Made by a program: the position numbers and the translations under genes. Of a DNA stretch of 64,000 nucleotides, positions 1 through 64,000 are shown piece after piece. Numbering within the stretch: position 1 is the stretch's first letter; each line of letters opens with the position of its first letter. Origin of the DNA: a virus. The notes beneath the pieces are model-generated. The model had not been told where the DNA came from, did no database searches, and worked only from the letters and a program-made list of their open reading frames with translations. The DNA lies in the IMG/VR virus record IMGVR_UViG_3300021961_000040, positions 1-64,000 of that record; one strand, 5' to 3'.

Positions 1-1
1 A

Positions 2-1192
2 TCTCAAACTGCAGGCCCGCACGCTTATAAGTTTGTTTTACCTGCAGATTATGAGGAAAATACTGATAATGACAAAGCAGGGCTTGGAACATTTAACAAT
101 TCAAAAATTGTCCATGAAACTTTGGGTAGACTTCAGATTGTTCCACCCTATTTTTCTCAAGATGCGCCCAATCCTTATATCGTAAAGATCTACAAAGATG
201 ATGGAAACGGTGGAGTTGGTAGTGAAATACCTTTGCTTGATAATATTGACTGGAACGTAGACTATTATAATGGAATGCTCTTTGTCCAAGACTATAACCC
301 TTCAAAGATACCTTCTTTTGCTAGAGCCTTTGCTTATGTTGGCAAAATGGCCGGGGATGTTGTTAGCTCTGGCGGCGCCGGAGGATCTCTATCTGCAACT
401 GATGAAGTTGTTTTAACAGCAAACTCTCCAAACGTACCCGGAGGAAAATTACTTGTAGCGGGTGCAGGTGTAGAAATACAAAAGACATCAAACACAGTTG
501 TGGTGTCTGCTCCTGCTTTTGAAAGCTCAAGAAAAAAATTAACTTTTTTTATGACAGGTTCGATATTAGCAGGAACACCTGTAAGAGTTATTTCATCTTC
601 TTTTAATGAAGTAGGATATGATGATGAAAGAATAGACATTGTTTATAATGGACAGCTTTTACATACCGGATCTTTGACTCAGGTGACAAACGCTGAAAGA
701 GACTATTTCATTAGTGGATCTGATCATTTAGTCTTTTCTTTTCAGGTTTTTGCAGATGATATTATTGATACAATTATTAATAAACAGCAATATTCGACTT
801 TTTTAAATGCAGCTGATATTAACGGTCAGTATGTTGTTCTTTCTGCAACAGGTTCTTTGCCTCATCATAGAGTTTTGACAGGATCTAACGGAATAAAAAT
901 AATAGACTCAGGATCAAGTCAAAATGTCGTAATAAGTTTAACAAAAGAAACTGTTTTTAACGAAGTCTTAAACGGGACTGTTGATGGAATAAATACACAG
1001 TTTTCTTTAAAAAATACGCCTTTTAGTACAGGCAGTGTATCTATATTTGTCAATGGTCAATTGCAGACTCCTGATTATCTTGGTTTAGATTTTTATGACT
1101 ATTGGGTGTCAGGCAGCAATATTTTCTTTCATTCTTCATCTATTCCTGAAGAACGAAGCGTACTTTTGTCTATTTACGAAAAAATAATTTAA
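2..1192 (+). CDS. Tail fibre / virion surface protein, 5' end outside window
   Basis: The reading frame is open from base 2, so the gene is cut by the window edge; an internal TTG at 122 is not a convincing start. About 396 residues are visible. The protein is rich in Ser, Gly, Thr and Asn and has a glycine run near residue 125, as phage fibre-like proteins often do. Two related segments, near residues 210-258 and 345-396, share the core V-N-G-Q-L followed by hydrophobic strands and an acidic turn. The same module ends the next large fibre-like protein (1616-3340). I infer a beta-rich appendage protein. No catalytic motif is visible. The exact fibre or baseplate role is unknown. Confidence 0.6.
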   Translation, partial: SQTAGPHAYKFVLPADYEENTDNDKAGLGTFNNSKIVHETLGRLQIVPPYFSQDAPNPYIVKIYKDDGNGGVGSEIPLLDNIDWNVDYYNGMLFVQDYNPSKIPSFARAFAYVGKMAGDVVSSGGAGGSLSATDEVVLTANSPNVPGGKLLVAGAGVEIQKTSNTVVVSAPAFESSRKKLTFFMTGSILAGTPVRVISSSFNEVGYDDERIDIVYNGQLLHTGSLTQVTNAERDYFISGSDHLVFSFQVFADDIIDTIINKQQYSTFLNAADINGQYVVLSATGSLPHHRVLTGSNGIKIIDSGSSQNVVISLTKETVFNEVLNGTVDGINTQFSLKNTPFSTGSVSIFVNGQLQTPDYLGLDFYDYWVSGSNIFFHSSSIPEERSVLLSIYEKII

Positions 1193-1288
1193 TTCTAGAT
1201 TTAACGATTCTTTCTCGATATTTAGTACGTGTAAGTACGTTCGTGTTAAAGTTTTAGTTAATGCAACAAAAACTCTAAGGATCAATAT

Positions 1289-1513
1289 ATGGACAATGTT
1301 TTTAAAACGTCAGATTTGGCGATTGCAGCTTTTTTAATGATGAAAGGTAAAAAGCTTGTAGATGCAAAAGTAGAAAAAGGAGGCAAGTTTAGTTTTGTAT
1401 TTGAAGATACAGAAAATAACTGTTTTAGATACGTTATTGAATTTGCAAACAGTGAAGCAGCAAAATTTGATTCGCACATAAAAAATTTAAAAAATATTTT
1501 GTTTAAATCTTGA
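1289..1513 (+). CDS. Small DUF5659-like phage protein
   Basis: This 74-residue protein opens with F-K-T-S-D-L-A-I-A-A-F-L and continues with a K-G-K-K-L turn and a phenylalanine-rich strand. That layout resembles the DUF5659 family of small phage proteins, recalled by pattern and not searched. The function is unknown. The ATG follows an 'aagga' ribosome site. It sits alone between two structural genes with about 100 nt on each side. Confidence 0.6.
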   Translation: MDNVFKTSDLAIAAFLMMKGKKLVDAKVEKGGKFSFVFEDTENNCFRYVIEFANSEAAKFDSHIKNLKNILFKS

Positions 1514-1615
1514 AAAAACGATTTGAAAGGCATATTTAATTTTGAGTTAAGTTTATGTCCTTTGTTAAGTTAGCGTAGAAGTCTAAAGCCAATTAATTAA
1601 ACAAAGGAGTATATT

Positions 1616-3340
1616 ATGGCTCGTACACAAATGAGATTAGACGCCCTTACTGGGTCTCTATCTTCAGCAGAAAATCACGTTGCATCACTTGATGCAGAAT
1701 CACTTCAGGATGTAATGGATCACCTTGCATCCGGTATTAAGCGTCTCCACGGTGGATCCGCTTACCACTCGCAGGAAGCTGGTCTGTTTTCACAAGATAT
1801 TCATATGGCAAACGGTCTCCAGGTAGATCAAGGTGCCATTGTTTCTGTTCACCTTCACGGCTCAGGAACATTTACAGCTGAGGGCGCTGCTGACTTAAGA
1901 AGCACTCTCAACGTAGATGGCGAAGCAACACTTGCTTCTGCTATTATTTCTGACATATCTGCAAAGCACGTTATGTTTGCCGGAACTGGTGGTGCCGTTG
2001 AAGGTTCTGCCGACCTTAAGTGGGACGGTCTCAAAGTTCTAGTCGGCGGAGGCTTCGGCTCAACCGGTATGAATCTCGGTGCAGACGGTACACTTGCAAT
2101 GGACGGTGCTCTTCAGGTAGAAGGTGCTGCTGATCTTAACAGCTCACTTGATGTTGCTGGCGCTGTTGCACTCGGTGCAGCTGGTGGTTCAGCTGACACT
2201 CAAATTCGCGGTGATTTGTCAGTTGCAGAAGATGCCACCATTACTGGTGACCTTACTGTTACTGGAGACTTCAGAGTTAATGGTTCATTAACTTATGTTA
2301 ACACCACTAACCTTCTTGTTTCTGATGCAAAAATCGTCATCTCCTCAGGTTCTCTTGTTGATGGTGCCGGTATTTATCTTGGCGACGAAGATGCTGGTGA
2401 AAACATCCGTTGGAATGCTGCTGACACCAAGTGGATTGCTTCAGACAAACTTGCTGCTGATACACTTCAAGCACTTGACCTTAGCGAAGCTATTGTCTGG
2501 GCTGATGCTAGCGGTAACCTTGTTGAAATCTCTGCTGCTCAATTCGGTGGATACCTTAGCGCTGGCGCCGGTATCGATTCAGTTGCTAATGGTCAGATTG
2601 ATGCCACACCTTACGTTGCTGGTACTGGTGTCACAATCAGCGCTTTCACTGCTTCAATTGGCCAGCCTGTCGGTACAACTGACAACGTTACCTTTGCTGA
2701 TATCTCTGCTGACAGTGTTAAGCTTGCTGATTTCAGCGCCGATGCCGGCAAGGCTTACAAGGTCGGTGCTGACGGAGCTGTTGTACCAGCAGCTTGGGAT
2801 GAGTTTGTTTCAATCGAAGCTGACGTCGGTCTCGAACTCACCCAAGATGGTTTCAAGGCTCATCTTGATCTAGCTCAGGATATAAGATCTTCAGCAACAG
2901 TTCAATTTGATAGACTACAGCTCGACGGTGCAGATAACTATGTTGATTCTGATGCTGGCGGTCTCGTACTTCACGCTTCTCTCGCCGGTGATTCAATTAA
3001 GTTTGAATACGATAACGGAAAGAGCATCAGCTTGGGTACAGACGACCTCGTAGGTTTCACAGCAACAGACATCATGGGCGCGCTCAACGAGCTCAAGAGC
3101 ACAGCTACAACCTTCGCCAAGTACGTCTTCGAGCCGGGTGCACAGTCCAGCGGTACACCAATTCAGGTCAACGCAAGCTTCGATCATAGCATCGCCAGCG
3201 CTGATTCTAGAATTGACGTATTCGTCAATGGTCAGTTGCTTAGAAAGACTGCCGACTATGCTTACGATGGTGACAATGACAAGTTGGTTTTCCAGTTTGA
3301 CATCGAAGTTGACGACGTTCTTTCAGTCATCGTTCGCTAA
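1616..3340 (+). CDS. Large fibre-like structural protein
   Basis: A 574-residue Ala/Gly/Asp/Ser-rich protein with repetitive beta-strand-like segments (patterns such as L-N-V-D-G-E-A-T-L and D-L-T-V-T-G-D). Around residues 225-245 it carries the segment V-N-T-T-N-L-L-V-S-D-A-K-I-V-I-S, which I recognise from many marine phage appendage proteins. It ends with the V-N-G-Q-L module also found twice in the preceding fibre protein. The codons are visibly richer in G and C than the neighbours, which fits high expression. An AAAGGAG ribosome site precedes the ATG and a strong terminator follows, so it is probably a monocistronic late virion gene. Whether it is a fibre or a capsid decoration cannot be told. 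Confidence 0.7.
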   Translation: MARTQMRLDALTGSLSSAENHVASLDAESLQDVMDHLASGIKRLHGGSAYHSQEAGLFSQDIHMANGLQVDQGAIVSVHLHGSGTFTAEGAADLRSTLNVDGEATLASAIISDISAKHVMFAGTGGAVEGSADLKWDGLKVLVGGGFGSTGMNLGADGTLAMDGALQVEGAADLNSSLDVAGAVALGAAGGSADTQIRGDLSVAEDATITGDLTVTGDFRVNGSLTYVNTTNLLVSDAKIVISSGSLVDGAGIYLGDEDAGENIRWNAADTKWIASDKLAADTLQALDLSEAIVWADASGNLVEISAAQFGGYLSAGAGIDSVANGQIDATPYVAGTGVTISAFTASIGQPVGTTDNVTFADISADSVKLADFSADAGKAYKVGADGAVVPAAWDEFVSIEADVGLELTQDGFKAHLDLAQDIRSSATVQFDRLQLDGADNYVDSDAGGLVLHASLAGDSIKFEYDNGKSISLGTDDLVGFTATDIMGALNELKSTATTFAKYVFEPGAQSSGTPIQVNASFDHSIASADSRIDVFVNGQLLRKTADYAYDGDNDKLVFQFDIEVDDVLSVIVR

Positions 3341-3362
3341 TAGATTAATTTAATTTAATCTT

Positions 3363-3399
3363 GCCCCTCGTGAAGCAATTCACGAGGGGCATTTGTTTT
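3363..3399 (+). terminator. Rho-independent terminator
   Basis: A perfect 12-bp stem (3363-3374 with 3379-3390) closes a GCAA tetraloop and is followed by a T-rich run. It ends the transcript of the large fibre-like gene. Confidence 0.9.
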
Positions 3400-3446
3400 A
3401 TAAGAGCAATTTCAAAGATATAATTAAATTAAAATAGGAGGTTGAC

Positions 3447-3776
3447 ATGTCTTTAGAACAAAAGTATAAAGATTATTTTAAATTAAAAACGCAAGAAGAG
3501 TTATACGAACTTATTGCAAGGCTCAAAATGTTTATTGATTTATCTTTGCAAGAGTCAGCCGCTGGCAATACTGATGATAGACTAAAAAGCATGCATGCTA
3601 CAATTTTAAAACTTCGTGACTCTTTGGTTTACGAGCTAAGCATCAATAATCATAGCAAAAATTTATTAAAAATGGAAGAAGATCTTAAGCGATTTAAAGA
3701 GCTCAATGCAGCATCGCTAGAATCAAATTCTAAAAAAAACTTAGATCTAGAACAAGAGCAGGAGAAAGACCAATAA
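3447..3776 (+). CDS. Unknown helical protein
   Basis: A 109-residue, highly charged protein predicted to be almost all helix, with heptad-like Leu spacing and a Glu/Lys/Gln-rich tail. The AGGAGG site just upstream is the strongest ribosome site in this region. No family recognised; a coiled-coil virion or assembly protein is possible given the structural neighbours. Confidence 0.65.
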   Translation: MSLEQKYKDYFKLKTQEELYELIARLKMFIDLSLQESAAGNTDDRLKSMHATILKLRDSLVYELSINNHSKNLLKMEEDLKRFKELNAASLESNSKKNLDLEQEQEKDQ

Positions 3777-3800
3777 ATGTCATAAGGTCTCGCAAGTATC

Positions 3801-4217
3801 ATGAAAATTAATCAAAATGTAAATTTTGGATCTTCTCTCTCAGGAATCTCTGGCTCAATAAGATATCAACTTTTTGACACCAAAGGAGTTGCATATACAA
3901 CAGCATCGAACACTGGAGTTTACGAAGTAGGATCAAGTACGGGCTGTTACGGAGTAGAGTTTGACCTAAGTCACCAATTTAGCGGGTCTATCGTATGGAC
4001 TTCTACAGAGCACCCGGGTGTCAGCGCAATAGAAACTGTTACACTAGACCAGAAAATGGTTAGGCATATGACTGTCGGAAGATGGAAAATCATGGCTGAT
4101 ACAAAAGAAATGGTTTTTTACGAAGAAGACGGTGTAACTGAACTGGCTCGTTATTCTCTTCTCGATAGAAACGAAAGCCCGTCCTTTACAGAAGTTTTTG
4201 AACGCGTGAGAGGATAA
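3801..4217 (+). CDS. Small virion-like beta protein
   Basis: A 138-residue protein with an N-terminal beta-rich, Ser/Gly-rich part. Its C-terminal segment reads G-R-W-K-I, then M-V-F-Y-E-E-D-G-V-T-E, then A-R-Y-S-L-L-D, and ends E-R-V-R-G. That ending recurs in phage tail and baseplate associated proteins I know by pattern. It probably belongs to the tail. It is followed after one base by the next start, so the two are co-translated. Confidence 0.6.
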   Translation: MKINQNVNFGSSLSGISGSIRYQLFDTKGVAYTTASNTGVYEVGSSTGCYGVEFDLSHQFSGSIVWTSTEHPGVSAIETVTLDQKMVRHMTVGRWKIMADTKEMVFYEEDGVTELARYSLLDRNESPSFTEVFERVRG

Positions 4218-4218
4218 G

Positions 4219-4671
4219 TTGGCTGGCTTTGGAGTTGGTTCTCCTGTTCCTTTAATTATGCTTGGAATGGGCCCTAGCCCAAGACTTGTTACGGGTGGAT
4301 TTACCCCTTTAATTGTAAAAGCTGCTAGAGTATTACGCGGCGGCCGAGCTGCGTATAAAAAGCTGATAAGTGAATACGAAGAAAGATTTAAAATATCAGC
4401 AATGATTATGACTAACAACGGCAGAGAAATACTAAATCCCATATCTAATAAATTGAGTAGAATATTCTTAGAGAACAACATAAATATTAAGAAGTCCTAT
4501 GCAAAAGAACTAATTTGGAAGAGAACAAAGCGCCCAGCAGTTGAAGTTAAAAATGTTTACGTCGAACATAAAAAAACAGAAAACTTTAAAGTGACTGCCT
4601 CACACAAAAATGTTGAAGTAAAAAAGGATCTCAAAATAACTGCAAAGAGGAAAATAAATGTCAAAGATTAA
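4219..4671 (+). CDS. Unknown protein, basic C-terminus
   Basis: A 150-residue product starting at TTG one base after the previous stop, with a GAGAGGA ribosome site inside the upstream gene. The N-terminus is hydrophobic and Gly/Pro-rich (G-V-G-S-P-V-P-L-I-M-L-G-M-G) and the last 50 residues are Lys-rich. No family recognised. It overlaps the next gene by 14 nt, so this is a coupled group of small late genes. Confidence 0.55.
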   Translation: MAGFGVGSPVPLIMLGMGPSPRLVTGGFTPLIVKAARVLRGGRAAYKKLISEYEERFKISAMIMTNNGREILNPISNKLSRIFLENNINIKKSYAKELIWKRTKRPAVEVKNVYVEHKKTENFKVTASHKNVEVKKDLKITAKRKINVKD

Positions 4672-5161
4672 TCTTTTACTTGACGAAGAAAATGAAATTA
4701 CATTCGCACTTACAGTCGAAGGAACAACAAACTCACCTGCGAAGTGCAGACTTTTAGTTGAGAAAGATGATATGACTCTAATGTTCGAACCAAACTATTT
4801 CCAGAACGATGAAGTATCTGTCACAATTCCAGCACTTAAACACATTTTTAAAGAAGGAGAATGTGACCTTAATCTAGAAGTAATTGTAGAAGATAAATAT
4901 TTTAGACCTCTTTCAATGAAAGCTTACTTAGAAAAAAGTGTTGAAGTCATTGCCGAGTCAAAAGTTGTAGCAAAACCAAGAGTACAGGCTGCAGCTTCTG
5001 TTTCACAAGTCAAAGTAAATAGTAAAAAGAAACAGATACAGAAAAATATAAAAAATGAATCAATTTCACCAGTAAAAGCAGAGCCTCCGCCGAACTCACA
5101 AAAATTGTCAGATAAACAAATTATGGAGTTGATTAATTCACTTGCAAGAGGTAATCAATGA
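4658..5161 (+). CDS. Unknown phage protein, possible head/core protein
   Basis: A 167-residue protein. Residues 1-100 look like a small beta-sandwich (alternating strands starting K-I-N-L-L-L-D-E-E-N-E). A Lys/Ala/Val linker and a short C-terminal helix (L-S-D-K-Q-I-M-E-L-I-N-S-L) follow. This layout resembles small prohead-associated proteins of T4-like phages, but I cannot show homology. It overlaps the following gene by an ATGA junction. Confidence 0.55.
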   Translation: MSKINLLLDEENEITFALTVEGTTNSPAKCRLLVEKDDMTLMFEPNYFQNDEVSVTIPALKHIFKEGECDLNLEVIVEDKYFRPLSMKAYLEKSVEVIAESKVVAKPRVQAAASVSQVKVNSKKKQIQKNIKNESISPVKAEPPPNSQKLSDKQIMELINSLARGNQ

Positions 5162-5424
5162 ATCAAATTATTGAAATCTTATTTTTAAACAAATATAATA
5201 TTTTTATATTTGTAATGCAATACATTTCTTTAAGCTTAATTTTCTGGAGCATGCAAGCAAGTTTAAAAAAGAATACAGCAGAAATAATCAAGGCCATGTC
5301 GTCTCCAAGAAGAAAAAATAAGTTAAAGGAGGATCAAGATAATCCTTTGAAGACAATTTTTCTTTCTTTAGCATGGCCTGTTTTTGTTGCAAAGAATCTC
5401 AAAAATGAGCTCACAAAAAAGTAG
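5158..5424 (+). CDS. Small membrane protein
   Basis: An 88-residue protein with a hydrophobic N-terminal stretch (about residues 8-32, rich in Ile, Phe and Leu), then a basic segment and a second weaker hydrophobic patch near residue 70. Its start overlaps the previous stop (ATGA) and its end overlaps the next gene. Function unknown. Confidence 0.55.
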   Translation: MNQIIEILFLNKYNIFIFVMQYISLSLIFWSMQASLKKNTAEIIKAMSSPRRKNKLKEDQDNPLKTIFLSLAWPVFVAKNLKNELTKK

Positions 5425-6139
5425 CAAAATAATTCTTATCGAGTTTAAGTTTCTTACAGAAGAAAAAGAAGATGTCGAAGAGCTTTGCAAAAAAGGTTTA
5501 GTAGATCTTGGCTACTGTTTGAACGAGCTTAAAGGAAAACTTTCAAAAAAAATAGATGGGCAAGTTGAAAAATTTGAAGAACAATTTTTTAATAAACCTC
5601 CAAGTATAGAAGAAGCAGCAGAAAAAGCAAAAGCTGAAGCTTTAAAAGAAGATATTGAAGAAGAAACGGTATCCGCTGCTAAAAAAGAAAAATGGGCAAA
5701 GAAGTTATATAGAGAAATTGTTTTATTGACGCATCCAGATAAAACGTCAGCAATCCCAATACCTCAGATTGCTACAAAGCTTTTAAAATTTTATAACATT
5801 GCTGTAGACGCATACGCATCAGACGACTTTTCAGAGTTATTATATGTAGCAAATGAATTGGATTTAGAAGTACCAGATGACAAGGTTCAAGAGCATGTTG
5901 GACCTAAAGTAAAAATTCTAAGCGAAGAAATAGGAAAAAAGAAGGCAACTTTCCCATATCAGTGGGAAACAATGCCAGAAGATAAGCGCGGAACTATTTT
6001 AGAAAATTATCTTAAGTCAATTGGATACATCTTTGACAAAGAAGTAATTGAAGAAGTAGTTGAAAAAGTAAAAAGAATTAAGCGCAAACCTGGCACAAGG
6101 CCTGTAAATTATATAAGGAAAAGGATAAAATCACAATAA
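5405..6139 (+). CDS. J-domain (DnaJ-like) protein
   Basis: Around residues 98-112 the sequence reads L-Y-R-E-I-V-L-L-T-H-P-D-K-T, the helix II and HPD loop of J-domains, followed by a helix suited to helix III. J-domains use HPD to stimulate Hsp70 ATPase, so the protein probably recruits host DnaK. A long acidic coiled-coil-like region precedes the domain and a basic tail follows. I chose the ATG at 5405 over a TTG at 5384; both overlap the previous gene. No phage Hsp70 is in the window. The HPD motif is seen; Hsp70 recruitment is inferred. Confidence 0.65.
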   Translation: MSSQKSSKIILIEFKFLTEEKEDVEELCKKGLVDLGYCLNELKGKLSKKIDGQVEKFEEQFFNKPPSIEEAAEKAKAEALKEDIEEETVSAAKKEKWAKKLYREIVLLTHPDKTSAIPIPQIATKLLKFYNIAVDAYASDDFSELLYVANELDLEVPDDKVQEHVGPKVKILSEEIGKKKATFPYQWETMPEDKRGTILENYLKSIGYIFDKEVIEEVVEKVKRIKRKPGTRPVNYIRKRIKSQ

Positions 6140-6171
6140 GATAAATTTTAAAGTCTTAAAGTGAGGTTACA

Positions 6172-6999
6172 TTGCCAGAAGGTCCTGAGTGCGCAGCAAC
6201 TGCAAGATCAATTGATGAGTTTATGCGTGGTAAAAAAGTCTATAACGTAGAGATTCTTTCTGGAAGATACACTAAAAAAACGCCACCCGGATTTGAGAAA
6301 TTTAAGTCAATGATGCCGATTCATTGTACTGGCTGGTCAACTAAAGGAAAGTTTATCTACGGAATGTTTGGAGAACGAGTAGGTAAGCACTGTTTTATTT
6401 GGAACACACTGGGCATGACAGGGTATTGGTCTTTTAACCCACAAAAACATTCGCGTGTTCGTTTTGATTTTGAAGACGGTTCTTCTATTTGGTATACAGA
6501 CACTAGAAACTTTGGAACACTTACGTTTGCAATGACCTTTGAAGAAACTGAGAAAAAATTACTTGAACTTGGACCTGATCCGCTAACGCATGATATTCCA
6601 ATCGATCAATTCAGAACTCGGCTTTTTAAGAAAAACAAGAAAGGCGAAAAAACAATATGTGAAGCACTAATGAACCAGAAAACTATCGCCGGCGTAGGAA
6701 ACTACATTAAGGCAGAAGTTCTTTGGCTTTCTAAGGTATCACCTTTGCGAACAGTAAACTCTTTGACAGAAAAAGAGATAACTGACATCAGAGACAACAT
6801 TCAGTCTGTGATTAGGACATCATATCAAAATGGCGGTGCAACTATTAAAAGCTTTTACGGCGCTGATGGTTCAAAAGGTACATATTCTAGTAGATTTTTA
6901 GTGTACAATCAAAAGGTTGACCCTTATAATAATAATGTGATAAAAACTGCAACACCTGATGGCAGAACAACTCATTGGGTACCAGAAGTTCAAAAATAG
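6172..6999 (+). CDS. mutM: Formamidopyrimidine-DNA glycosylase (Fpg/Nei family)
   Basis: The protein starts (TTG) with P-E-G-P-E, placing the catalytic N-terminal proline and Glu exactly as in Fpg/Nei enzymes. A helix-two-turn-helix segment (N-Q-K-T-I-A-G-V-G-N-Y-I) lies near residue 165. At 275 residues it has family length. The C-terminal finger is unusual: the expected Cys pairs are absent (D-P-Y-N-N-N and H-W-V-P-E-V-Q stand in their places), while the DNA-contacting Gly-Arg-Thr-Thr is kept. It is therefore a zincless finger. The enzyme would remove oxidised bases and nick the strand. It opens the nucleotide-metabolism cluster. Confidence 0.85.
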   Translation: MPEGPECAATARSIDEFMRGKKVYNVEILSGRYTKKTPPGFEKFKSMMPIHCTGWSTKGKFIYGMFGERVGKHCFIWNTLGMTGYWSFNPQKHSRVRFDFEDGSSIWYTDTRNFGTLTFAMTFEETEKKLLELGPDPLTHDIPIDQFRTRLFKKNKKGEKTICEALMNQKTIAGVGNYIKAEVLWLSKVSPLRTVNSLTEKEITDIRDNIQSVIRTSYQNGGATIKSFYGADGSKGTYSSRFLVYNQKVDPYNNNVIKTATPDGRTTHWVPEVQK

Positions 7000-7008
7000 G
7001 AGAAAAAC

Positions 7009-7227
7009 ATGACACTTAGCGATACAGTAATTGGACACATAGCACAGCTTGTGCAGATAGCAATTTTGACAGGAACAGACGTTGTTGACAATATGAGAAT
7101 GATAAGACTAGTAGACAACGAAGGCACACTTGAGCTAGATGAAGACTACGCGCAGCAAGCCAGCGATAATGTTCAGAGAATGCTACAAGAAGCAGCTAGC
7201 ATACAGTCACAGGGCACAGAGCTCTAA
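7009..7227 (+). CDS. Unknown small phage protein
   Basis: A 72-residue acidic protein beginning with a hydrophobic helix (I-G-H-I-A-Q-L-V-Q-I-A-I-L-T-G-T-D) and ending in a Gln/Ala-rich helix. A GGAG site precedes the ATG. The next start follows its stop by one base, so it is probably co-translated with the dUTPase-like gene. Function unknown. Confidence 0.6.
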   Translation: MTLSDTVIGHIAQLVQIAILTGTDVVDNMRMIRLVDNEGTLELDEDYAQQASDNVQRMLQEAASIQSQGTEL

Positions 7228-7228
7228 T

Positions 7229-7609
7229 ATGAGTTGCAATCTCACAAAAATGTTTCTGCTTAGACAGCAGTTTATAGATGAAATGAAAGAATATCATTCT
7301 GGTTCTTACCCAGAAAGACTTCCTCTTGATCTTCGTCAAAAAGAATCCCAGCAATTTTGTAGAGATCTAGCCCTGAGAGGCGTCGAAGAAATGTTTGAAG
7401 CACTTCAGCACCTTAAAAACTGGAAGCCTCACAGAATGACAGAGTTTAATGAGGCTCCTGATAGAGAAGAGTTTCTTGAAGAAATAGTAGATGCCTTAAA
7501 TTATTTCTTCTCTCTTCTGATTGTATCAGGATTTAATGATAAAGACTTGAGCGAAGCTTATGAAAAGAAACATGAAGTTATCATGAATAGACTAAAGGAA
7601 GGTTATTAG
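7229..7609 (+). CDS. dUTPase / MazG-like all-alpha NTP pyrophosphatase
   Basis: A 126-residue all-helical protein with E-E-M-F-E-A-L-Q-H-L-K-N-W-K and, later, E-E-I-V-D-A-L-N-Y-F. These are the metal-binding E-x-x-E and E-x-x-D helices of the dimeric dUTPase/MazG fold, with the H-L-K-N-W-K segment typical of phage dUTPases. It would hydrolyse dUTP to dUMP, feeding ThyX encoded 1.3 kb downstream. I chose the ATG at 7229 over an upstream in-frame ATG because it sits at the previous stop. Confidence 0.75.
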   Translation: MSCNLTKMFLLRQQFIDEMKEYHSGSYPERLPLDLRQKESQQFCRDLALRGVEEMFEALQHLKNWKPHRMTEFNEAPDREEFLEEIVDALNYFFSLLIVSGFNDKDLSEAYEKKHEVIMNRLKEGY

Positions 7610-8523
7610 TGAATTTTGTCAAAATGATAAAGTCACAAGCTGATTATAATAATAAAAAGTTTGGTGACTCATTATCCGAAGAAGAAAAACGTAATATCAG
7701 TAGAGACTTGGCACTCAACTCATATAATTCTATTAATAAAATGATCGAAAAAATGAGAGCTACAAATGACGTGCCTCACGAAGATGATCTAGTGTATTCT
7801 TCTATTGACGTATTAAGATATGTCATGTCTATACTTAATCTTTGGAATGTAAACCCACAGGATGTCGCAACAGCCTTTCTAGAAAAAGATATTTTTCTTG
7901 ATGTCGATCATAAAATTAATACAAAAAAATGGGAAGGCCAACCTGTTATTATTGTAGATATCGATGATGTTCTTGTAGAATTCAGATCTACTTTTGCTAA
8001 TTTCTTAAAAGAAACATATTCATTAGATGCTGATATTGAAAGTGAGCAATACTTTTTTGTCAATGAAATTCTAGAAAATGGAAATCTTAATCCAGAAAAA
8101 GTATTTGACTCTTTTGTTAATACAAGAAGTTTTAGAACGCTTCCGCTTGTCGAAGATGCTGACGTGTATCTCAAAGAAATGAAGTCAAAAGGATACTGGA
8201 TTCAGCTTTTGACAGCTCGTCCAAAAGAAGAATTAAAAATCTTTTATGACACTTATTACTGGTTGGGATTAAGCAATATTCCTTTTGATAGAGTTGATTT
8301 TTCACCTGAAAAATTAAGATGGTGCATGAATTCAGAGTACTACGACTCAGGGGCTATTGCTTTTGCAATTGATGATTCTCCTAAACATGCTATGGAATAC
8401 GCAGGGCATGGTATAAGTGTAAAAGTACCATTAAAGAGTTATAATAAGAGTATTGAAAGCGAAAATATCACTTTCTACAATAACTTTAACGAACTACTAA
8501 GTGAGGAAAATAATGCCAGTTAA
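7609..8523 (+). CDS. 5'(3')-deoxyribonucleotidase-like HAD protein with N-terminal helical domain
   Basis: A GTG start shares its first base with the previous stop. Residues 1-105 are helical and resemble a partial dUTPase/MazG-type domain (V-Y-S-S-I-D-V-L-R-Y-V-M). From about residue 117 a HAD hydrolase follows, with motif I V-D-I-D-D-V-L, the threonine motif L-L-T-A-R-P, and the acidic motif I-D-D-S-P-K. This matches 5'(3')-deoxynucleotidases, which dephosphorylate dNMPs. The fusion order (pyrophosphatase-like then nucleotidase) suggests stepwise removal of unwanted dNTPs. The HAD assignment is firm and the N-terminal one is inference. Confidence 0.7.
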   Translation: MNFVKMIKSQADYNNKKFGDSLSEEEKRNISRDLALNSYNSINKMIEKMRATNDVPHEDDLVYSSIDVLRYVMSILNLWNVNPQDVATAFLEKDIFLDVDHKINTKKWEGQPVIIVDIDDVLVEFRSTFANFLKETYSLDADIESEQYFFVNEILENGNLNPEKVFDSFVNTRSFRTLPLVEDADVYLKEMKSKGYWIQLLTARPKEELKIFYDTYYWLGLSNIPFDRVDFSPEKLRWCMNSEYYDSGAIAFAIDDSPKHAMEYAGHGISVKVPLKSYNKSIESENITFYNNFNELLSEENNAS

Positions 8524-9496
8524 TAAAAATCTAGTACCTGTTAATCTTCCAATGGAACTAAAATTTGGTCAAGCACCAAAGACAACTTTTGCAAATAACT
8601 TGCATGCACTTAATGTTGAACTAGTGGACCACCCAACACGATCACAAGCTCTTAATGTTGCATGGCAGTATGTAAAGGCAACTTGGGCTGATCATCATGA
8701 TGAGACTAATCCATCAACAACTTCAATGCGAGAACTTTCACAGAATCTTGAGGATGTTCTAAATTTTAGAGCACTTCCAACTCCAATGGAGTGTCTTGGT
8801 TTCACATTTAAGCTAAGCGGACTTTCTTTTCAGGAAGTAACACATATCATACGCCACCGCGCTGGTTCTTTTGCTGCACAGTGTACCGGAGATCGTGATC
8901 TTCGCAATGATGATGCTGTTATTCCAGAAGCTGTAGAAAACTCACCTGAGTTTCTTGAGCGTTACATGCAAATTGTACGTGATTCAAAGCAGCTCTATGC
9001 TGATATGACTGACTCAAAAGACGTATCAATGATGGATGCACGCATGATTCTTCCAAAATGCTTAACTTCTTTTTATCTTATGCGTATGAATCTTAAGGAT
9101 TTACTTGGGTTTATTCGTCAGCGACAAGACCGACAGATTCAGCCAGCTGCTGATAATATTCTTGCAGCTTACATGGCACGTGAACTAATTCGTGTTTTGC
9201 CAGAAGCTTCTACTGCTATTGACTTTAATAAACCTGACATGCATTATGTCAAGACATTCCGAGTTCAGGTAGGTGATGAGCTTACTTCACGAGGCACAAA
9301 CCTTTACTGGCCCGAACCTAAGAATGATATCTTTGAGTTTCATCCAGATGACACAATTTACCAGGCACGTCGTGAAGAAATTAACGGCACAAACAACCCT
9401 GGTACGACTACTGTTTTTGAACAACTTTGGAATTCATCAATGGAAGAAATTGATGAGATGCGCAACAACTACAATACCTTTATGGGGAGAAACTGA
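8513..9496 (+). CDS. thyX: Flavin-dependent thymidylate synthase ThyX
   Basis: Residues near 115-140 carry I-I-R-H-R-A-G-S-F-A-A-Q-C, the ThyX motif (R-H-R-x-x-S), followed by G-D-R-D-L-R. A second Arg/Gln-rich active-site helix (G-F-I-R-Q-R-Q-D-R-Q-I-Q) lies near residue 205. ThyX methylates dUMP to dTMP using folate and FAD. At 327 residues it is longer than common bacterial ThyX (about 220-250), with extra N- and C-terminal parts as seen in phage versions. The ATG at 8513 has a good GAGG site. It overlaps the nucleotidase gene and its stop overlaps the next start. Confidence 0.9.
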   Translation: MPVNKNLVPVNLPMELKFGQAPKTTFANNLHALNVELVDHPTRSQALNVAWQYVKATWADHHDETNPSTTSMRELSQNLEDVLNFRALPTPMECLGFTFKLSGLSFQEVTHIIRHRAGSFAAQCTGDRDLRNDDAVIPEAVENSPEFLERYMQIVRDSKQLYADMTDSKDVSMMDARMILPKCLTSFYLMRMNLKDLLGFIRQRQDRQIQPAADNILAAYMARELIRVLPEASTAIDFNKPDMHYVKTFRVQVGDELTSRGTNLYWPEPKNDIFEFHPDDTIYQARREEINGTNNPGTTTVFEQLWNSSMEEIDEMRNNYNTFMGRN

Positions 9497-9948
9497 TGAC
9501 TATGAATAGATGTTACATTGCAAGCGGCTGGTTTTCACCTGAGTGGCTTGAAGAACTTGAAAATATTAAAACTACACTAGATTCTCTTAATCTTGGTTAC
9601 TTTTCACCAAAAGACGAAAATCTTTGTTCACCTGATTCTACTGTCAATTTTCAAGATGAAGTCTTTAATGGAAATATTCGAGGTATGGAAGAATGTGACT
9701 GGATGCTCTGCAACACACGAAACAAGGATATGGGAAGCATCTTTGAAGCAGGTTATTTCCACAAGCTAGGAAAGCCTATTGTCTACTTCTGTGCAGGATT
9801 GCCTCCAGGTGCACAGTTTAATCTAATGCTTGCTGCAAGCGGCGAAGCTGTATGTACATCGCTAGAAGATTTACAAGTATATCTTCAGCGTTGCATTGAT
9901 GAAGGAAACACAATTCTTGAAAGACGTTATCAAGGTAAAATAGAATAA
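9496..9948 (+). CDS. Nucleoside 2-deoxyribosyltransferase-like protein
   Basis: A 150-residue protein beginning C-Y-I-A-S-G-W-F. It has an E-C-D-W-M-L-C-N segment and D-M-G-S-I-F-E-A-G-Y-F, the G-T-x-x-E-x-G catalytic region typical of the family, then K-P-I-V-Y-F. These enzymes move deoxyribose between bases, or hydrolyse it. It ends the operon with dUTPase, nucleotidase and ThyX; a terminator follows. The exact substrate is unknown. Confidence 0.75.
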   Translation: MTMNRCYIASGWFSPEWLEELENIKTTLDSLNLGYFSPKDENLCSPDSTVNFQDEVFNGNIRGMEECDWMLCNTRNKDMGSIFEAGYFHKLGKPIVYFCAGLPPGAQFNLMLAASGEAVCTSLEDLQVYLQRCIDEGNTILERRYQGKIE

Positions 9949-9975
9949 CTTAAAACTAAGTTATGAAATAACTTT

Positions 9976-10011
9976 CTCCTCAAGATAATTATCTTGAGGA
10001 GATTTTTATTT
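9976..10011 (+). terminator. Rho-independent terminator
   Basis: A 26-nt perfect palindrome (9976-10001; 13-bp arms, so a few central bases form the loop) is followed by ATTTTTATTT. It closes the thyX operon. Confidence 0.85.
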
Positions 10012-10024
10012 AGGAGAGTCTTTT

Positions 10025-10789
10025 ATGCGTATAAAAAGAAAAATACTTAGGCAGATAATTTTAGAAGCAATAGCAACAACCAGACAAGGAACCATAGCAG
10101 TTAAAGGAATGATGCCAACAAGACAGTACCCAGAAGCAATTATGGTTACTCTAGAAGATACTAAAAAACTTATAAAGGCTTTGAGCGTTACTTCTAAGTA
10201 TAAAACAAAACCACAATACATATGGAAAGATTCAAAAGCAGGAGCTTCTGAAAAACTATACACAGTAGGCGAGTTAACAAATGGAAATGGCGATCCTTTT
10301 ACATACAACAAGGAAGGCAATAAATACAGAGTTATTTCTGGCCCAGAGCCAAAAACAATAGGAAAGCTTTTTACAATGGATCCTCCCCCGTCTATTAATA
10401 CAAATAATTTAGAAGCAGGAGGTACAGAAGTTTCTGCCAGACAAAATGTTTTAGATATGACAATGGAAGAATACAGAGAATTTTTAAATCCAAATCAAAA
10501 AAATATCTTTGATAATTGGCCAATATTTGCCACAAATGCAAAAAAAAGAGTTTTAGATTGGTTTTCAAATGATGCTGAAATAATTAGAAAAGATATGGAA
10601 GGACAGCAAGAAGCTGCCATTTATGTAAAAGACAACCCAAGAAAGGCCGGAGCTTTTAGAGCACCTATAAATCTAATAGATGCCTATGCAAAAGGTCCTG
10701 ATGATCCAGAAGCATTTGAAGAAGCCTTAAAGACAGCGTTAGACTCAATTATGACAGATGAGCTTCGTAGTTCCTTAAAAGAAGATTGA
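10025..10789 (+). CDS. Tagged protein of unknown function (N-terminal basic helix)
   Basis: A 254-residue protein with no recognised domain after the N-terminus. The first 16 residues (M-R-I-K-R-K-I-L-R-Q-I-I-L-E-A-I) belong to the recurring basic-helix tag described in the findings, with I-L-E|A as a possible T4-type prohead-protease site. The rest has mixed alpha/beta character and an acidic C-terminal helix. It stands alone between a terminator and a promoter. I infer a packaged virion protein. Confidence 0.6.
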   Translation: MRIKRKILRQIILEAIATTRQGTIAVKGMMPTRQYPEAIMVTLEDTKKLIKALSVTSKYKTKPQYIWKDSKAGASEKLYTVGELTNGNGDPFTYNKEGNKYRVISGPEPKTIGKLFTMDPPPSINTNNLEAGGTEVSARQNVLDMTMEEYREFLNPNQKNIFDNWPIFATNAKKRVLDWFSNDAEIIRKDMEGQQEAAIYVKDNPRKAGAFRAPINLIDAYAKGPDDPEAFEEALKTALDSIMTDELRSSLKED

Positions 10790-10791
10790 AA

Positions 10792-10820
10792 TTGTAAAAT
10801 ATAAAAAACATTCATATAAT
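10792..10820 (+). promoter_or_regulatory. Promoter-like TTGTAAA-16-TATAAT
   Basis: TTGTAAA at 10792-10798, 16 nt, then TATAAT at 10815-10820, 20 nt before the epimerase ATG. Same spacing as the other members of this motif class. Confidence 0.65.
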
Positions 10821-10839
10821 AAAACTTTAAGGAGTAAAT

Positions 10840-11835
10840 ATGAATGTTTTTATTACAGGCGAAAAAGGGTTTATCGGAAGAAACCTTGTCAAAAAATTAC
10901 AAGAGTTTGGATTTAATCACGTATCTTCAAATGCAGAATTTAAAACACCAAATGAAATCAATCTAATTTTTCATAAACCCGGTGAGCTTTGTGTTCACCA
11001 AAATGATATTTATACCTGGAAAGAGTTTTTTTATCGTACCAAAGTTGATGTTGTAATACACAATGCTGCTGTCGTTGGAACTGATGTGGTCGCACTTAAC
11101 GCAAGTGAAGCAACATTAACCAATGTTGCTGGTACTTACAATATTTGTCGTGCAGCTAAAGGCATGGGGATTCCTGTTTGCTATATGGGCACAACTGTCA
11201 TCTATGACGTCGCCAAGTATCAAGAAGTTGATATAACAGAGACTTCTATTACGGGCCCAACAACTCTTTACGGATGCCAAAAGTTATGTGCTGAAGATAT
11301 TGTTAAAAGCCAGTCAGGAAACCGATGGATGATTGTGCGTCCTCTCTTTGCTTACGGCGGCGATGGCGACATGAACTCTCTTATCGCAAAGACTGTGTAT
11401 GGCAGTTTAAATAACCGCAGTGATATTGACATGTTCTTAGATAAAGAAAAGATAAAAGATTACATGCATGTTGATGATTACTGCGACGCAGTCTTAACTG
11501 CTATTAAGATGAAGCTGTGGAATGATGACTGGAATGTGTCCGCTGAAACGCCTATGAATACTGGCGAAATCATGACTCTACTTTCTAACATGCTGGAGGA
11601 AGAACTAGGCGTTTCTTCAAATGTATTGACTTGGCACCCAGAAACTGATTATCTGGGTAATCACCGTTTATCTTCAAGAAAGTTCAGGGCAATCTCTGGC
11701 TGGGAACCAAAAATCTCTCTTGAAGAAGGTATTCGTAGAACAATTAGAGAAATTAGAGAAAGCGAAGGTTATGACCCACTTGTCCACCTTGATGAGGCAA
11801 AAGACAAAGGTGTGGACTTGACAGACTTTTATTAA
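10840..11835 (+). CDS. NAD-dependent sugar epimerase/dehydratase (extended SDR)
   Basis: A 331-residue protein starting with the Rossmann signature V-F-I-T-G-E-K-G-F-I-G-R-N-L. It carries the catalytic Y-G-C-Q-K (Y-x-x-x-K) near residue 147. It belongs to the extended SDR family (nucleotide-sugar epimerases, dehydratases and reductases). The substrate cannot be told. A second, different SDR lies at 22531 and a phosphomannomutase at 42504, so the phage may modify a glycan. It has its own promoter and terminator, so is transcribed alone. Confidence 0.8.
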   Translation: MNVFITGEKGFIGRNLVKKLQEFGFNHVSSNAEFKTPNEINLIFHKPGELCVHQNDIYTWKEFFYRTKVDVVIHNAAVVGTDVVALNASEATLTNVAGTYNICRAAKGMGIPVCYMGTTVIYDVAKYQEVDITETSITGPTTLYGCQKLCAEDIVKSQSGNRWMIVRPLFAYGGDGDMNSLIAKTVYGSLNNRSDIDMFLDKEKIKDYMHVDDYCDAVLTAIKMKLWNDDWNVSAETPMNTGEIMTLLSNMLEEELGVSSNVLTWHPETDYLGNHRLSSRKFRAISGWEPKISLEEGIRRTIREIRESEGYDPLVHLDEAKDKGVDLTDFY

Positions 11836-11846
11836 AAATTTACAGA

Positions 11847-11875
11847 GTGTAAACTTAAGCCTCACATTTTATAAT
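11847..11875 (+). promoter_or_regulatory. Promoter-like GTGTAAA-16-TATAAT
   Basis: GTGTAAA at 11847-11853, 16 nt, then TATAAT at 11870-11875. It overlaps the terminator hairpin of the upstream gene and lies 30 nt before the first dnaE fragment start. Confidence 0.65.
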
Positions 11876-11896
11876 AAGTGTGAGGTTTTATTTTTA
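11857..11896 (+). terminator. Rho-independent terminator overlapping a promoter
   Basis: Arms 11857-11866 and 11879-11888 pair (with one G-U) around a 12-nt AT-rich loop and are followed by TTATTTTT. The loop contains the -10 box of the next promoter, so termination and initiation share sequence. Confidence 0.7.
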
Positions 11897-11904
11897 GGAG
11901 TATA

Positions 11905-11982
11905 ATGAGTATTTTTGACATTAAAGCGCCAACTCGCTTCGTAGGTCTTCACGGCCACACAGGTTATTTAGTATCTTCGTGA
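11905..11982 (+). pseudogene. dnaE: First N-terminal fragment of DnaE (PHP domain start)
   Basis: An ORF of 25 codons with a good AGGAG site. It encodes the start of a DNA polymerase III alpha subunit (T-R-F-V-G-L-H-G-H-T-G-Y), including the PHP-domain H-x-H metal motif, then four unrelated residues and a stop. The rest of the protein resumes about 1 kb downstream, after a homing endonuclease gene. A diverged second copy of the same peptide lies at 12940-13032. It is either an orphan 5' piece left by the endonuclease insertion or a separately made peptide. Confidence 0.6.
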
Positions 11983-12013
11983 ATACCTAATATTAGTTAA
12001 GCTCGGAGAAAAT

Positions 12014-12940
12014 ATGCCAAATTATGTCAAAAACAAATGTGTAATATGTGAGTCTGAATTCGAAATACTATACAAGAAAAGATCGAAAAAAACATGTTCC
12101 AAAAAATGTAGTTACAAGCTTAGAAACAAGACTAGATACACAAAGCACGAACCACTTGAAAAAACATGCAAAACATGCAAAATTTGCAATCAAGTTTTTC
12201 AAGATACGTCTAAGAAAAAATTAGTTGATACATGCGCTGAATGTGTTCGCAAAAAAATGGTTTCAACAAGAAAAAACAAAGGTTCTTATACGAGAACTGA
12301 AGAACAAAATAAAAAATTATCTGAAACATTAAAAAAGAAGTATGAAGATGGATGGAACCCTAATACTAAAGAACATAAAGAAAAACTTTCAAAGATAATG
12401 AAAAATGCTTGGGCTTCTGGTGATTTTAAAAGAAAGTCTAAAGAAACATGTCTCCAAAAATATGGAACTGATCATTGGATGAAGACCGGTGAAGCAAAAC
12501 TAAAATTTTCTGATATTTTTACAGGTAGAAAGTTTTCTATAGAGACAAGAAAGAAAATGTCAAAATCTGCAGCCGAAAGAATTCGAACAGGAAAATGCAA
12601 ACTTAATTCAAATGGCAACGGATATTTTAGAAAAGACTTAAACTGCTATTTTAGAAGCAACTGGGAAGCAAATTTTGCTAGAATATGCAATTATGAAAAT
12701 TTAAATTGGCAATATGAACCTGATACGTTTTTTCTTAAAAGTGGAAAAACATACACGCCTGATTTTAAAATAGACAATGTGTACTACGAAATAAAAGGAA
12801 GCTGGCTCGGTGAAGCTTTTGAAAAGTTTCAAAATTTTAAATTAGAAAATAAAGAGTGCAAAATTGAGTTAGTAGATGGTAAAATATATCAGCTACTAAG
12901 AAGTAAATATAAAAACTTAATTAACTGGGAAGGTAAATAA
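12014..12940 (+). CDS. Homing endonuclease with zinc fingers, NUMOD-like repeats and PD-(D/E)xK-like end
   Basis: 308 residues. Residues 10-85 hold two Cys-rich knuckles (C-V-I-C ... C-S-K-K-C, and C-K-I-C ... C-A-E-C). Residues 95-200 are helical Lys-rich repeats like the NUMOD DNA-binding modules (E-E-Q-N-K-K-L-S-E-T-L-K-K-K-Y). The last part has F-R-S-N-W-E-A-N-F-A-R, then Y-T-P-D-F-K-I and Y-Y-E-I-K-G-S-W. That spacing (D ... E-x-K) fits a PD-(D/E)xK nuclease. It sits exactly between two copies of the DnaE N-terminal peptide, so I infer it inserted there by homing. No intron core is visible. Confidence 0.75.
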   Translation: MPNYVKNKCVICESEFEILYKKRSKKTCSKKCSYKLRNKTRYTKHEPLEKTCKTCKICNQVFQDTSKKKLVDTCAECVRKKMVSTRKNKGSYTRTEEQNKKLSETLKKKYEDGWNPNTKEHKEKLSKIMKNAWASGDFKRKSKETCLQKYGTDHWMKTGEAKLKFSDIFTGRKFSIETRKKMSKSAAERIRTGKCKLNSNGNGYFRKDLNCYFRSNWEANFARICNYENLNWQYEPDTFFLKSGKTYTPDFKIDNVYYEIKGSWLGEAFEKFQNFKLENKECKIELVDGKIYQLLRSKYKNLINWEGK

Positions 12941-13032
12941 TGACAAAAAGGAGTTCCGAGAACCCTGTGTCTATGATTGCTCCTCCGACTCGTTTCGTTG
13001 GGCTTCATGGGCACACAGGGTTCTCCTAATAA
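12940..13032 (+). pseudogene. dnaE: Second, recoded copy of the DnaE N-terminus ending in tandem ochre codons
   Basis: The ATG overlaps the endonuclease stop; another ATG at 12973 is possible. The frame encodes P-T-R-F-V-G-L-H-G-H-T-G-F-S and then TAA TAA (13027-13032). It stays in the same frame as the rest of dnaE, which resumes at once with S-V-F-D-G-L-G-Y-P. It matches the 11905 fragment residue for residue over T-R-F-V-G-L-H-G-H-T-G but differs at many third codon positions, so it is a diverged homologous segment and not a recent duplication. Confidence 0.6.
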
Positions 13033-13077
13033 TCTGTATTCGATGGACTAGGTTACCCTAAGGATCACATTGATTTC

Positions 13078-14664
13078 GTGCTAGAAAATGGCATGGATGC
13101 TTGGGGTTTAACAGATCACGGAAACGGTAGCGGTTTGGCACACGCTCACAAGCATGCAACCAAGATTCAAAAGAGTGGTCGCAAGTATCGACAGATTTAC
13201 GGTTGCGAGTTTTATTTTGTTCCTTCGCTTTCGGGCTGGAAAGAAGAATACGATCAGGCAAAAATCGATCGATCACTTGAAAAGCAAAAGGCACTTAAAG
13301 AAGATGATGACGCAGGTCACGTTATTGAGAACGAAGATGAAACCAAGACTGTTGATATTACAAAAGACGAATGGAAACGACGTTATCACCTGGTGATCAC
13401 TGCACAAAACCGTGAAGGTTTAGGCAATTTGTTTACTCTGATCAAACGTGCGTACACAGAGGGATTCTATCGGTATCCCCGAATTGACTTCGATCTTCTC
13501 AAGCAACACGGCAGAGGCCTCAACGTCTCAACTGCTTGCTTAGGCGGTATCTTCTCTAATCGAATCATGCGCGGAAATGCATTAGGCAAATCGGACGCCG
13601 AAATTCAAGCTGAACTTATGCAGCTGTCTGATCGCTTTGTTGATGCTGTAGGTGAAGAAAACTTCTATCTTGAGCTGCAGTTTAATCGACTTAAGCAGCA
13701 GCATCTTGTCAATCATCATCTTCTTCGTCATGCTGATGAAACAGGAATTAATCTTATCGCAACTCCTGATTCTCACTATTATAATCCAGATAAATGGGAA
13801 GCAAGAGAGCTATATAAAAAGCTAGGCTGGATGGGGAATGATCCTTCGCCACTTCCTGAATTTGAAGACTTGAAGTGTGAACTCTATCCTAAAAATGCAC
13901 AGCAAATGTGGGATGAATTTACAAGGCATTACGATGAATATAAAGAAACGTATGAAGGATATGAGCAAGTCGTTAAAGACTCAATTGAAAGAACCCATGA
14001 CATTGCTTGGGAGAAGTGCACTGACTGTTGGATTGATACTAGTGTTAAGCTACCTGATTTTAACAAACCAGATCAGACGGCTTTTCAGCAGCTGGCGCAA
14101 AAAGTTAAGACGGCTTTGGTAAAAGAAGGTCTTCATACTAAAGAAGAATACGTTGAACGCGCCAAAATGGAGTTGGCTGATATCAAGTTTCTTGGCTTTG
14201 AAAACTACTTCTTGGTTATGAACGAAGTCTTCCACAAGGCAGCTGATCATACATTGTTCGGAAGCGCCAGAGGAAGTGGCGGAGGTTCTCTAGTCAACTA
14301 TCTTCTTGGCATTACTCAAATCGATCCACTCAAATATGACCTTCTTTGGGAACGATTTCTTGGAAGGCACAGATGTGTAGATCCGACCACATATATCATC
14401 TCTAAAAGCGGCAAGAAGATGATCAAAGACGTTGAGCTTGGAGAAAAGGTTCTTACGCATACAGGTGAATTCAAGCCAGTAGTTGACAAAGAAGAAGCTG
14501 TCCATGACATGGCTATCAAGATTAAATTCAAAGGACAAGAAATCTTGTGTTCACCTAATCATAGATGGGTCATTGACAGGGGTGGAAAACAGATCGAAGT
14601 CATGGCTTGTCATCTTCTAAAAGGTGATAAACTAATTAAGTATTCTAATGGAAAGTGTCTATGA
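13078..14664 (+). CDS. dnaE: DNA polymerase III alpha subunit, N-terminal part fused to N-half of a split intein
   Basis: The frame is open from 13033, just after the tandem stops; GTG 13078 and ATG 13093 are the first usable internal starts. The product has the PHP domain (L-T-D-H-G-N, A-T-P-D-S-H-Y) and the first palm segment (G-S-A-R-G-S-G-G-G-S-L-V-N-Y-L-L-G-I-T), ending L-L-W-E-R-F-L-G-R-H-R. From Cys at 14374 it becomes intein. The partner half starts at 17968; joined, the exteins are about 1,135 residues, DnaE-sized. DnaE is the replicative polymerase. Without the upstream peptide the PHP H-x-H motif is missing. It is ATGA-coupled to the next ORF. Confidence 0.88.
   Translation: MLENGMDAWGLTDHGNGSGLAHAHKHATKIQKSGRKYRQIYGCEFYFVPSLSGWKEEYDQAKIDRSLEKQKALKEDDDAGHVIENEDETKTVDITKDEWKRRYHLVITAQNREGLGNLFTLIKRAYTEGFYRYPRIDFDLLKQHGRGLNVSTACLGGIFSNRIMRGNALGKSDAEIQAELMQLSDRFVDAVGEENFYLELQFNRLKQQHLVNHHLLRHADETGINLIATPDSHYYNPDKWEARELYKKLGWMGNDPSPLPEFEDLKCELYPKNAQQMWDEFTRHYDEYKETYEGYEQVVKDSIERTHDIAWEKCTDCWIDTSVKLPDFNKPDQTAFQQLAQKVKTALVKEGLHTKEEYVERAKMELADIKFLGFENYFLVMNEVFHKAADHTLFGSARGSGGGSLVNYLLGITQIDPLKYDLLWERFLGRHRCVDPTTYIISKSGKKMIKDVELGEKVLTHTGEFKPVVDKEEAVHDMAIKIKFKGQEILCSPNHRWVIDRGGKQIEVMACHLLKGDKLIKYSNGKCL
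14374..14661 (+). other. Split intein N-half (IntN)
   Basis: 96 residues at the C-terminus of the N-terminal DnaE piece. It begins with the splicing Cys (C-V-D-P-T-T-Y-I, block A), contains a D-V-E-L-G-E-K-V-L-T-H strand pair, and has block B as I-L-C-S-P-N-H-R-W-V-I with the conserved His. It stops where an endonuclease domain would begin in a full-length intein. It should pair with IntC at 17968-18105. Confidence 0.88.
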
Positions 14665-14858
14665 GTGAAAGATTTAATACATGCCCAAAATGTGGAGAAA
14701 TACAGTATGATGACAATATTGTCGAAGCTCACAATCCAGACACATGTGATGATAATATGAATGTTACACTTCGATGCAATAAATGTAATCACATCTGGGA
14801 GGGATGGGTAACTTCTCCTCACTATGAGAACATGCGATATCGAGGATGGATTCGATAA
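14661..14858 (+). CDS. Small zinc-ribbon protein
   Basis: 65 residues with two C-x-x-C pairs (C-P-K-C near residue 8 and C-N-K-C near residue 40), a zinc-ribbon layout followed by a W-E-G-W turn. Its ATG overlaps the stop of the polymerase-intein gene (ATGA). Function unknown; it lies inside the insertion that separates the intein halves. Confidence 0.6.
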   Translation: MSERFNTCPKCGEIQYDDNIVEAHNPDTCDDNMNVTLRCNKCNHIWEGWVTSPHYENMRYRGWIR

Positions 14859-14960
14859 AGTTTGCTACGCCAGTCTCTTTAACAAAGAGGCACATAATAT
14901 CATGTTGAAAAAATACATTAAGTAATAATTACTCCTAATAATTTAAATTACATTTATAAA

Positions 14961-15281
14961 ATGATCGACCTAGACAAACTTCTTGCGCTTGATAAGCCAG
15001 AAACTAAACACAGAATGATTGATTATCTCTTCGCAAGAATTGACGATCAACTCTTTACAGAGAACCACGATCCTATCCACGAATTTCTAAAAGAGATAGA
15101 TCTTGATAAGATCTCGATTCAACTTGGAGTGGGGATCCTGTCAATCACAAAACCTCTCGGTAGGTGTGATAGTCGCATTATCTTCTCTTCGAGATTTAGA
15201 AAAAAGATTACAAAAACAGAACCAAGAGAACGAGTAGAAAGGCTTTTGTCTGGACTAGAAGAGAAGGAGAGCGAAGAATGA
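14961..15281 (+). CDS. Unknown small protein
   Basis: 106 residues, helical N-terminus (L-D-K-L-L-A-L-D-K-P-E-T-K-H), a short beta segment in the middle and a charged tail. No family recognised. It overlaps the next tiny ORF by an ATGA junction, so four small genes here form one translational unit. The 100 nt before it hold a weak CTCTTT/AAAGAG hairpin and nothing else I can name. Confidence 0.5.
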   Translation: MIDLDKLLALDKPETKHRMIDYLFARIDDQLFTENHDPIHEFLKEIDLDKISIQLGVGILSITKPLGRCDSRIIFSSRFRKKITKTEPRERVERLLSGLEEKESEE

Positions 15282-15457
15282 TCACTATTAAAAAAGGTCA
15301 CCCACTTTATTCGTTGGTCAAAGCAATGAATGAGGATGAATATTCTGAACCCATTATTAAAGAGTCTGAAACGGGCGAAATTATAGTTTATACAGGGCTG
15401 GTTAAGAAGGGGCAAAAATATGTTCCCGGATCTTCCGGCCAATTGAAGGGAAAATGA
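15278..15457 (+). CDS. Unknown 59-residue protein
   Basis: Short ORF starting within the previous stop (ATGA) with a GGAG site. It encodes a basic protein with G-E-I-I-V-Y-T-G-L-V-K and a Gly/Ser-rich end. The tight coupling supports its being real. Function unknown. Confidence 0.5.
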   Translation: MITIKKGHPLYSLVKAMNEDEYSEPIIKESETGEIIVYTGLVKKGQKYVPGSSGQLKGK

Positions 15458-15500
15458 GTGGTAAAAATTGCATAAAATAAAAACACAAAGAAAGGTAATA

Positions 15501-15698
15501 ATGAATCCTTCATTGCAGCGTCGAATTGAGAAGTTGGGGTTTGTTCCCGGATCAAGAAATGCAACAGAGTGGGCTGTGTCTCAACTTGAGTTAATTCACA
15601 GTTTACTAACGTCAGAAAAGTATGTCATTCTTAATCTTGCAGATTTAAATCATCACGTCATAGAACTAAAAGAAATCTTGAAAAGAGAGGAAAAATGA
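15501..15698 (+). CDS. Unknown 65-residue protein
   Basis: ATG with an AAAGG site about 7 nt upstream; a TTG at 15468 is less likely. Helical protein with F-V-P-G-S-R-N-A-T-E-W-A and a C-terminal amphipathic helix. Its stop overlaps the next ATG. Function unknown. Confidence 0.55.
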   Translation: MNPSLQRRIEKLGFVPGSRNATEWAVSQLELIHSLLTSEKYVILNLADLNHHVIELKEILKREEK

Positions 15699-16055
15699 AA
15701 GCATCAAAAATTTTGGTACGTTATTTCGAAGAAAAACTTAAGCGCATTGATCCGAGTACTGTCAGTCTTAGTGAAGACGACTTCGAGGATGCACTTGATG
15801 AGTTTATGTACGAAAATCGTAAAGGTCATTTTCAAACCAATATTCGCAGTCTATTCTCGACATTATGAATCTTATAGCGTTGGCGTAAAAGTGAACATCC
15901 CGGAATACAACGGGTACATTGGTTGGACATATTGGTATGGCGGTGGGAAACATGGAAACCCAGAAGAGATTGAATGGGTAAGCGATGCATATTTTCTTAA
16001 TCTAGAAAAAGAAGAAGAAATTACGATTATTAAAAGAACTTTTTCTAAAGAGTAA
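15695..16055 (+). CDS. Small gene split by a +1 frameshift at a TTTT run
   Basis: The ATG at 15695 (overlapping the previous stop) opens a frame of 57 codons ending at 15868. A second frame, open from about 15747 to 16055, carries the better conserved-looking part (Y-S-R-H-Y-E-S-Y, then W-T-Y-W-Y-G-G-G-K-H-G). Removing one T from the run at 15829-15832 joins them smoothly (K-G-H-F-K-P-I-F-A-V-Y-S-R-H). The second frame has no good start of its own at the right place. It is either a programmed +1 shift, a decayed gene or a sequence error. Function unknown. Confidence 0.5.
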
Positions 16056-16165
16056 AGAGAGTGAAGGTAGAATTCGATGCGTGAATCTGCTTGTCCTGCT
16101 AAGATTAATCCTTCTTTAATTATTAGTAGAAGTTCTTTCTGCGTTATTCTTATTTTATTCCCCAT
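16056..16165 (-). pseudogene. Possible remnant of a tagged gene
   Basis: Read on the minus strand from an ATG at 16165, the sequence begins M-G-N-K-I-R-I-T-Q-K-E-L-L-L-I-I-K-E-G-L. This closely fits the N-terminal tag of the phage's tagged proteins, including an I-K-E|G site. After about 35 residues it runs into the antisense of the neighbouring gene. I infer a truncated leftover; it could be chance. Confidence 0.35.
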
Positions 16166-16270
16166 TCTTTGCTAATAACTATTTCATTCACATTCTATTG
16201 TTTGATCTTGCGTAAGAAAGTTGATTGTATATATTGTGTGTAAAAAAATAATATGCAATTGTGAAAGTCA

Positions 16271-17845
16271 TCAAAGTATAATTTCAAAAATTGAATTTGT
16301 ACATCCATAGATCTTAGAGACGTTAGCTTTTTTAGCAACGTCTTTTTCTGTTAGACCTCTAGCTTTGTCTGCTTTAAATTTAAATCTATCAAATCTTTCA
16401 CTGAAGTTTGTCCACCAAAATCTTTTAGCAGTTTCGCCTTTAAACTTCATAAATGATTTGTAACAATACCCACCAATTCTATTGTCTGAGTATGTGAAAA
16501 GAGAATTGGCATGATTTTCTTTAGCAATTTTTTTTGCCCCAGAGATTATTTTTGATACTCCTCCGTTAACGTGTGTATTTAAAGCAAAAGACATTCTAGC
16601 GATCTCTAAGACCTTTCTTTTAGAATTCCTTTTCCATCTAAGCGTACATGCCCCTACTATTTCATCTTCGTGTATAATCTTAATTCCAAAGCTTGCCGGA
16701 ACGTAACCGTCAATATGCGTTTTATCGATAAAGTCTTTTAGTTCAATTGGCATGCAATATTCAACTTTGCATTTTCTACCGTGAATTTTTTTGATATTTT
16801 TACTAGCCAGCTTGTGTGCAATCATGGACTTAACAATATTTTGTTTAAACTCCCACTCATCTTGAAATAGAAACCAAAGTTCAATATTTTTTTGCTTTGC
16901 AAGTTGTCGCTTCAGTTCAGATTTATTAGGCTTGCACCTACCAGAAGCTTCGCTATGCCAGTACAAACCATCACACTCAATGCCAAAGTTTTTCTCTGGT
17001 ACGAGTATGTCTATTTCCTTACCACTCAGTGCTAATCTATCATCAACTAAAATGTCAAATCCAAGTGTTTTTATAAAGTCATTAATTTCAAGTTGCCACT
17101 TGCTAGCACACGCCTCCCAGGGCGGGAAACATTTATGACATTTACTACCGTACGTAATCGAATGAAGTGTCTTTTTTGTTTGATGATTACATTCTAAACA
17201 TTCAATAATAATACTGTCTTGATTGCCGCCGTACTTAGACAAAAGTCTGAAGTTATACTTTCTAAGTCTTTCTTCAACGTCTTCACTTTTTAGAATTTTT
17301 GCATTCGATAACGCGATCTTATGCTCTTTTGATAAAGTTTTTCCTTTTTGTGTCAAACTAGACTTTTTAGATCTTTTTGCTATCACTTCGCTTGTCTCAG
17401 AAGTCTTTCCAACTGACCAATGCGAATTTTCTTTATAAAATGTTTTCAATGATTGTGAGATTTTCTTGCTGTTTTCTTTTATATAATCAGTATTTTCTTT
17501 TGTCTTTCCTGACGCGTGGTGACCGCTTTCTTTGTAGAATTTTTTCATTGAGTCACTTGCTTTTTTAATACTAACTGAGTTTTCTTTTGTTTTTCCTTTA
17601 TTCCAGGGAATATGATTGTTCTCTTTGTAGGCCTTTTTTCTACTGCACTTGCCACACAAATTTTTAAAACCTTTTTTCATACTAATAAACTTAAGTGGTT
17701 CTCCGCAATTGCATAATCTTGATGCAGCCGGATTAATTAAGAGGAAGATATCAGAAGCTTCTAGATTGTGTTCTTTTTTAGTGTGTATAGAAAGACCTCT
17801 GCTTGACTTAAAACATTTACTACAAACTGGACACTGAATACTCAT
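16271..17845 (-). CDS. Vsr-like (EDxHD-type) homing endonuclease with zinc finger and repeats
   Basis: 524 residues on the minus strand. It starts with a C2H2-like finger (C-P-V-C ... H-T-K-K-E-H) and a second Cys knuckle. Helical repeats containing Y-K-E-N-x-H and G-K-T-K-E-N follow (residues 75-175). Near residue 265-300 the nuclease core reads E-I-D-I-L-V-P-E and G-I-E-C-D-G-L-Y-W-H-S-E, matching the Vsr-related EDxHD homing nucleases known from fractured phage genes. The C-terminus has an acyltransferase-like segment and a short motif near Y-G-C-T-N-S. It lies between the two intein halves in opposite orientation, so it is probably the agent that split the polymerase gene. Confidence 0.8.
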   Translation of the reverse strand: MSIQCPVCSKCFKSSRGLSIHTKKEHNLEASDIFLLINPAASRLCNCGEPLKFISMKKGFKNLCGKCSRKKAYKENNHIPWNKGKTKENSVSIKKASDSMKKFYKESGHHASGKTKENTDYIKENSKKISQSLKTFYKENSHWSVGKTSETSEVIAKRSKKSSLTQKGKTLSKEHKIALSNAKILKSEDVEERLRKYNFRLLSKYGGNQDSIIIECLECNHQTKKTLHSITYGSKCHKCFPPWEACASKWQLEINDFIKTLGFDILVDDRLALSGKEIDILVPEKNFGIECDGLYWHSEASGRCKPNKSELKRQLAKQKNIELWFLFQDEWEFKQNIVKSMIAHKLASKNIKKIHGRKCKVEYCMPIELKDFIDKTHIDGYVPASFGIKIIHEDEIVGACTLRWKRNSKRKVLEIARMSFALNTHVNGGVSKIISGAKKIAKENHANSLFTYSDNRIGGYCYKSFMKFKGETAKRFWWTNFSERFDRFKFKADKARGLTEKDVAKKANVSKIYGCTNSIFEIIL

Positions 17846-17917
17846 TAAAACCTCTTGTTATGATCTTACTTTGTTTGCAATACTTATACACTGAAGTGAC
17901 TTGTTTATGAGATTTGA

Positions 17918-17946
17918 GTGTAAATATAAAAAAAAGTTAATATACT
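17918..17946 (+). promoter_or_regulatory. Promoter-like GTGTAAA-16-TATACT
   Basis: GTGTAAA at 17918-17924, 16 nt, then TATACT at 17941-17946. It lies just before the IntC-DnaE gene, giving the C-terminal polymerase half its own promoter after the endonuclease insertion. Confidence 0.65.
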
Positions 17947-17967
17947 ATTACTCTTAAAGGAGATAAA

Positions 17968-18105
17968 TTGCCTCAAGAATTAATTGAAATTGAAGAAATT
18001 GAGTTTATTCCTTACGCAAAAAGTATGATCGATATCGAGGTAGAAGATGACCATACTTTTTTTGTTGCGCAGGATGAAGAAAGCGATTTTGTATTGACAC
18101 ACAAT
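17968..18105 (+). other. Split intein C-half (IntC)
   Basis: 46 residues with block F (M-I-D-I-E-V-E-D-D-H-T-F-F-V) and block G (V-L-T-H-N), ending in the conserved His-Asn pair before a +1 Thr. Block F aligns well with other DnaE and phage split inteins. Confidence 0.88.
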
Positions 18106-20217
18106 ACAAGCTGGCCAGATATTGATTCTGATGCAGGCGACCGCGATGCGCTTATCAATGCAGCCCGTGAACTTTACGGTTTTGAAAGTGTAATCCCTGT
18201 TTCGAATTTCAATACCCTGAAACTTAAGTCACTCGTTAAAGACATTGCTAAGTTCTATCAAATTGACTTTGCTGAGGTCAACAAGATGACTGGGCCGCTT
18301 CAAGACGAAGTCATGGCGCAAGCACGTGATGAAAACACTGAGAAGTCTGTGTTCGTTCTTAAACATGAAGATTGTATGCAGTACTCCAAGGGTTATCGAA
18401 CCTTTATGGAAAAATATCCAAAGGTAAAAGACCATATCGAAGAGCTATTTATGCAAAACCGCTCTATTGGTCGACATGCAGGTGGAGTTATTATCGGACC
18501 AGCAGATGCTTTGGCATCTTCGATGCCTATTATCGGTGTTCGAGGTGAATTGCAAACTCCTTGGACAGAAGGAATGAACTTTAGAAACTTGGAAGATAAC
18601 GGGTTTATTAAGTTTGACTTCTTGGGTTTGACGCTCCTTAAAGATGTAGAAAACTGTATTTCTAGAATTCTTACAAGAGAAACAGGAAAAGTTCCTTCAT
18701 TCCTTGAAATCAGAGACTGGTTTGACAAGCACTTAAACTGTCGTTTTGTTGAACAGGACGACCCAAAGGTCTGGGCACATGTTTATCATCAAAGACGAAA
18801 AGTTGGCGTTTTCCAGTTTACTGCTGAAGGCGCACGACGCTTCTGTGAGGATGCAAAGCCTACATCTATTATTGAGCTTGCTGCTTTGACAGCGATTTAT
18901 CGCCCAGGCCCTTTGAAAGCTAACGTCCATAAAAAATATGTCAATGACAAACAAAGAGCAGATCAAATTGAATATGCACATCCTATTATCAAAGAAGTTC
19001 TAGGGCCTACTTTTGGACATGTAACTTTCCAAGAGCAGTTCATGATTCTTGCACAGAAACTTGCAGGATTTTCTCCAGGAGAATCTGATAAGCTTAGAAA
19101 GACACTTGTCAAAAAATCACTTGATACAATCGGAAAGAAAGGTGATGAGCGCGAAGAGGCAAGACTCAAGTTTGTAAAAGGTTCTTGGGAAATCAATGGA
19201 GTACCCGAGTCTGTTTCCCAAGAACTTTGGGAAAGAATTGAGTTCTTCTCGGTATATGGATTTAACCTTTCCCATGCAGTTGCATATGCAATTGGTTCAT
19301 ATTATTCAGCTTGGCTTCACACATATTATGAGACTGACTGGCTTGCTACAATCCTTCAGTCTGAAAACGGCAATCCTAAAAACTTGGCAAAGGCAATTTC
19401 TGAAATCAAAGCAATGGGCTATAGTGTTAGTACTCCTGATGTTAACGAGTCAGGTCTTGAGTGGGTATGGTCTAAAAACAAGAAGTCGTTTATTCCACCT
19501 CTTACATCAATCAAGGGTTTAGGCAAGAATGCTGTTAAGGAAATTCTTCAAAATCGTCCTTATACTTCTCTTAGTCAGATGCTGTATGACGAAAACGGCA
19601 AATGGTATCACTCTAAGCTTAACAAAACAGGTTTTGCCGCACTTTGTATGACAGAGTCACTTGATGCTCTTGAGGAAATGTGGAAAGGTGAAATCCAAAA
19701 CCACCGACAGCTTCATGATATTATTATTGAAAATTATAACACTCTCAAGAAAAGCAAATTTGGTATGACACTTAAACAAGCAGAAAAGCAAGATGCTGAT
19801 CCTATCCTACCTCAGCTTATTATGCAGACGTCAGGCACAGAAGACTGGACACGCATCGAAAAACTTCAGTTGTATCAAGATATGTGTTCTGCAACTCGTG
19901 ATGACTTGGCATTTCCAGAAGAACTGATGACCAAAATTCGAAGTGCTAATGTAAAATCAGTCTTGCAAATGGATCCAGGAGAGAAAGGTATCTCTTGGTT
20001 TTGTGTTGTCGAAACAATTAAAAAGACTACAAAAAATAAAAAGGTCTTCTATCGTGTTAAGATTACAGATGAAGAAAGCAATTCTGGCTGGCTTCGTGTC
20101 TGGGGAGAAGTTCCAAGCTCTATGGAGCCTTATACAATATGGTTAGCCAATGCCTCAAATGACCCCAACTGGGGAGCTTCGACAAACTCTGCAAAAATCC
20201 GCCCACTTGTCAAGTAA
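17968..20217 (+). CDS. dnaE: C-half of split intein fused to DNA polymerase III alpha C-terminal part
   Basis: TTG start after an AAAGGAG site. Residues 1-46 are IntC, ending T-H-N. The next residue, Thr, begins the C-extein T-S-W-P-D-I-D-S-D, which holds the catalytic palm aspartates of DnaE. The following 703 residues cover palm, fingers (G-R-H-A-G-G-V-I-I-G, Y-R-P-G-P-L), a helix-hairpin-helix (I-K-G-L-G-K-N-A-V) near residue 515 and an OB-like C-terminus. Splicing with the N-terminal half would rebuild the active site across the junction, so the polymerase should be inactive until spliced. It overlaps a small ORF downstream. Confidence 0.88.
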   Translation: MPQELIEIEEIEFIPYAKSMIDIEVEDDHTFFVAQDEESDFVLTHNTSWPDIDSDAGDRDALINAARELYGFESVIPVSNFNTLKLKSLVKDIAKFYQIDFAEVNKMTGPLQDEVMAQARDENTEKSVFVLKHEDCMQYSKGYRTFMEKYPKVKDHIEELFMQNRSIGRHAGGVIIGPADALASSMPIIGVRGELQTPWTEGMNFRNLEDNGFIKFDFLGLTLLKDVENCISRILTRETGKVPSFLEIRDWFDKHLNCRFVEQDDPKVWAHVYHQRRKVGVFQFTAEGARRFCEDAKPTSIIELAALTAIYRPGPLKANVHKKYVNDKQRADQIEYAHPIIKEVLGPTFGHVTFQEQFMILAQKLAGFSPGESDKLRKTLVKKSLDTIGKKGDEREEARLKFVKGSWEINGVPESVSQELWERIEFFSVYGFNLSHAVAYAIGSYYSAWLHTYYETDWLATILQSENGNPKNLAKAISEIKAMGYSVSTPDVNESGLEWVWSKNKKSFIPPLTSIKGLGKNAVKEILQNRPYTSLSQMLYDENGKWYHSKLNKTGFAALCMTESLDALEEMWKGEIQNHRQLHDIIIENYNTLKKSKFGMTLKQAEKQDADPILPQLIMQTSGTEDWTRIEKLQLYQDMCSATRDDLAFPEELMTKIRSANVKSVLQMDPGEKGISWFCVVETIKKTTKNKKVFYRVKITDEESNSGWLRVWGEVPSSMEPYTIWLANASNDPNWGASTNSAKIRPLVK

Positions 20218-20470
20218 AAAGATTACTAAGAAAGCTTTTTCACAAAATAAAAGTTTTGTTCTTGAAAATCTTTATCCTGGAGACGTAATTTCTTATTACT
20301 ATTATTATGGGCCAGATGCTGAAAAAGATGTTAAGTATGCAATTGTCATAGATGTTAGCAAGGGAAAGAAGAAATGGTTAAGAAAGTATAAGATACTTAC
20401 TGAGCATATTCTTTGGGAACCATGCCACAAGGATTTAGAAAAAAACTACAGAATAGAAAAGGTAAAGTAA
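20207..20470 (+). CDS. Unknown small protein
   Basis: About 87 residues if started at the TTG overlapping the polymerase stop; the start is uncertain. The middle is strand-rich (F-V-L-E-N-L-Y-P-G-D-V-I-S-Y-Y-Y-Y-Y), recalling a small SH3- or KOW-like barrel, and the end is basic. Its stop abuts the GMP reductase ATG. Function unknown. Confidence 0.5.
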   Translation: MSSKKITKKAFSQNKSFVLENLYPGDVISYYYYYGPDAEKDVKYAIVIDVSKGKKKWLRKYKILTEHILWEPCHKDLEKNYRIEKVK

Positions 20471-21562
20471 ATGAGAATTGAAGAAGATTTAAAGTTAGAT
20501 TTTAAAGATGTTTTAATACGACCTAAGCGGTCAGAAGCAAAGAGTAGAAAAGATGTAGTCCTTGATAGAAAATATACATTTAGAAATGGCACAACGTGGG
20601 AAGGAATTCCTATTATTGCTGCCAATATGGATGGTGTAGGAACATTTGAGATGTCAAGAGTCTTAAACAGACACGGTCTTATGACATGCTTAGTAAAGTC
20701 ATACGAGTATGATGACTACGTTGAAAATCTTTCTAAACTGGTTCCATCAACTACTATTTTGTCCACAGGAATATCTTTAACAGATCTAGAAAAAACTCAA
20801 AACATTGTCGATGCTTTTAAAGCAAACATAGAGTTTGTTTGTATAGACGTAGCAAATGGTTACTCAGAATATTTTGTTGATTTTGTGAGGCGTTTTAAAG
20901 AAAGAAATCCACACATAACACTTATCGCAGGTAATGTTGTCACTGCTGATATGACTCAAGAACTAATTCTTGCAGGTGCTGACATTGTGAAAGTAGGTAT
21001 TGGACCAGGAAGTGTTTGCATTACGCGAATTAAGACAGGTGTGGGCTACCCGCAGCTTTCGGCAATCATAGAATGTGCTGATGCAGCACACGGATTGGGC
21101 GGCCACATCATTGCCGACGGTGGGTGCACTTGCCCAGGAGACGTTGCAAAGGCATTTGCAGCAGGAGCAGATTTTGTCATGATGGGTGGAATGTTTGCAG
21201 GTCACATCGAGGGCGGCGGCGAAGTTATCACAAAAAGATTTAAGACTTCTGAAAGAGAAGTTTATGATGATGGAGAAACAGGTGACCCCGTCTTCGAAGA
21301 CAAGAAGTACGTGACTTTTTATGGTATGTCTTCAGACACCGCTATGAACAAACACTCCGGAGGTGTAGCTGAGTACCGTGCTTCTGAGGGTAGAACAGTT
21401 GAAGTACCTTTTAAGGGAAGTGTTGATGACACTGTAAAAGATTTGCTAGGCGGTTTAAGATCTACATGTACATATGTGGGAGCTTCTTCACTTAAGCAGC
21501 TTAGTAAATGTGCTACATTTGTTAGAGTAACACAGCAATTTAACGGAGTGTTTGTAAAATGA
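20471..21562 (+). CDS. guaC: GMP reductase (IMPDH/GMPR family)
   Basis: 363 residues. The active-site loop reads [11 protein letters not shown] and continues [11 protein letters not shown], then [14 protein letters not shown], which is the GuaC pattern. No CBS domains are present, as expected for GMP reductase. It would convert GMP to IMP with NADPH, linking guanine to adenine pools; the phage may use it to steer host RNA-derived purines to dATP. The phosphate-binding D-G-G and the catalytic Cys are both visible. It is ATGA-coupled to the kinase downstream. Confidence 0.88.
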
Positions 21563-22473
21563 GAAGAACACCAATAAATCAAATTACGCTAGAGGGTCCT
21601 GACCTAAGTGGTAAAACTACGCTTTATCAAAAACTACATGAAAAGTCTGGGTATTACTGGAATATTCAAGATCGTTCTTCATTATCTATGATTATATATG
21701 CTCGCCTTTATGGCAGGAGTGACTATTTTCATGTAGAATCTCTGAAGCGAGAAATTTCAAATCTTAATAATATTATGATACTGCTTCTTCCTGACTGGCA
21801 AGTTATTGCTGAAAGGTTCCAAAAGCGCGGCGACGAAATTCAAAACCTAGCATCTCTTAAAAAAGTGTATGATCTTTTTTCAGAAGCAGCTGTCGAGTTT
21901 GAGAATTACCCAAATGTAATTCTAATAAAATCAGAAGTTGACGACATCATGGTAAACTACATTGTTCATCAACTTCGATCTCATTTTGAAAGAAAGTCTT
22001 ACCATGAATATGCAGACTTTTTTAAAATAGCAGCAGCTTCTTCTAAAAGTCTAGAAAAAATTGGGCTAAACTTAGTGCATTATGACGACGGAATGTTTGA
22101 TGATGTGTCAGAAGAAATGTTACGTTATGAAAAAGAAAAAGTCTATTATGACAAGATCAGAAGAAAACTCTTAAAGAAAATTAATGATGAATTAGAAGGT
22201 GCCAATGAATATGGAAGAGAAGAGACTTATGAGTCACGCCGGTTTATATACACAGATGATTCCTGTTTGTCTCTGTGCCACTTTATGCTAAGAAATGAGT
22301 TTCTATACGGAGAATTCTATTTAAGGTCTTCAGAAACAAAGCAGACATTGCAGTATGATATGAATTTTATTAAATCTTTAACTCGTGATGTTTTTTCTAG
22401 GCTTTCTGAGTTCTCTGAAATAAAAATGTGCAAAATAGATTTAAAAATTGGGTCAGGTCACATAGTAAATTGA
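21559..22473 (+). CDS. P-loop nucleotide kinase with thymidylate-synthase-like C-terminal region
   Basis: Residues 10-22 contain the Walker [10 protein letters not shown] of thymidylate/deoxynucleoside kinases. The N-terminal 140 residues suit that fold. The remaining half is unlike a kinase. Near residue 235-300 it reads [10 protein letters not shown], then Y-L-R-S-S-E-T and ends with K-I-G-S-G-H-I. This faintly resembles the Arg-Ser-x-D phosphate site and late His of thymidylate synthases, but no catalytic Cys-His pair is clear. It is coupled to guaC. Kinase fold is likely; the C-terminal idea is inference. Confidence 0.6.
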
Positions 22474-22530
22474 TATTATATTTTTTTTTAACATGAAGTA
22501 GAATTAAATGGTTATGAAAAGGAGAATTAT

Positions 22531-23574
22531 ATGCGTAGAGCTTTAGTAACAGGCGGTTGTGGTTTCGTTGGTTCAAATCTAACAAAAAAATTAGTTCATG
22601 AAGGATGGCAAGTAGATGTAGTTGATGATATGTCTGGAGGAAGCTTAGAAGCTTTAGAAGACGTAAAGAAACGAGTCTTGCCAGCAAGCTCTTTTCTTGA
22701 ACCCTACTATCAATCTCTTAATAGGGTAGAAGGTCAAGCCGTAACTTCACCGACTGTACAATTACAAAGAGAAAAAGATCTTGTTTTAGTAATATCAGAT
22801 GACTTTGCTTCTGATCATATGCTTGCGTATATCCAGCGAGGTTTTTATGATGTAGTTTTCCATCAGGCTGCCATTCCTAGAGTTTCATATTCAGTAGAAA
22901 ATCCAGCAGAAACAACTTACACAAACGTTTTTTCAACTGTTCGACTATTTGAAGCTTGTGCAGGAAATGTCGACCGAGTTGTTTGGGCTTCTTCTTCATC
23001 TGTATACGGCGGCGCTGAGTCTATGCCTACTCATGAGTCAGAAAGAGGAAAAAATTTACCTAAATCACCTTATGCATGGCAAAAATTTACAATTGAAGAT
23101 TATGCAAAGCTAGCTGCTGACTTATACAATTTAGATATTGTTTGCTTGCGTTATTTTAATGTATTTGGTCCTGGTCAGTTAGGAGATTCTCCTTATTCAA
23201 CTGCTGTAGCTGCTTGGTGTCACGCTGTTAAAAATGGTCTTCCTCTAAGGTCAGATGGTGATGGAACACAGTCAAGAGATATGTGCTATATAGATAACAC
23301 AGTTGATGCAAATATCTTAGCAGCAAATTCTAAAATGTCTTTTAGAGGTCGAGCTTACAATATTGCATGTGGTTCGAGTGTATCTAATAATCAAATCTTA
23401 GACCATTTTAGAGCTAATTTTGATGCAGTCGTTAAACATGCTCCAGAAAGAGCAGGTGATGTAAAGCATACTCTTGCTGATATATCTCGAGCAGAATCAG
23501 AATTAGGCTATAAACCTCTTGTAGCATTCTGGGAAGGATTAGAGAAAACTATAAACTGGTGGAAACTAGATTGA
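22531..23574 (+). CDS. NAD-dependent nucleotide-sugar epimerase (extended SDR)
   Basis: 347 residues, starting A-L-V-T-G-G-C-G-F-V-G-S-N-L. Ser residues in S-S-S-S-V-Y-G-G and the Y-A-W-Q-K (Y-x-x-x-K) dyad at about residue 187 form the SDR active site. Then come L-R-Y-F-N-V-F-G-P-G-Q and D-M-C-Y-I-D-N-T, all typical of UDP-sugar 4-epimerases. The substrate is uncertain. A broken cupin gene follows directly. Confidence 0.82.
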   Translation: MRRALVTGGCGFVGSNLTKKLVHEGWQVDVVDDMSGGSLEALEDVKKRVLPASSFLEPYYQSLNRVEGQAVTSPTVQLQREKDLVLVISDDFASDHMLAYIQRGFYDVVFHQAAIPRVSYSVENPAETTYTNVFSTVRLFEACAGNVDRVVWASSSSVYGGAESMPTHESERGKNLPKSPYAWQKFTIEDYAKLAADLYNLDIVCLRYFNVFGPGQLGDSPYSTAVAAWCHAVKNGLPLRSDGDGTQSRDMCYIDNTVDANILAANSKMSFRGRAYNIACGSSVSNNQILDHFRANFDAVVKHAPERAGDVKHTLADISRAESELGYKPLVAFWEGLEKTINWWKLD

Positions 23575-23582
23575 CTAGAAAC

Positions 23583-24016
23583 ATGAAATCTGCATGGGTA
23601 ACATCGTCTGCTTCTGTCAACAAACCTTGGAGAGAAGAAACTTGTTGGAACTCACAAGGTGAAGTTACTGTAAAAACAATTACATTAAAAAAAAGGACAG
23701 TGCAACAGTTTTAAGTATAATGATATCAAGAGTGAACTCTTGATATGTGCATTAGGCACTATTAAAGCATATTTTGCTGATGAAGAGCTTATTAAAAACG
23801 ACATAGGTGACTTAAAAACAGCTGTCTTAAAAGAAAAAATGGCACTTTTCAGTACAATCTGGGTGTCCTTATCGTCTAGAAGCAATAGAAGATTCAATAA
23901 TTTTAGAAGTCTCTTCCTCTTCACGAGGACAAAAAGGCATCAATAGAATACATGACGATTATGGAAGAAAAACAATTAAAGTTTCAAAACATATTGAGGA
24001 TATTATAAAAAAAATG
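23583..24016 (+). pseudogene. Cupin / sugar-isomerase-like gene broken by two +1 shifts
   Basis: Three consecutive frames read as one protein. Frame 1 gives K-P-W-R-E-E-T-C-W-N and ends at TAA 23712. Frame 2 gives K-Y-N-D-I-K-S-E-L-L-I-C-A-L-G and runs to about 23848. Frame 3 gives V-Q-S-G-C-P-Y-R-L-E-A and I-L-E-V-S-S-S-S and runs without a stop into the thymidine kinase frame. The joined sequence looks like a small cupin of the mannose-6-phosphate isomerase type. Each join needs one T removed from a TTTT run (23709-23712 and 23846-23849). The first site, TTT followed by TAA, also resembles release-factor-type +1 slippage. Decay, programmed shift or sequence error are all possible. Confidence 0.6.
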
Positions 24017-24574
24017 GTTCCTAAATTAAAAATGTATGTAGGCCCGATGTTTAGCGGAAAGTCTACCAAGCTTTTACAGCAAGTTGAAAGATATAAATAT
24101 GCAAACAAAGAAGTAATTTGCTTCAAGCCCGCTATGGACAATAGGTATACTAAAGAGGGCTTGATTGTGACTCACGGTGGGATGCAAGTACCTTGCATAC
24201 TTGTAAATAGCGGCCAAGATATAATAGAATATTTAAGCAACAAAGACGTGCCTGATGTTATCGCCATTGATGAAGCCTTCATGATTGACGACGTATGTAA
24301 TGCTTGTTTGTATTTTTTGTATAATAAAAGGATAGACGTGATTATATCTACTCTAGATCTTTCTTCTTCTTTGACAACTTTTGAAGAAGTTTCAAGTCTT
24401 TTGAGTCATGCAACGCATGTAAAAAAATGCAAAGCTGTTTGCACAGTTTGTGGTCAAGATGCAACTTATACTATGCGAAAAGAAGAATTTAGAGACACAA
24501 GCTTGATTCATGTCGGAGGCGATGATATATATGAAGCAAGGTGCCTTAAGCATCACGCTGGAATTGTATTTTAG
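24014..24574 (+). CDS. tdk: Thymidine kinase (type II)
   Basis: 186 residues. Walker A is G-P-M-F-S-G-K-S-T, placed right at the N-terminus as in type II enzymes, and the Walker B-like segment is V-I-A-I-D-E-A-F. A C-x-x-C pair near residue 145 and a later Cys/His cluster (Y-E-A-R-C-L-K-H-H) match the zinc lasso. It phosphorylates thymidine. The ATG at 24014 or 24032 may be the start; the upstream cupin frame runs into it without a stop. Confidence 0.88.
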   Translation: MVPKLKMYVGPMFSGKSTKLLQQVERYKYANKEVICFKPAMDNRYTKEGLIVTHGGMQVPCILVNSGQDIIEYLSNKDVPDVIAIDEAFMIDDVCNACLYFLYNKRIDVIISTLDLSSSLTTFEEVSSLLSHATHVKKCKAVCTVCGQDATYTMRKEEFRDTSLIHVGGDDIYEARCLKHHAGIVF

Positions 24575-24583
24575 GAGAGAAAA

Positions 24584-25447
24584 TTGATTGAACCCACAAG
24601 TGTAAATTGCGTAATTTTTCATGCTGACTGCACAGACGGTTTTGGAGCTGCTTATTCTGCATGGAAGTGTTTAGGAAATAGAGCTGAATATTATCCGTGT
24701 AAGCACGGTCAAGTACCACCAGACGTGACAGGAAAAAATGTTGTTATTTTAGATTTTTCGTTTAAAAACGACGTAACTAAAGAAATGATTAAGAAATCAA
24801 ATACACTTCTTGTTATTGATCATCATAAATCTGCGATGGTTGAACTACATGATATATCAAATACTCATTTTGATATGACAAAAAGTGGTGCAATGCTTTC
24901 ATGGGAGTTTTTTCATCCGGGTAAAGAACCTCCAAAGTTTATTAGATATATTCAAGATCGAGATCTTTGGAAATGGGAGCTAGAGTATTCAAAAGAATTT
25001 AGTGCAGCTTTTGATATGATACCTTTTGAATTTGAAGAATTTGAAAAATTTGAAGATGATTCTGTCTTTGACGATGCTGTAAAACGCGGAAGCTACATTC
25101 TTGCTTATTCAAAAACTGTTGTTAAGAAGGTTTGTGAAAAAGCTGCAAGTAGAAAACTCGACGGAAAAGAAGTTTTAGTCGTTAATGCATCACACTGGAT
25201 GTCTGAAATCGGTGCTCGCTTGGCACCCGATTGCGATTTTGCAATGATCTGGTATTACGATCATAATGACAATATTAACAAAGTAAGCTTAAGAGCTTTT
25301 CATGAAGCAGTCGATGTTTCAGAAATTTCAAAGAAATACGGCGGCGGCGGACATAAAAAAGCAGCAGGATTCGTTCTCCCCGGTGATTTTATAATTGATA
25401 CACTTTTTGACAAGGAAGAAGAAATTGAGCAGACCATCCTGGGATGA
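24584..25447 (+). CDS. DHH/DHHA1 phosphoesterase
   Basis: 287 residues from a TTG start with a GGAG site. Motif I is H-A-D-C-T-D-G-F-G-A-A, the namesake motif is V-I-D-H-H-K-S, and the C-terminal DHHA1 motif is G-G-G-G-H-K-K-A-A-G-F. This set matches NrnA-type oligoribonucleases/phosphoesterases. It would degrade short oligonucleotides or pAp, completing nucleotide recycling. It overlaps the next gene by about 20 nt. Confidence 0.82.
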   Translation: MIEPTSVNCVIFHADCTDGFGAAYSAWKCLGNRAEYYPCKHGQVPPDVTGKNVVILDFSFKNDVTKEMIKKSNTLLVIDHHKSAMVELHDISNTHFDMTKSGAMLSWEFFHPGKEPPKFIRYIQDRDLWKWELEYSKEFSAAFDMIPFEFEEFEKFEDDSVFDDAVKRGSYILAYSKTVVKKVCEKAASRKLDGKEVLVVNASHWMSEIGARLAPDCDFAMIWYYDHNDNINKVSLRAFHEAVDVSEISKKYGGGGHKKAAGFVLPGDFIIDTLFDKEEEIEQTILG

Positions 25448-25835
25448 AATATGGGCAAATTTTGCTAAGCAGATTGCTAGAAGAAGTGTAGACCCAAAAT
25501 ACAAAGTAGGCGCTGTTGTAGTAAATGATGAAAATACACAGGTTTTGTCAATCGGTTATAATGGAGATCAAAAAGGAGGATCAAATAAAAGAGAATCTTT
25601 GTCCATGGGTAACAGTGGTTTTATACATGCAGAAGAAAATGCTTTAATTAAACTAGACTACAACAACCCAAAATATAAAAAGATGTATGTGACGCTTTCT
25701 CCTTGCAAAATGTGTGCAAAAAAAATTGTCAATGCAGGTATAGATGAAGTATTATATTTAGAAAGATACGAACAGTCGAACGGTATAGATATACTTATAG
25801 ATGCAGGAATTGTAGTTAGACACCTAAACTTTTAG
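25425..25835 (+). CDS. Deoxycytidylate deaminase-like zinc enzyme
   Basis: 136 residues from the TTG at 25425 (AGGAAGAAG site). The zinc and catalytic motifs are H-A-E-E-N-A and S-P-C-K-M-C. The W-D-E ... A-x-x-x-S-x-D-P-x-x-x-V-G-A-V opening is typical of dCMP deaminases. It would supply dUMP for ThyX. Length is a little under that of full phage dCMP deaminases, and the allosteric loop is short, so a general cytidine/dCMP deaminase cannot be excluded. Confidence 0.8.
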   Translation: MSRPSWDEIWANFAKQIARRSVDPKYKVGAVVVNDENTQVLSIGYNGDQKGGSNKRESLSMGNSGFIHAEENALIKLDYNNPKYKKMYVTLSPCKMCAKKIVNAGIDEVLYLERYEQSNGIDILIDAGIVVRHLNF

Positions 25836-25844
25836 GAGATAGAC

Positions 25845-26099
25845 TTGAAACATAAAGTTATTGAATCTTTACTGGCCATAGGAGGAAAAAAAGATAAAGA
25901 AAATTCTATTAACCTTCTAGCGTCTGGATTGGTTATTCAATGCAAAGATACCGGTCATAAATATACAGTAGACAGAGTCGATTTTGATAACAAAGGAAAG
26001 CCAAGCGTTATTTGCTATAGACACTATGGCCCAACAGAATCAGATGTTGTCTATATCAAACTACAAGAAAAAGATTTTCCAAAATATGAGGCAGCATAA
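25845..26099 (+). CDS. Unknown small protein
   Basis: 84 residues from a TTG start with a GGAG site. Strand-rich middle with K-D-T-G-H-K-Y-T-V-D-R-V and R-H-Y-G-P, possibly a small beta-barrel. Its stop shares bases with the next ATG. Function unknown. Confidence 0.55.
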   Translation: MKHKVIESLLAIGGKKDKENSINLLASGLVIQCKDTGHKYTVDRVDFDNKGKPSVICYRHYGPTESDVVYIKLQEKDFPKYEAA

Positions 26100-26800
26100 T
26101 GAGAATTGATGATTTTTTAACAGAAGAAGCTAAGAAGGTCATAAAAGATACACTAGATGTTGGCAAAAAGCCTCTTAGCGAGTCTTTTATGGCGCAACCT
26201 AAGCAATTTACCGTAAAAACAGATTTTCTATCTCCTGGAAACGTTCAAAACCATATTGATCTTTACGAAGGTTATGTAGAAAACTTTAACAAGACAAGCA
26301 TCCAGCTTGATTCTGCTGACCGATCGAACGTAAATTCTAATAACTCTCCCTACAGAGCTTATAAGATTGACGAGACTTTCAACATGAACGGTGCTTACCT
26401 TCATGAGCTATATTTTGCTAACATTGGAGATTCACAGTCAAGAATTACAATGGATTCTCTTTCGTATATGAGGCTTAATAGAGACTTCGGATCTTTTGAT
26501 GATTGGCAAAGAGACTTTATTGCCTGCGGAATGGCTTCTCGCTGCGGGTGGGTTGTAACCTATCTTAATATGTTTACTCAGTCCTATATGAATTGTGCAA
26601 TAGATCTTCACTCAGAGAATGTTCCTGTTGGAATGTACCCAGTTATTGTAATGGATGTGTGGCAACATGCTTACTATAGAGATTATTTAAAAGATGTCAA
26701 TTCTTATATGTCGGCAATGATGAAACAGCTTCGCTGGCCTGTAATAGAAAAAAGATTTGAAAAAGCTGATAAAATAATAAACATTGTAAGAGGTGTATAA
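26099..26800 (+). CDS. Fe/Mn superoxide dismutase-like protein
   Basis: 233 residues. The C-terminal part reads V-I-V-M-D-V-W-Q-H-A-Y-Y-R-D-Y, the signature of Fe/Mn-SODs with Gln in place of the usual Glu. Earlier, V-Q-N-H ... G-Y-V-E-N-F-N and L-H-E-L-Y-F-A-N align with the regions holding the first two metal ligands. All four ligands (His, His, Asp, His) therefore appear present. It may detoxify superoxide or be a repurposed structural fold. The N-terminus M-R-I-D-D-F-L-T-E-E-A has a possible L-T-E cleavage site. It is coupled to both neighbours. Confidence 0.7.
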   Translation: MRIDDFLTEEAKKVIKDTLDVGKKPLSESFMAQPKQFTVKTDFLSPGNVQNHIDLYEGYVENFNKTSIQLDSADRSNVNSNNSPYRAYKIDETFNMNGAYLHELYFANIGDSQSRITMDSLSYMRLNRDFGSFDDWQRDFIACGMASRCGWVVTYLNMFTQSYMNCAIDLHSENVPVGMYPVIVMDVWQHAYYRDYLKDVNSYMSAMMKQLRWPVIEKRFEKADKIINIVRGV

Positions 26801-27474
26801 TGGACAGAAAAATAATGTCAATACTTAAAGAAATGTCAATGATTGTTGAGCAAGCAAAAGAAGCAGGCGTAAACACTCCAGAAAGCCCACTTGCATTAAG
26901 AGCGCCTAAAGCAAAAGCCAGACCTGCTGCTGATTCTGTAGATGATCAAATAGATGCATTGATTTTAAGATATGAATCAGTTTCAATTAGAAAAGAAGCT
27001 TCGTTAAACGAGTCTTTAAAAAATATGAACTTAAGATTTCTTCTTGAACAAGAAGAAGAACCTCCTGCAGATGAAGCACCAGAAGAAGAAGCACCAGAAG
27101 AAGAAGCACCAGAAGAAGAAACACCAGAAGAAGAAGCACCTGATCCTTCTGGGAGCGATGACATGACCGTAACAGCTCCTGCAGATGAACAAAACATACC
27201 TGACTTAGATGTAGATAAATTTACAATGAGAGTCGTCAGACTAGTCAATAATTATAAAAATCTTCTCAACATAGAAGAATCAATTATTAACAGAGCAAAA
27301 ACATTTTTAGATGAAAATTACGGAGAAGTTTTTGTAGAAGAGTTTTTAAATAATCTTAGCTCAAAATATGGCTTAGATATGAATGAATTTACAGACATTC
27401 CAGAAGTTTCTGATGATAATTTTGCTGTAGGTGCATTTGCAGGAGGCACCGGAGGCCTGGGCGGCGGAGCATAA
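26800..27474 (+). CDS. Acidic repeat protein, possible scaffold or head protein
   Basis: 224 residues with helical ends and a central A-P-E-E-E repeat tract (about residues 93-112), then a Ser/Asp linker, a second helical domain and a Gly-rich tail (G-G-T-G-G-L-G-G-G-A). Such acidic, modular proteins occur among phage scaffold and internal proteins, but no family is recognised. Its start shares a base with the SOD-like stop. Confidence 0.55.
   Translation: MDRKIMSILKEMSMIVEQAKEAGVNTPESPLALRAPKAKARPAADSVDDQIDALILRYESVSIRKEASLNESLKNMNLRFLLEQEEEPPADEAPEEEAPEEEAPEEETPEEEAPDPSGSDDMTVTAPADEQNIPDLDVDKFTMRVVRLVNNYKNLLNIEESIINRAKTFLDENYGEVFVEEFLNNLSSKYGLDMNEFTDIPEVSDDNFAVGAFAGGTGGLGGGA
27076..27135 (+). 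repeat. Four 15-bp tandem repeats coding A-P-E-E-E
   Basis: GCACCAGAAGAAGAA occurs three times and once with one change. It lies in frame in the acidic repeat protein, where slippage would add or remove five residues at a time. Confidence 0.85.
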
Positions 27475-27477
27475 AAA

Positions 27478-27759
27478 TTGACACTAAGGTCAGAAAATTT
27501 CAATAAGAAGTCTGTTCATTTTAATATTTCAAAAGATGCACATGCAGCTTTTAGAATTGCATGCTTTCAAAGACAACTATCTATGCAAGAGGTTTTTGAA
27601 GATTTTGTTCAACATATATTGGCTGAAGATCCTAAAATTATAAGAATGTTAGATCAATTATCAGATGATAAGAAAAACAAGGTAGAAAAGAAATTTTCTA
27701 AACAAGATGTAGAGTCAATCTTTGATTTAATTGAAAATAATAATAGAATTAAAGATTGA
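27478..27759 (+). CDS. Small ribbon-helix-helix-like protein
   Basis: 93 residues from a TTG. After a basic start it reads V-H-F-N-I-S-K-D-A-H-A-A-F-R-I-A-C, then Q-L-S-M-Q-E-V-F-E. This strand-helix-helix pattern is typical of ribbon-helix-helix DNA-binding or partner proteins. A charged helical tail follows. A role in phage gene control is possible but unproven. Confidence 0.55.
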   Translation: MTLRSENFNKKSVHFNISKDAHAAFRIACFQRQLSMQEVFEDFVQHILAEDPKIIRMLDQLSDDKKNKVEKKFSKQDVESIFDLIENNNRIKD

Positions 27760-27775
27760 TAAAAAGGAGATCAAA

Positions 27776-28072
27776 ATGGAAGATGTTAAAGAAAAACTCG
27801 ATAAAGTTGTTGATACTGTCAAAGACAAAGTCGAAGAAGGTTTGACAGAAAAGGTTAAAAAGAGCCTTTATTTAGAAAGCAAAACAAAAGGTGCACTTGA
27901 CTCTGTTCAAGAAAAACTTGTGTCTAGAAAGCTTTTGGTGTTCTTAACTGCTACTGGACTTTTAATTGGCGCAGGTCTTGATCCAGATACGTGGGGTATG
28001 ATTGCTATGTTTTATATTGGTGGTCAATCTGCTATTGATACAATTCAAATTTGGCGTCATGGTAGACAATGA
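27776..28072 (+). CDS. Holin-like membrane protein
   Basis: 98 residues with a charged amphipathic N-terminal half and two hydrophobic segments in the C-terminal half (around L-L-V-F-L-T-A-T-G-L-L-I and G-M-I-A-M-F-Y-I-G-G), separated by a short polar turn and ending in a basic tail. This fits a two-span phage holin-like protein. It opens a run of three small membrane-associated genes with 4-bp overlaps. Role inferred from layout only. Confidence 0.5.
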   Translation: MEDVKEKLDKVVDTVKDKVEEGLTEKVKKSLYLESKTKGALDSVQEKLVSRKLLVFLTATGLLIGAGLDPDTWGMIAMFYIGGQSAIDTIQIWRHGRQ

Positions 28073-28413
28073 AGTATCTTAAAAAAGCTAAAAAAGCTAT
28101 AGTAGAATACTGGGAAATTTTTGTTGCAGCATTTATATTGCTTCTAGGTGTAATAATAGGAACATCTGGAGGTAGAGAAAAAGTATCTCAGAAAGATGCA
28201 GACGCTAGAAAAAAAGCAGCAAAGTCAATTCAAAAAGGCACTGATCGTGCTATTGAAGATTATCACGATGCAAGAGAAGAAAATGCAAGTGTAAAGCTTG
28301 AAAAAGAGCAAGAAGCAGATAAAAAAGAAAAGCAGAGAAAAGAAGATCTATTAAATAATTCTTCAAAACTAGATAAAGTATTAAAGGACAAATACGGCCT
28401 TGATGGAGAGTAG
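28069..28413 (+). CDS. Inner-membrane spanin-like protein
   Basis: 114 residues. A single N-terminal membrane span (I-F-V-A-A-F-I-L-L-L-G-V-I-I) is followed by a long charged coiled-coil-like tail. That topology fits an i-spanin, a protein that joins inner and outer membranes at lysis. It overlaps the holin-like gene by 4 bp. No sequence match is claimed. Confidence 0.45.
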   Translation: MKYLKKAKKAIVEYWEIFVAAFILLLGVIIGTSGGREKVSQKDADARKKAAKSIQKGTDRAIEDYHDAREENASVKLEKEQEADKKEKQRKEDLLNNSSKLDKVLKDKYGLDGE

Positions 28414-28415
28414 TT

Positions 28416-28820
28416 TTGAAAATTATTATTTTTTTAATGAGTGTGGCGCTAGCATCTGAGCCTGACTATGTTCGTGTAACAGAAGGAGATGACGCCCCAA
28501 TTAGTGGAATTCTGCTTACAGAAGAAGCGCTTGCAAAAATTATTGCTCAAAATGAAAGAGAAGTTGAGCAATGCAAAATTGATGCAGAATATGCTTTTGA
28601 AGAATATAAAGCTCAGCAAACTTTGCAATATGATCTTCTTGATGTAAGATACAGATCAGAAATACAAATGTATCAAGATATGATTGCAATAAGAGACGAT
28701 CAAATAAAAAAAGATAAGAAGCGCGATGTGTGGCAACGTTGGTCAACATACGGCGCTTTTATTTTAGGTGTAGGTACAACAGTTGGAATAACGTATGCAG
28801 TTAATCAAAACTTTAACTAA
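28416..28820 (+). CDS. Exported protein with C-terminal membrane segment
   Basis: 134 residues from a TTG. The start looks like a short signal peptide (M-K-I-I-I-F-L-M-S-V-A-L-A-S), then comes a charged helical region and a C-terminal hydrophobic stretch (Y-G-A-F-I-L-G-V-G-T-T-V-G-I). It could be the second protein of a lysis or envelope pair. Function not known. Confidence 0.5.
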   Translation: MKIIIFLMSVALASEPDYVRVTEGDDAPISGILLTEEALAKIIAQNEREVEQCKIDAEYAFEEYKAQQTLQYDLLDVRYRSEIQMYQDMIAIRDDQIKKDKKRDVWQRWSTYGAFILGVGTTVGITYAVNQNFN

Positions 28821-28867
28821 ATATTCGTTTTTATCATAATACTTACTAAAGAATTTGGAGATTTTAA

Positions 28868-31800
28868 ATGGAAGTTAAAGTTAAAAAAGAAGTTCTTTTT
28901 AATTTGCTAAAAAAAGCACTAAATGAAAATAGAACTTTTGATAATCCTAGCGGTAATTTTATTCACTCTTTTGATAGACAAGAAGCACCAATTCAACCCT
29001 CAGCACACATGGCAACACAACTTTCTGTTGAAGAGCCTCCTGTAGCTGATGAAAATTATGTGCCTGCTTCAATTGGTGAGCTTCGATCTGCTGCATCAAG
29101 AATTGCTGAAGAAGTTCCTCCTGGTCAGATTGAGTATTACTATCGTGCTCTGCACAAGCTTCTTGACTCTGCAATTGATAAAAGTCAAGAAGGTATGCTC
29201 GCCGAATCAGGCAGAGCTTTCTCTATGCGCGGAATGTTTGATGATTCTGATTATGATGGTCGCTATGATGATGCCGACGATAGTGAGTACGACGAGTACT
29301 CACTAGAAGACTTTGAAGAAAGAGATCAATCGATAGAGGATGATCAAAACTTTAAAGACGCAGTTGAAGTCTTAAAAAACATGTCAGGAAGAGATCGCGA
29401 CGAGGCGCTAGCTTTTTATGCACAATCTTTAGAAATGGAATTACCAGGCATGAGTGCTTCTACTATTGAAGTAGCACTTAAAAATGAGCTTGAAGGGAAA
29501 AAGCCTGGTCTTGAAGCCAGACCGATTGCTACCGGTGGCGTCAGGTCGACTCCGACTGCTTTGCCTTCACCTAAACCAAAGCCTACTTTAAACACTTCCG
29601 AAGAAGACAAGATTGAACTAGGCGATCCTGATTTTGAAATGGGAATGGAAATAGGACTTTTAGAAGAAGATATTACACCTGAAGGTGTTTTTGAGCTCAA
29701 TCAAGCTTTTGCTGCAATTGCAAAAGATCCTGGTCGAAAAGAAAAATTCCTTTCAGGATTTAGACTGGGTTCAACAATTGGTAATATCAAATTAGACTCA
29801 GAAGAACAAAAACCTGTTGCGGCGAGCGCGACTGACGATCGAAGAGAAAAATACTGGAAAGGTAATCTCTTGTCAAAAGGACAAGATCCTGTTGCGGCAT
29901 TTGCTCAAGTTACCTTTGACAGTGCCAGAGATGTATCCAGGCTTATTGGTACAGACGTAGGAAAAAATAACTTTTTAGGTGCCGGTTCGTCCGAAAGCAC
30001 GTTCTCAAACGAGCAGCAAGCATGGAGTGGTGTACTTTCTAATAATGTTAACTTTAATGAAGAAGTTCTTTCAAAAGCTGCAAAGAATAGAAAAGAAGAA
30101 AAATGGAAAAAGACAACTGAAGCTTTTATAGAGCGATTTTTAGAAGGCCCCGGTGGCGTTCTTCAACCACACGTCAGCAAATATAAAAGAACATTGCAGG
30201 GCGCTGCACTTTGGTTTAGTAAGAACTTTGCAGATTTTGACGGAGATCCTGAATCGGCAGTTAAAAAAATTGCTGCCTACATTGTTGCCAATACAGTTGG
30301 TAAAATTAGTGCCTCCGGGCACGGAAGCGATATTGAAAGAGACTTAGAAAATATTTCTCCGGGCGAGCTTTTAAATATAACAAATTTTGAAATCAAATCT
30401 GAAAGCCCAAATGCAATACCAGAAACAGCACATAAAAGAACAATTGATACTCTTCGAAAACTAGACGATACACTTGGAATTCCTACGCAAAATAAAATAC
30501 TCATATCAAAAGGAATAGACTTAGATCAAGATATTGAGTACTTTGGAGAATCAATAAGTCTAGAAGAAGCGTTTAGAAGAGAATTTATATTTCAGCTTTT
30601 TAGACAAGCAAAACTAATTGCTCCTCTGTACAGCAATATGGCTTCAGATCCTGCTAGTGCTAGAAGAGAAATTATGAAAATCTTTAACGAAAACGTAAAA
30701 GATTCTACTGATATCGAATATTCAGTTTCGGGTTCTAATAAAGACGCAGTTGTTAAAAAGCAAGACCTGAATTTCTCTGCTGACATGTACATCGATCTTT
30801 TAAAAGAAGCAGGTAAAAAAGAAGATGATACTGAAGAAATGTCAGAAGAAGTAATAGATGACATCATGGGTAAGCTTGAAGATCCATCAATTTCAGAAGA
30901 TCAGAAAAAGCTTATGATGACAGATGCGATCGCAACCAGAATTATGCAAACTATAGACAATTCTCAGGCCTCTTTTAGAGACTATGATTATCGAGTTTTA
31001 TCTAAAAAGCAAAAGATGGCTTTTGATGCTATTAGAAAAGAAGATGTAGATCCGGACACTTTGACTTATTTGACGATATTTAATGATACAATTTCTGAAA
31101 TTGCTCCCCAGGCTGTTCAGTCAATAAAAGAAATTGAGAAAGGACTTACACCGGAAGAAGTTGCTCAAATTTCTAAAATGGTGCCAGCGCTTGATGATCA
31201 AGAAGTAAAATCTATTGCAATGGATGTAATTAAAGCTGCAGCTAGTGATTCAGTAGGTATTGCTGCTATTGAAAGAATGGTATATGGAAAAGATGAAGTA
31301 GTTGAACTAGCAGGAGAAACAGACGCTGTCGAAAGACCTGCAACAAGAGGTGGAGAGATTTTTATGCAAAATATTGCTGAACAAGATCTTGACTTTTTGT
31401 TAGATACCGGTGCTGCTGCGCCAAGCATCGTTAGAAACATTGTAGGTAGTTTAATGGGCAAGACTCTCCGCGGCGGCGGGCTTTCTAAAATACCTGATAT
31501 TGACTTTAATAGAGTTAATCAGTCAATTGCAACTAACGCTGTTAGAAATGCTGTTCAAGTAGAAAAAGAAATGCTTAGGTTATTTAAATCAGAATTTGGA
31601 AGCGTTGATATGAGTGAAGCTCAAAACTCTTCTTTTGAAACTGCAGCTGAGCTAGGAATCAAAGAGACAAAAGCAAATTTCTTAGAAAAGAATATGAAAG
31701 ACTTACAAATAAAGACGATTTATCCTTTTGTCGCCCGGGTTAAAACAATGCCTGATTTTGAAAAAATGAATCCTGCAGCTAAAAACTTTGTATGCTGGTG

Positions 31801-32131
31801 TACAGCTATTGCTGATGCTAATCATGATGGTGCAGCAACAATGGAAGAAAAAAAGAAAACTGCAAAGAAAATATTTGACAAACTTTTATCAATAGGCGAC
31901 CGCATGCTAGGAAAAGCTAGCGAGGATACTAAAAAGTTTACAGAAGAGATTGACGACAACTTAGCAGAAATAATGAGCAAAGTTAAGACTGATTTAGAGG
32001 CCATGGAAGAATTTACCAGCAAAGCTGTAAGATCATTATCTAAAAATAAAGATCAAATGAGAAATGCAATAATTCAAGCAGTTGGAATGCACATACAAGA
32101 TATTAATATGTTACCGGTAAAAGAAGAATGA
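28868..32131 (+). CDS. Very large unknown protein (1,087 aa), probable virion protein
   Basis: This is the largest gene in the window. It is hydrophilic and mostly helical, with acidic low-complexity near residues 120-160. The first 21 residues (V-K-K-E-V-L-F-N-L-L-K-K-A-L-N-E-N) are a looser form of the tag, with L-N-E|N. A Gly-rich loop (G-K-T-L-R-G-G-G-L-S) occurs near residue 865 but no Walker B is clear. It overlaps the next gene by an ATGA junction. I infer an internal or injected virion protein because of its size, tag and neighbours; no enzyme domain was recognised. Confidence 0.6.
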   Translation: MEVKVKKEVLFNLLKKALNENRTFDNPSGNFIHSFDRQEAPIQPSAHMATQLSVEEPPVADENYVPASIGELRSAASRIAEEVPPGQIEYYYRALHKLLDSAIDKSQEGMLAESGRAFSMRGMFDDSDYDGRYDDADDSEYDEYSLEDFEERDQSIEDDQNFKDAVEVLKNMSGRDRDEALAFYAQSLEMELPGMSASTIEVALKNELEGKKPGLEARPIATGGVRSTPTALPSPKPKPTLNTSEEDKIELGDPDFEMGMEIGLLEEDITPEGVFELNQAFAAIAKDPGRKEKFLSGFRLGSTIGNIKLDSEEQKPVAASATDDRREKYWKGNLLSKGQDPVAAFAQVTFDSARDVSRLIGTDVGKNNFLGAGSSESTFSNEQQAWSGVLSNNVNFNEEVLSKAAKNRKEEKWKKTTEAFIERFLEGPGGVLQPHVSKYKRTLQGAALWFSKNFADFDGDPESAVKKIAAYIVANTVGKISASGHGSDIERDLENISPGELLNITNFEIKSESPNAIPETAHKRTIDTLRKLDDTLGIPTQNKILISKGIDLDQDIEYFGESISLEEAFRREFIFQLFRQAKLIAPLYSNMASDPASARREIMKIFNENVKDSTDIEYSVSGSNKDAVVKKQDLNFSADMYIDLLKEAGKKEDDTEEMSEEVIDDIMGKLEDPSISEDQKKLMMTDAIATRIMQTIDNSQASFRDYDYRVLSKKQKMAFDAIRKEDVDPDTLTYLTIFNDTISEIAPQAVQSIKEIEKGLTPEEVAQISKMVPALDDQEVKSIAMDVIKAAASDSVGIAAIERMVYGKDEVVELAGETDAVERPATRGGEIFMQNIAEQDLDFLLDTGAAAPSIVRNIVGSLMGKTLRGGGLSKIPDIDFNRVNQSIATNAVRNAVQVEKEMLRLFKSEFGSVDMSEAQNSSFETAAELGIKETKANFLEKNMKDLQIKTIYPFVARVKTMPDFEKMNPAAKNFVCWCTAIADANHDGAATMEEKKKTAKKIFDKLLSIGDRMLGKASEDTKKFTEEIDDNLAEIMSKVKTDLEAMEEFTSKAVRSLSKNKDQMRNAIIQAVGMHIQDINMLPVKEE

Positions 32132-32541
32132 AAAGTCTTTACGATATCATAAATAGCAAAAGTAAACTTGTCAAAGAAAATTTTGATTTTTCTTCAGATA
32201 TGAATCGACTTTTTTCTGCCGATTTTCAAGGAATTAGAGACATTCCTGAACTACCCATTGAAGCTTTGACAACAGAATGGGAAGAAGTATCAGACTTTTA
32301 CAAGACATCACTTGTTAGAACATTTACTTTTAATCGAGACAAGCATCTTCGCTTTTTTGTTAACGAAATTTTAAAAACATCAGAAGAAATGATGCACCAT
32401 CCAAGACTAAGCATTGAAAAAATGAAAGTACAGGTTGAACTTTATACATATGACATCAACGAAGTCTCTGAGCAAGACTTAAAGATGGCAAAATTTATTG
32501 ACGAAATCTTTGATGACATAAAGTTTATTCAGGAGTTTTAG
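32128..32541 (+). CDS. Pterin-4a-carbinolamine dehydratase-like protein
   Basis: 137 residues. From residue 50 the pattern W-E-E-V ... L-V-R-T-F-T-F-N is followed by M-M-H-H-P-R-L-S, then V-E-L-Y-T-Y-D and S-E-Q-D-L-K-M-A. That is the PCD/DCoH layout, with the H-H-P catalytic pair kept and the later T-H-D His replaced by Tyr. PCDs recycle pterin cofactors; in a phage the role could be folate-related or non-enzymatic. A 45-residue N-terminal extension begins K-S-L-Y-D-I-I. It overlaps the upstream gene by 4 bp. Confidence 0.65.
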   Translation: MKSLYDIINSKSKLVKENFDFSSDMNRLFSADFQGIRDIPELPIEALTTEWEEVSDFYKTSLVRTFTFNRDKHLRFFVNEILKTSEEMMHHPRLSIEKMKVQVELYTYDINEVSEQDLKMAKFIDEIFDDIKFIQEF

Positions 32542-32909
32542 TGTCGTTTTTTGTAAGTGATGCGCTTAAAGAAAGAGTAACTGAGAAAACTCTTTTAAAA
32601 GATGACAGTGCTTATATCGAAGTTGAAGATGAAAATACAAATTTAGTTGTAGCAATTCAAACTCTAGACAAATCTTTTCATCAATTTGAATTTATAAGTT
32701 TAAAAAAACAAAAATCAAATACAATCTTAAGTATAGAAATACCTTTGACTTATAAATACGTGCATCAAATTATTGGATCAGAAGTCAGAATTAACTTAAA
32801 AAATAATTTAAATAGTATTTTCAATGTGCACATAACTATTGACAACTTCGAGTTGATCAAACAAAACGAAAGAAGTTGCTATTTGTTAAAGATAGTTATT
32901 GATGAATAG
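32541..32909 (+). CDS. Unknown protein
   Basis: 122 residues from a GTG sharing a base with the previous stop. Alternating strand pattern (Y-I-E-V-E-D ... L-V-V-A-I-Q-T-L) suggests a beta-sandwich. No family recognised. Confidence 0.55.
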   Translation: MSFFVSDALKERVTEKTLLKDDSAYIEVEDENTNLVVAIQTLDKSFHQFEFISLKKQKSNTILSIEIPLTYKYVHQIIGSEVRINLKNNLNSIFNVHITIDNFELIKQNERSCYLLKIVIDE

Positions 32910-32926
32910 ATTGTTGAGGAATTAAA

Positions 32927-33607
32927 ATGATTAAAGCAAAAAACGAACAAGACCTTTTAAACATTCTTCGTGTAATTTCTAGCGAAGCTGTAGGTCTTTC
33001 TAGAAAAATAAACGAAAATGCTGATCCAACAGCTAAAAAATTTAAACTACAGTATAAAAAAGATGAAAGTATGTACGGTAGTTTATCTGAACAAGAAGAT
33101 GAAGAGTCTGCAGAAGAACCAGCAGAACAACCCGGAGAAGCGCCAGAAGAACCAGAATCTTCGTCAGATTCTGGAGCTGTAGGTGCTTCTTTTGATTCTG
33201 TCGTCCAGGCTGTAAATAATTTACGTGCAGGTAAGTCTTTGAGAGATTCTTCTATCAAGCAGCAAGCACAAGTATACTATGACAAATTATCTGAAGATGA
33301 GAGAACTACGCTTCTTGTATTTTTAGATGCTCTTTCTAATATTATTGCAGGGCAGGTTGACGGTAAAGACGCACAAGATCCGAGCGACCCTCCTTCGTCT
33401 ATTAAAATAACATCAGGAGAAGAAAGTGTAGAAACTTCTCAGGATTCTCAGCCTAGCGAAGAAGATGAAGAGACCAAGGAAGACACTACTGAAGATTCTC
33501 CTGAAGAAACATCCGAAGAAGATACTACGCCTCCGATTAAGGTCAATGAATCACAAGACATTTTGAACTTAAGAAGAAAAGTTAGAAGAGTAATGTTGCG
33601 AGGTTAA
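32927..33607 (+). CDS. Acidic unknown protein
   Basis: 226 residues. A helical N-terminus (I-K-A-K-N-E-Q-D-L-L-N-I-L-R-V-I-S-S-E-A) is followed by two Glu/Ser/Pro-rich tracts that flank a helical domain near residues 85-145. The end is basic (L-R-R-K-V-R-R-V-M-L-R). The plan is like that of the acidic protein at 26800 and they may share a role as internal or scaffold proteins. The stop is one base before the next ATG. Confidence 0.55.
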   Translation: MIKAKNEQDLLNILRVISSEAVGLSRKINENADPTAKKFKLQYKKDESMYGSLSEQEDEESAEEPAEQPGEAPEEPESSSDSGAVGASFDSVVQAVNNLRAGKSLRDSSIKQQAQVYYDKLSEDERTTLLVFLDALSNIIAGQVDGKDAQDPSDPPSSIKITSGEESVETSQDSQPSEEDEETKEDTTEDSPEETSEEDTTPPIKVNESQDILNLRRKVRRVMLRG

Positions 33608-33608
33608 A

Positions 33609-34499
33609 ATGTCTGTTGTCATTTCAGAAAAAACAATTAGAAAAATTATTCAAAAAAAAATTTTAAAAGAAGGACTTTTTAAAGACACAAGATCGTATTC
33701 AGAGGGAAGTACAGAACTCTTTAAGTGTGATTTATCAAATCTTAAAAACACTAAGGCGATGAGAACACTTGTTAAATATATTTTAGTCAAGCCAGAGTTC
33801 ACAGAAGTAAAAGATGGAAAAAGTACAACTTTTACAAGATCAATGCTTTTTAGTATGAGAGACAATCCTCTCACTTCTGAAGAAGAAGCAAAATATGACG
33901 ACCTTGTCGATAGATGGATACAAACATCTGGTAGTAAAACTGTAGAAGCATTAATTGACAGTCTAGAGTTTTTAATTACACATACTTTTGGTTATAATGC
34001 CGAGTTACTCTGTAAATTAGTCAATGAAATTCTTCTTCCCGGATCTTCAACAAGTACTGTAGCAAATCAAGATGAAGATAAAAATAAAGAAAAGATTAAA
34101 AAAGCATTTAAGCTTTCAGGTAACAATCTTGTGTTATTAAAGGATTTAAGTATGTTGCTTACGCCCGATCTTAAATCATATCACATGGTAATGTTCCCTA
34201 GAACTTTTATAACCATATCAGAAAATAAAGATCCTGTCGCTGATTTTTCTTTGGAGTACAGGCGAATTTTACAAATTTTAGAAGAAAGTAATTTTACACC
34301 TGAAAGATTTATAGAGAGATTAAAAAGAGGAGTTTACTTAAACATACCAGGAAAAAGTGAAATAATTCAGCCTTTCCAAGATCTTTTAAGAAAAATAGAA
34401 AATACAGAGTCTAATGGTGCACTAATTAAATTATTTATTAAAGAATCTGCTGAAGAAGGACTAGTTTTTCTACGAAACACGCATAATTTGTCTTACTAA
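33609..34499 (+). CDS. Tagged unknown protein
   Basis: 296 residues beginning V-I-S-E-K-T-I-R-K-I-I-Q-K-K-I-L-K-E-G, a clear member of the tag family with L-K-E|G as a possible cleavage site. The rest is helical and charged with no recognised domain. It follows the acidic protein after one base, so the group 32128-34499 is one operon. Confidence 0.6.
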   Translation: MSVVISEKTIRKIIQKKILKEGLFKDTRSYSEGSTELFKCDLSNLKNTKAMRTLVKYILVKPEFTEVKDGKSTTFTRSMLFSMRDNPLTSEEEAKYDDLVDRWIQTSGSKTVEALIDSLEFLITHTFGYNAELLCKLVNEILLPGSSTSTVANQDEDKNKEKIKKAFKLSGNNLVLLKDLSMLLTPDLKSYHMVMFPRTFITISENKDPVADFSLEYRRILQILEESNFTPERFIERLKRGVYLNIPGKSEIIQPFQDLLRKIENTESNGALIKLFIKESAEEGLVFLRNTHNLSY

Positions 34500-34553
34500 A
34501 ATATTTTAATTATTTTCAAAATATATTAATATCTTTTCTAAGAGGAGAAAATA

Positions 34554-34913
34554 ATGAATTCTAATTGGTATCCAGAAATTATGTATGAAGAAAGCGAAGA
34601 TGGAGTGAGTTCCAAAATTCCTTTTGTTCTTGTTCCCGAAGATCAAAAAATGCCTGAAGTTATTTTTATATTTGAAAGTAGAGAATCAGGGGAATACGAG
34701 CCTGGTTTAGATGGAAACCCGGTCCCTATCTTAGAAATGGACTTGCATCAATATGCTGACATGAAAATTCTAAAAGAAGGGTTGACAGCAGACCTATACG
34801 ATCAAGTTAGAGTATGTCTGGGACTTAAACCTTTAAATGAAGCAGTAGATGCAGGCAGAAAGATTTCTAGTAACATTAAAAAAAATATTGAAGAAAAAAC
34901 GTCCACGAGATGA
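34554..34913 (+). CDS. Unknown protein
   Basis: 119 residues, acidic, with an AGAGGAG site. The pattern W-Y-P-E-I-M-Y-E-E near the start and P-V-P-I-L-E-M-D-L later recurs in marine phage proteins as I recall them. No function known. Confidence 0.55.
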   Translation: MNSNWYPEIMYEESEDGVSSKIPFVLVPEDQKMPEVIFIFESRESGEYEPGLDGNPVPILEMDLHQYADMKILKEGLTADLYDQVRVCLGLKPLNEAVDAGRKISSNIKKNIEEKTSTR

Positions 34914-34946
34914 TAATTAAATTATAGCTCTTTGTGGAGAAGTATT

Positions 34947-35444
34947 ATGAAAATTAACTTAGATAGATTATGCAAGTTAGCAGGTGTTGAAACATCTGGA
35001 GAAAACCTTTTAAGCGAAGCTTCTAATAGAAGCATGCATGAAGATCCAACACTTTCAGGAGAGGGTGATCATCGCTTTGGTGCTGGACAGCTTTCTGAAG
35101 GCGGAGACATGGATGCCATGCACGAAGAAGACGAAGAAGACGAAGAAGACGAAGAAGACGCGGAAGACATGAACGAGATGATCGAAATTGATGAAGTCAT
35201 GCTTGTTCAAGAGATTCGCAGAGCCAAGAAGATGATGGCTGAGGCACGTGAGCGCAAATCCCAACAGCAAGAAAACTTGCAAGAAACTCAGTTAAGAAAA
35301 ATGATTTCAGAAGAAATTGCTGATGTTTTTAAAGATTTAAATCTTACGAGCGGCTGGGTTTATGGAAGCAAGAAGCCACAGAATAGACATCGTGGCGCAG
35401 TGAATACAGCTTTTCCAGGCGTAGGTTTCAAAAAGTCTAAATGA
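34947..35444 (+). CDS. Conserved phage protein with acidic tract
   Basis: 165 residues from the ATG at 34947. It starts M-K-I-N-L-D-R-L-C-K-L-A-G-V and soon has L-L-S-E-A-S-N-R-S, an L-x-E|A site. A Glu/Asp tract, a helical region and a conserved-looking tail (S-G-W-V-Y-G, then N-T-A-F-P-G-V-G-F) follow. I recall this plan from other large marine phages; function unknown. It overlaps the next gene by 4 bp. Confidence 0.55.
   Translation: MKINLDRLCKLAGVETSGENLLSEASNRSMHEDPTLSGEGDHRFGAGQLSEGGDMDAMHEEDEEDEEDEEDAEDMNEMIEIDEVMLVQEIRRAKKMMAEARERKSQQQENLQETQLRKMISEEIADVFKDLNLTSGWVYGSKKPQNRHRGAVNTAFPGVGFKKSK
35124..35159 (+). repeat. Four 9-bp tandem repeats coding E-E-D
   Basis: GAAGAAGAC repeated four times in frame within the acidic tract. 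Confidence 0.85.
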
Positions 35445-35623
35445 AGTTACACGAATCCACTATAAAAGAGCTTGTAAGAATCTTTCAGATTCACGGAGGT
35501 CATCGTGAAGAATGGAGACTTTCACATGAATTGGCAAAGTTAGACTTGACAATGTATGCTCAGAAAAATTCAGGAAAAGAAGTACTTGTTTTGACTAGTT
35601 TGCTTCAGAAAGCTTTAAAATAA
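35441..35623 (+). CDS. Unknown 60-residue protein
   Basis: Small helical protein whose ATG overlaps the previous stop. Contains I-H-G-G-H-R-E-E-W. Function unknown. Confidence 0.5.
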   Translation: MKLHESTIKELVRIFQIHGGHREEWRLSHELAKLDLTMYAQKNSGKEVLVLTSLLQKALK

Positions 35624-35675
35624 AAAATTAAAAATTTGATCTATTTTATGTTATAATCTCTAACAAGAGGTTAAA

Positions 35676-36137
35676 ATGGAATATAAAGTAGGTCAAATTT
35701 TTTATTTGGTAGGCGCAGAAACTGCTAAAGTAATTCCTTTTAGAGTTGTAGAAGAAGTTACTAGAACTACACTTGAAGGACAAGAAAAGTCATACGTTGT
35801 TGAGCTTCCTGACGCTAAAAGAACAAAAGTTGATGTTTCTAGATTAAAAGGTGACGTCTTTAAAGATCTAGATCAATTAAGAAAGCATATGCTTGATAAC
35901 GCTAGAAATGCTATTGATGGAATGATTGACGAAGCAGAACTTTTAGCAAACTCTGTGTATTATGTAAAAGAAAATATTATTAAAAAGCAGACTCTTGATC
36001 ATGATGATTCTGAAGAAAAAAATAATAAAGAAAGTGTGCAAAACATTAAAGAAGATGATAAAATAAATGTAGATATGGGTAATGGTCTTATTGCCAAGAT
36101 GAGCCTAAAAGACTTGGATAAGGTGACACAAATATGA
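35676..36137 (+). CDS. Unknown protein
   Basis: 153 residues. The N-terminal half looks like a small beta-barrel (Y-K-V-G-Q-I-F-Y-L-V, P-F-R-V-V-E-E-V) and the C-terminal half is helical and charged. It overlaps the exonuclease gene by an ATGA junction and may serve it, but nothing shows a function. Confidence 0.55.
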   Translation: MEYKVGQIFYLVGAETAKVIPFRVVEEVTRTTLEGQEKSYVVELPDAKRTKVDVSRLKGDVFKDLDQLRKHMLDNARNAIDGMIDEAELLANSVYYVKENIIKKQTLDHDDSEEKNNKESVQNIKEDDKINVDMGNGLIAKMSLKDLDKVTQI

Positions 36138-36934
36138 AAGTTCTTCTTTTAGATGGGTATAATTTAATTTATCGTTCAAAATCAGGTTTCACAAAAGGAG
36201 AATACCCGGTTGTGTATAATTTCTTTAGAGGAATTCGTCCTTTAATAGAAAAATTTGATCCGGATAAAGTCTACTTCGTCTTAGAAGGAAACCCAAAATT
36301 TAGAAAGCAATTATCTTCAGGCGATTATAAAAGTAATCGACCAAAGCAAGGAAGATCTTTCCATGAGCAAAAAGCAACAATTATTAATCTAATTAAAAAT
36401 TGCTTTCCTTTTGAAACAGTGAAACATCCAGACTTAGAATGCGACGATACAATTGCCACTTATGCTTCTCTGCATGCTAGGAAAGGACATGATGTAACTA
36501 TTGTATCTTCTGACTCTGATTTTATTCAGCTTCTTAATGTTTTTGAAGATAATTTTAGAATTTACCATCCGGTAAGAAAATCTTTTATAGAAAAGCCTGA
36601 CTATGATTATGTAACTTGGAAAGCCCTTCGAGGTGATAAAACAGATAATATTTTTGGAATTCCAGGTCTTGGAGACAAGACAGCAGATAAGATTTGTAGA
36701 AATTCAAGCCTCCTTGCCGAAACTTTAGAAAATCCAGAAAAGAGAGAAATTTTTACAAGAAATGTAAACTTAATCAGGCTTGTAGACTTTTCTAATGATC
36801 TAAGCCAAGGTGAGTCTCATATTGGATCTTCTGACTTTGAAACACTTAAAAGTGTCTTTGAAGAAATGGAATTTACCTCAATGACAAAAGAAAAAACTTG
36901 GCAAAAATATTGTAACACATTTCAAAAATTATAG
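36134..36934 (+). CDS. 5'-3' exonuclease (PIN/FEN family)
   Basis: 266 residues. Metal-binding acidic motifs are visible: L-L-D-G-Y-N at the start, D-L-E-C-D-D-T-I-A near residue 100, S-S-D-S-D-F and then G-D-K-T-D-N-I-F-G-I-P-G-L-G, the helix-3-turn motif of FEN-like nucleases. It would remove RNA primers or flaps like T4 RNase H or the PolA N-terminal domain. It fits with the DnaE, DnaQ-like and ligase genes of this window. Confidence 0.85.
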   Translation: MKVLLLDGYNLIYRSKSGFTKGEYPVVYNFFRGIRPLIEKFDPDKVYFVLEGNPKFRKQLSSGDYKSNRPKQGRSFHEQKATIINLIKNCFPFETVKHPDLECDDTIATYASLHARKGHDVTIVSSDSDFIQLLNVFEDNFRIYHPVRKSFIEKPDYDYVTWKALRGDKTDNIFGIPGLGDKTADKICRNSSLLAETLENPEKREIFTRNVNLIRLVDFSNDLSQGESHIGSSDFETLKSVFEEMEFTSMTKEKTWQKYCNTFQKL

Positions 36935-36942
36935 GAGTAAAA

Positions 36943-37128
36943 ATGTACGTAGATAATAGACTTCAAGAAATGCTTAGAGCACAAGGTATTATTGCTGAAA
37001 ACGAAGTTGTTTCTAAAGAAGGAGATCTGTACGTTGCTGTTAACGTTATCAATAATAGTCGTAGAATAGTCAACATAGATAAAACTCTCCTAGAAGGAAG
37101 AGATCAAAAACAACTTTTAAAAGGCTGA
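36943..37128 (+). CDS. Unknown 61-residue protein
   Basis: Small protein with a 'aggag' site, containing a strand-turn-strand pattern (G-D-L-Y-V-A-V-N-V-I-N-N-S). It lies between exonuclease and groEL. Function unknown; too small and unlike GroES to be a co-chaperonin. Confidence 0.5.
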   Translation: MYVDNRLQEMLRAQGIIAENEVVSKEGDLYVAVNVINNSRRIVNIDKTLLEGRDQKQLLKG

Positions 37129-37135
37129 CTTTTTA

Positions 37136-38728
37136 ATGCAAGATAAAGAGATAAAAAGAAGAATTATAAGTGGAGAAGAGTTAACTTCTGGGTTGCGCCG
37201 AGGTGTTGATAAACTAGCTAACACTGTTAAAACTACAATGGGGCCAAAAGGCAAGTTAGTTTTAATTCAAAGAGAGGGTCTTCATCCAATTGTAACAAAA
37301 GACGGTGTGACAGTTGCCAATGCTGTTAATTTAACAGATTCTGTTGAAAACTTAGGCGCAAGAGTAATTAAAGAATCAGCGGCAAGAACTGCTGACACAG
37401 CAGGTGATGGTACAACCACAGCAACTGTACTTGCACAAATAATTTTTAACAAAGGTTTGCAAATGCGATCTGCTGGATTTGAAACCGAAGGTATCAAAGC
37501 TGGAATTGAAAAAGGTGTGCAGATTGCCCTTCAAGAACTTCATTCACAAAAACGTGAAGTAGAAGATGATGAAGATCTAAGAAAAGTTGCTTTAATTTCT
37601 GCAAATGGTGAAGAAGAAGTTGCAAACTTAATTGTAAGTGCAATTAAAGCATCAGGAGTTGATGGAGAAGTTATTGTCGAAGAAGCAAAAGGTTTTAAAT
37701 CTTCTTTGACTGTTGTCGACGGATACCAGCTTGAAAGAGGATATCTTTCTCCTTATTTCATTACAGACAAAGACAAGTCTATATGTGATTTCAAAGACCC
37801 GCTTATATTGATGGTTGATAAGAGCTTTTCAACCATACATGGTCTTATGAAACCCTTAGAAAAAGCACTAGATATGAACAAGCCTATTGTAATTATTGCA
37901 AATGAAATAGACGACGAGGCGTTACAAGGTTTGGTGCTTAATAAGGTAAAAGGTTCTCTTAGAGTTGCTGCAATTAAATCACCCGGATTTGGGGCAACAA
38001 GACATGAACTTTTAAACGATTTGCAGGCAATTGTAGGCGGAAAAGTTATTGATGCATCTTTTGATATGGAAGACTTTGATGAAACAATGTTTGGCACCTC
38101 CAAGCGTGCAATAATCCAAAGAGCTTCTACTCTTTTTATGACTGAAGACAAAAAAAATAATAGAATGCTTGAAAGAATATCAGCAATAAAAGATTCACTT
38201 GAAGATCCTAGTTTGACATCAGACGAAAGAGAACTTTATACATACAGGCTTAGGCAGCTAAGTGGATCAATATCTATATTAAGAGTAGGAGCTGCAACCG
38301 AAGCTGAACTTATTGAAAGATACGACAGAGTAGATGATGCTTTGCATGCAACAAAAGCTGCATTAGCTGAAGGTATCCTTCCAGGCGGTGGCGTTGCACT
38401 AGTAAGAGCTTATACATGTATACGCAAAGAAGAAAACAAAACGGAAGATCCTTCAATAAAATCAGGACTTTTTATTGTTTCGCAGGCTTGTCAAGAGCCT
38501 TTTAGACAGATTGTTATCAATGGCGGTAAAAATCCTGACAGCTATCTAAAGAAAATACTTGAACACGAAAATAATATTGGTTTTGATTTTAGAAATGACA
38601 ATTTTGGTGACATGTTTGACTTAGGAATTGTAGATCCATTCAAAGTAACAAGATGTGCTCTAGAAAATGCTTCTTCAGCTGCAATTGCACTATTGTCAGT
38701 TGGATCAGCTATGGTAGATGAAGAATAA
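37136..38728 (+). CDS. groEL: GroEL-like chaperonin (Hsp60)
   Basis: 530 residues, close to bacterial GroEL length. The ATP site is recognisable in T-T-M-G-P-K-G, K-D-G-V-T-V-A and T-A-G-D-G-T-T-T-A-T-V, with the late motif I-L-P-G-G-G-V-A-L. The GGM-rich tail of bacterial GroEL is absent. It should form a folding ring. No GroES-like gene was found in the window, so it either uses the host co-chaperonin or works without one, as reported for some phage chaperonins. Confidence 0.92.
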   Translation: MQDKEIKRRIISGEELTSGLRRGVDKLANTVKTTMGPKGKLVLIQREGLHPIVTKDGVTVANAVNLTDSVENLGARVIKESAARTADTAGDGTTTATVLAQIIFNKGLQMRSAGFETEGIKAGIEKGVQIALQELHSQKREVEDDEDLRKVALISANGEEEVANLIVSAIKASGVDGEVIVEEAKGFKSSLTVVDGYQLERGYLSPYFITDKDKSICDFKDPLILMVDKSFSTIHGLMKPLEKALDMNKPIVIIANEIDDEALQGLVLNKVKGSLRVAAIKSPGFGATRHELLNDLQAIVGGKVIDASFDMEDFDETMFGTSKRAIIQRASTLFMTEDKKNNRMLERISAIKDSLEDPSLTSDERELYTYRLRQLSGSISILRVGAATEAELIERYDRVDDALHATKAALAEGILPGGGVALVRAYTCIRKEENKTEDPSIKSGLFIVSQACQEPFRQIVINGGKNPDSYLKKILEHENNIGFDFRNDNFGDMFDLGIVDPFKVTRCALENASSAAIALLSVGSAMVDEE

Positions 38729-38782
38729 AATTAAATCTGACATTTTATATCGATTCGAATATTTATTTGCAGGAGGATTATA

Positions 38783-39145
38783 ATGTCAGATTTAAAAGAT
38801 ATTAAAATTATGCTTGAGTCATTATATAAGCTTGAAAAAAAAGTTACATCTGTTTCTTTGACTCTTAGACTAGAGTCTGATACACATGTCCCTGACTTAA
38901 TGACAAGAATAAGAATTCTTCCTTCTGTGGCAGTTGTTGCTCAAAATGATAAAGTTGCAAGATTTATGGACGGCGATGCACAACTTTCAATTGCTATAAA
39001 ATATCTTCCTAGATCAACAGAAATTTATTCATCAGTAAAGAAACTATCTATGATGATTAAAAGACTACCTGGTGTAAAGTCAATTACAGTTGATTCTTAT
39101 GATAAAAAACGATTAACGCTAAGGGGTAATAAAATTATTTTTTAG
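38783..39145 (+). CDS. Conserved phage protein of unknown function
   Basis: 120 residues with an AGGAGG site. Beta-alpha-beta pattern: T-L-R-L-E-S-D, then T-R-I-R-I-L-P-S-V-A-V-V, then L-S-I-A-I-K-Y-L-P and R-L-P-G-V. This looks like a ferredoxin-type fold and is familiar from other large phages. A promoter begins directly at its stop. Confidence 0.55.
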   Translation: MSDLKDIKIMLESLYKLEKKVTSVSLTLRLESDTHVPDLMTRIRILPSVAVVAQNDKVARFMDGDAQLSIAIKYLPRSTEIYSSVKKLSMMIKRLPGVKSITVDSYDKKRLTLRGNKIIF

Positions 39146-39174
39146 TGTGTAAATTATTCATTAATTGATTATAA
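39146..39174 (+). promoter_or_regulatory. Promoter-like GTGTAAA-16-TATAAT
   Basis: GTGTAAA at 39146-39152, 16 nt, TATAAT at 39169-39174. It precedes the small gene and the sigma-factor operon. Confidence 0.7.
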
Positions 39175-39195
39175 TAAACTTATAGGAGGTTGAAA

Positions 39196-39381
39196 TTGAA
39201 AATTTTAAATAGCGATCAACTAATGGTCATGAATGAACATGATCTTAAGCGCCTGATTTTATCTTTGCGTTCAAGAATCAAAGAAATAGAAGAAGACAAC
39301 AAAGATGAAAACACACTCCAAGAATTGGAGACTTACTATTGCTATGTGTTCAGAGAGCTCGAGCACAGAGGCTTAATGTAA
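39196..39381 (+). CDS. Unknown 61-residue protein
   Basis: TTG start six bases after a perfect AGGAGG; the TTG at 39190 is too close to that site. Helical, charged, with L-K-R-L-I-L-S-L-R-S-R. It lies directly upstream of the sigma gene. Function unknown. Confidence 0.5.
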   Translation: MKILNSDQLMVMNEHDLKRLILSLRSRIKEIEEDNKDENTLQELETYYCYVFRELEHRGLM

Positions 39382-39451
39382 GTGTGCAATTTGCAAAAAA
39401 ATAAATAATAATAATTAAACATTAAAAACTAAACATTGTAGGAGAAAAATA

Positions 39452-40189
39452 ATGAACTCATCCCTAAGTGGGTATTTTACCCATTCTAGTAATTTTGAAT
39501 TGCTTACTAGAGAAGAAGAAGTAGATCTTGCTAAAAGAATTGAAAAAGGTGATATTCTTGCAAGAAACATGATGATTGAATCAAATCTTAGACTTGCAAT
39601 TTCTATTGCAAAAAAATATTCTAAGTATGGTAGCAATCTCGAAGATCTTATTCAAGAGTCAAATATTGGCCTTATTAAAGCAGTTGAAAAGTTTGATTGG
39701 CGAAAAGGGTTTAAGTTTTCTACTTATGCAACCTGGTGGATTAAACAATCCATAACACGTAGCCTTACCAAAGAAAGTACACAGCTAAAGGTCCCTTCTC
39801 ATACACTCGAAAATGCCAGGAAAGTATGGGCACTTCAAAAAGAATACAAAGAAAATTTTAATTGCGAACCTACCATTGAAGAAATTGCTAGTATTTTAAA
39901 TATTTCAACCAGGCATGTAGAACAAGCAATTAGAAGTAGTAAAAGTAAATTTATTATTTCTATTGATACACCCGTTAATGACGAATACGGAAGAACGCTT
40001 GGCGAAACTATTGAAGATGAAAGTCTAGAATCAATTGATTCAATTTTAGATGATCAAAAAATCAAGAAAGCAATTGTTGAATCTCTATCTTCTCTTTCAA
40101 AACGAGAAGAACTAGTTCTTCGTCTTAGATTTGGAATCGAAGATGTAAGCGAAGATGATAAAAATATTTATGAAATTGAGGAGAAATAA
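39452..40189 (+). CDS. Sigma-70 family factor lacking region 4.2
   Basis: 245 residues. Region 1.2 (L-L-T-R-E-E-E-V-D-L-A-K-R-I), region 2 (N-L-R-L-A-I-S-I-A-K-K-Y, D-L-I-Q-E-S-N-I-G-L-I-K-A-V, F-S-T-Y-A-T-W-W-I-K-Q-S-I) and region 3 (E-N-A-R-K-V-W-A-L) are all clear. Region 4.1 is present (L-S-S-L-S-K-R-E-E-L-V-L-R-L-R-F-G-I), but the protein ends about 15 residues later, so the -35-reading helix-turn-helix of region 4.2 is missing. It is the only sigma factor in the window. The next gene, three bases on, may supply the missing part. Confidence 0.9.
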   Translation: MNSSLSGYFTHSSNFELLTREEEVDLAKRIEKGDILARNMMIESNLRLAISIAKKYSKYGSNLEDLIQESNIGLIKAVEKFDWRKGFKFSTYATWWIKQSITRSLTKESTQLKVPSHTLENARKVWALQKEYKENFNCEPTIEEIASILNISTRHVEQAIRSSKSKFIISIDTPVNDEYGRTLGETIEDESLESIDSILDDQKIKKAIVESLSSLSKREELVLRLRFGIEDVSEDDKNIYEIEEK

Positions 40190-40191
40190 TT

Positions 40192-40470
40192 ATGCCGATG
40201 CCTAAAGGTCACAAGATGTCAGCTGGGTACTCTACAAGCAAAAGTCTGGGTGGCGAATCTTATCATTCTATCTCTAGCAAAATGTCAGAAATGGGTCATA
40301 AGATGAATCACTCTACAGCAAGAAATATTTTTATTAATGCTCTTAAAAAAATTGCAAAAGACATTACTTCTATATATGACGTAGATTGTGATGAAAAAGA
40401 AATTATTCGAATTGCAAAAGACCCACGCTTTCAAGATGCAATCATACAATACATGAGAGAAAATAAGTGA
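40192..40470 (+). CDS. Small HTH-like protein resembling sigma region 4.2
   Basis: 92 residues, starting two bases after the sigma stop. Residues 23-60 read Y-H-S-I-S-S-K-M-S-E-M-G-H-K-M, then N-H-S-T-A-R-N-I-F-I-N-A-L-K-K-I-A. Aligned with sigma region 4.2 (V-T-R-E-R-I-R-Q-I-E-A-K-A-L-R-K-L), the R-x-I-x-x-x-A-L-x-K core and helix spacing agree. I infer a detached -35-recognition domain working with the truncated sigma factor. It could instead be an independent DNA-binding protein. The N-terminus is Gly/Ser/His-rich. Confidence 0.55.
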   Translation: MPMPKGHKMSAGYSTSKSLGGESYHSISSKMSEMGHKMNHSTARNIFINALKKIAKDITSIYDVDCDEKEIIRIAKDPRFQDAIIQYMRENK

Positions 40471-40760
40471 AAAATAGTCTCGATCCATGCCAATTATTAG
40501 CTATGCATCATCAAACTGCGCTGTTAGAGTCTGTAGGCTGGAATGAAAAAGAATTTACAGAGCTAGTAAAGCATGTTACGAACTATTTAAATCATAAAGC
40601 TCAAAATTCAAAAGATATTAAATATAATGATATAACCTTGTTATTAGAGTCTGTTCATAATTTCTGGGGTCCTGATTCAAAAGAAGTTCTTGAGAGCATA
40701 TTTAATATAGAAAATTTCTATCTAAACCTAAATGTTCAAAGGAGTAAAGATGTCAATTAA
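40467..40760 (+). CDS. Unknown protein of the sigma operon
   Basis: 97 residues from a GTG overlapping the previous stop. All-helical, with W-N-E-K-E-F-T-E-L-V-K-H-V-T and N-F-W-G-P-D. No family recognised; the tight coupling suggests a link with the sigma factor pair. Confidence 0.5.
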   Translation: MKNSLDPCQLLAMHHQTALLESVGWNEKEFTELVKHVTNYLNHKAQNSKDIKYNDITLLLESVHNFWGPDSKEVLESIFNIENFYLNLNVQRSKDVN

Positions 40761-41106
40761 ACTAAAAGATTATCTTAAGAGAAAAAGATCTACTCTAGAA
40801 AAACTTTTAGAGTTAAAAAGAATAAAAAATTATCAACAGCTGCTTGATTATTGTAACAAAAGAGGTTGCGAGCCTATAGATGAAAAAGAGTTTAATTTAG
40901 TTATTAAAAAACCAATTTTACAAAAGCCTAGCAAAGATCTTAAAATGAAGCAGGCAAAAGAAGAATTGGTCAATGAAGAAGTCTCAAAACCCGAACCCGA
41001 ACCCGAACCCGAACCAGAAAGAAGAAAGAGAAGATCAAAAGTTTCTCGTTCAACACAGAATTCACAAGAAGAAAGGGCTTCTAATACAACCGTCGAAGAT
41101 ACATAA
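40750..41106 (+). CDS. Basic protein with PE-repeat; possible frameshifted C-terminus
   Basis: 118 residues, Lys-rich N-terminus (L-K-D-Y-L-K-R-K-R-S-T), a (Pro-Glu)5 tract and a Ser/Thr-rich end at TAA 41104. In the +1 frame, directly after the stop, a strong conserved-looking peptide follows (K-D-F-F-V-I-L-C-E-G, then S-L-E-E-W-Y-I-D-S-I) to 41179. It has no start of its own. Skipping one T at the stop would join them (V-E-D-T-K-D-F-F). Either a frameshift product or a broken gene. Confidence 0.5.
   Translation: MSIKLKDYLKRKRSTLEKLLELKRIKNYQQLLDYCNKRGCEPIDEKEFNLVIKKPILQKPSKDLKMKQAKEELVNEEVSKPEPEPEPEPERRKRRSKVSRSTQNSQEERASNTTVEDT
40990..41019 (+). repeat. Five 6-bp tandem repeats coding P-E
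   Basis: CCCGAA four times plus CCAGAA, in frame in the PE tract; slippage here changes protein length by two residues per unit. Confidence 0.85.
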
Positions 41107-41165
41107 AGATTTTTTTGTAATTCTATGTGAAGGATCTTTAGAAGAGTGGTACATAGATAGTATAG

Positions 41166-41378
41166 ATGAGCTTAAATAATTTGTATACTTTGTCTGATGT
41201 TGCTGTTTATGATGCAGAATCCGAAGAAATAATTCTACAAATTGATAGAATTACAATTTCACTTTCTTTGGAAGAGTTTGCATTCGTAATGAGTGAATTT
41301 GAGAAATCTTTAAAAGCAATGAAGGATATTGTAATGACAACAGTTCAAAGAGTTGATCATGATCAGGAGATAAACTAA
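41166..41378 (+). CDS. Unknown 70-residue protein
   Basis: ATG inside the end of the preceding frame. Acidic, strand-then-helix (I-I-L-Q-I-D-R-I-T-I-S-L, E-E-F-A-F-V-M-S-E-F). Its stop overlaps the next ATG. Function unknown. Confidence 0.5.
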   Translation: MSLNNLYTLSDVAVYDAESEEIILQIDRITISLSLEEFAFVMSEFEKSLKAMKDIVMTTVQRVDHDQEIN

Positions 41379-41791
41379 TGTCTATTAACCACCCGAAGGC
41401 GGGACCTAATTCAGTACCCGCATATCAGCTTTCTGCTGTTCCTTTTGTAACATCTTCAGCAGGCGGAGAAGTAAAAGCAAGTGCTATTGAAATATCTTTT
41501 CCTTATGTAACAAGATTTTTTGTAGTTCAGAATACTTCAGCAAACCCTATGAGAATAGGATTTACAGCCGATGGAGTAAATGCAGACATCACAGCTAATT
41601 ACATGGTCCTGTCAGGAAATGATATGACGCCAAGAATGGAAATAAGATGTAAGTCATTATTTTTTAGACGTGATGGTGCTTCAGATTGTAGTTTTAGCTT
41701 GATGGCTGGATTGTCAACAATCGAATCAAGTGAATTTCCTGTTTTAACAGGCTCTATTGGTGGAACTGTCGCTTTTGAGGGCGTTGGTTGA
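41378..41791 (+). CDS. Virion-like beta protein
   Basis: 137 residues, rich in Ser, Thr and Gly with alternating strands (R-F-F-V-V-Q-N-T-S, M-R-I-G-F-T-A-D-G-V) and a Gly-rich end. This pattern suggests a small decoration or tail protein. No firm family. Confidence 0.55.
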   Translation: MSINHPKAGPNSVPAYQLSAVPFVTSSAGGEVKASAIEISFPYVTRFFVVQNTSANPMRIGFTADGVNADITANYMVLSGNDMTPRMEIRCKSLFFRRDGASDCSFSLMAGLSTIESSEFPVLTGSIGGTVAFEGVG

Positions 41792-41792
41792 A

Positions 41793-41903
41793 ATGAAAGA
41801 AATCATGGAAGAATGGCGTTTGTTCTTAAACGTAATTTTGGTTGGAATGACGATGTTGATTTTCTTAAAAAAATTCAGTCGAAAGGTCGCAAAGAGAATT
41901 TGA
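41793..41903 (+). CDS. Possible 36-residue membrane peptide
   Basis: Short ORF with a single hydrophobic span (F-L-N-V-I-L-V-G-M-T-M-L-I-F-L) between charged ends, starting two bases after the previous stop. It overlaps another small ORF (41813) in a different frame; only one may be real. Confidence 0.35.
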   Translation: MKEIMEEWRLFLNVILVGMTMLIFLKKFSRKVAKRI

Positions 41904-41917
41904 AGAGACAAGTATGA
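41813..41917 (+). CDS. Possible 34-residue basic peptide
   Basis: Short ORF in the alternative frame, ending in an ATGA overlap with the next small gene, which supports its use. Sequence starts A-F-V-L-K-R-N-F-G-W-N-D-D. Function unknown. Confidence 0.35.
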   Translation: MAFVLKRNFGWNDDVDFLKKIQSKGRKENLKRQV

Positions 41918-42030
41918 AAAAGACAATTCCTCCTGCTGCATTTGATAGAATGATTGGTGGCTACGAAAGCCCAAGCGAAGATGAAGGTTTTGTAGACGTG
42001 CGTAATATTGAAGCTTGGTGGGCAAAGTAA
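41914..42030 (+). CDS. 38-residue peptide
   Basis: ATG overlaps the previous stop. Encodes K-K-T-I-P-P-A-A-F-D-R-M and ends I-E-A-W-W-A-K. The position between a coupled ORF and a promoter supports it; function unknown. Confidence 0.4.
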   Translation: MKKTIPPAAFDRMIGGYESPSEDEGFVDVRNIEAWWAK

Positions 42031-42032
42031 GC

Positions 42033-42061
42033 TTGTAAAAGCTTGATAAAATTATTATAAT
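42033..42061 (+). promoter_or_regulatory. Promoter-like TTGTAAA-16-TATAAT
   Basis: TTGTAAA at 42033-42039, 16 nt, TATAAT at 42056-42061, 18 nt before the nucleotidyltransferase ATG. Confidence 0.65.
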
Positions 42062-42079
42062 TCTTGCATAGGAGAAGTT

Positions 42080-42511
42080 ATGCAAAAATTGATTATTGTG
42101 TCTGGTTATTTTAATCCAATACACAAAGGTCACGTAGAGTATTTGCAGAATGCAAAATTGCAAGGAGACGTACTTTGTGTAATTGTAAACAGCGATCTTC
42201 AGAGAGCGTTAAAAGGGTCCAAGCCTTTTATGAACGAAGAAGAGCGAGTATTTATTGTTAAAAACATCAAAGGGGTTGATATAACATTTTTATCTTGCGA
42301 TCAAGATAGAACTGTTTGCAAATCTCTTAGAGAAATAGTAGCAATTTTTAAAGACAAATATGAAATCTTTTTTGCAAATGGCGGTGATCAAAACAATGAT
42401 ACTATCCCTGAAAGACCTGTCTGTGAAGAACTTGGTATTAAGTTAATTGATGGCTTGGGTGATAAAATTCAATCTTCGTCTTGGCTTTTAAAAGGAGAAG
42501 ATCATGCGTAA
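42080..42511 (+). CDS. Cytidylyltransferase-like nucleotidyltransferase
   Basis: 143 residues with Y-F-N-P-I-H-K-G-H-V-E-Y-L at the start, the H-x-G-H site of the cytidylyltransferase/adenylyltransferase family, and N-S-D later. Related enzymes activate sugar or polyol phosphates with CTP. It overlaps the phosphomannomutase gene, so the pair probably makes an activated sugar or related group. Substrate unknown. Confidence 0.75.
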   Translation: MQKLIIVSGYFNPIHKGHVEYLQNAKLQGDVLCVIVNSDLQRALKGSKPFMNEEERVFIVKNIKGVDITFLSCDQDRTVCKSLREIVAIFKDKYEIFFANGGDQNNDTIPERPVCEELGIKLIDGLGDKIQSSSWLLKGEDHA

Positions 42512-43292
42512 AATTGTTTTATTTGACATGGACGGAACATTAACTCCGGCCAGAAAACAAATTGAACCAGATATGATTAGGGCTCTTAAGTTTTTAGAAA
42601 AAGAATACGAAATTGGAATTGTTACAGGGTCCGATTTTGAATACGTTAGGCAGCAAATTAAGCCTGCATTAGATATTGGCGGTATTCGATTAAGCACTTT
42701 ACATATTTTTCCCTGTAACGGAACCAAGTACTATAAATGGGAAAATAACAAATTTAAATGCCAATATTCGGCTGATATGATTAGCGAAGTCGGAGAAGAA
42801 AACTACCAATATCTCTTGCAGACGCTTTTCTCAGGTCAGCTTTTGATTTCTCTGCGTCACAAGCTACCCTACACAGGTACATTTTTTCATTACAGAGGGT
42901 CTATGCTAAACTGGTGCCCAATCGGTCGGTCTGCTAAAGACCGAGAAAGAGAAGCTTGGGTTGCTGCTGATAATGAATCAAAAATTAGAACAAAATACTT
43001 AGATTTTATCAAAGAAGCTATTGATAAGAAAAAAATGAAGCTACAAGTTGCACTCGGTGGGGCTACCAGCTTCGATATATTTCCAGAAGGCTGGGACAAA
43101 ACATACGTCTTAAAACACCTAGAAGCGTTTAAAGAGATAATTTTTATTGGGGATGCTTGCGAAGAAGGTGGAAATGACCATGAGATCTATACCCTCTTAA
43201 AGGACGGAGATGACACGCAGAGCTACTCTACAACAGGCCCATTGGTTACTGCAAAGATTGTTGAACTATTAATTCTAGGAGACTCTGCGTAG
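42504..43292 (+). CDS. Phosphomannomutase-like HAD enzyme
   Basis: 262 residues. HAD motif I is F-D-M-D-G-T-L-T-P-A-R. The features N-W-C-P-I-G-R and S-F-D-I-F-P-E-G-W-D-K-T-Y are diagnostic for the alpha-phosphomannomutase (eukaryote-type PMM) family. It would interconvert mannose-6-P and mannose-1-P. Such enzymes are uncommon in bacteria and phages. It overlaps the nucleotidyltransferase by 8 bp. Confidence 0.85.
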   Translation: MRKIVLFDMDGTLTPARKQIEPDMIRALKFLEKEYEIGIVTGSDFEYVRQQIKPALDIGGIRLSTLHIFPCNGTKYYKWENNKFKCQYSADMISEVGEENYQYLLQTLFSGQLLISLRHKLPYTGTFFHYRGSMLNWCPIGRSAKDREREAWVAADNESKIRTKYLDFIKEAIDKKKMKLQVALGGATSFDIFPEGWDKTYVLKHLEAFKEIIFIGDACEEGGNDHEIYTLLKDGDDTQSYSTTGPLVTAKIVELLILGDSA

Positions 43293-43297
43293 GTCTA

Positions 43298-43885
43298 ATG
43301 AATACTTTTATACTTTCTCTAGATCCAAATGAAGCAGCAAGATTTCACTGCAACAAACATGTTGTTAAAATGATCTTAGAAAGCGCGCAAATGCTATGTG
43401 CTGCTCATTGGATTCATCTCTTAAAATCTCATAATAAGACAGTCAATGATTTCAAAAGAATTCGTGATGCACAGCAATGGGCATACGAACACACTGAAAA
43501 AGAATTGCAGCCTCCGTGGAAAATGTCTCATTTGCGACACCCGTGTACAATATGGACAGCAGAAAATATTTCAAATTATAAGTGGCAATTATCACTTTGT
43601 CAGGCTTTGTTAGCAGAATATTTTATTCGCTATCAAAGAAATCACAAGACTGAGCATGAAGCAAAATGGCTTGCAAAAAACATGCCCGTGGGTATTTCAA
43701 ATAGTTATCTGTCAGACTTTCCTGTTTGCATGAAAGATGAGTATAAGGTAGCAGACGAACATGGTATAATAAACATCGTCGAGTCTTATAGAAATTACTA
43801 TATTAAAGATAAAGTAAGATTTGCAAAATGGGAGCCCCGAGCTTCTATGCCTATGTGGTTTAAAAAAGGGATTAAAAATGAATAA
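43298..43885 (+). CDS. Conserved phage protein of unknown function
   Basis: 195 residues. Characteristic segments: A-A-R-F-H-C-N-K-H-V-V-K-M-I-L-E-S-A-Q, then L-R-H-P-C-T-I-W and a tail with K-W-E-P-R-A-S-M-P-M-W-F. I recognise this family from many T4-like and marine phages, with conserved His and Cys, but its function is unknown to me. It overlaps the next small gene. Confidence 0.6.
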   Translation: MNTFILSLDPNEAARFHCNKHVVKMILESAQMLCAAHWIHLLKSHNKTVNDFKRIRDAQQWAYEHTEKELQPPWKMSHLRHPCTIWTAENISNYKWQLSLCQALLAEYFIRYQRNHKTEHEAKWLAKNMPVGISNSYLSDFPVCMKDEYKVADEHGIINIVESYRNYYIKDKVRFAKWEPRASMPMWFKKGIKNE

Positions 43886-44063
43886 AGAAGATTTAGACAA
43901 GTTATTAAATTTAAGAAAAACACTTATTGATGATTATCAAAAACTAAGAGACTATAAGTCAAATAAGAATGCATTGATCAAAGAAGTTGACCATGCAGCT
44001 AAAATTCATTGGACAATTGTTCAGATAGATAATATTTTAAAAGAACACGTTAGTTTTGAATGA
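43878..44063 (+). CDS. Unknown 61-residue helical protein
   Basis: ATG within the end of the upstream gene. Charged helix (L-D-K-L-L-N-L-R-K-T-L-I-D-D-Y). Function unknown. Confidence 0.5.
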   Translation: MNKEDLDKLLNLRKTLIDDYQKLRDYKSNKNALIKEVDHAAKIHWTIVQIDNILKEHVSFE

Positions 44064-44091
44064 TCAAGCTAATAATTAAAGTGGCGTGGGT

Positions 44092-44442
44092 ATGCTTAAT
44101 TCTAATATTGTTTTCGGCGTCATGTTTGTCGTTACAGGTCATGTTCTCGCTTGGTATACACATAATCTACAGTTTGTGTACGAGTATTGGAAAACTCGCC
44201 CCATACTTTCTAATATAATTTTTGGCATACCTTGCGGGTTTGCCTATTGGTATGCTACTAAGTTTTTTATGGCGGTCACAGGTGAACTTTGGACTAGTAG
44301 ATTTATTGCTTTTTCTTTGTCATATTTAACATTTCCTATTATGACGTGGTTTTATTTGGGTGAGTCAATGTTTACTCAAAAGACGCTAATTTGTACATTT
44401 TTGGCGTTTATGATTATATTAGTGCAATATATTTACAAATAA
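44092..44442 (+). CDS. Integral membrane protein
   Basis: 116 residues with four hydrophobic segments (V-F-G-V-M-F-V-V-T-G-H-V-L-A; I-I-F-G-I-P-C-G-F-A-Y; F-I-A-F-S-L-S-Y-L-T-F; T-F-L-A-F-M-I-I-L-V). Similar short four-span proteins are familiar from cyanophages. GTG 44086 is an alternative start. Its stop codon touches the first base of the tmRNA. Confidence 0.6.
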   Translation: MLNSNIVFGVMFVVTGHVLAWYTHNLQFVYEYWKTRPILSNIIFGIPCGFAYWYATKFFMAVTGELWTSRFIAFSLSYLTFPIMTWFYLGESMFTQKTLICTFLAFMIILVQYIYK

Positions 44443-44875
44443 GGGCCTGACACGGTTTCGACGGGGTAGAATCAAGGGAGAGTGCAAGCAGGAAAGATAC
44501 ATCCTTAAAAGTTCAAAAACAATAGTTGCAAACAACAACACACACTTCGACGCAGTCGCACTCGCGGCGTAATCGGGTGGCCGCTTAAAGCCATCTATCC
44601 AATTTAAGCAAAACAACAGATAAGTTGTAAAAATCGAAATGGTTACCCAATATTGCTGCGGTGGTTAGACAGACAGGCTTAAATCGTACAATCTGGTGGC
44701 GCTTAGAAAGAAATTGCTAAGACAGTCAGATCAATATTGGTGGAGCGCAACAGGTCGGTAAGCGCAGGGAAAACCGACTATCTTTTCTAATTTGTGATAG
44801 TAAATTAGACAAGCTTGTGAATGACTCAAACTAAGACTGCTGCGGAAGCTGGTTCGACTCCAGCCAGGTCCACTA
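44443..44875 (+). ncRNA. ssrA: tmRNA, tag ANNNTHFDAVALAA
   Basis: The 5' end GGGCCTGACACGGTTTCGAC and the 3' end with GGTTCGACTCC form the tRNA-like domain; GGGCCUG pairs with CAGGUCC at 44865-44871. The tag ORF is 44528-44572: GCA resume codon, peptide ANNNTHFDAVALAA, TAA. It ends in A-L-A-A like other SsrA tags, so tagged proteins should go to ClpXP. The encoded 3' end is ACTA, so CCA would have to be added. It lets the phage rescue stalled ribosomes, perhaps with altered tag choice. Confidence 0.95.
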
Positions 44876-44937
44876 TTTTTAATAAATTACTTATACAGGT
44901 GCATACTTAATAGCATGAGTGAAACGAAGAGGAGTCT

Positions 44938-45828
44938 ATGAGCGCAGAAACTTACAATAAAAACCAGTCTAGAAGATTCGGATGGAAGCCTGACTGGTTC
45001 ATACCTGATCATAAAGACTTTGATACAGTATTAACAGCTGCAATTAGAGAATTTCAGTCAGCACGAGGATTATCAGCAGACGGTATGTGCGGACCAGGAA
45101 CCTATAGAATAATATTGTCCGAAAGAGAAGCTTTAGAAGCTGCACATAATTCAGAATGGATTACAGACAATTCTGATGTTCTATGGTGGGGCGACAAGCC
45201 TATCAAGATCGATTGGCCATCAGAAAAAGTTCACACCTTCAAGGATGCAGGTTTTCCCTATCCCATTAGTAAAGGTCTGACAAAATATAACAGCCAAAGA
45301 GATATCAAGTCTTTTGTAACGCATTGGGATGTATGCCTTAACAGCATGTCTTGCGCAAAAGTCCTTGCTAAAAGAAACGTATCAGTTCACTTTTGTATTG
45401 ACAACGACGGCACAATTATTCAGCTTCATGACTTGAATGATGCATGCTGGCACGCCGGAAACTCTAAGGTCAATAGCACGGGAGTCGGTGTAGAGATTGC
45501 AAATGCTTTTTACTTAAAGCATCAAAGCTGGTATAAAAGAAATGGATTTGGAGAAAGGCCAATCATGAGCGGCGCTCTTGCACAAAATAGAAAAGTAGAA
45601 GACTTTACTTGGTTCTACCCGGTTCAAATAGAAGCTCTCAAAGCTCTTTACAAAGCAATGCACGAAGGGTGCGGTATTCCTCTAGAAGCACCTGCAGAAA
45701 AATGGGCTTATGACTCTCATGCTGCTAGCGGGAGATTTAAAGGATTTATGAACCATTTTCACTGCAGTGAGAAAAAGATTGATTGCGCAGGTCTAGATAT
45801 AGAAGAGATACTAAAGGAAATTAAATGA
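44938..45828 (+). CDS. Endolysin: peptidoglycan-binding domain plus N-acetylmuramoyl-L-alanine amidase
   Basis: 296 residues. Residues 20-65 match the peptidoglycan-binding repeat (A-I-R-E-F-Q, then G-L-S-A-D-G-M-C-G-P-G-T-Y). Residues 120-265 form an amidase_2 domain with T-H-W-D, then V-H-F-C-I-D-N-D-G-T-I-I-Q, C-W-H-A-G-N-S and a later H-A-A-S-G-R, giving zinc His residues. It would cut peptidoglycan stems at lysis. It overlaps the LysM-containing gene by 4 bp and follows the tmRNA. Confidence 0.88.
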   Translation: MSAETYNKNQSRRFGWKPDWFIPDHKDFDTVLTAAIREFQSARGLSADGMCGPGTYRIILSEREALEAAHNSEWITDNSDVLWWGDKPIKIDWPSEKVHTFKDAGFPYPISKGLTKYNSQRDIKSFVTHWDVCLNSMSCAKVLAKRNVSVHFCIDNDGTIIQLHDLNDACWHAGNSKVNSTGVGVEIANAFYLKHQSWYKRNGFGERPIMSGALAQNRKVEDFTWFYPVQIEALKALYKAMHEGCGIPLEAPAEKWAYDSHAASGRFKGFMNHFHCSEKKIDCAGLDIEEILKEIK

Positions 45829-46118
45829 AAATCACACGTAAAGAATTAAGAAGATTAATAGTAGAAACTGTTTTAAATGAAGACACAGTCAAGATGCATA
45901 CAGTTAAAAAAGGAGAGACACTTTCTCAAATATACAGCAGACACATGGGTGTATCGTTATCATCAGATCAGATTAATCAACTAGTACAAATGCAAAACGA
46001 CAGAGTCGACGCCGGAGACAGTGGGTTGACAAGAATAGAATCAGCTGATAGTGTCAAAGCAGGAGACAAAATTCTTTTGCCGGGTGAACAGACATCAATT
46101 GCTATAGGGGCAATGTAA
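45825..46118 (+). CDS. Tagged LysM protein
   Basis: 97 residues. The first 19 are a model tag (M-K-I-T-R-K-E-L-R-R-L-I-V-E, with L-N-E). It continues with a LysM domain (M-H-T-V-K-K-G-E-T-L-S-Q-I-Y, then L-V-Q-M-Q-N, then V-K-A-G-D-K-I-L-L-P). LysM binds peptidoglycan, so the tagged protein may act in the wall during DNA entry or exit. Its stop shares bases with the next tagged gene. Confidence 0.8.
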   Translation: MKITRKELRRLIVETVLNEDTVKMHTVKKGETLSQIYSRHMGVSLSSDQINQLVQMQNDRVDAGDSGLTRIESADSVKAGDKILLPGEQTSIAIGAM

Positions 46119-46657
46119 TGAAAATAAACAGAAGACAACTTCGTAAAATTATAAATGAGTTTCTTGATACGTCAAGGCCCATGATTGACCAACCCATTCC
46201 TGACCTCAAAGATTTGTCAAATACCTCAGTGTACGATCAACTTACAAACTCAGAGCGTGCAGCTTTTGTTTCCGCAATGGGAGTTGCAGGAGATGCAGGA
46301 GTTCCTGGAACCAGTCAAGAACTAAACGAAGGAGATATGATTCCGTTTCGTCAGCGTCAAAGAGCACTTCCAGATTTAGATGGTGATATAACACCTGACG
46401 ATTTAAGAGCTGCCGGGCTGGCGCCTGTTCACCACTTGCCTCCGACACCGGAGGAAGAAGAAAATCTTCAAAGAAAGCTGACCACTGCTAGACTGTCTAA
46501 TCTTCCTGATGATGACGATCTAGATGAAATGATTGAATTGCTTGCACAACGATATGAAAAAGAAAAAAGACGCGCCGAAGATCTTGCATCGCAAGGAGTT
46601 GATGTATTACCTTCAAGATTCATGAGAGATGCCGACGCTGATTATGATGACTATTAA
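46118..46657 (+). CDS. Tagged unknown protein
   Basis: 179 residues. Tag M-K-I-N-R-R-Q-L-R-K-I-I-N-E, with I-N-E as a possible cut. The rest is acidic and disorder-prone, with a charged helix (L-A-Q-R-Y-E-K-E-K-R-R-A-E-D-L) near the end and D/Y-rich tail. It is coupled to the LysM gene. Confidence 0.6.
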   Translation: MKINRRQLRKIINEFLDTSRPMIDQPIPDLKDLSNTSVYDQLTNSERAAFVSAMGVAGDAGVPGTSQELNEGDMIPFRQRQRALPDLDGDITPDDLRAAGLAPVHHLPPTPEEEENLQRKLTTARLSNLPDDDDLDEMIELLAQRYEKEKRRAEDLASQGVDVLPSRFMRDADADYDDY

Positions 46658-46675
46658 AATTAAGTCAAAATAAAA

Positions 46676-46704
46676 GTGTACACTCTAAAAATCGTGTCTA
46701 TGTT
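46676..46704 (+). promoter_or_regulatory. Promoter-like GTGTACA-16-TATGTT
   Basis: GTGTACA at 46676-46682, 16 nt, then TATGTT at 46699-46704, upstream of the Hsp20 gene. Confidence 0.55.
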
Positions 46705-46707
46705 ATA

Positions 46708-46732
46708 TTTGCGACGCCTAATGGGTCGCAAA
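46708..46732 (+). promoter_or_regulatory. 5' UTR hairpin before the Hsp20 gene
   Basis: TTTGCGAC (46708-46715) pairs with GTCGCAAA (46725-46732) around a 9-nt loop. It lies between the promoter and the AGGAGG site. As small heat-shock genes often carry RNA thermometers, a regulatory role is possible; the stem does not itself cover the ribosome site. Confidence 0.45.
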
Positions 46733-46766
46733 ATACTATCAAACTTGCTTAAATAAGGAGGACGAT

Positions 46767-47195
46767 ATGACACGTTTGATGATGAGAACCACACCTGCAA
46801 TTATGAGCAGCAGAGCTTTTGACCAGTTTTTTGAAGGCTTTTTTGCAGAACCCGACCACTGGGTCAAGAATTCAACAGAAGGATATCCACTGACAGATAT
46901 TTGGCGTGAAGACGATGACACCCAAGTCATTCAGATGGCACTCGCAGGTTTTGCGCGAGATAGCTTAAGCGTCGAAACTGACAAAAACCGTATCACCATC
47001 TCTTCTGCCAAAACAGACGAAGATGACAAGCGGAGCGCAAGACGCATCGCGCGTCGAGCTTTTACCAAGACCTTTGTTGATCACCAGAATCAGTTGGATA
47101 TGTCAAAGGCAGAAGCCGATTTTACAGATGGTTTACTTACTGTACGAATCCCACCCGTAATTAAATCTAAAAAGACAACAATTAAAATCAAGTAA
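46767..47195 (+). CDS. Small heat-shock protein (Hsp20/IbpA type)
   Basis: 142 residues. Residues 1-45 resemble IbpA (F-D-Q-F-F-E-G-F, then Y-P-L-T-D-I) and residues 46-135 form an alpha-crystallin domain (V-I-Q-M-A-L-A-G-F, A-F-T-K-T-F, A-D-F-T-D-G-L-L-T-V-R-I-P). It ends with I-K-I-K. It holds unfolded proteins. Related sHsps are common in marine T4-like phages. It has its own promoter and AGGAGG. Confidence 0.9.
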   Translation: MTRLMMRTTPAIMSSRAFDQFFEGFFAEPDHWVKNSTEGYPLTDIWREDDDTQVIQMALAGFARDSLSVETDKNRITISSAKTDEDDKRSARRIARRAFTKTFVDHQNQLDMSKAEADFTDGLLTVRIPPVIKSKKTTIKIK

Positions 47196-47210
47196 TTGTT
47201 AAGAATTTGA

Positions 47211-47244
47211 ACTCCTCGCTGTATAGTTATAGTGAGGAGTTTTT
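47211..47244 (+). terminator. Hairpin: terminator of Hsp20 gene and cover of the next ribosome site
   Basis: ACTCCTCGCT (47211-47220) pairs with AGTGAGGAGT (47231-47240), then TTTT. The right arm contains GAGGAG, the ribosome site for the Fic gene (ATG 47247). The structure may both end the Hsp20 transcript and limit Fic translation. Confidence 0.65.
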
Positions 47245-47246
47245 GT

Positions 47247-47888
47247 ATGCGTATAACTAGGAAAAATCTTAGAAAAATAATATTAGAAAATATTAGAGAG
47301 GCTATAGACTTACAAGCATTGCAATCCGCTACAAATTTTATATATCGATCAAATGAAATTGAAGAATACATTGACGATCCTAAAGAAATATTTAGTGCGC
47401 TTGAAGGTGTTGTGCAAGGATATCCAGCAAGCTACGTTACAAGAAGTGCAAATATAAAAGCACAAATTCTTGGAATTCAAGCAACAACAACGTTTGAGGA
47501 TAGAAAAGGCGCTACACTCGCAGAGGCTTTAGAGGTACATAGAGCGATGGGTGCTGATGTTTTAGACTCTGGCGTTCCAGGAATGCTTAGAGATAATGAT
47601 GCGAGATCTGCAGGAGGAACCATTTATGTTTCTCCTGAGTTTGTAGCCGAAGCTATGTCATGGTGGGAATCTAGTGATTTTGGAACGCCTTTTGAAAGGC
47701 ACGCTGTCTATGAGTTAATTCATCCATTTTCAGACGGAAACGGCCGGAGTGGCAGAATACTGCTGTTGTCAAATATGAATTACAACTATGCTGCCGCCAA
47801 CGGAATGATTGGAGAAGGTTATTTTGATAGATTAGATATGTTTAATGATCAATATCAAAATTACTTTGCAGAAAGAGGTTGGCTGTGA
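47247..47888 (+). CDS. Fic-domain protein with N-terminal tag
   Basis: 213 residues. After the tag (M-R-I-T-R-K-N-L-R-K-I-I-L-E, then I-R-E-A) comes a complete Fic domain. Its core H-P-F-S-D-G-N-G-R-S-G-R near residue 158 carries the catalytic His and the phosphate-binding loop. The segment S-N-E-I-E-E near residue 35 resembles the Fic inhibitory motif but lacks its Gly/Asn. Fic enzymes mostly transfer AMP to host proteins. With the tag, I infer a toxin-like enzyme carried in the virion or made late. It is coupled to the next gene. Confidence 0.85.
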   Translation: MRITRKNLRKIILENIREAIDLQALQSATNFIYRSNEIEEYIDDPKEIFSALEGVVQGYPASYVTRSANIKAQILGIQATTTFEDRKGATLAEALEVHRAMGADVLDSGVPGMLRDNDARSAGGTIYVSPEFVAEAMSWWESSDFGTPFERHAVYELIHPFSDGNGRSGRILLLSNMNYNYAAANGMIGEGYFDRLDMFNDQYQNYFAERGWL

Positions 47889-48466
47889 GAATTACAAAGG
47901 AACACCTAAAAAAGATTATTAGAGAAGAAGTTCTTTTTTCAGAAGGTCTGCGTTATCACCTGAGAGAAGGCGTTTCTTTATCAGAATCTGTATACAGACC
48001 CGGGTCTAAAGCATTTTTTGATCTTATAAATGAAGCGCGCGCAAGATGTCTTGCGCACGAGATAACGCTATCTGAAACTGACATGGAGCTTATTAACAGT
48101 GATCTAGGCAAGTGGGGATTATATGAGGGCTGTGAAGTGGCACTTGACTTTCCTCTCACAGAAGAAGCAGATGTCATGCTTGAAGCAGAATATCGTGGTC
48201 GCAAAGTTAAACTTAATAATCCATCCCGAGGTGGAACAAAAAAATTCTATGTCTATGTTAAAAACCCCAAAACAGGCAAGGTAATGAAAGTTGCATTTGG
48301 CGCGAAAGGTATGTCAACAGGTCTTCGAGATCCAAAGCGCAGAAAGTCATTTAAGGATAGGCACAATTGTGAAGACAAGAACGACAAGACGAAAGCAGGT
48401 TATTGGTCTTGTAGAATCGGTAGATATCCAAAAGTGACAGGGGCACCCTATGTCACATGGTGGTAA
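47885..48466 (+). CDS. Tagged protein with conserved phage domain
   Basis: 193 residues from a GTG overlapping the Fic stop. Tag: R-I-T-K-E-H-L-K-K-I-I-R-E-E. The C-terminal 85 residues are a domain I know from head-related proteins of large phages: G-R-K-V-K-L-N, K-K-F-Y-V-Y-V-K-N-P, V-A-F-G-A-K-G-M, R-H-N-C and Y-W-S-C-R. Its exact role is unknown; it may help capsid assembly. Confidence 0.65.
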   Translation: MRITKEHLKKIIREEVLFSEGLRYHLREGVSLSESVYRPGSKAFFDLINEARARCLAHEITLSETDMELINSDLGKWGLYEGCEVALDFPLTEEADVMLEAEYRGRKVKLNNPSRGGTKKFYVYVKNPKTGKVMKVAFGAKGMSTGLRDPKRRKSFKDRHNCEDKNDKTKAGYWSCRIGRYPKVTGAPYVTWW

Positions 48467-48731
48467 AAAACCTTATTGGGATAAACAGCTAGATGAAAAC
48501 TCTTTTTTAAGAACGTTTTCTCTCAATTGCGACTCGTCAGAGCTTGAGTGGCATCGAGATGTGCAGAATCGTCAAGTCGAAGTTATCTCAGGTAAAGATT
48601 GGAAGTTTCAATACGATAATTGTTTACCAGAAACGATAAAACCTGGCGATAAAATTATAGTTGAAAAGAACGAGTGGCATAGAATAATTAAAGGTAGTAC
48701 AGATTTAATTTTGTTGGTACACGAAAAATGA
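48450..48731 (+). CDS. Small cupin-like protein
   Basis: 93 residues. W-H-R-D-V-Q-N-R-Q-V-E-V and P-G-D-K-I-I-V-E-K-N-E-W-H-R-I fit a one-domain cupin with two His-bearing motifs. It overlaps both neighbours. Substrate unknown. Confidence 0.6.
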   Translation: MSHGGKKPYWDKQLDENSFLRTFSLNCDSSELEWHRDVQNRQVEVISGKDWKFQYDNCLPETIKPGDKIIVEKNEWHRIIKGSTDLILLVHEK

Positions 48732-48940
48732 GATTGATAGAAAAATTTTTAGAGCATCCAAGAGAACAGGGTGAAACATATCTTGAGCACCTTTACCACG
48801 CCCTTAGGTGTGGTTTGCTTTTAAGCATTGCAAGTATTGCATGCATTATTCACTCCTTTATTCCTTTTATATTTAAGAATACTGCGACAGGTATTATGCG
48901 CAACATTCTTTACCAAAGGTGTAAAGAAGAAAAAAATTAA
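48728..48940 (+). CDS. DUF6356-like membrane protein
   Basis: 70 residues. F-L-E-H-P-R-E-Q-G-E-T-Y-L-E-H-L then two membrane segments, the second with I-H-S-F-I-P-F-I-F. The H-P-x-x-x-G-E-T-Y start is typical of a small conserved family (DUF6356, by recall). Function unknown. Confidence 0.65.
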   Translation: MRLIEKFLEHPREQGETYLEHLYHALRCGLLLSIASIACIIHSFIPFIFKNTATGIMRNILYQRCKEEKN

Positions 48941-48967
48941 GTACAATACGCATAAACTGGAAAGTCC

Positions 48968-49309
48968 ATGAAAAAATTATTAATTGAAGAAAAATTTAAA
49001 AAAGCTAGACAGATTTTAGAAAAGAAAAAAGTTATGCAGCTTGAAATAGGCACTGATGAATATACAAGTGTTCTTGAAAGAATTATTAGCGATTTAAAAA
49101 ATGTCAAAAGCTCTCTTCGGACTAGATCGAGAGAGGGTGCTGTACATAGAAAAGAGGCGGGTAGAATACAGGCAGCAATAAATGCAATGAAATACCTGAG
49201 CAACAAAAGCAGAAGAATGATTAATAGTTCAACACTGAAGGAAGAAAAAATCGACCGTGAGACGTTTACTCGTTCAGACGTCAAAAACTTTTTAAAAACT
49301 TTTAAATAG
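48968..49309 (+). CDS. Unknown charged helical protein
   Basis: 113 residues, very rich in Lys, Arg and Glu; starts K-K-L-L-I-E-E-K-F-K-K-A-R-Q-I-L-E, loosely like the tag. No family recognised. Confidence 0.5.
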   Translation: MKKLLIEEKFKKARQILEKKKVMQLEIGTDEYTSVLERIISDLKNVKSSLRTRSREGAVHRKEAGRIQAAINAMKYLSNKSRRMINSSTLKEEKIDRETFTRSDVKNFLKTFK

Positions 49310-49317
49310 GATTTTTT

Positions 49318-49800
49318 ATGATCTTGCTATCAAATAAACCGCTTTGGGTATGTCCGGGTGGAAACCAGCTGAATAGTGAAGACTTTGCAAAAGAAGCTAA
49401 AAGCTTAATTGCTAGAGGATCTAATGTTTATGTCGGTACAGACTCTATGATCCGAGGAGAAAATTGTATATTTGTAACGGTTATTGCTTTTCACAGCAAC
49501 GAAGGAAAAATAGCTAAGTACTATTATAAAAAATTTAAGATAATAAACAAAGAATACATGAATCTTAAAAATAAAATAAACGAAGAAGTTAACCTATCAG
49601 TTCAAGCCGCTCAAAAAATAAATGAACTTTCACCTAAGACGCCTATCGAACTACATGTAGACATCGGAAGAAATAAAGAAAACAAGACCAGAATGATGTT
49701 GTCTTCTGTATCAGGTTGGGTAACTGGCATGGGTTATGATTTGAAAGTAAAACCTGATTCTTGGGCTTCGTCGTCCATCGCAGATAATCATACAAAGTAA
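49318..49800 (+). CDS. YkuK-like (DUF458) RNase H-fold protein
   Basis: 160 residues. V-Y-V-G-T-D-S-M starts the fold with an acidic residue, followed by L-H-V-D-I-G-R and G-Y-D-L-K-V-K-P-D-S-W-A-S-S near the end. This matches the YkuK family, predicted RNase H-related nucleases. Substrate unknown. Confidence 0.7.
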   Translation: MILLSNKPLWVCPGGNQLNSEDFAKEAKSLIARGSNVYVGTDSMIRGENCIFVTVIAFHSNEGKIAKYYYKKFKIINKEYMNLKNKINEEVNLSVQAAQKINELSPKTPIELHVDIGRNKENKTRMMLSSVSGWVTGMGYDLKVKPDSWASSSIADNHTK

Positions 49801-49818
49801 ATATAAGGAGGACCGTCA

Positions 49819-50139
49819 ATGTTTGGTCATTCACCTAGATCTACAATCGAAGAGCTAGTTCAAGAATCTATGCTTGGGATCATCAAAAGCAAAACAGGAA
49901 TTAAAAAGTCAGATCAGATTAAATGCTTAGAGTTTATTACTACTTTTAAAAAAGACGAAGAGGGCGTTATTAGAATTAATTCCATCTACCTTAAGTACAG
50001 AATGAAAGCTGGATACTCTAGAATATCATTAAAAGAAATAAAATTTAGCGGAGCGACAAGTAGTGAATTTGTAACTTATTTGCGCCACTGCGGAGCAAGA
50101 CAAACCACAGACAAAATAGGTTTTCTAGAAAGAATTTAG
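49819..50139 (+). CDS. Unknown protein
   Basis: 106 residues with a GGAGGA site. Middle region F-I-T-T-F-K-K-D-E-E-G-V and K-A-G-Y-S-R-I-S-L. No family recognised. A promoter begins at its stop codon. Confidence 0.5.
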   Translation: MFGHSPRSTIEELVQESMLGIIKSKTGIKKSDQIKCLEFITTFKKDEEGVIRINSIYLKYRMKAGYSRISLKEIKFSGATSSEFVTYLRHCGARQTTDKIGFLERI

Positions 50140-50140
50140 T

Positions 50141-50169
50141 GTGTAAATCTTACTTATGTAAACTATAAT
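50141..50169 (+). promoter_or_regulatory. Promoter-like GTGTAAA-16-TATAAT
   Basis: GTGTAAA at 50141-50147, 16 nt, TATAAT at 50164-50169, 22 nt before the helicase start. One of the best matches. Confidence 0.75.
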
Positions 50170-50191
50170 AGTGTAGCATAGGAGATTCACT

Positions 50192-51808
50192 TTGGATATT
50201 AGTAAACATTTTCCGTATCCTGTTCCACGCCCAGAACAGGAGCAGGCAATCGAAGCTGCACTTAAAGCTTTCTTAAAAAATGACAAGAAGTTTTTTATTC
50301 TTGAAGCAGGTACAGGTGTCGGAAAATCGGCGATCGGTTTAACACTGGCTCGTATCTTAAACGAACAGCTTTCACATTCTGAAGAGTTTGCAAGAGGATC
50401 CTATTTCCTGACAACTCAGCGAGTTCTTCAAGAGCAGTACGAAAATGACTTCGGACATCCGAACGGAAAGATGACGTCAGTTTACTCTTCTAAAAACTAT
50501 CAGTGCGAGTATCACAAGAAAAATGACTGTCGCACTAGTCAACAGATGCTTAGAACAGAAGATAAGTCTTCGAGATTTTTTAAGAAGTGCACTGCTGATT
50601 GTCTTTACAAGCGTGAGAAAAAGCTCTTTCTGGAATCTCCAGAATCAGTAACAAACTTTCCTTACTTTATTATGGAGTCAACTTATTCTGGAAAGATTAC
50701 TCCTCGCAACTTTTTAGTTGTTGATGAGGCTCACAATGCTGAGTCTGTTCTTACAAATTTTGTTGAGATTTCTGTAAGTCAGTACTTTTGTGATAAGGTC
50801 GTCAAATGCAACTGGCCTGAAAAGATCACGCCTGTTGCTTTCTACAAGTGGCTTCGTGATGTTTATAATCCAAAACTTCAGAAGCAAATTCTTTACTTTG
50901 AACAGCAGCTAGAAAATCTTGGTCTAAAATCTCGTGTAAAAGATTTGGCTTCAATTGCATTGAAGTATGACATGCTTAAGTCGCATTCGAATAAGCTCAC
51001 TCTTTTCTTAGAAGATTACTCTCCAGACAATTGGGTTATGGAAGTGGGCGAGACCGAAAAGCGTGGCTATGTTCGTGTAACTTATCGCGCCATTGATGTG
51101 TCGAAGTATGCTGAGACTTATCTTTTCCGAATGGGTCGAAAGGTCCTGCTCATGTCTGCAACAATTCTTAACGCGAAAGGTTTTACTAAGTCAATGGGTA
51201 TTTCTGAAGACGACTATGATTCAATTAGCATCGCGTCACCCTTTCCTGTGGAAAATCGTCCCATTATTCATGCCAATATTGGAAGTTTTAGTGCCAAGGT
51301 AATTGATTTTACTCTACCGAGAGCTAAAGACGCTGTCAAGGCAATTTTGGCAGAACACGAAGATGTCAAAGGTGTGATCCACTGTCATACTTATAAAATT
51401 GCTAATTATCTAAAGAAAGAGCTTCGATCGAAACGAATTCTTACACATAATAGCGATAATCGAGATGAGATTCTGCACAAACATATCACGTCCAAAGAGC
51501 CTACTGTTCTTTTAACACCTTCAATGACAGAAGGCGTGGACTTAAAAGGCGATGCTTCTCGATTCCAGATTATTGTCAAGGTGCCCTATCCTTATCTTGG
51601 TGATCCAATTATCAGAAAGCGAATGAACAAGAACGAAAAGTGGTATCCTATGCAAACTGCAATGACGATTGTTCAGGCATACGGCAGAAGTGTTAGATCA
51701 ATGGACGACAATGCCGTTACTTATATTCTTGACAGTGACTGGAAACATTTTTACAGCCAGAACAAAGATGTATTCCCAGCTGGTTTTCATGAGTGCTTAG
51801 TTAAGTAA
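50192..51808 (+). CDS. DinG/XPD-family iron-sulphur DNA helicase
   Basis: 538 residues from a TTG with a GGAG site. Walker A is E-A-G-T-G-V-G-K-S, and motif II is V-V-D-E-A-H-N. Four Cys between residues 105 and 150 (Y-Q-C, D-C, K-K-C, A-D-C) fit the 4Fe-4S domain. Motif VI is Q-A-Y-G-R-S-V-R. Such helicases unwind 5'-3' and handle R-loops or damaged DNA. Its end overlaps, tail to tail, a minus-strand gene. It could act in replication or in host takeover. Confidence 0.88.
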   Translation: MDISKHFPYPVPRPEQEQAIEAALKAFLKNDKKFFILEAGTGVGKSAIGLTLARILNEQLSHSEEFARGSYFLTTQRVLQEQYENDFGHPNGKMTSVYSSKNYQCEYHKKNDCRTSQQMLRTEDKSSRFFKKCTADCLYKREKKLFLESPESVTNFPYFIMESTYSGKITPRNFLVVDEAHNAESVLTNFVEISVSQYFCDKVVKCNWPEKITPVAFYKWLRDVYNPKLQKQILYFEQQLENLGLKSRVKDLASIALKYDMLKSHSNKLTLFLEDYSPDNWVMEVGETEKRGYVRVTYRAIDVSKYAETYLFRMGRKVLLMSATILNAKGFTKSMGISEDDYDSISIASPFPVENRPIIHANIGSFSAKVIDFTLPRAKDAVKAILAEHEDVKGVIHCHTYKIANYLKKELRSKRILTHNSDNRDEILHKHITSKEPTVLLTPSMTEGVDLKGDASRFQIIVKVPYPYLGDPIIRKRMNKNEKWYPMQTAMTIVQAYGRSVRSMDDNAVTYILDSDWKHFYSQNKDVFPAGFHECLVK

Positions 51809-53548
51809 ACCTGCTATTTTTAACCATCGTTCTTGAAGCTGCTGATTTTGCTGTTTATTGTATTTGATAAATACTGGATTTTGCTCAATTGCTTCTCTAT
51901 ACCGCTTATTGCGCAATAAAGAATCTTCACTTCTATAAATTTGTAACAAAATATCAAGTGGCGTGTCAGGACTTTTTGCTAGCCGAATTGCAGCACTACC
52001 CTTAATGTACAAATCTTCTTTATTTAAAAGTTTTACTAAGACTTCTATCGGCGTACTACTCCTCTGTCTGGGTTGATCGGTAAAGATCCGTTCTCCATGG
52101 TTGAGCAATGCCATCGCGACCGTCATGTCTGGATCATCCGCGAGATCAAGTAATACATCAAGTGGTGTGCTTATGTTATCTGCCACTGCTGCTCGGACGT
52201 GCTTATCTTCGTCTTTAGAATATTTAATTAAGACGTCAGGTGAAATACCAGGATTCGATGCTAACCATCTATTCATTTTTGGCAAGTTGAGTTTTTCAAG
52301 CTTACGTATTGTCTTAGGTGAGATACTTGGATTTTTGGCAAGATTCAGTATAACATGGCTTTCTTTGTCATTAGCAAGATTTTCTAAAGTTTTTTTAGAT
52401 GCGCTTCTGTTGAATGCTACGGCGGCTTTCACATCAGCGTCTTCATGCCTTGAAAGTTTATCAAGTTCTTCGGGTGCAGTATTAAGATCACTTGCTGCCC
52501 GAACTAGAAGATACTTTTCCATATTTTTGTTTTGGATCGAACCGTCTCTTCTAATCAACAAATTTTTAAGAACATCTGTGTATTTTTGAAACAGTTTGTC
52601 ACTCACTGGATTGTCATTAACGTCCATAAAATGCATGTGACCGTAAGAAAACTGGTATCGTTTTCCATTATCTTCAATATAATAAAGCGGATCTTCTGGG
52701 GTGTAGTAATCATCAAAAAAATCAAGTCCCGGCGCAGCCGTGCACCAGGCAGTATCAATACCTAATTTAACAGCTGCTGCTTTGCTGTGAATCTCGCCTA
52801 CAACAAAACCGTTTTCATCAGGAATAGTATAAAAGCCCGTTTGAGGATTTTTCTGAGTCATATTTTCGGCTGCTATATTTAATCCTCCTCGGAGCGGAAT
52901 AAATCCTTTTATTACATTTTCTCCAGAAATTCTAGAGCCTAATCTCTTGTTTTCTGCATCTATTGCTTCTTCATGTGCTTCTATTATTGAAAAAAGCTCT
53001 TGCATGTCTTTTATTTTAAATAAGTCTCTTTTTTCTGGCGGGCTAATTAAGTGTTTAAACTGGCCAAATTTTTCTAAACTATTTCTAATTTTATTAACTA
53101 AAGTAACCTCTCCTAAGTTTCCGTAATTATTTTCTATTACTTCTTCTTCTTCTGTTACTGCAAAAAACAATCCTAAGTCTGACTTAAATTGTTTTATTAT
53201 CCATAAAATAGAGTTTGATCGATCAGCATCATCTACGTCTACGGGTATAAAATTATCAATATTTCTAAAAAGCTCATCGGCAGTAAGATGTTCTATCCCG
53301 TAAGAAGCTCCGTCAAGATGTGTTGGGCTTTCATCCCATTGATTTGTATATGGGCTAGGCTTGTAATTATATTTTTGAGCCGCAGATCTAATCGCTCCGA
53401 TGCCATCTCTTTTTACAACAAAAATCAAAGATTTCCAGATCTTCATTTTTTCTTTTTCAAGCTTAGCCTCAGCTTGCTCAACTGATATCGCCTCAGTAAG
53501 CAAGCTTTCTAAAATTATTTTTCTGAGTTGTGATTTCTTAATTTTCAT
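51797..53548 (-). CDS. Tagged leucine-rich-variant repeat protein (minus strand)
   Basis: About 583 residues. Tag M-K-I-K-K-S-Q-L-R-K-I-I-L-E-S-L-L-T-E-A, with L-T-E|A as an ideal cleavage site. The middle holds A-W-C-T-A-A-P-G-L, a segment known from other phage proteins of unknown role. From about residue 345 to the end there are repeats of about 24 residues (N-P-S-I-S-P-K-T-I-R-K-L; D-K-H-V-R-A-A-V-A-D-N) of the HEAT/LRV type. It is the only minus-strand gene in the window that is not a homing endonuclease. A 12-nt tail overlap with the helicase may interfere with its transcript. Function unknown; perhaps a protein-binding virion cargo. Confidence 0.65.
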   Translation of the reverse strand: MKIKKSQLRKIILESLLTEAISVEQAEAKLEKEKMKIWKSLIFVVKRDGIGAIRSAAQKYNYKPSPYTNQWDESPTHLDGASYGIEHLTADELFRNIDNFIPVDVDDADRSNSILWIIKQFKSDLGLFFAVTEEEEVIENNYGNLGEVTLVNKIRNSLEKFGQFKHLISPPEKRDLFKIKDMQELFSIIEAHEEAIDAENKRLGSRISGENVIKGFIPLRGGLNIAAENMTQKNPQTGFYTIPDENGFVVGEIHSKAAAVKLGIDTAWCTAAPGLDFFDDYYTPEDPLYYIEDNGKRYQFSYGHMHFMDVNDNPVSDKLFQKYTDVLKNLLIRRDGSIQNKNMEKYLLVRAASDLNTAPEELDKLSRHEDADVKAAVAFNRSASKKTLENLANDKESHVILNLAKNPSISPKTIRKLEKLNLPKMNRWLASNPGISPDVLIKYSKDEDKHVRAAVADNISTPLDVLLDLADDPDMTVAMALLNHGERIFTDQPRQRSSTPIEVLVKLLNKEDLYIKGSAAIRLAKSPDTPLDILLQIYRSEDSLLRNKRYREAIEQNPVFIKYNKQQNQQLQERWLKIAGLLN

Positions 53549-53551
53549 GGT

Positions 53552-53580
53552 GTGCAAACCTCAATAATACACATTATAAT
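53552..53580 (+). promoter_or_regulatory. Promoter-like GTGCAAA-16-TATAAT
   Basis: GTGCAAA at 53552-53558, 16 nt, TATAAT at 53575-53580, before the TilS-like gene. The palindromic ATTATAAT could also serve the divergent minus-strand gene. Confidence 0.6.
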
Positions 53581-53601
53581 ACAACAATAGGTAGGGGAAA
53601 A

Positions 53602-54219
53602 ATGTTTAAACTTGCATGCAAAATTCCAAAGAAAGTTGAAGTCGCGTTGAGCGGAGGCCCTGATTCTGTCGCGCTTCTTGGATTTCTTGCAAAGAGTCGC
53701 AGAGATGTCTCTGCGGCTTTTGTGCACCACGGAACAAAAACCTCAGATGAGTCTGTTTATGTTGTAACAAGGCTTTGTAAGCAGCTAGATATTCCTCTTA
53801 GAATGACCACGTTGTCTTCTGTTGAACAGGAAGGACAAGGCCTTGAGGCAACCTGGAGAGCTTCAAGATATGACTTCCTGGATCAGGCAGAGCGCCCTGT
53901 GGCCACTGCACATCATCTTGATGATGCAGTTGAGTGGTGGATCTTTTCATCGCTTCATGGGGAAGGAAAGCTTATCCCGCGAATTCGTGGAAACTATCTT
54001 AGGCCTCTTCTCTTGACTAGAAAAGAAAAACTAGTGGAGTATTGCAACTATAATAATTTGCCTTTTTATATCGACGAAACCAATCTTTTGACTGATCGGC
54101 CTCGTGTTTTAATCCGCAATAAAATGATGTATGATTGTCTTGAGATTAATCCTGGTTTGCATAAGACCATTAAAAAGAAATACCTCAAGGAGATTGAAGA
54201 TGAACGTCAGGGTTGGTGA
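53602..54219 (+). CDS. tilS: TilS-like PP-loop ATPase (short)
   Basis: 205 residues. The PP-loop is L-S-G-G-P-D-S-V-A, then A-A-F-V-H-H-G, A-T-A-H-H-L-D-D-A and R-P-L-L-L-T-R-K-E, all TilS features. TilS makes lysidine in tRNA-Ile(CAU). The C-terminal domains of bacterial TilS are missing, leaving the catalytic core. It might modify a host tRNA. The gene overlaps the next one. Confidence 0.8.
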   Translation: MFKLACKIPKKVEVALSGGPDSVALLGFLAKSRRDVSAAFVHHGTKTSDESVYVVTRLCKQLDIPLRMTTLSSVEQEGQGLEATWRASRYDFLDQAERPVATAHHLDDAVEWWIFSSLHGEGKLIPRIRGNYLRPLLLTRKEKLVEYCNYNNLPFYIDETNLLTDRPRVLIRNKMMYDCLEINPGLHKTIKKKYLKEIEDERQGW

Positions 54220-54403
54220 TAAAGTAGAAGCTTTATATCATATGAGCAACCGCGGTGTTGTTCAAGAAATTTATTATGTATCAGTGACTGCTGGAAATGG
54301 CGGAGGCTCATTTTCTAAGATGCGGAGAATTAAGTTTTTAAGTGAACTTGACGGTAAAGTTTATGACATGAAAGCACAAGATCTTCGTGTAATTAGAGAA
54401 TAA
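54200..54403 (+). CDS. Small KOW-like protein
   Basis: 67 residues. N-V-R-V-G-D-K-V-E-A-L-Y, then R-G-V-V-Q-E-I-Y-Y resembles a small KOW/SH3 barrel. The ATG lies inside the end of tilS with a GGAG-type site. Function unknown. Confidence 0.5.
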   Translation: MNVRVGDKVEALYHMSNRGVVQEIYYVSVTAGNGGGSFSKMRRIKFLSELDGKVYDMKAQDLRVIRE

Positions 54404-54422
54404 TCAACATATTTATTATAGA

Positions 54423-54629
54423 GTGAACAGTCAGACACGAGATATAACACGAAAATTCATCAGAGACATGACTGATGCATGCATCGTTACTAACATTTTG
54501 CTGATGGTTTTATCTGTCATTTTAGTCGATTGGAACCTATTTAAAATTGCGGCTTTATCTGGAAGCCTGTTAGTTTTAAGTCGGTTGTATCGTTATCATG
54601 AGCAAAAAGAAGAAGACAAAAAGCAGTAA
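54423..54629 (+). CDS. Small membrane protein
   Basis: 68 residues from a GTG, with two hydrophobic segments (I-V-T-N-I-L-L-M-V-L-S-V-I-L and A-A-L-S-G-S-L-L-V-L) and a charged tail. Overlaps the next gene. Function unknown. Confidence 0.5.
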   Translation: MNSQTRDITRKFIRDMTDACIVTNILLMVLSVILVDWNLFKIAALSGSLLVLSRLYRYHEQKEEDKKQ

Positions 54630-54837
54630 ACTGAAAGATCTTTACTTAGATCGTCCAACTTCACACGGGGGTTGGCCTAGCGGTCATAGTGGAAGCTATA
54701 GAGACGCTGATACACCCGTCTACAAACAAATTGCAAAATACTTAGAAGATATGGGTCTTCTTGAGTCGCCTGACCATGCTGTCTTGAGTGAACAAAAACT
54801 TAGACAGATCGTCAGGCGTTTTCTTTTAAACTCTTAA
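54598..54837 (+). CDS. Conserved small phage protein with tag-like C-terminus
   Basis: 79 residues. D-L-Y-L-D-R-P-T-S-H-G-G-W-P is a segment I recall from other large phages. The last residues (L-S-E-Q-K-L-R-Q-I-V-R-R-F-L-L) resemble the N-terminal tag helix, here at the C-terminus. Function unknown. Confidence 0.55.
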   Translation: MSKKKKTKSSKLKDLYLDRPTSHGGWPSGHSGSYRDADTPVYKQIAKYLEDMGLLESPDHAVLSEQKLRQIVRRFLLNS

Positions 54838-54851
54838 AATCAGGTATGTTG

Positions 54852-55367
54852 ATGAAAAATCTAGAAAAACTTAGAGTTCTGACCGAAAATATTAGCAGAG
54901 AAGAAGAAAAAAGAATACAAGAACTTTCTCTTTATCAGTCTTTTTTTAAAGAAATTCCTGTGAAAACATTTGTCTGGTCTATAGACAAAGATCTAAAAAT
55001 AAGAGTTAAAAATAAAAAATCTTTAAAAGGTAATATCAGCGGAAAAGTTTTAAAAAACGGAACACTCAGAGACGCTTTTTCATGCAAAGACATGAATGAA
55101 ATTAATATTCAATATCATAAATCTGCGCTTAAAGGATTTAAACAAACTTATCTTAGTTATGAAGAAGATTCTACTTTTTTAACTACTTTAATTCCTGTAA
55201 AAGAAAATGATGAAAGAGTTGTTTACGGCTGTTCTTGGGACGTTACAACTATTATTGAAATTCTAGATTTGTCAAAGACATTGCCAGAAGATTGCAAAAA
55301 GTCTTTAACTCAAATTATAGAAAAAAATCCTATGTATAGCTTAGTAAGTCAATTGAGGTTAACATGA
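54852..55367 (+). CDS. PAS-like domain protein
   Basis: 171 residues. After a charged helix, V-K-T-F-V-W-S-I-D-K-D-L-K-I, then G-T-L-R-D-A-F, then H-K-S-A-L-K-G, then Y-G-C-S-W-D-V-T resembles a PAS fold (residues 35-140). No output domain is visible. It overlaps the next gene by 4 bp. The assignment rests on pattern only. Confidence 0.55.
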   Translation: MKNLEKLRVLTENISREEEKRIQELSLYQSFFKEIPVKTFVWSIDKDLKIRVKNKKSLKGNISGKVLKNGTLRDAFSCKDMNEINIQYHKSALKGFKQTYLSYEEDSTFLTTLIPVKENDERVVYGCSWDVTTIIEILDLSKTLPEDCKKSLTQIIEKNPMYSLVSQLRLT

Positions 55368-55690
55368 GTTCAGATAGTCAAAATGGATGGGGCGAGTACT
55401 CTCGATTAGTTTTAAAAGAGCTTGAAACATTGGCAACGGGTATTGAATCTTTAAGATCTGAACTTCTTGATGTGAAGCAAGAACTTGCAGCAATTAGAGC
55501 AAAAGAAGACAAAATTCATGAACTGAGAGAATGGAAGTCTAAAATTGACGATGTGACTTCTCCTACACAACTTAAATCGCTTGTTAACGAAGTACAAGAA
55601 TTAAAGCTTTTTAGGACAAAAGCCGTCACAGTATTTGCTGTAGTTCAGTTCTTGATGGCTGCCGCAGTTGCGGCTTCAAAGATTTTTTAA
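55364..55690 (+). CDS. Coiled-coil protein with C-terminal membrane anchor
   Basis: 108 residues. A long heptad helix (residues 15-85) is followed by one hydrophobic segment at the end (A-V-T-V-F-A-V-V-Q-F-L-M-A-A-A-V). Topology suggests a tail-anchored protein. Function unknown. Confidence 0.55.
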   Translation: MSSDSQNGWGEYSRLVLKELETLATGIESLRSELLDVKQELAAIRAKEDKIHELREWKSKIDDVTSPTQLKSLVNEVQELKLFRTKAVTVFAVVQFLMAAAVAASKIF

Positions 55691-55701
55691 AAAATCAAAG
55701 T

Positions 55702-55730
55702 ATGTAAACTTATTTCACTTAAGTTATTAT
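55702..55730 (+). promoter_or_regulatory. Promoter-like ATGTAAA-16-TATTAT
   Basis: ATGTAAA at 55702-55708, 16 nt, TATTAT at 55725-55730, before three small coupled genes. Confidence 0.55.
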
Positions 55731-55755
55731 ACATTTAAGAAACATAGGAATTTAA

Positions 55756-55926
55756 GTGAAAGAAGTTTTAAAAAAGTATTATCTACCGCATAGAGAGTCT
55801 AAAGAATCTGAGAAAGATCTAGTCGAGAGAATTGATAAAAAGATTATTGAAGATCAATTTAATTATATTTCTAATAGAGATATATTTATAAAAGAGGATT
55901 TTTGTGGCGATTCGCGAGAGAATTGA
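55756..55926 (+). CDS. Unknown 56-residue protein
   Basis: GTG start downstream of a promoter. Charged helical protein (L-K-K-Y-Y-L-P-H-R-E-S). It overlaps the next ORF by 23 nt. Confidence 0.45.
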   Translation: MKEVLKKYYLPHRESKESEKDLVERIDKKIIEDQFNYISNRDIFIKEDFCGDSREN

Positions 55927-56071
55927 ACTAAGAGAGATTAATGGTACGATGTACCTTATTAAATATAGCGAAGTGGATCGTCACGAAGGTTATACTAGTT
56001 ATAGCTTTTGTTTTCTTCGTGAAGCATCTGAACAAGACATTAAAGAGCATAAATCTACAAAAGGAAAGTGA
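55904..56071 (+). CDS. Unknown 55-residue protein
   Basis: GTG start with an AGAGGA site. R-E-I-N-G-T-M-Y-L-I-K-Y then Y-T-S-Y-S-F-C-F-L-R gives a small strand-rich protein. Followed after one base by the next TTG. Confidence 0.5.
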   Translation: MAIRERIELREINGTMYLIKYSEVDRHEGYTSYSFCFLREASEQDIKEHKSTKGK

Positions 56072-56072
56072 C

Positions 56073-56459
56073 TTGAAAAAAAATAAACCAGTTCTAGAAA
56101 CACTTACTGGAAGCAGTGATGATACATCTACCATAGAAGAATTAGAAAAAAGCTTTGAGTCAATTGAAGAACTTAAAGTAAATGCTGAAGATGTAGAAGA
56201 AATGTTGCAAAAGTTACTTGATACAGACTGGGATGATGATATTGTAAATGAAATGGCCGGCCCGGCCTATATGCTCTCTTTGTCAAAGGATATAGAATAC
56301 TTCTATAGCATTAATAGAAAGACGTTTGTACCAGTTAAAAATAATATTGAAGTAATTCCTGTGAGTATTGATCAAAATACTACCTCTAATTATTTTGCAA
56401 TTAATAATGAAATATTTAGCATTGATTCTAGCAAAGTTATTTGTATTGGTTGGAACTAA
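56073..56459 (+). CDS. Unknown acidic protein
   Basis: 128 residues from a TTG placed one base after the previous stop; a longer frame from 55941 is less likely because it lies over that gene. Helical acidic first half, strand-rich second half. Its stop overlaps the VOC gene start. Confidence 0.5.
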   Translation: MKKNKPVLETLTGSSDDTSTIEELEKSFESIEELKVNAEDVEEMLQKLLDTDWDDDIVNEMAGPAYMLSLSKDIEYFYSINRKTFVPVKNNIEVIPVSIDQNTTSNYFAINNEIFSIDSSKVICIGWN

Positions 56460-56797
56460 TGAAACTTGATCATGTCGCAGTAATTTCAACAGACATTGAC
56501 GAGTCTGTTAAGTGGTATAAGAAAATGTGGGACGACGCAAAAGTCTTGTACCAGGATAATACGTGGGCGTTTTTAGAGTCTGAAGATTCTAAAATTGCTT
56601 TTGTTACTCCTAAACAACACCCATCTCATGTTGCTTTTAGAGTAGAAAGTAAAGAGCAAGAAGATTTTTTAAATACAATGTTTCCTAATCACGGGTGGAA
56701 GCTTCATAGAGATGGTTCAAAGTCTTTTTATGCCAAAGACCCTTCTGGTAATTTTGTTGAGTTTATAAAATATGAAGAAATTAAAAAAGAAAATTAA
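56459..56797 (+). CDS. VOC (glyoxalase/bleomycin-resistance) family protein
   Basis: 112 residues. L-D-H-V-A-V-I-S-T-D-I-D, then S-H-V-A-F-R-V, then F-Y-A-K-D-P-S-G-N-F-V-E-F is the VOC betaalphabeta pattern with metal-type His and Glu. Such small proteins act as lyases or dioxygenases, or bind antibiotics. Specific role unknown. Confidence 0.7.
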   Translation: MKLDHVAVISTDIDESVKWYKKMWDDAKVLYQDNTWAFLESEDSKIAFVTPKQHPSHVAFRVESKEQEDFLNTMFPNHGWKLHRDGSKSFYAKDPSGNFVEFIKYEEIKKEN

Positions 56798-56972
56798 AGA
56801 CTTTGTTTACGTGGTCAACTATCCAGCAGGTGTAGATGAACAATGGGATAAGGAGGCTATTGAAAGCTTTAATAAGCTTTTAGATAGCTCAAATTTGATA
56901 TTGCTTATTGTGATTTTTGGAATACCCGTAGGAAGCTTTCTTACACTATTGATACAAAATTATGGGAAATAA
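56772..56972 (+). CDS. Small membrane protein
   Basis: 66 residues with a basic start and one hydrophobic segment near the end (L-I-L-L-I-V-I-F-G-I-P-V-G-S-F). Overlaps both neighbours. Function unknown. Confidence 0.5.
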   Translation: MKKLKKKIKDFVYVVNYPAGVDEQWDKEAIESFNKLLDSSNLILLIVIFGIPVGSFLTLLIQNYGK

Positions 56973-57201
56973 ATCAAGCCTATTTGAATACTTATTTATA
57001 ATTGCGATTATAGTGCCTATTGTGTATTATCAAGTTATTAAGTTAGCAATTAAATCTGAGTTTTTATATGACAGAATTAGAAATAATAAAGCTTCTTCTA
57101 GAAGAGCTGGAAGGACAAGCTACACACTTAAGGGTATCAAGAGGTTACGGTGTTGGGCATCCTCACTGGGAAGAAAGAGCTGGAAAGCAGATGTTGGGTG
57201 A
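56962..57201 (+). CDS. Small membrane protein, C-terminus probably out of frame
   Basis: 79 residues. The first 35 form a hydrophobic span (Y-L-F-I-I-A-I-I-V-P-I-V-Y-Y). The last 40 are Arg/Ser/Gly-rich and lie over the next gene. Adding one T to the T5 run at 57061-57065 would end the protein in an ATGA overlap with that gene, which looks more natural. Confidence 0.4.
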   Translation: MGNKSSLFEYLFIIAIIVPIVYYQVIKLAIKSEFLYDRIRNNKASSRRAGRTSYTLKGIKRLRCWASSLGRKSWKADVG

Positions 57202-57289
57202 TACTCCTTATGCACCAGAAGAAGAAGAATCAAAAGAAACAACTCAAGAATTTAAAAAAGTAAAAGTAAGTAGAGTATTTAAAAAATGA
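57068..57289 (+). CDS. Unknown protein
   Basis: 73 residues. Starts T-E-L-E-I-I-K-L-L-L-E-E-L-E-G and has R-G-Y-G-V-G-H-P-H-W-E-E, then an acidic and a basic tail. Overlaps the next start by 4 bp. Function unknown. Confidence 0.5.
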   Translation: MTELEIIKLLLEELEGQATHLRVSRGYGVGHPHWEERAGKQMLGDTPYAPEEEESKETTQEFKKVKVSRVFKK

Positions 57290-57474
57290 ATTACCTGAAA
57301 ATGTATTGTGATATTTTTGGTTTAATACTCAAAAAAGACAGTGTCTTTGACAAAGAAAATAATCTAGTTGGGAAAGTCGAAGACAAAAAATATATCCACT
57401 TCACATATCAGAGCAACCCGGTCAAACTATCAGATCTTTGGTTAGCTGTATTTGAAAGAATTCGTGTACATTGA
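57286..57474 (+). CDS. Unknown 62-residue protein
   Basis: ATG overlaps the previous stop. Strand-rich (G-L-I-L-K-K-D-S-V-F-D), Tyr and Lys-rich. The next promoter begins inside its end. Confidence 0.5.
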   Translation: MNYLKMYCDIFGLILKKDSVFDKENNLVGKVEDKKYIHFTYQSNPVKLSDLWLAVFERIRVH

Positions 57475-57492
57475 TTAAATCCAAAGTATAAT
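57464..57492 (+). promoter_or_regulatory. Promoter-like GTGTACA-16-TATAAT
   Basis: GTGTACA at 57464-57470, 16 nt, TATAAT at 57487-57492, 28 nt before the bS21-like gene. Confidence 0.65.
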
Positions 57493-57520
57493 AAAAGCAA
57501 CCATTTTAAAGGAGCAAAAA

Positions 57521-57712
57521 ATGGCAACCGTTAAAGCTAAGAAAAATGAAAGACCCGATTCTCTAATTAGACGTTTTCAGCTTGCAGTCGAGCAATCAGG
57601 AATTATGAAGGAACTTAAGCTTCGTCGATATTTTATGACAAATGCTGAAAAGAAAAAAGCAAAGCGTAAGGCAGCTGAAAAGCGCCGCCGCAAAGAAGCA
57701 GAAGGCAAGTAG
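57521..57712 (+). CDS. rpsU: Ribosomal protein bS21-like
   Basis: 63 residues. The pattern A-K-K-N-E-R-P-D-S-L-I-R-R-F, then V-E-Q-S-G-I-M-K-E-L, then R-R-Y-F and a Lys/Arg helix (K-K-K-A-K-R-K-A-A-E-K-R) follows bacterial bS21 closely in order and length. bS21 sits on the 30S platform and affects initiation. Phage-encoded bS21 is known in some marine and giant phages. It has its own promoter and an AAGGAG site. It would let the phage tune which mRNAs host ribosomes start. Confidence 0.82.
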   Translation: MATVKAKKNERPDSLIRRFQLAVEQSGIMKELKLRRYFMTNAEKKKAKRKAAEKRRRKEAEGK

Positions 57713-57739
57713 AATTCCAGAAGTATATTTATATATACT

Positions 57740-58156
57740 ATGAAAATAACTAGACAACAACTTAAAAGTATCGTCAAAAAAACACTTTTTGAAAATACAT
57801 TAAGTAAAAATAATGATATTAATATCACGATGGACGTCCCTAAAAGAGAGGGCGTAACTTTTTCAGTCAAAGCTATTGGAACTAGAATAGTAGCAATTCT
57901 TGAATCAGAAGAAGGTCATCGTCGAATTGGCGACAATGATGAAGATAAGAAAATTCTTTTAGGAATTTTAAGAGCTACATTAGAAACAACTAGTAAAGAA
58001 GATACAAAAGAACACCTTGTTAGGTTGATTGCTAGACTGACAGGGGAATCTGAGTCTGAAATTGATATGCCGGCGATGATGTCTAAAATATTAAATGATA
58101 GATCTTTAGCATCTTATTCACAGCATATTCAAGACAAGAATACAAGACTAGTTTAG
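57740..58156 (+). CDS. Tagged unknown protein
   Basis: 138 residues. Tag M-K-I-T-R-Q-Q-L-K-S-I-V-K-K-T-L-F-E-N, with L-F-E|N. The rest has a small beta region (F-S-V-K-A-I-G-T-R-I-V) and helices. No domain recognised. Its stop abuts the GIY-YIG gene. Confidence 0.6.
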   Translation: MKITRQQLKSIVKKTLFENTLSKNNDINITMDVPKREGVTFSVKAIGTRIVAILESEEGHRRIGDNDEDKKILLGILRATLETTSKEDTKEHLVRLIARLTGESESEIDMPAMMSKILNDRSLASYSQHIQDKNTRLV

Positions 58157-58429
58157 ATGTGGTATGTTTACATTGTAGAATGCAAAGACCAATCGCTCTA
58201 CACAGGCATAACTAATGATATTGCTCGGAGAGTATCTGAGCATAATAATTCTAAGCGTGGTGCAAAATATACTAGATCAAGAAGACCTGTAAAATTAGTT
58301 GCACATTGTCTTGTAAAAGATAAATCAACAGCCCTAAGATTAGAACATAAAATAAAGTCTCTAAAGAAGAGCGAGAAAATTGCTTATTTACTAAAGGAGA
58401 AAAGCAATGAACTGGAAGACATTGAGTAA
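58157..58429 (+). CDS. GIY-YIG nuclease-like protein (YhbQ/UPF0213 type)
   Basis: 90 residues. W-Y-V-Y-I-V-E-C, then L-Y-T-G-I-T-N-D-I-A-R-R-V-S-E-H-N, then G-A-K-Y-T-R-S-R-R-P-V matches the compact single-domain GIY-YIG family. It may be a repair nuclease. It starts immediately after the upstream stop. It is not linked to an obvious insertion, so probably not a homing enzyme. Confidence 0.82.
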   Translation: MWYVYIVECKDQSLYTGITNDIARRVSEHNNSKRGAKYTRSRRPVKLVAHCLVKDKSTALRLEHKIKSLKKSEKIAYLLKEKSNELEDIE

Positions 58430-58796
58430 AATTGAGATGAGAAACCGTGAAAACGAAACTGAGAATTTTGTAATTCAATACGACGGTAATTTTTACCGAA
58501 TCCAGAATGAGTTTGGTAACATTAGTTTTGAGTTCGATGTTTCGTCTGGGTATGCATTTGTAGAAGAGTTGAACAGTATTATTTCTTCTGATATTGAGAG
58601 TGAGATTAATACTTTCTTGAATGAACAAAACATGCAAAATGACAATGATTGCTGCAGTGATGTTGACACCAATCCTCAAATGAACCTCTTTGATAATAAA
58701 AATATTAATTACAAGAATTCAAAGTCAGTAAAACCATCGAAGGGTCTTAATATTATCAAGAATGGCGTCGGTATTACTTTAAAGAAGAATGGGTGA
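58407..58796 (+). CDS. Unknown protein
   Basis: 129 residues with strand pairs at the start (F-V-I-Q-Y-D-G-N-F-Y-R-I) and an Asn/Lys-rich disordered end. Overlaps the GIY-YIG gene. No family recognised. Confidence 0.5.
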   Translation: MNWKTLSKIEMRNRENETENFVIQYDGNFYRIQNEFGNISFEFDVSSGYAFVEELNSIISSDIESEINTFLNEQNMQNDNDCCSDVDTNPQMNLFDNKNINYKNSKSVKPSKGLNIIKNGVGITLKKNG

Positions 58797-58799
58797 TAC

Positions 58800-59378
58800 G
58801 TGGGAAATCTTGCCACTGCAAAGTCTGTAACTTTTTTAGATATCGAAACAACGAATTTAGACCCTAAGAAAAGTGCAATCCTCCAGATCTGCTTTATTAC
58901 AGATTGGGAAGGAGGACAACAAGATGTTTGGTCCACAAAGATCAAACCAAAAGATATAGAGCTTAGCTTTGCATCAAAAGATGCATTAAAGATCTGTAAC
59001 TACAGTGATGATGAATGGCAAGATGCACCCAGCTTTCAAGAGGTAGCCCCAGAAATTTCAAAAAGATTGACTTGGGGCCCTCTTGTAGCACATAATATCA
59101 ATTTTGATCTTTCTCATATTCGATCTGTCTTTAAAAGATATGGGTGGACAGAAGTCGATCGGGTTGCTGAACTAGAAAAAGAAAAACGTTTTAAAGTAGG
59201 TTATCCAATTATTGATACATGTGCCCTCGCTTATCTTTTCTTGCCAACAGAAAGACAAAATCTTAATGAACTTAGAGAATATTTTGACATATCAGACGAT
59301 GGAGCACACGAAGCCGCAAAAGATACACAAGATTGTAGGCAAGTCTTTTACAGCATAATCGGAGAAAAACTAGGATAG
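58800..59378 (+). CDS. DEDDh 3'-5' exonuclease (DnaQ-like)
   Basis: 192 residues from a GTG. Motif I F-L-D-I-E-T-T, motif II H-N-I-N-F-D-L-S-H-I, motif III A-H-E-A-A-K-D-T-Q-D with the catalytic His and Asp. It fits the epsilon proofreading subunit; with DnaE present here, a proofreading partner is likely. The clamp-binding motif of epsilon is not obvious. Alternative: a free RNase T-like enzyme. Confidence 0.82.
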   Translation: MGNLATAKSVTFLDIETTNLDPKKSAILQICFITDWEGGQQDVWSTKIKPKDIELSFASKDALKICNYSDDEWQDAPSFQEVAPEISKRLTWGPLVAHNINFDLSHIRSVFKRYGWTEVDRVAELEKEKRFKVGYPIIDTCALAYLFLPTERQNLNELREYFDISDDGAHEAAKDTQDCRQVFYSIIGEKLG

Positions 59379-59419
59379 CGCTGAGTGCATAAAGTTAAAA
59401 AAGGAATTAAAATACTTCT

Positions 59420-59626
59420 ATGGAAATAAAAAGAATTCTTTCTACTAAAGAAGCAGAAGAAGCATCACATGTCAAAAAAATTCAACCGATAACAGAGAGT
59501 TTTTTAAGAGAAAACTACGATATTATTTTGGAAGATATTGAGTGGGATAGGTATGCCCCGGAAAATACATTTCTAAATACGTATAGGAGACTTTATGAAA
59601 GTAGTGGAAATTCTAGAAGAAATTAA
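59420..59626 (+). CDS. Unknown 68-residue protein
   Basis: Acidic protein with I-T-E-S-F-L-R-E-N-Y-D near the middle and Y-A-P-E-N-T later. It overlaps the ligase gene by 32 nt. Function unknown. Confidence 0.5.
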   Translation: MEIKRILSTKEAEEASHVKKIQPITESFLRENYDIILEDIEWDRYAPENTFLNTYRRLYESSGNSRRN

Positions 59627-60836
59627 ATCAACTTCTAAGTCAACTGAAAAACTAGCAATTATGAAGAGAAATTCTAACAACATTTACTTCAAATCAGCGC
59701 TACACTATTCAAGTAACCCATTTAAACCTTTTCATGTTGCAAAAGTTCCAAGAGTAAAGGCGACTGAAAGAGCTGCAAATTTACTTTCTGAAGAAACTGC
59801 ATGGCCTGCTTTTTACTCTTTGCTAGATCAGTGTGCATCAAGATCCGTGACAGGAAATGTTGCTATTGATTTGCTACATTCTCTTTTTCAAACTGTAGAT
59901 AAAAATACAGAATCATGGATGCGAAAGGTTCTTAACAAGCATCTTGCAATTGGTATATCTGTCAAGTCTATTAATAAGGCATTTCCAGGATTTATTCCTA
60001 CTTTTGAAGTATCTTTAGCTCAAAAGTTTGACATGAAGCGAATCGGAAATAGGAAAACAGTTGCCGTCGAACCTAAGCTCGACGGCATTCGGTGTTTCAC
60101 TATTGTTGAGGGCAAATCAGCAATTATGCTTGCTCGCTCCGGAAAGCCAATTACAAATTTTAACGATACTATTTTAAAAGAAATCATTAAGATGGGTGAT
60201 GGCTGCTACGATGGCGAGCTTATGGGTAAAGACTTTATTGATCTTATGAAGCAGGCATATCGAAAAGAAGGTACTGATATTTTAGGAACATATCTTGCAC
60301 TTTTTGATTTTCTACCGATTCAAGAATGGAACTCAAAAAAGAGTACAACTTCTTGTCAAAAACGATTTGAAATGCTTTTCGATCGTTTAAGCAATCCAGA
60401 AGTAAATCTAGAGCTTATTAGACCTGTTGAAAGAATTGAGTGTTACCCTGACTATGAAGAAATTAAAGAAATACACGATTCTTATGTCAAGGAAGGTTTT
60501 GAAGGTGCCATGATTAAGTTTCTTGATGCACCTTATAAGTTTGGCCGAGGATATGAAGTTATGAAGCTTAAGGCTTTTCATGACGTTGACCTCCCTATTA
60601 CAGGGCTTCTAGAGGGAACTGGAAAACATGCAGGGAAACTTGGATCTTTTCAGGTAGATTACCAGGGGGTGGAAGTTCAAGTAGGTTCTGGGTTAACAGA
60701 CGATCTTAGAGAAGTTGTCTGGAAAGATCAAGAAAGCTTTCTAGGCAGAATCATTGAGGTTCGTTACCAAGAAGTCACGCCAGATGGGTCTCTTAGATTT
60801 CCTACTTTTGTATGCTTTAGAAATGACAAGAGTTAG
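59595..60836 (+). CDS. ATP-dependent DNA ligase
   Basis: 413 residues. Adenylation motif I is V-E-P-K-L-D-G-I-R with the active Lys near residue 158. Motif III-like D-G-E-L-M, motif IV E-G-A-M-I-K and motif V-like V-M-K-L-K-A follow. An OB-like C-terminal domain comes last (residues 330-413). It seals Okazaki nicks, completing the DnaE/exonuclease set. Length suits T4/T7-type phage ligases. Confidence 0.88.
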   Translation: MKVVEILEEIKSTSKSTEKLAIMKRNSNNIYFKSALHYSSNPFKPFHVAKVPRVKATERAANLLSEETAWPAFYSLLDQCASRSVTGNVAIDLLHSLFQTVDKNTESWMRKVLNKHLAIGISVKSINKAFPGFIPTFEVSLAQKFDMKRIGNRKTVAVEPKLDGIRCFTIVEGKSAIMLARSGKPITNFNDTILKEIIKMGDGCYDGELMGKDFIDLMKQAYRKEGTDILGTYLALFDFLPIQEWNSKKSTTSCQKRFEMLFDRLSNPEVNLELIRPVERIECYPDYEEIKEIHDSYVKEGFEGAMIKFLDAPYKFGRGYEVMKLKAFHDVDLPITGLLEGTGKHAGKLGSFQVDYQGVEVQVGSGLTDDLREVVWKDQESFLGRIIEVRYQEVTPDGSLRFPTFVCFRNDKS

Positions 60837-61701
60837 ATCGATAATTCTATGGCTGATATTGTTATCCTGCAACCCACAGTCTGCAAGTGAAATAAAAGAA
60901 GTTCCAGGAGTCTTACCTTCGCAAACGCTTTTTGAAGAAGTAAGAATTGATCCAAAAAGATGTTCTTATCAAGACTGTATTTGTACTGTAAGAATTCCTC
61001 CTTATCGACCACAATACGTTGAAAAGACTCGGAGATCTTGGACCAGCGTCTTTTTTCAAGAATCTGAGTACGATCTAGCAGATGGGTACAAGAGTAGAAT
61101 AAATGATTTTATGAGCGCCAGAATGAATGCTGACGCTGTTCTGGTAATAGGATATACAGATGGTTGTGGATCTTATAATTACAATACAGTACTTTCTAAA
61201 AACAGAGCATTAGTAGTTTCTAGATTTATTAGAAGTTTAGGTTTTAGAAATAAAATTGTAACCGCAGGCATGAGTGAGATAACATCAACACACTCAGACC
61301 TTGCGAAGAGAACAGATGTAGTCGCTTCTTTTGACTTTAGAATGGAAGTGCCTCCGCCTAATTTAGTAGCCGATCATTATCTTTTAGATGCTTCAGGGTC
61401 GGTGCAAGATTATTCATTTTGGGTTAATATAATTGCAGCAAATAAAAAACCTGCAAGCAAGCTGCACTTATCTTACACTCTTGCTTGTAGTGACGGTACG
61501 AACGCAAATACAGTTAGTCCTGCAGGCCCAACAGAAATTTGGTGGTCATATTGGCAAGTTCTAGACAAAATGAGCCCAGGACAAACTCTGTTGATATTAT
61601 CTGATTTTAATTCTAGATACAGTCTCACGGCAGCAGAAAGTAGTGCCTTTATGAAAAAAGTACAACAAAAAGGAGTAAGAGTTCATGCAATCAGACTTTA
61701 A
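60823..61701 (+). CDS. Lipoprotein with OmpA-like and VWA-like domains
   Basis: 292 residues. The first 16 residues are a signal with a lipobox (L-I-L-L-S-C). Residues 95-150 resemble OmpA-family peptidoglycan binding (D-A-V-L-V-I-G-Y-T-D, then L-S-K-N-R-A-L-V-V-S). Then comes a VWA-type fold with D-A-S-G-S near residue 191 and L-L-I-L-S-D later. It would sit in the host outer envelope and bind peptidoglycan. Such a fusion in a phage suggests a role at lysis or superinfection. ATG 60823 overlaps the ligase end. Confidence 0.72.
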   Translation: MTRVRSIILWLILLSCNPQSASEIKEVPGVLPSQTLFEEVRIDPKRCSYQDCICTVRIPPYRPQYVEKTRRSWTSVFFQESEYDLADGYKSRINDFMSARMNADAVLVIGYTDGCGSYNYNTVLSKNRALVVSRFIRSLGFRNKIVTAGMSEITSTHSDLAKRTDVVASFDFRMEVPPPNLVADHYLLDASGSVQDYSFWVNIIAANKKPASKLHLSYTLACSDGTNANTVSPAGPTEIWWSYWQVLDKMSPGQTLLILSDFNSRYSLTAAESSAFMKKVQQKGVRVHAIRL

Positions 61702-62515
61702 AACTGTTGAAATTACAGATGTAGAAACTTTACAGGTGCTTTCACATCCAGTTGTTCAAAATGCTTTTCGGAGCGGCGGATGGATAGCGGGAGGTTTTCC
61801 TCGATTGGTTGGACGAACAATTCTAAGACCACATCGTCTTGATAGTATTTCATCTAACAAGTCAAAACTCTTTCAATTTTATTTTCAAAATAGAGGAGAC
61901 ATAGACTTCTTTTTTCGTAATCATGATGATTTTGCAAGTGCTGTGACGAAAGGAGCTTATCATCAGTCTGCTTTTGCACATAACATGTGGCTTCATAATC
62001 GCGAAGGCGTCTTATCACTTAAAGTACAGCTGGTAAATAAATTTTACTATGACACTATTAAACAAACATTCGATTCTTTTGATTTTTTAAATTCTTGTTA
62101 CGCAATTGTACAAATTAATCGAAAATATTATCTCACATACGATGAAGCCGCTAACGATGCAGATATTGCAAAAGAGCTTGTCATTAAACATGCAAATTCT
62201 CCGTATACTCTTCAAAGAATAGTCAAATATCTTAATGACCGAGGACTAGAAAAAGTCTCAAAAAGTTCTTCAAAAAATCTTGAAGAACTTTTGATAAGAT
62301 CTGCTTCTAAAATTTTTGATAAAAAGTATTCTTTTAGTTTAGCTGAACCTTATATTAAAAAGTCAATAGATTTTATTTTCACGTCAGGGTTGGTTAGTCC
62401 TGAAAATGCTATCTACTTTATCGGTAAATATAGTAAAGTCATTAAACAAAAATATGGACCATCAATTATGTCAGACTGGGCTTCAGACATAATTGAAAAG
62501 AGTGCAACTTGCTAA
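61685..62515 (+). CDS. Nucleotidyltransferase-fold protein
   Basis: 276 residues. G-G-W-I-A-G-G-F near residue 32 and R-G-D-I-D-F-F-F near residue 70 give the G-G ... D-x-D layout of polymerase-beta-type nucleotidyltransferases. A helical C-terminal half follows. Similar proteins are frequent in marine phages. Substrate unknown. Confidence 0.62.
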   Translation: MQSDFKTVEITDVETLQVLSHPVVQNAFRSGGWIAGGFPRLVGRTILRPHRLDSISSNKSKLFQFYFQNRGDIDFFFRNHDDFASAVTKGAYHQSAFAHNMWLHNREGVLSLKVQLVNKFYYDTIKQTFDSFDFLNSCYAIVQINRKYYLTYDEAANDADIAKELVIKHANSPYTLQRIVKYLNDRGLEKVSKSSSKNLEELLIRSASKIFDKKYSFSLAEPYIKKSIDFIFTSGLVSPENAIYFIGKYSKVIKQKYGPSIMSDWASDIIEKSATC

Positions 62516-62552
62516 AAAAAGATATATGATATAAATAAAGAAGGAGTATACT

Positions 62553-62918
62553 TTGATTAAAAAGACAAAAGTTTGCATTCATTGTGAAATTGAATTCGAT
62601 CTTAATTCTACTGCAAAGAAGTATGCTGGAGGAAAGATTAATGAATGCCCGGATTGCGTTGAAGAGCTAGGAACAGAAACAGCAGTTAAGTATCTCGGAC
62701 TCCAGGCCGGAGATGGCAAGGCTAATGCATTAAGCATTGTTGCATTCGAGTCAGATGACGACCGTGAAGCCTATTCAAGCGCATGGAAAGCAGTTACGGG
62801 GCATCATAAGGGTAAGTCCTGTCAGCTTGGTGGAGTCCAGACTAATATTGGAAATAGACCGATGCGTCATGTTGCTTATGCCGGCGGAAATGGAAATCAC
62901 AAAGGCAAAGCTGACTAA
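62553..62918 (+). CDS. Zinc-ribbon protein
   Basis: 121 residues from a TTG. An N-terminal C-x-x-C / C-x-x-C knuckle (C-I-H-C ... C-P-D-C) is followed by a Gly-rich basic region ending G-G-N-G-N-H-K-G-K. It might bind nucleic acid. Function unknown. Confidence 0.55.
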   Translation: MIKKTKVCIHCEIEFDLNSTAKKYAGGKINECPDCVEELGTETAVKYLGLQAGDGKANALSIVAFESDDDREAYSSAWKAVTGHHKGKSCQLGGVQTNIGNRPMRHVAYAGGNGNHKGKAD

Positions 62919-62932
62919 TCAATAAAAAGTCT

Positions 62933-62964
62933 CCTGATTCTATAATTACTATTAATAGATCAGG
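62933..62964 (+). promoter_or_regulatory. Hairpin covering the ribosome site of the metallopeptidase gene
   Basis: CCTGAT (62933-62938) pairs with ATCAGG (62959-62964), with a further CTAT/ATAG inner stem. The right arm contains the only purine-rich site before the ATG at 62976. It is followed by A-rich, not T-rich, sequence, so it is not a + strand terminator. Confidence 0.45.
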
Positions 62965-62975
62965 TAAAAATAAAA

Positions 62976-63791
62976 ATGAAAAAAATATTTGAAGATTGGA
63001 GAAGCTTTCTTTTAGAAAGAAAAACAGACGTTCTTTATGAAAAGATTGCAGACTATTTTTATAGTTTGTTACAAGAACATGAAAAATACTTTTGGAAATT
63101 TACAGATAATTCTCAAGATTATTTTGAACTTGCTTTGAAAAATCGTGTCATAACTAAAGAAGAATTTGCAAGATACCAAAAATTAACTGGTGATGACACA
63201 GTTATGTCAACATATACAGACTTTTATGTTGCAATGTCTAAGTTTGGAGTAAAAGCAACAAATCAAAACGTTCGTCCAGGAGCAGCAGCTGATATGTCTA
63301 ATAAAGGCAAAATGAGAATCTTTGTTAGTAGTCAGCCAAAAACTGTTTCTTCTTTTGTTCAAAATATACATCCTTTAACTTTTAGACATGAAATAGCGCA
63401 TTGGCTAAATTCAATAAGAAGCGGCTTTAAAAAATATCGTTCTAAAGGTGTTGGAAAAAGTACTTCAAAATCATTTAATCCAAGAGAAGCTTACTATTAC
63501 GCTAATAGCACAGAAGAGATACAAGCAAGAGCTGCAGAAGTTTTTAATATAATTAAAAAAGCAGTTTTTCGTCAAGTACCTGAAAATTCACAATTTCCAG
63601 ACGATCTTATTGCAAAAGATTTTCAAAATTCTTTGCGCGAAAGAAAACCTAAGATGTTTGTCAAGCATGCTATAGAAAATTACGCCTACGATTACTTTTT
63701 CTACCATCTTTTAACAGAAAAAAATAAAAGAAGGCTAATAAAAAGATTTTATGAGATGTATAATCACCTTGTAGAAAAAGAAAATCTATAA
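62976..63791 (+). CDS. HExxH-type metallopeptidase-like protein
   Basis: 271 residues. F-R-H-E-I-A-H-W-L near residue 137 is a zincin H-E-x-x-H motif, and a Glu-bearing helix follows (N-S-T-E-E-I-Q-A-R-A-A-E). The start M-K-K-I-F-E-D-W-R-S-F-L-L-E recalls a second class of N-terminal leader. Substrate unknown; may cut a virion or host protein. Confidence 0.6.
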   Translation: MKKIFEDWRSFLLERKTDVLYEKIADYFYSLLQEHEKYFWKFTDNSQDYFELALKNRVITKEEFARYQKLTGDDTVMSTYTDFYVAMSKFGVKATNQNVRPGAAADMSNKGKMRIFVSSQPKTVSSFVQNIHPLTFRHEIAHWLNSIRSGFKKYRSKGVGKSTSKSFNPREAYYYANSTEEIQARAAEVFNIIKKAVFRQVPENSQFPDDLIAKDFQNSLRERKPKMFVKHAIENYAYDYFFYHLLTEKNKRRLIKRFYEMYNHLVEKENL

Positions 63792-63830
63792 AGGAAAAAT
63801 CAGATCAAAACTCTTAAAAAAGTTATTTTG

Positions 63831-63995
63831 TGGAGAATTTTATCAATTGCTTTAACTTATTTTGTAACTTACGCTTATACAGGTGATATAAAGTCTGCAA
63901 CTGGATTCACAGCTATTTTACATTTAGTTTTAATGGCTGCTAATTATATATTCGAGATTTGTTGGGAAAATACTATAGGCTCACAGAAAGAATAG
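63831..63995 (+). pseudogene. Damaged small membrane protein (DUF2061-like)
   Basis: 54 codons from a GTG: hydrophobic with Y-A-Y-T-G-D-I-K-S-A-T-G-F and F-E-I-C-W-E-N, like small DUF2061 membrane proteins. The expected N-terminus (K-T-L-K-K-V-I-L-W-R-I-L) is in another frame just upstream, from about 63805. Adding one T to the TTT at 63839-63841 would join the two, but no normal start codon precedes it. Confidence 0.35.
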
Positions 63996-64000
63996 TTTTT

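What the first reader, a model, noticed from the sequence alone, without database searches (positions are those of the whole stretch)
13078..20217. DNA polymerase III alpha gene split by a naturally split intein, with a Vsr-like homing endonuclease between the halves
The N-half ends W-E-R-F-L-G-R-H-R then a complete IntN. The C-half starts with IntC ending T-H-N, then T-S-W-P-D-I-D-S-D. Joining the exteins restores the DnaE palm motif, so the break sits just before the catalytic aspartates. The +1 residue is Thr. The roughly 3.3 kb between the halves holds four or five small genes and an opposite-strand endonuclease of EDxHD (Vsr-like) type. This matches the 'fractured gene' arrangement known from metagenomic phage loci. 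The insertion point in the active site, the extra small genes and the separate promoter for each half (11847, 17918) are worth study.
Basis: partly seen in the sequence, partly recalled or inferred. Interest (0 to 1): 0.9.

Follow-up and report, generated by a model that had tools for sequence, protein, structure and literature searches.

The report
Polymerase gene rebuilt after two invasions
An uncultured phage keeps its only detected DNA polymerase gene working although two selfish DNA-cutting genes have broken into it: one break is probably mended by protein splicing (known kind), the other apparently by ribosomes hopping over a stop codon, which would be a rarely seen trick.

Summary
dnaE is broken at 14373/18106, three residues before PDIDSD, by a split intein (IntN 14374-14661, IntC 17968-18105). 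Fourteen of the first 15 relatives have the two exteins directly fused; about 15 contigs carry the intein at this site, in cis, split-adjacent, and split-plus-endonuclease forms. This is a new member of the known 'fractured gene' kind.

The true 5' end of dnaE lies upstream of 13078 and is interrupted by another endonuclease gene (HEG1, 12014-12940). HEG1 is followed by a recoded copy of the first exon ending ...HTGF-Ser(UCC), then UAA UAA, then native Ser(UCU)-VFDGL. The same arrangement recurs on 15 contigs. Each has a 10-13 bp hairpin ending at the take-off Ser codon (9 of 13 pairs covary), a stop (UAA, UAG or UGA) immediately after it, and a 4-8 nt gap. Resumption is in all three frames, always restoring the native sequence.

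The best single explanation is programmed ribosome bypassing ('stop-hop') over a homing-cassette scar, analogous to T4 gene 60/mobA but with a much shorter gap and different parts. Splicing and bypassing are inferred from sequence; neither was shown experimentally.

The parts
11847..11875 (+). phage promoter motif GTGTAAA-N16-TATAAT upstream of dnaE
   Evidence: 5 matches in the window, 0.02 expected
11905..11982 (+). copy 1 of the dnaE first exon (MSIFDIKAPTRFVGLHGHTGY...), cut short by the HEG1 cassette; relic or leader ORF
   Evidence: an uninterrupted relative reads MSIFDIKPPTRFVGLHGHTGFSVFDG (L005)
12014..12940 (+). HEG1, 308-aa PD-(D/E)xK-like homing endonuclease, inserted between the Phe and Ser codons of the first PHP motif
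   Evidence: absent from uninterrupted relatives
12940..13026 (+). copy 2 of the first exon: MTKRSSENPVSMIAPPTRFVGLHGHTGFS, start overlapping the HEG1 stop (TAATG), ending at the proposed take-off codon TCC (13024-13026)
12958..12970 (+). 5' arm of the hairpin (GAGAACCCTGTGT)
13013..13025 (+). 3' arm of the hairpin (ACACAGGGTTCTC), ending on the second base of the take-off codon
13027..13032 (+). bypassed gap TAATAA; landing codon TCT at 13033-13035
13033..14373 (+). rest of the N-extein: PHP domain and start of the palm
14374..14661 (+). IntN, 96 aa (C1, CSPNH block B)
14655..16055 (+). five or six small ORFs of unknown function (first one zinc-ribbon-like; last one PHROG 25120)
   Evidence: no relatives in the loci fetched up to then
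16271..17845 (-). HEG2, Hef-like homing endonuclease, 524 aa
17918..17946 (+). promoter motif in front of the IntC half
17968..18105 (+). IntC, 46 aa, ends VLTHN (TTG start, AAAGGAG upstream)
18106..20217 (+). C-extein: TSWPDIDSD... palm, fingers, HhH

Best explanation
One dnaE gene carries two homing-endonuclease insertions, tolerated by two different repairs. (1) At the palm, a split intein flanks a foreign block with HEG2. The two halves are made from separate promoters and the intein joins RFLGRHR to TSWPDIDSD by trans-splicing. (2) At the 5' end, the HEG1 cassette cut the gene between the Phe and Ser codons of the first PHP motif. The cassette brings its own start codon and a recoded copy of the first exon. 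Ribosomes translate this copy to the last Ser codon (UCN), meet a stop directly after it, detach, and re-pair the peptidyl-tRNA(Ser) with the native Ser codon 7-11 nt downstream, giving ...HTGF-S-VFDGL... as in uninterrupted relatives. The hairpin ending at the take-off codon would refold behind the ribosome and push it forward. The gap keeps the re-created target site interrupted, so the endonuclease would not cut its own carrier. Shown: the sequence architecture, empty sites, recurrence, hairpin covariation and conservation. Inferred: splicing, bypassing, hairpin function and immunity.
For: Intein: 14 of 15 first relatives have the exteins fused at this site. IntN/IntC relatives sit at the same RFLGRHR|TSWPDID site on about 15 contigs in graded states. 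A model of the cis form L096 (pLDDT 93) matches gp41-1 intein 6riz (TM 0.80/0.88, E 3e-8); sequence matches to 9hth and 6riz. The break lies before PDIDxD by alignment to Taq DnaE. Hop element: 15 contigs have exon copy + UCN + stop + 4-8 nt + native codon, with hops of 7, 9, 10 and 11 nt. Stems are perfect or nearly so, 10-13 bp, against a mean of about 4 in shuffles, and end 0-3 nt before the end of the take-off codon. 9 of 13 pairs change on both sides, 0/500 shuffles. The 20-22 codons after the landing codon have pN/pS of 0-0.14, and five loci (L006, L043, L048, L058, L103) have no ATG/GTG/TTG among them. HEG1-like genes directly upstream of an intact dnaE (L113, L114, L116, L117) have neither stop nor hairpin. 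No Pol A or Pol B in the record, so dnaE is the only replicative polymerase seen. L019 lost HEG1 except for 28 codons yet keeps exon copy, hairpin and gap.
Against: No expression data. In L106 and L111 the landing codon is not UCN (ACG, UUG), so codon matching is imperfect. The take-off and landing Ser codons could match simply because both descend from the same native codon. The low pN/pS after the stop may partly predate recent homing events. The stem was chosen as the best one per sequence. No conserved nascent-peptide signal was seen. The window record is a metagenomic contig.
Confidence: 0.75

Rival explanations
1. Translation of the exon copy simply ends at the stop; DnaE is restarted at a downstream codon (GTG 13078 or ATG 13093 here), giving a polymerase without the first PHP motif, or the 26-35 aa peptide and the remainder assemble as two chains.
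For: In-frame GTG or ATG codons exist in the window and L019; L060, L105 and L115 have a TTG at codon 16; L080/L089 have an ATG two codons after the landing codon. Split phage polymerases that work as two chains are known (43A/43B, PMC2988022).
Against: In L006, L043, L048, L058 and L103 no ATG, GTG or TTG occurs before codon 20-22 (L058 has a CTG at codon 5), while those codons are strongly conserved. It does not explain the conserved hairpin at the take-off codon, nor a copy ending exactly on the Ser codon that the native frame resumes with.
Confidence: 0.15
2. The gap is read by ordinary recoding that differs between loci: readthrough of the stops in the in-frame cases, +1 or -1 frameshifting in the others.
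For: Gaps of the window, L043 and L048-type loci are in frame (9 nt); +1 shifts would work on paper in L019, L106 and L111, -1 in L006 (sequences).
Against: Three different mechanisms would be needed for one conserved element. L080 and L089 meet a second stop after a +1 shift. The window needs readthrough of two consecutive UAA. All add extra residues inside a conserved motif.
Confidence: 0.08
3. The palm halves do not splice and act as a two-subunit polymerase.
For: Precedents of split enzymes that work without ligation (Aeh1 NrdA, phage 25 gp43; PMC2988022).
Against: The splicing residues (C1, CSPNH, THN, +1 Thr) are conserved in the relatives aligned; the intein is a confident HINT fold; the IntN extension would sit next to the active site if not removed.
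Confidence: 0.05
4. The 5' interruption is a decaying pseudogene end or an assembly error.
For: Metagenomic contigs.
Against: Same architecture on 15 contigs with HEG1 down to about 47% identity, conserved open frames of up to about 1,170 codons downstream, covarying stem.
Confidence: 0.02

Closest known systems
'Fractured genes' with split inteins and Vsr-like homing endonucleases (Dassa et al. 2009, doi 10.1093/nar/gkp095; full text not held; known here from its citation in PMC7090010 and from my own knowledge)
   Same: Phage DNA-synthesis gene broken in two by a split intein with a free-standing endonuclease between; control elements brought along
   Different: Here in dnaE three residues before the catalytic Asp motif; the same site is seen empty, in cis, split without endonuclease, and split with several kinds of cargo; combined with a second, non-intein repair in the same gene
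T4 gene 60 bypass and the mobA homing endonuclease (PMC5009743, PMC11194080, PMC2988022)
   Same: Homing endonuclease beside the broken gene; gap with a stop codon right after the take-off codon; hairpin 5' of take-off; product equals the uninterrupted gene
   Different: Gap 4-8 nt instead of 50; UCN instead of GGA; hairpin arm ends on or next to the take-off codon itself; first exon is duplicated and recoded inside the cassette; no KKYK-like peptide seen; six distinct stem sequences here
Synthetic 'stop-hops' in E. coli (Weiss et al. 1987, as described in PMC5009743)
   Same: Matched codons flank a stop, 9 nt encode one residue
   Different: Those were constructs; the review states that no natural in-frame stop-hops were known
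gp41-1 split intein (6riz)
   Same: HINT fold, TM 0.80/0.88 to the L096 model
   Different: 26% identity; other host gene and insertion site
Hef-like phage homing endonucleases (PHROG 3339)
   Same: HEG2 is related over nearly its full length (29% to a Pseudomonas jumbo-phage protein)
   Different: Inserted inside a split intein, on the opposite strand

Membership tests
Fractured gene / split intein | Conserved enzyme gene broken exactly at an intein site; relatives uninterrupted | tested here: met
Fractured gene / split intein | IntN and IntC carry splicing residues and the HINT fold | tested here: met
   (Pfam scores stay below the curated cut-off; the fold was modelled on the cis relative L096 with the window halves in its alignment)
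Fractured gene / split intein | Free-standing endonuclease between the halves | tested here: met
Fractured gene / split intein | Trans-splicing activity | not testable with these tools
   needs co-expression
EDxHD (Vsr-like) endonuclease | EDxHD-type active site in HEG2 | tested here: inconclusive
   motif IECDGLYWH read by eye in the translation; no Vsr model matched, only a weak MTES_1575 hit
T4 gene 60-type programmed bypassing | Coding gap beginning with a stop directly after the take-off codon | tested here: met
   all hop loci
[quoted passage not shown]
   UCN to UCN in all but L106 (UCG-ACG) and L111 (UCG-UUG)
T4 gene 60-type programmed bypassing | 5' stem-loop near take-off, conserved by base pairing | tested here: met
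T4 gene 60-type programmed bypassing | About 50-nt gap with its own take-off stem-loop | tested here: not met
   gap 4-8 nt
T4 gene 60-type programmed bypassing | Nascent peptide stimulator (KKYK-like) | tested here: inconclusive
   N-terminal extensions are not alike between clades
T4 gene 60-type programmed bypassing | Demonstrated product across the gap | not testable with these tools
   needs translation assay
Group I or II intron | Rfam intron model match around HEG1 or between the halves | tested here: not met
   window; related loci

The most novel reading that the evidence does not exclude
A homing endonuclease cassette spreads through the dnaE genes of uncultured phages by carrying its own recoded first exon and a hairpin-driven stop-hop, making a second natural class of programmed ribosome bypassing in phages beside T4 gene 60, with six distinct stem sequences that show what the element needs. 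The same gene is at the same time assembled by trans-splicing, in some relatives probably from three or more polypeptides.
Probability: 0.7. Interest if true: 0.95.

Novelty: new variant of a known kind. Interest (0 to 1): 0.85.

Why it matters
Well-studied programmed bypassing in bacteria and their phages rests almost wholly on T4 gene 60. A family of short, variable, naturally replicated elements would let the minimal requirements (matched codons, stop, hairpin position) be tested directly, and would support the idea that homing endonucleases create recoding sites as scars that protect against self-cleavage. The palm intein series (empty, cis, split-adjacent, split with endonuclease) shows at one site the states expected if split inteins arise when endonuclease genes break cis inteins, and supplies new candidate split inteins.

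Tried and rejected
Group I intron at the 5' break: no Rfam match and no consistent exon joint. Genetic code change: rejected because UAA, UAG and UGA all occur after the take-off codon and genes end normally. Hairpin as transcription terminator: no T-run after it. Small ORFs as known cargo: no relatives in the loci fetched up to then. Single-sequence AlphaFold model of the intein was poor (pLDDT 45) and was replaced by an alignment-based one. Patterns ACACAGG..TAATAAT and CCTGTGTC..CTCC found only the L006 and L019 contigs. The genome collection gave no useful HEG1 relative. Cultured phages have neither a full-length HEG1 (best hit covers 41% of the query) nor this DnaE intein. Other HEG1-family loci in other genes lack the hop element (the L121/L123 stems are not followed by a stop). 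The Dassa 2009 text is not held.
Full report
WHAT IS THERE. The window is part of a 108,074-base virus record. dnaE is the only DNA polymerase family found in the record: no Pol A or Pol B.

THE PALM BREAK. A scan of IMG/VR with the C-extein gave 15 relatives (79-93% identity for all but one). In 14 the N- and C-exteins are directly fused at the site that is broken in the window; the fifteenth (L017, 60%) has a 3-nt offset in its alignment only. Alignment to Taq DnaE (2hpi) places the joint three residues before the catalytic PDID motif. The intein has C1, CSPNH...VLTHN and Thr+1. Two later scans found the intein at the same RFLGRHR|TSWPDID site on about 15 contigs, in several states: one open frame (L096); IntN and IntC adjacent but on separate frames with no endonuclease (L065, L185, L089); split around a small endonuclease (L019, L055, L060, L189, L191, L094, L196); and split around other cargo (the window with HEG2 and small ORFs; L190; L194); L187 is cut off by the contig end. 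An alignment-based model of the L096 intein has pLDDT 93.4 and matches gp41-1 and other inteins; phmmer also finds 9hth and 6riz. This part is a new member of the fractured-gene kind.

THE MISSED 5' BREAK. 13078 is not the start of dnaE. Uninterrupted close relatives start as MNIFDMKAPTRFVGLHGHTGFSVFDGLGYP or similar. In the window this is split: copy 1 at 11905 departs after HTGY; HEG1 follows (12014-12940); then copy 2, MTKRSSENPVSMIAPPTRFVGLHGHTGFS, whose ATG overlaps the HEG1 stop; then TAATAA; then TCT GTA TTC GAT, the native SVFDGL. L006 has the same arrangement without the intein, and L019 has it with HEG1 reduced to 28 codons and with the split intein.

RECURRENCE. Broader scans raised the number of contigs with this element to 15. 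Junctions (take-off | gap | landing): window TCC|TAATAA|TCT; L006 TCG|TAATAATA|TCA; L019 TCT|TGAAAAA|TCT; L043 TCG|TAGATA|TCT; L048, L058, L059, L060, L103, L105, L115 TCC|TAGGTA|TCT; L080 TCC|TAAGTAA|TCT; L089 TCC|TGAATAA|TCT; L106 TCG|TAAAGTT|ACG; L111 TCG|TAGC|TTG. Hops of 7, 9, 10 and 11 nt put the two parts in all three relative frames, yet each hop restores the native residue order. All three stop codons are used, so reassignment of a single stop is no explanation.

THE HAIRPIN. Each element has a 10-13 bp stem (one G-U pair in L106, one terminal G-U in L006) whose 3' arm ends 0-3 nt before the end of the take-off codon. Shuffles give about 4 pairs on average and reach the observed value in at most 1 of 1000; uninterrupted dnaE genes give 4-7. 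Across six distinct stem rows 9 of 13 pairs change on both sides, 0 of 500 shuffles reach this, and sliding the partner by 1-3 columns destroys it. Because the stem was picked as the best in each sequence, the shuffles, which repeat that choice, are the fairer control. The left arm lies in an N-terminal extension absent from uninterrupted genes, so it has followed the right arm.

WHY BYPASSING. Between the landing codon and the first conserved in-frame ATG lie 20-22 codons with pN/pS of 0-0.14. In L006, L043, L048, L058 and L103 there is no ATG, GTG or TTG among them (L058 has a CTG); the window and L019 have a GTG at codon 15, L060, L105 and L115 a TTG at codon 16, and L080/L089 an ATG at codon 2. 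The 'later 300 codons' values for pairs with L019 are inflated by an uncorrected indel and are not used. Readthrough would need two consecutive UAA in the window and cannot work where the frame changes; +1 shifting meets a second stop in L080 and L089. HEG1-like genes placed directly upstream of an intact dnaE start (L113, L114, L116, L117) have neither stop nor hairpin. One mechanism fits all: peptidyl-tRNA(Ser) leaves the take-off codon and lands on the native codon at that position.

COMPARISON. T4 gene 60 has a 50-nt gap, GGA take-off and landing, a stop after take-off, a 5' stem-loop that folds behind the ribosome, and a nascent peptide signal (PMC11194080; PMC5009743). That gap is thought to have protected against the nearby endonuclease (PMC5009743). 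PMC5009743 also says synthetic stop-hops with 9 nt per residue work in E. coli and that no natural in-frame ones were known. The element here works like gene 60 but fails its gap-length feature, and the nascent-peptide feature is unproven; it should be called gene-60-like, not a member. I found no paper describing it, but the library is partial.

LIMITS. Splicing, bypassing and immunity are inferred. Landing codons of L106 and L111 do not match. Part of the conservation after the stop may predate recent homing: exon copies in the L048 group differ less at synonymous sites than the codons after the gap. The window/L006 pair, with about 14 of 20 synonymous sites changed in the exon copy and a preserved hop, argues for long maintenance.

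Noticed in passing
L185, L194 (aa ~193); L089, L187, L101 (aa ~435); L095 (aa ~475); L190, L185 (aa ~588); L032, L051, L055, L189 (aa ~857): dnaE of related phages is broken at further sites; where read the breaks hold intein-like ends and an endonuclease ORF. Some genes carry two or three breaks at once, so one DnaE may be assembled from three or more chains by different split inteins.
   Followed up: partly
window 44443-44875 (+): Phage-encoded tmRNA (Rfam 82.5 bits, E 1.7e-30), tag apparently ANNNTHFDAVALAA; ARAGORN did not report it.
   Followed up: partly
window 8417, 11847, 17918, 39147, 50141: Probable phage promoter GTGTAAA-N16-TATA(A/C)T, 5 copies, 0.02 expected; the L043/L048 type of cassette carries a copy between HEG1 and the recoded exon.
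   Followed up: partly
window 14655-16055: Small ORFs between the intein halves with no relatives in the loci fetched; one zinc-ribbon-like, one PHROG 25120.
   Followed up: partly
L194:5272-6701: Two ORFs, the second resembling a Dam-like DNA methyltransferase by eye (...YADPPYID...), lie between the intein halves, a different cargo at the same site.
   Followed up: no
L190:5299-6282 (-): Opposite-strand 328-aa ORF of unknown kind between the intein halves instead of an endonuclease.
   Followed up: no
window 11905-11982 and L043, L048, L058, L103, L105: Copy 1 of the first exon ends at or within a few codons of the insertion point; it may be a relic or a leader ORF that helps translate HEG1.
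   Followed up: no
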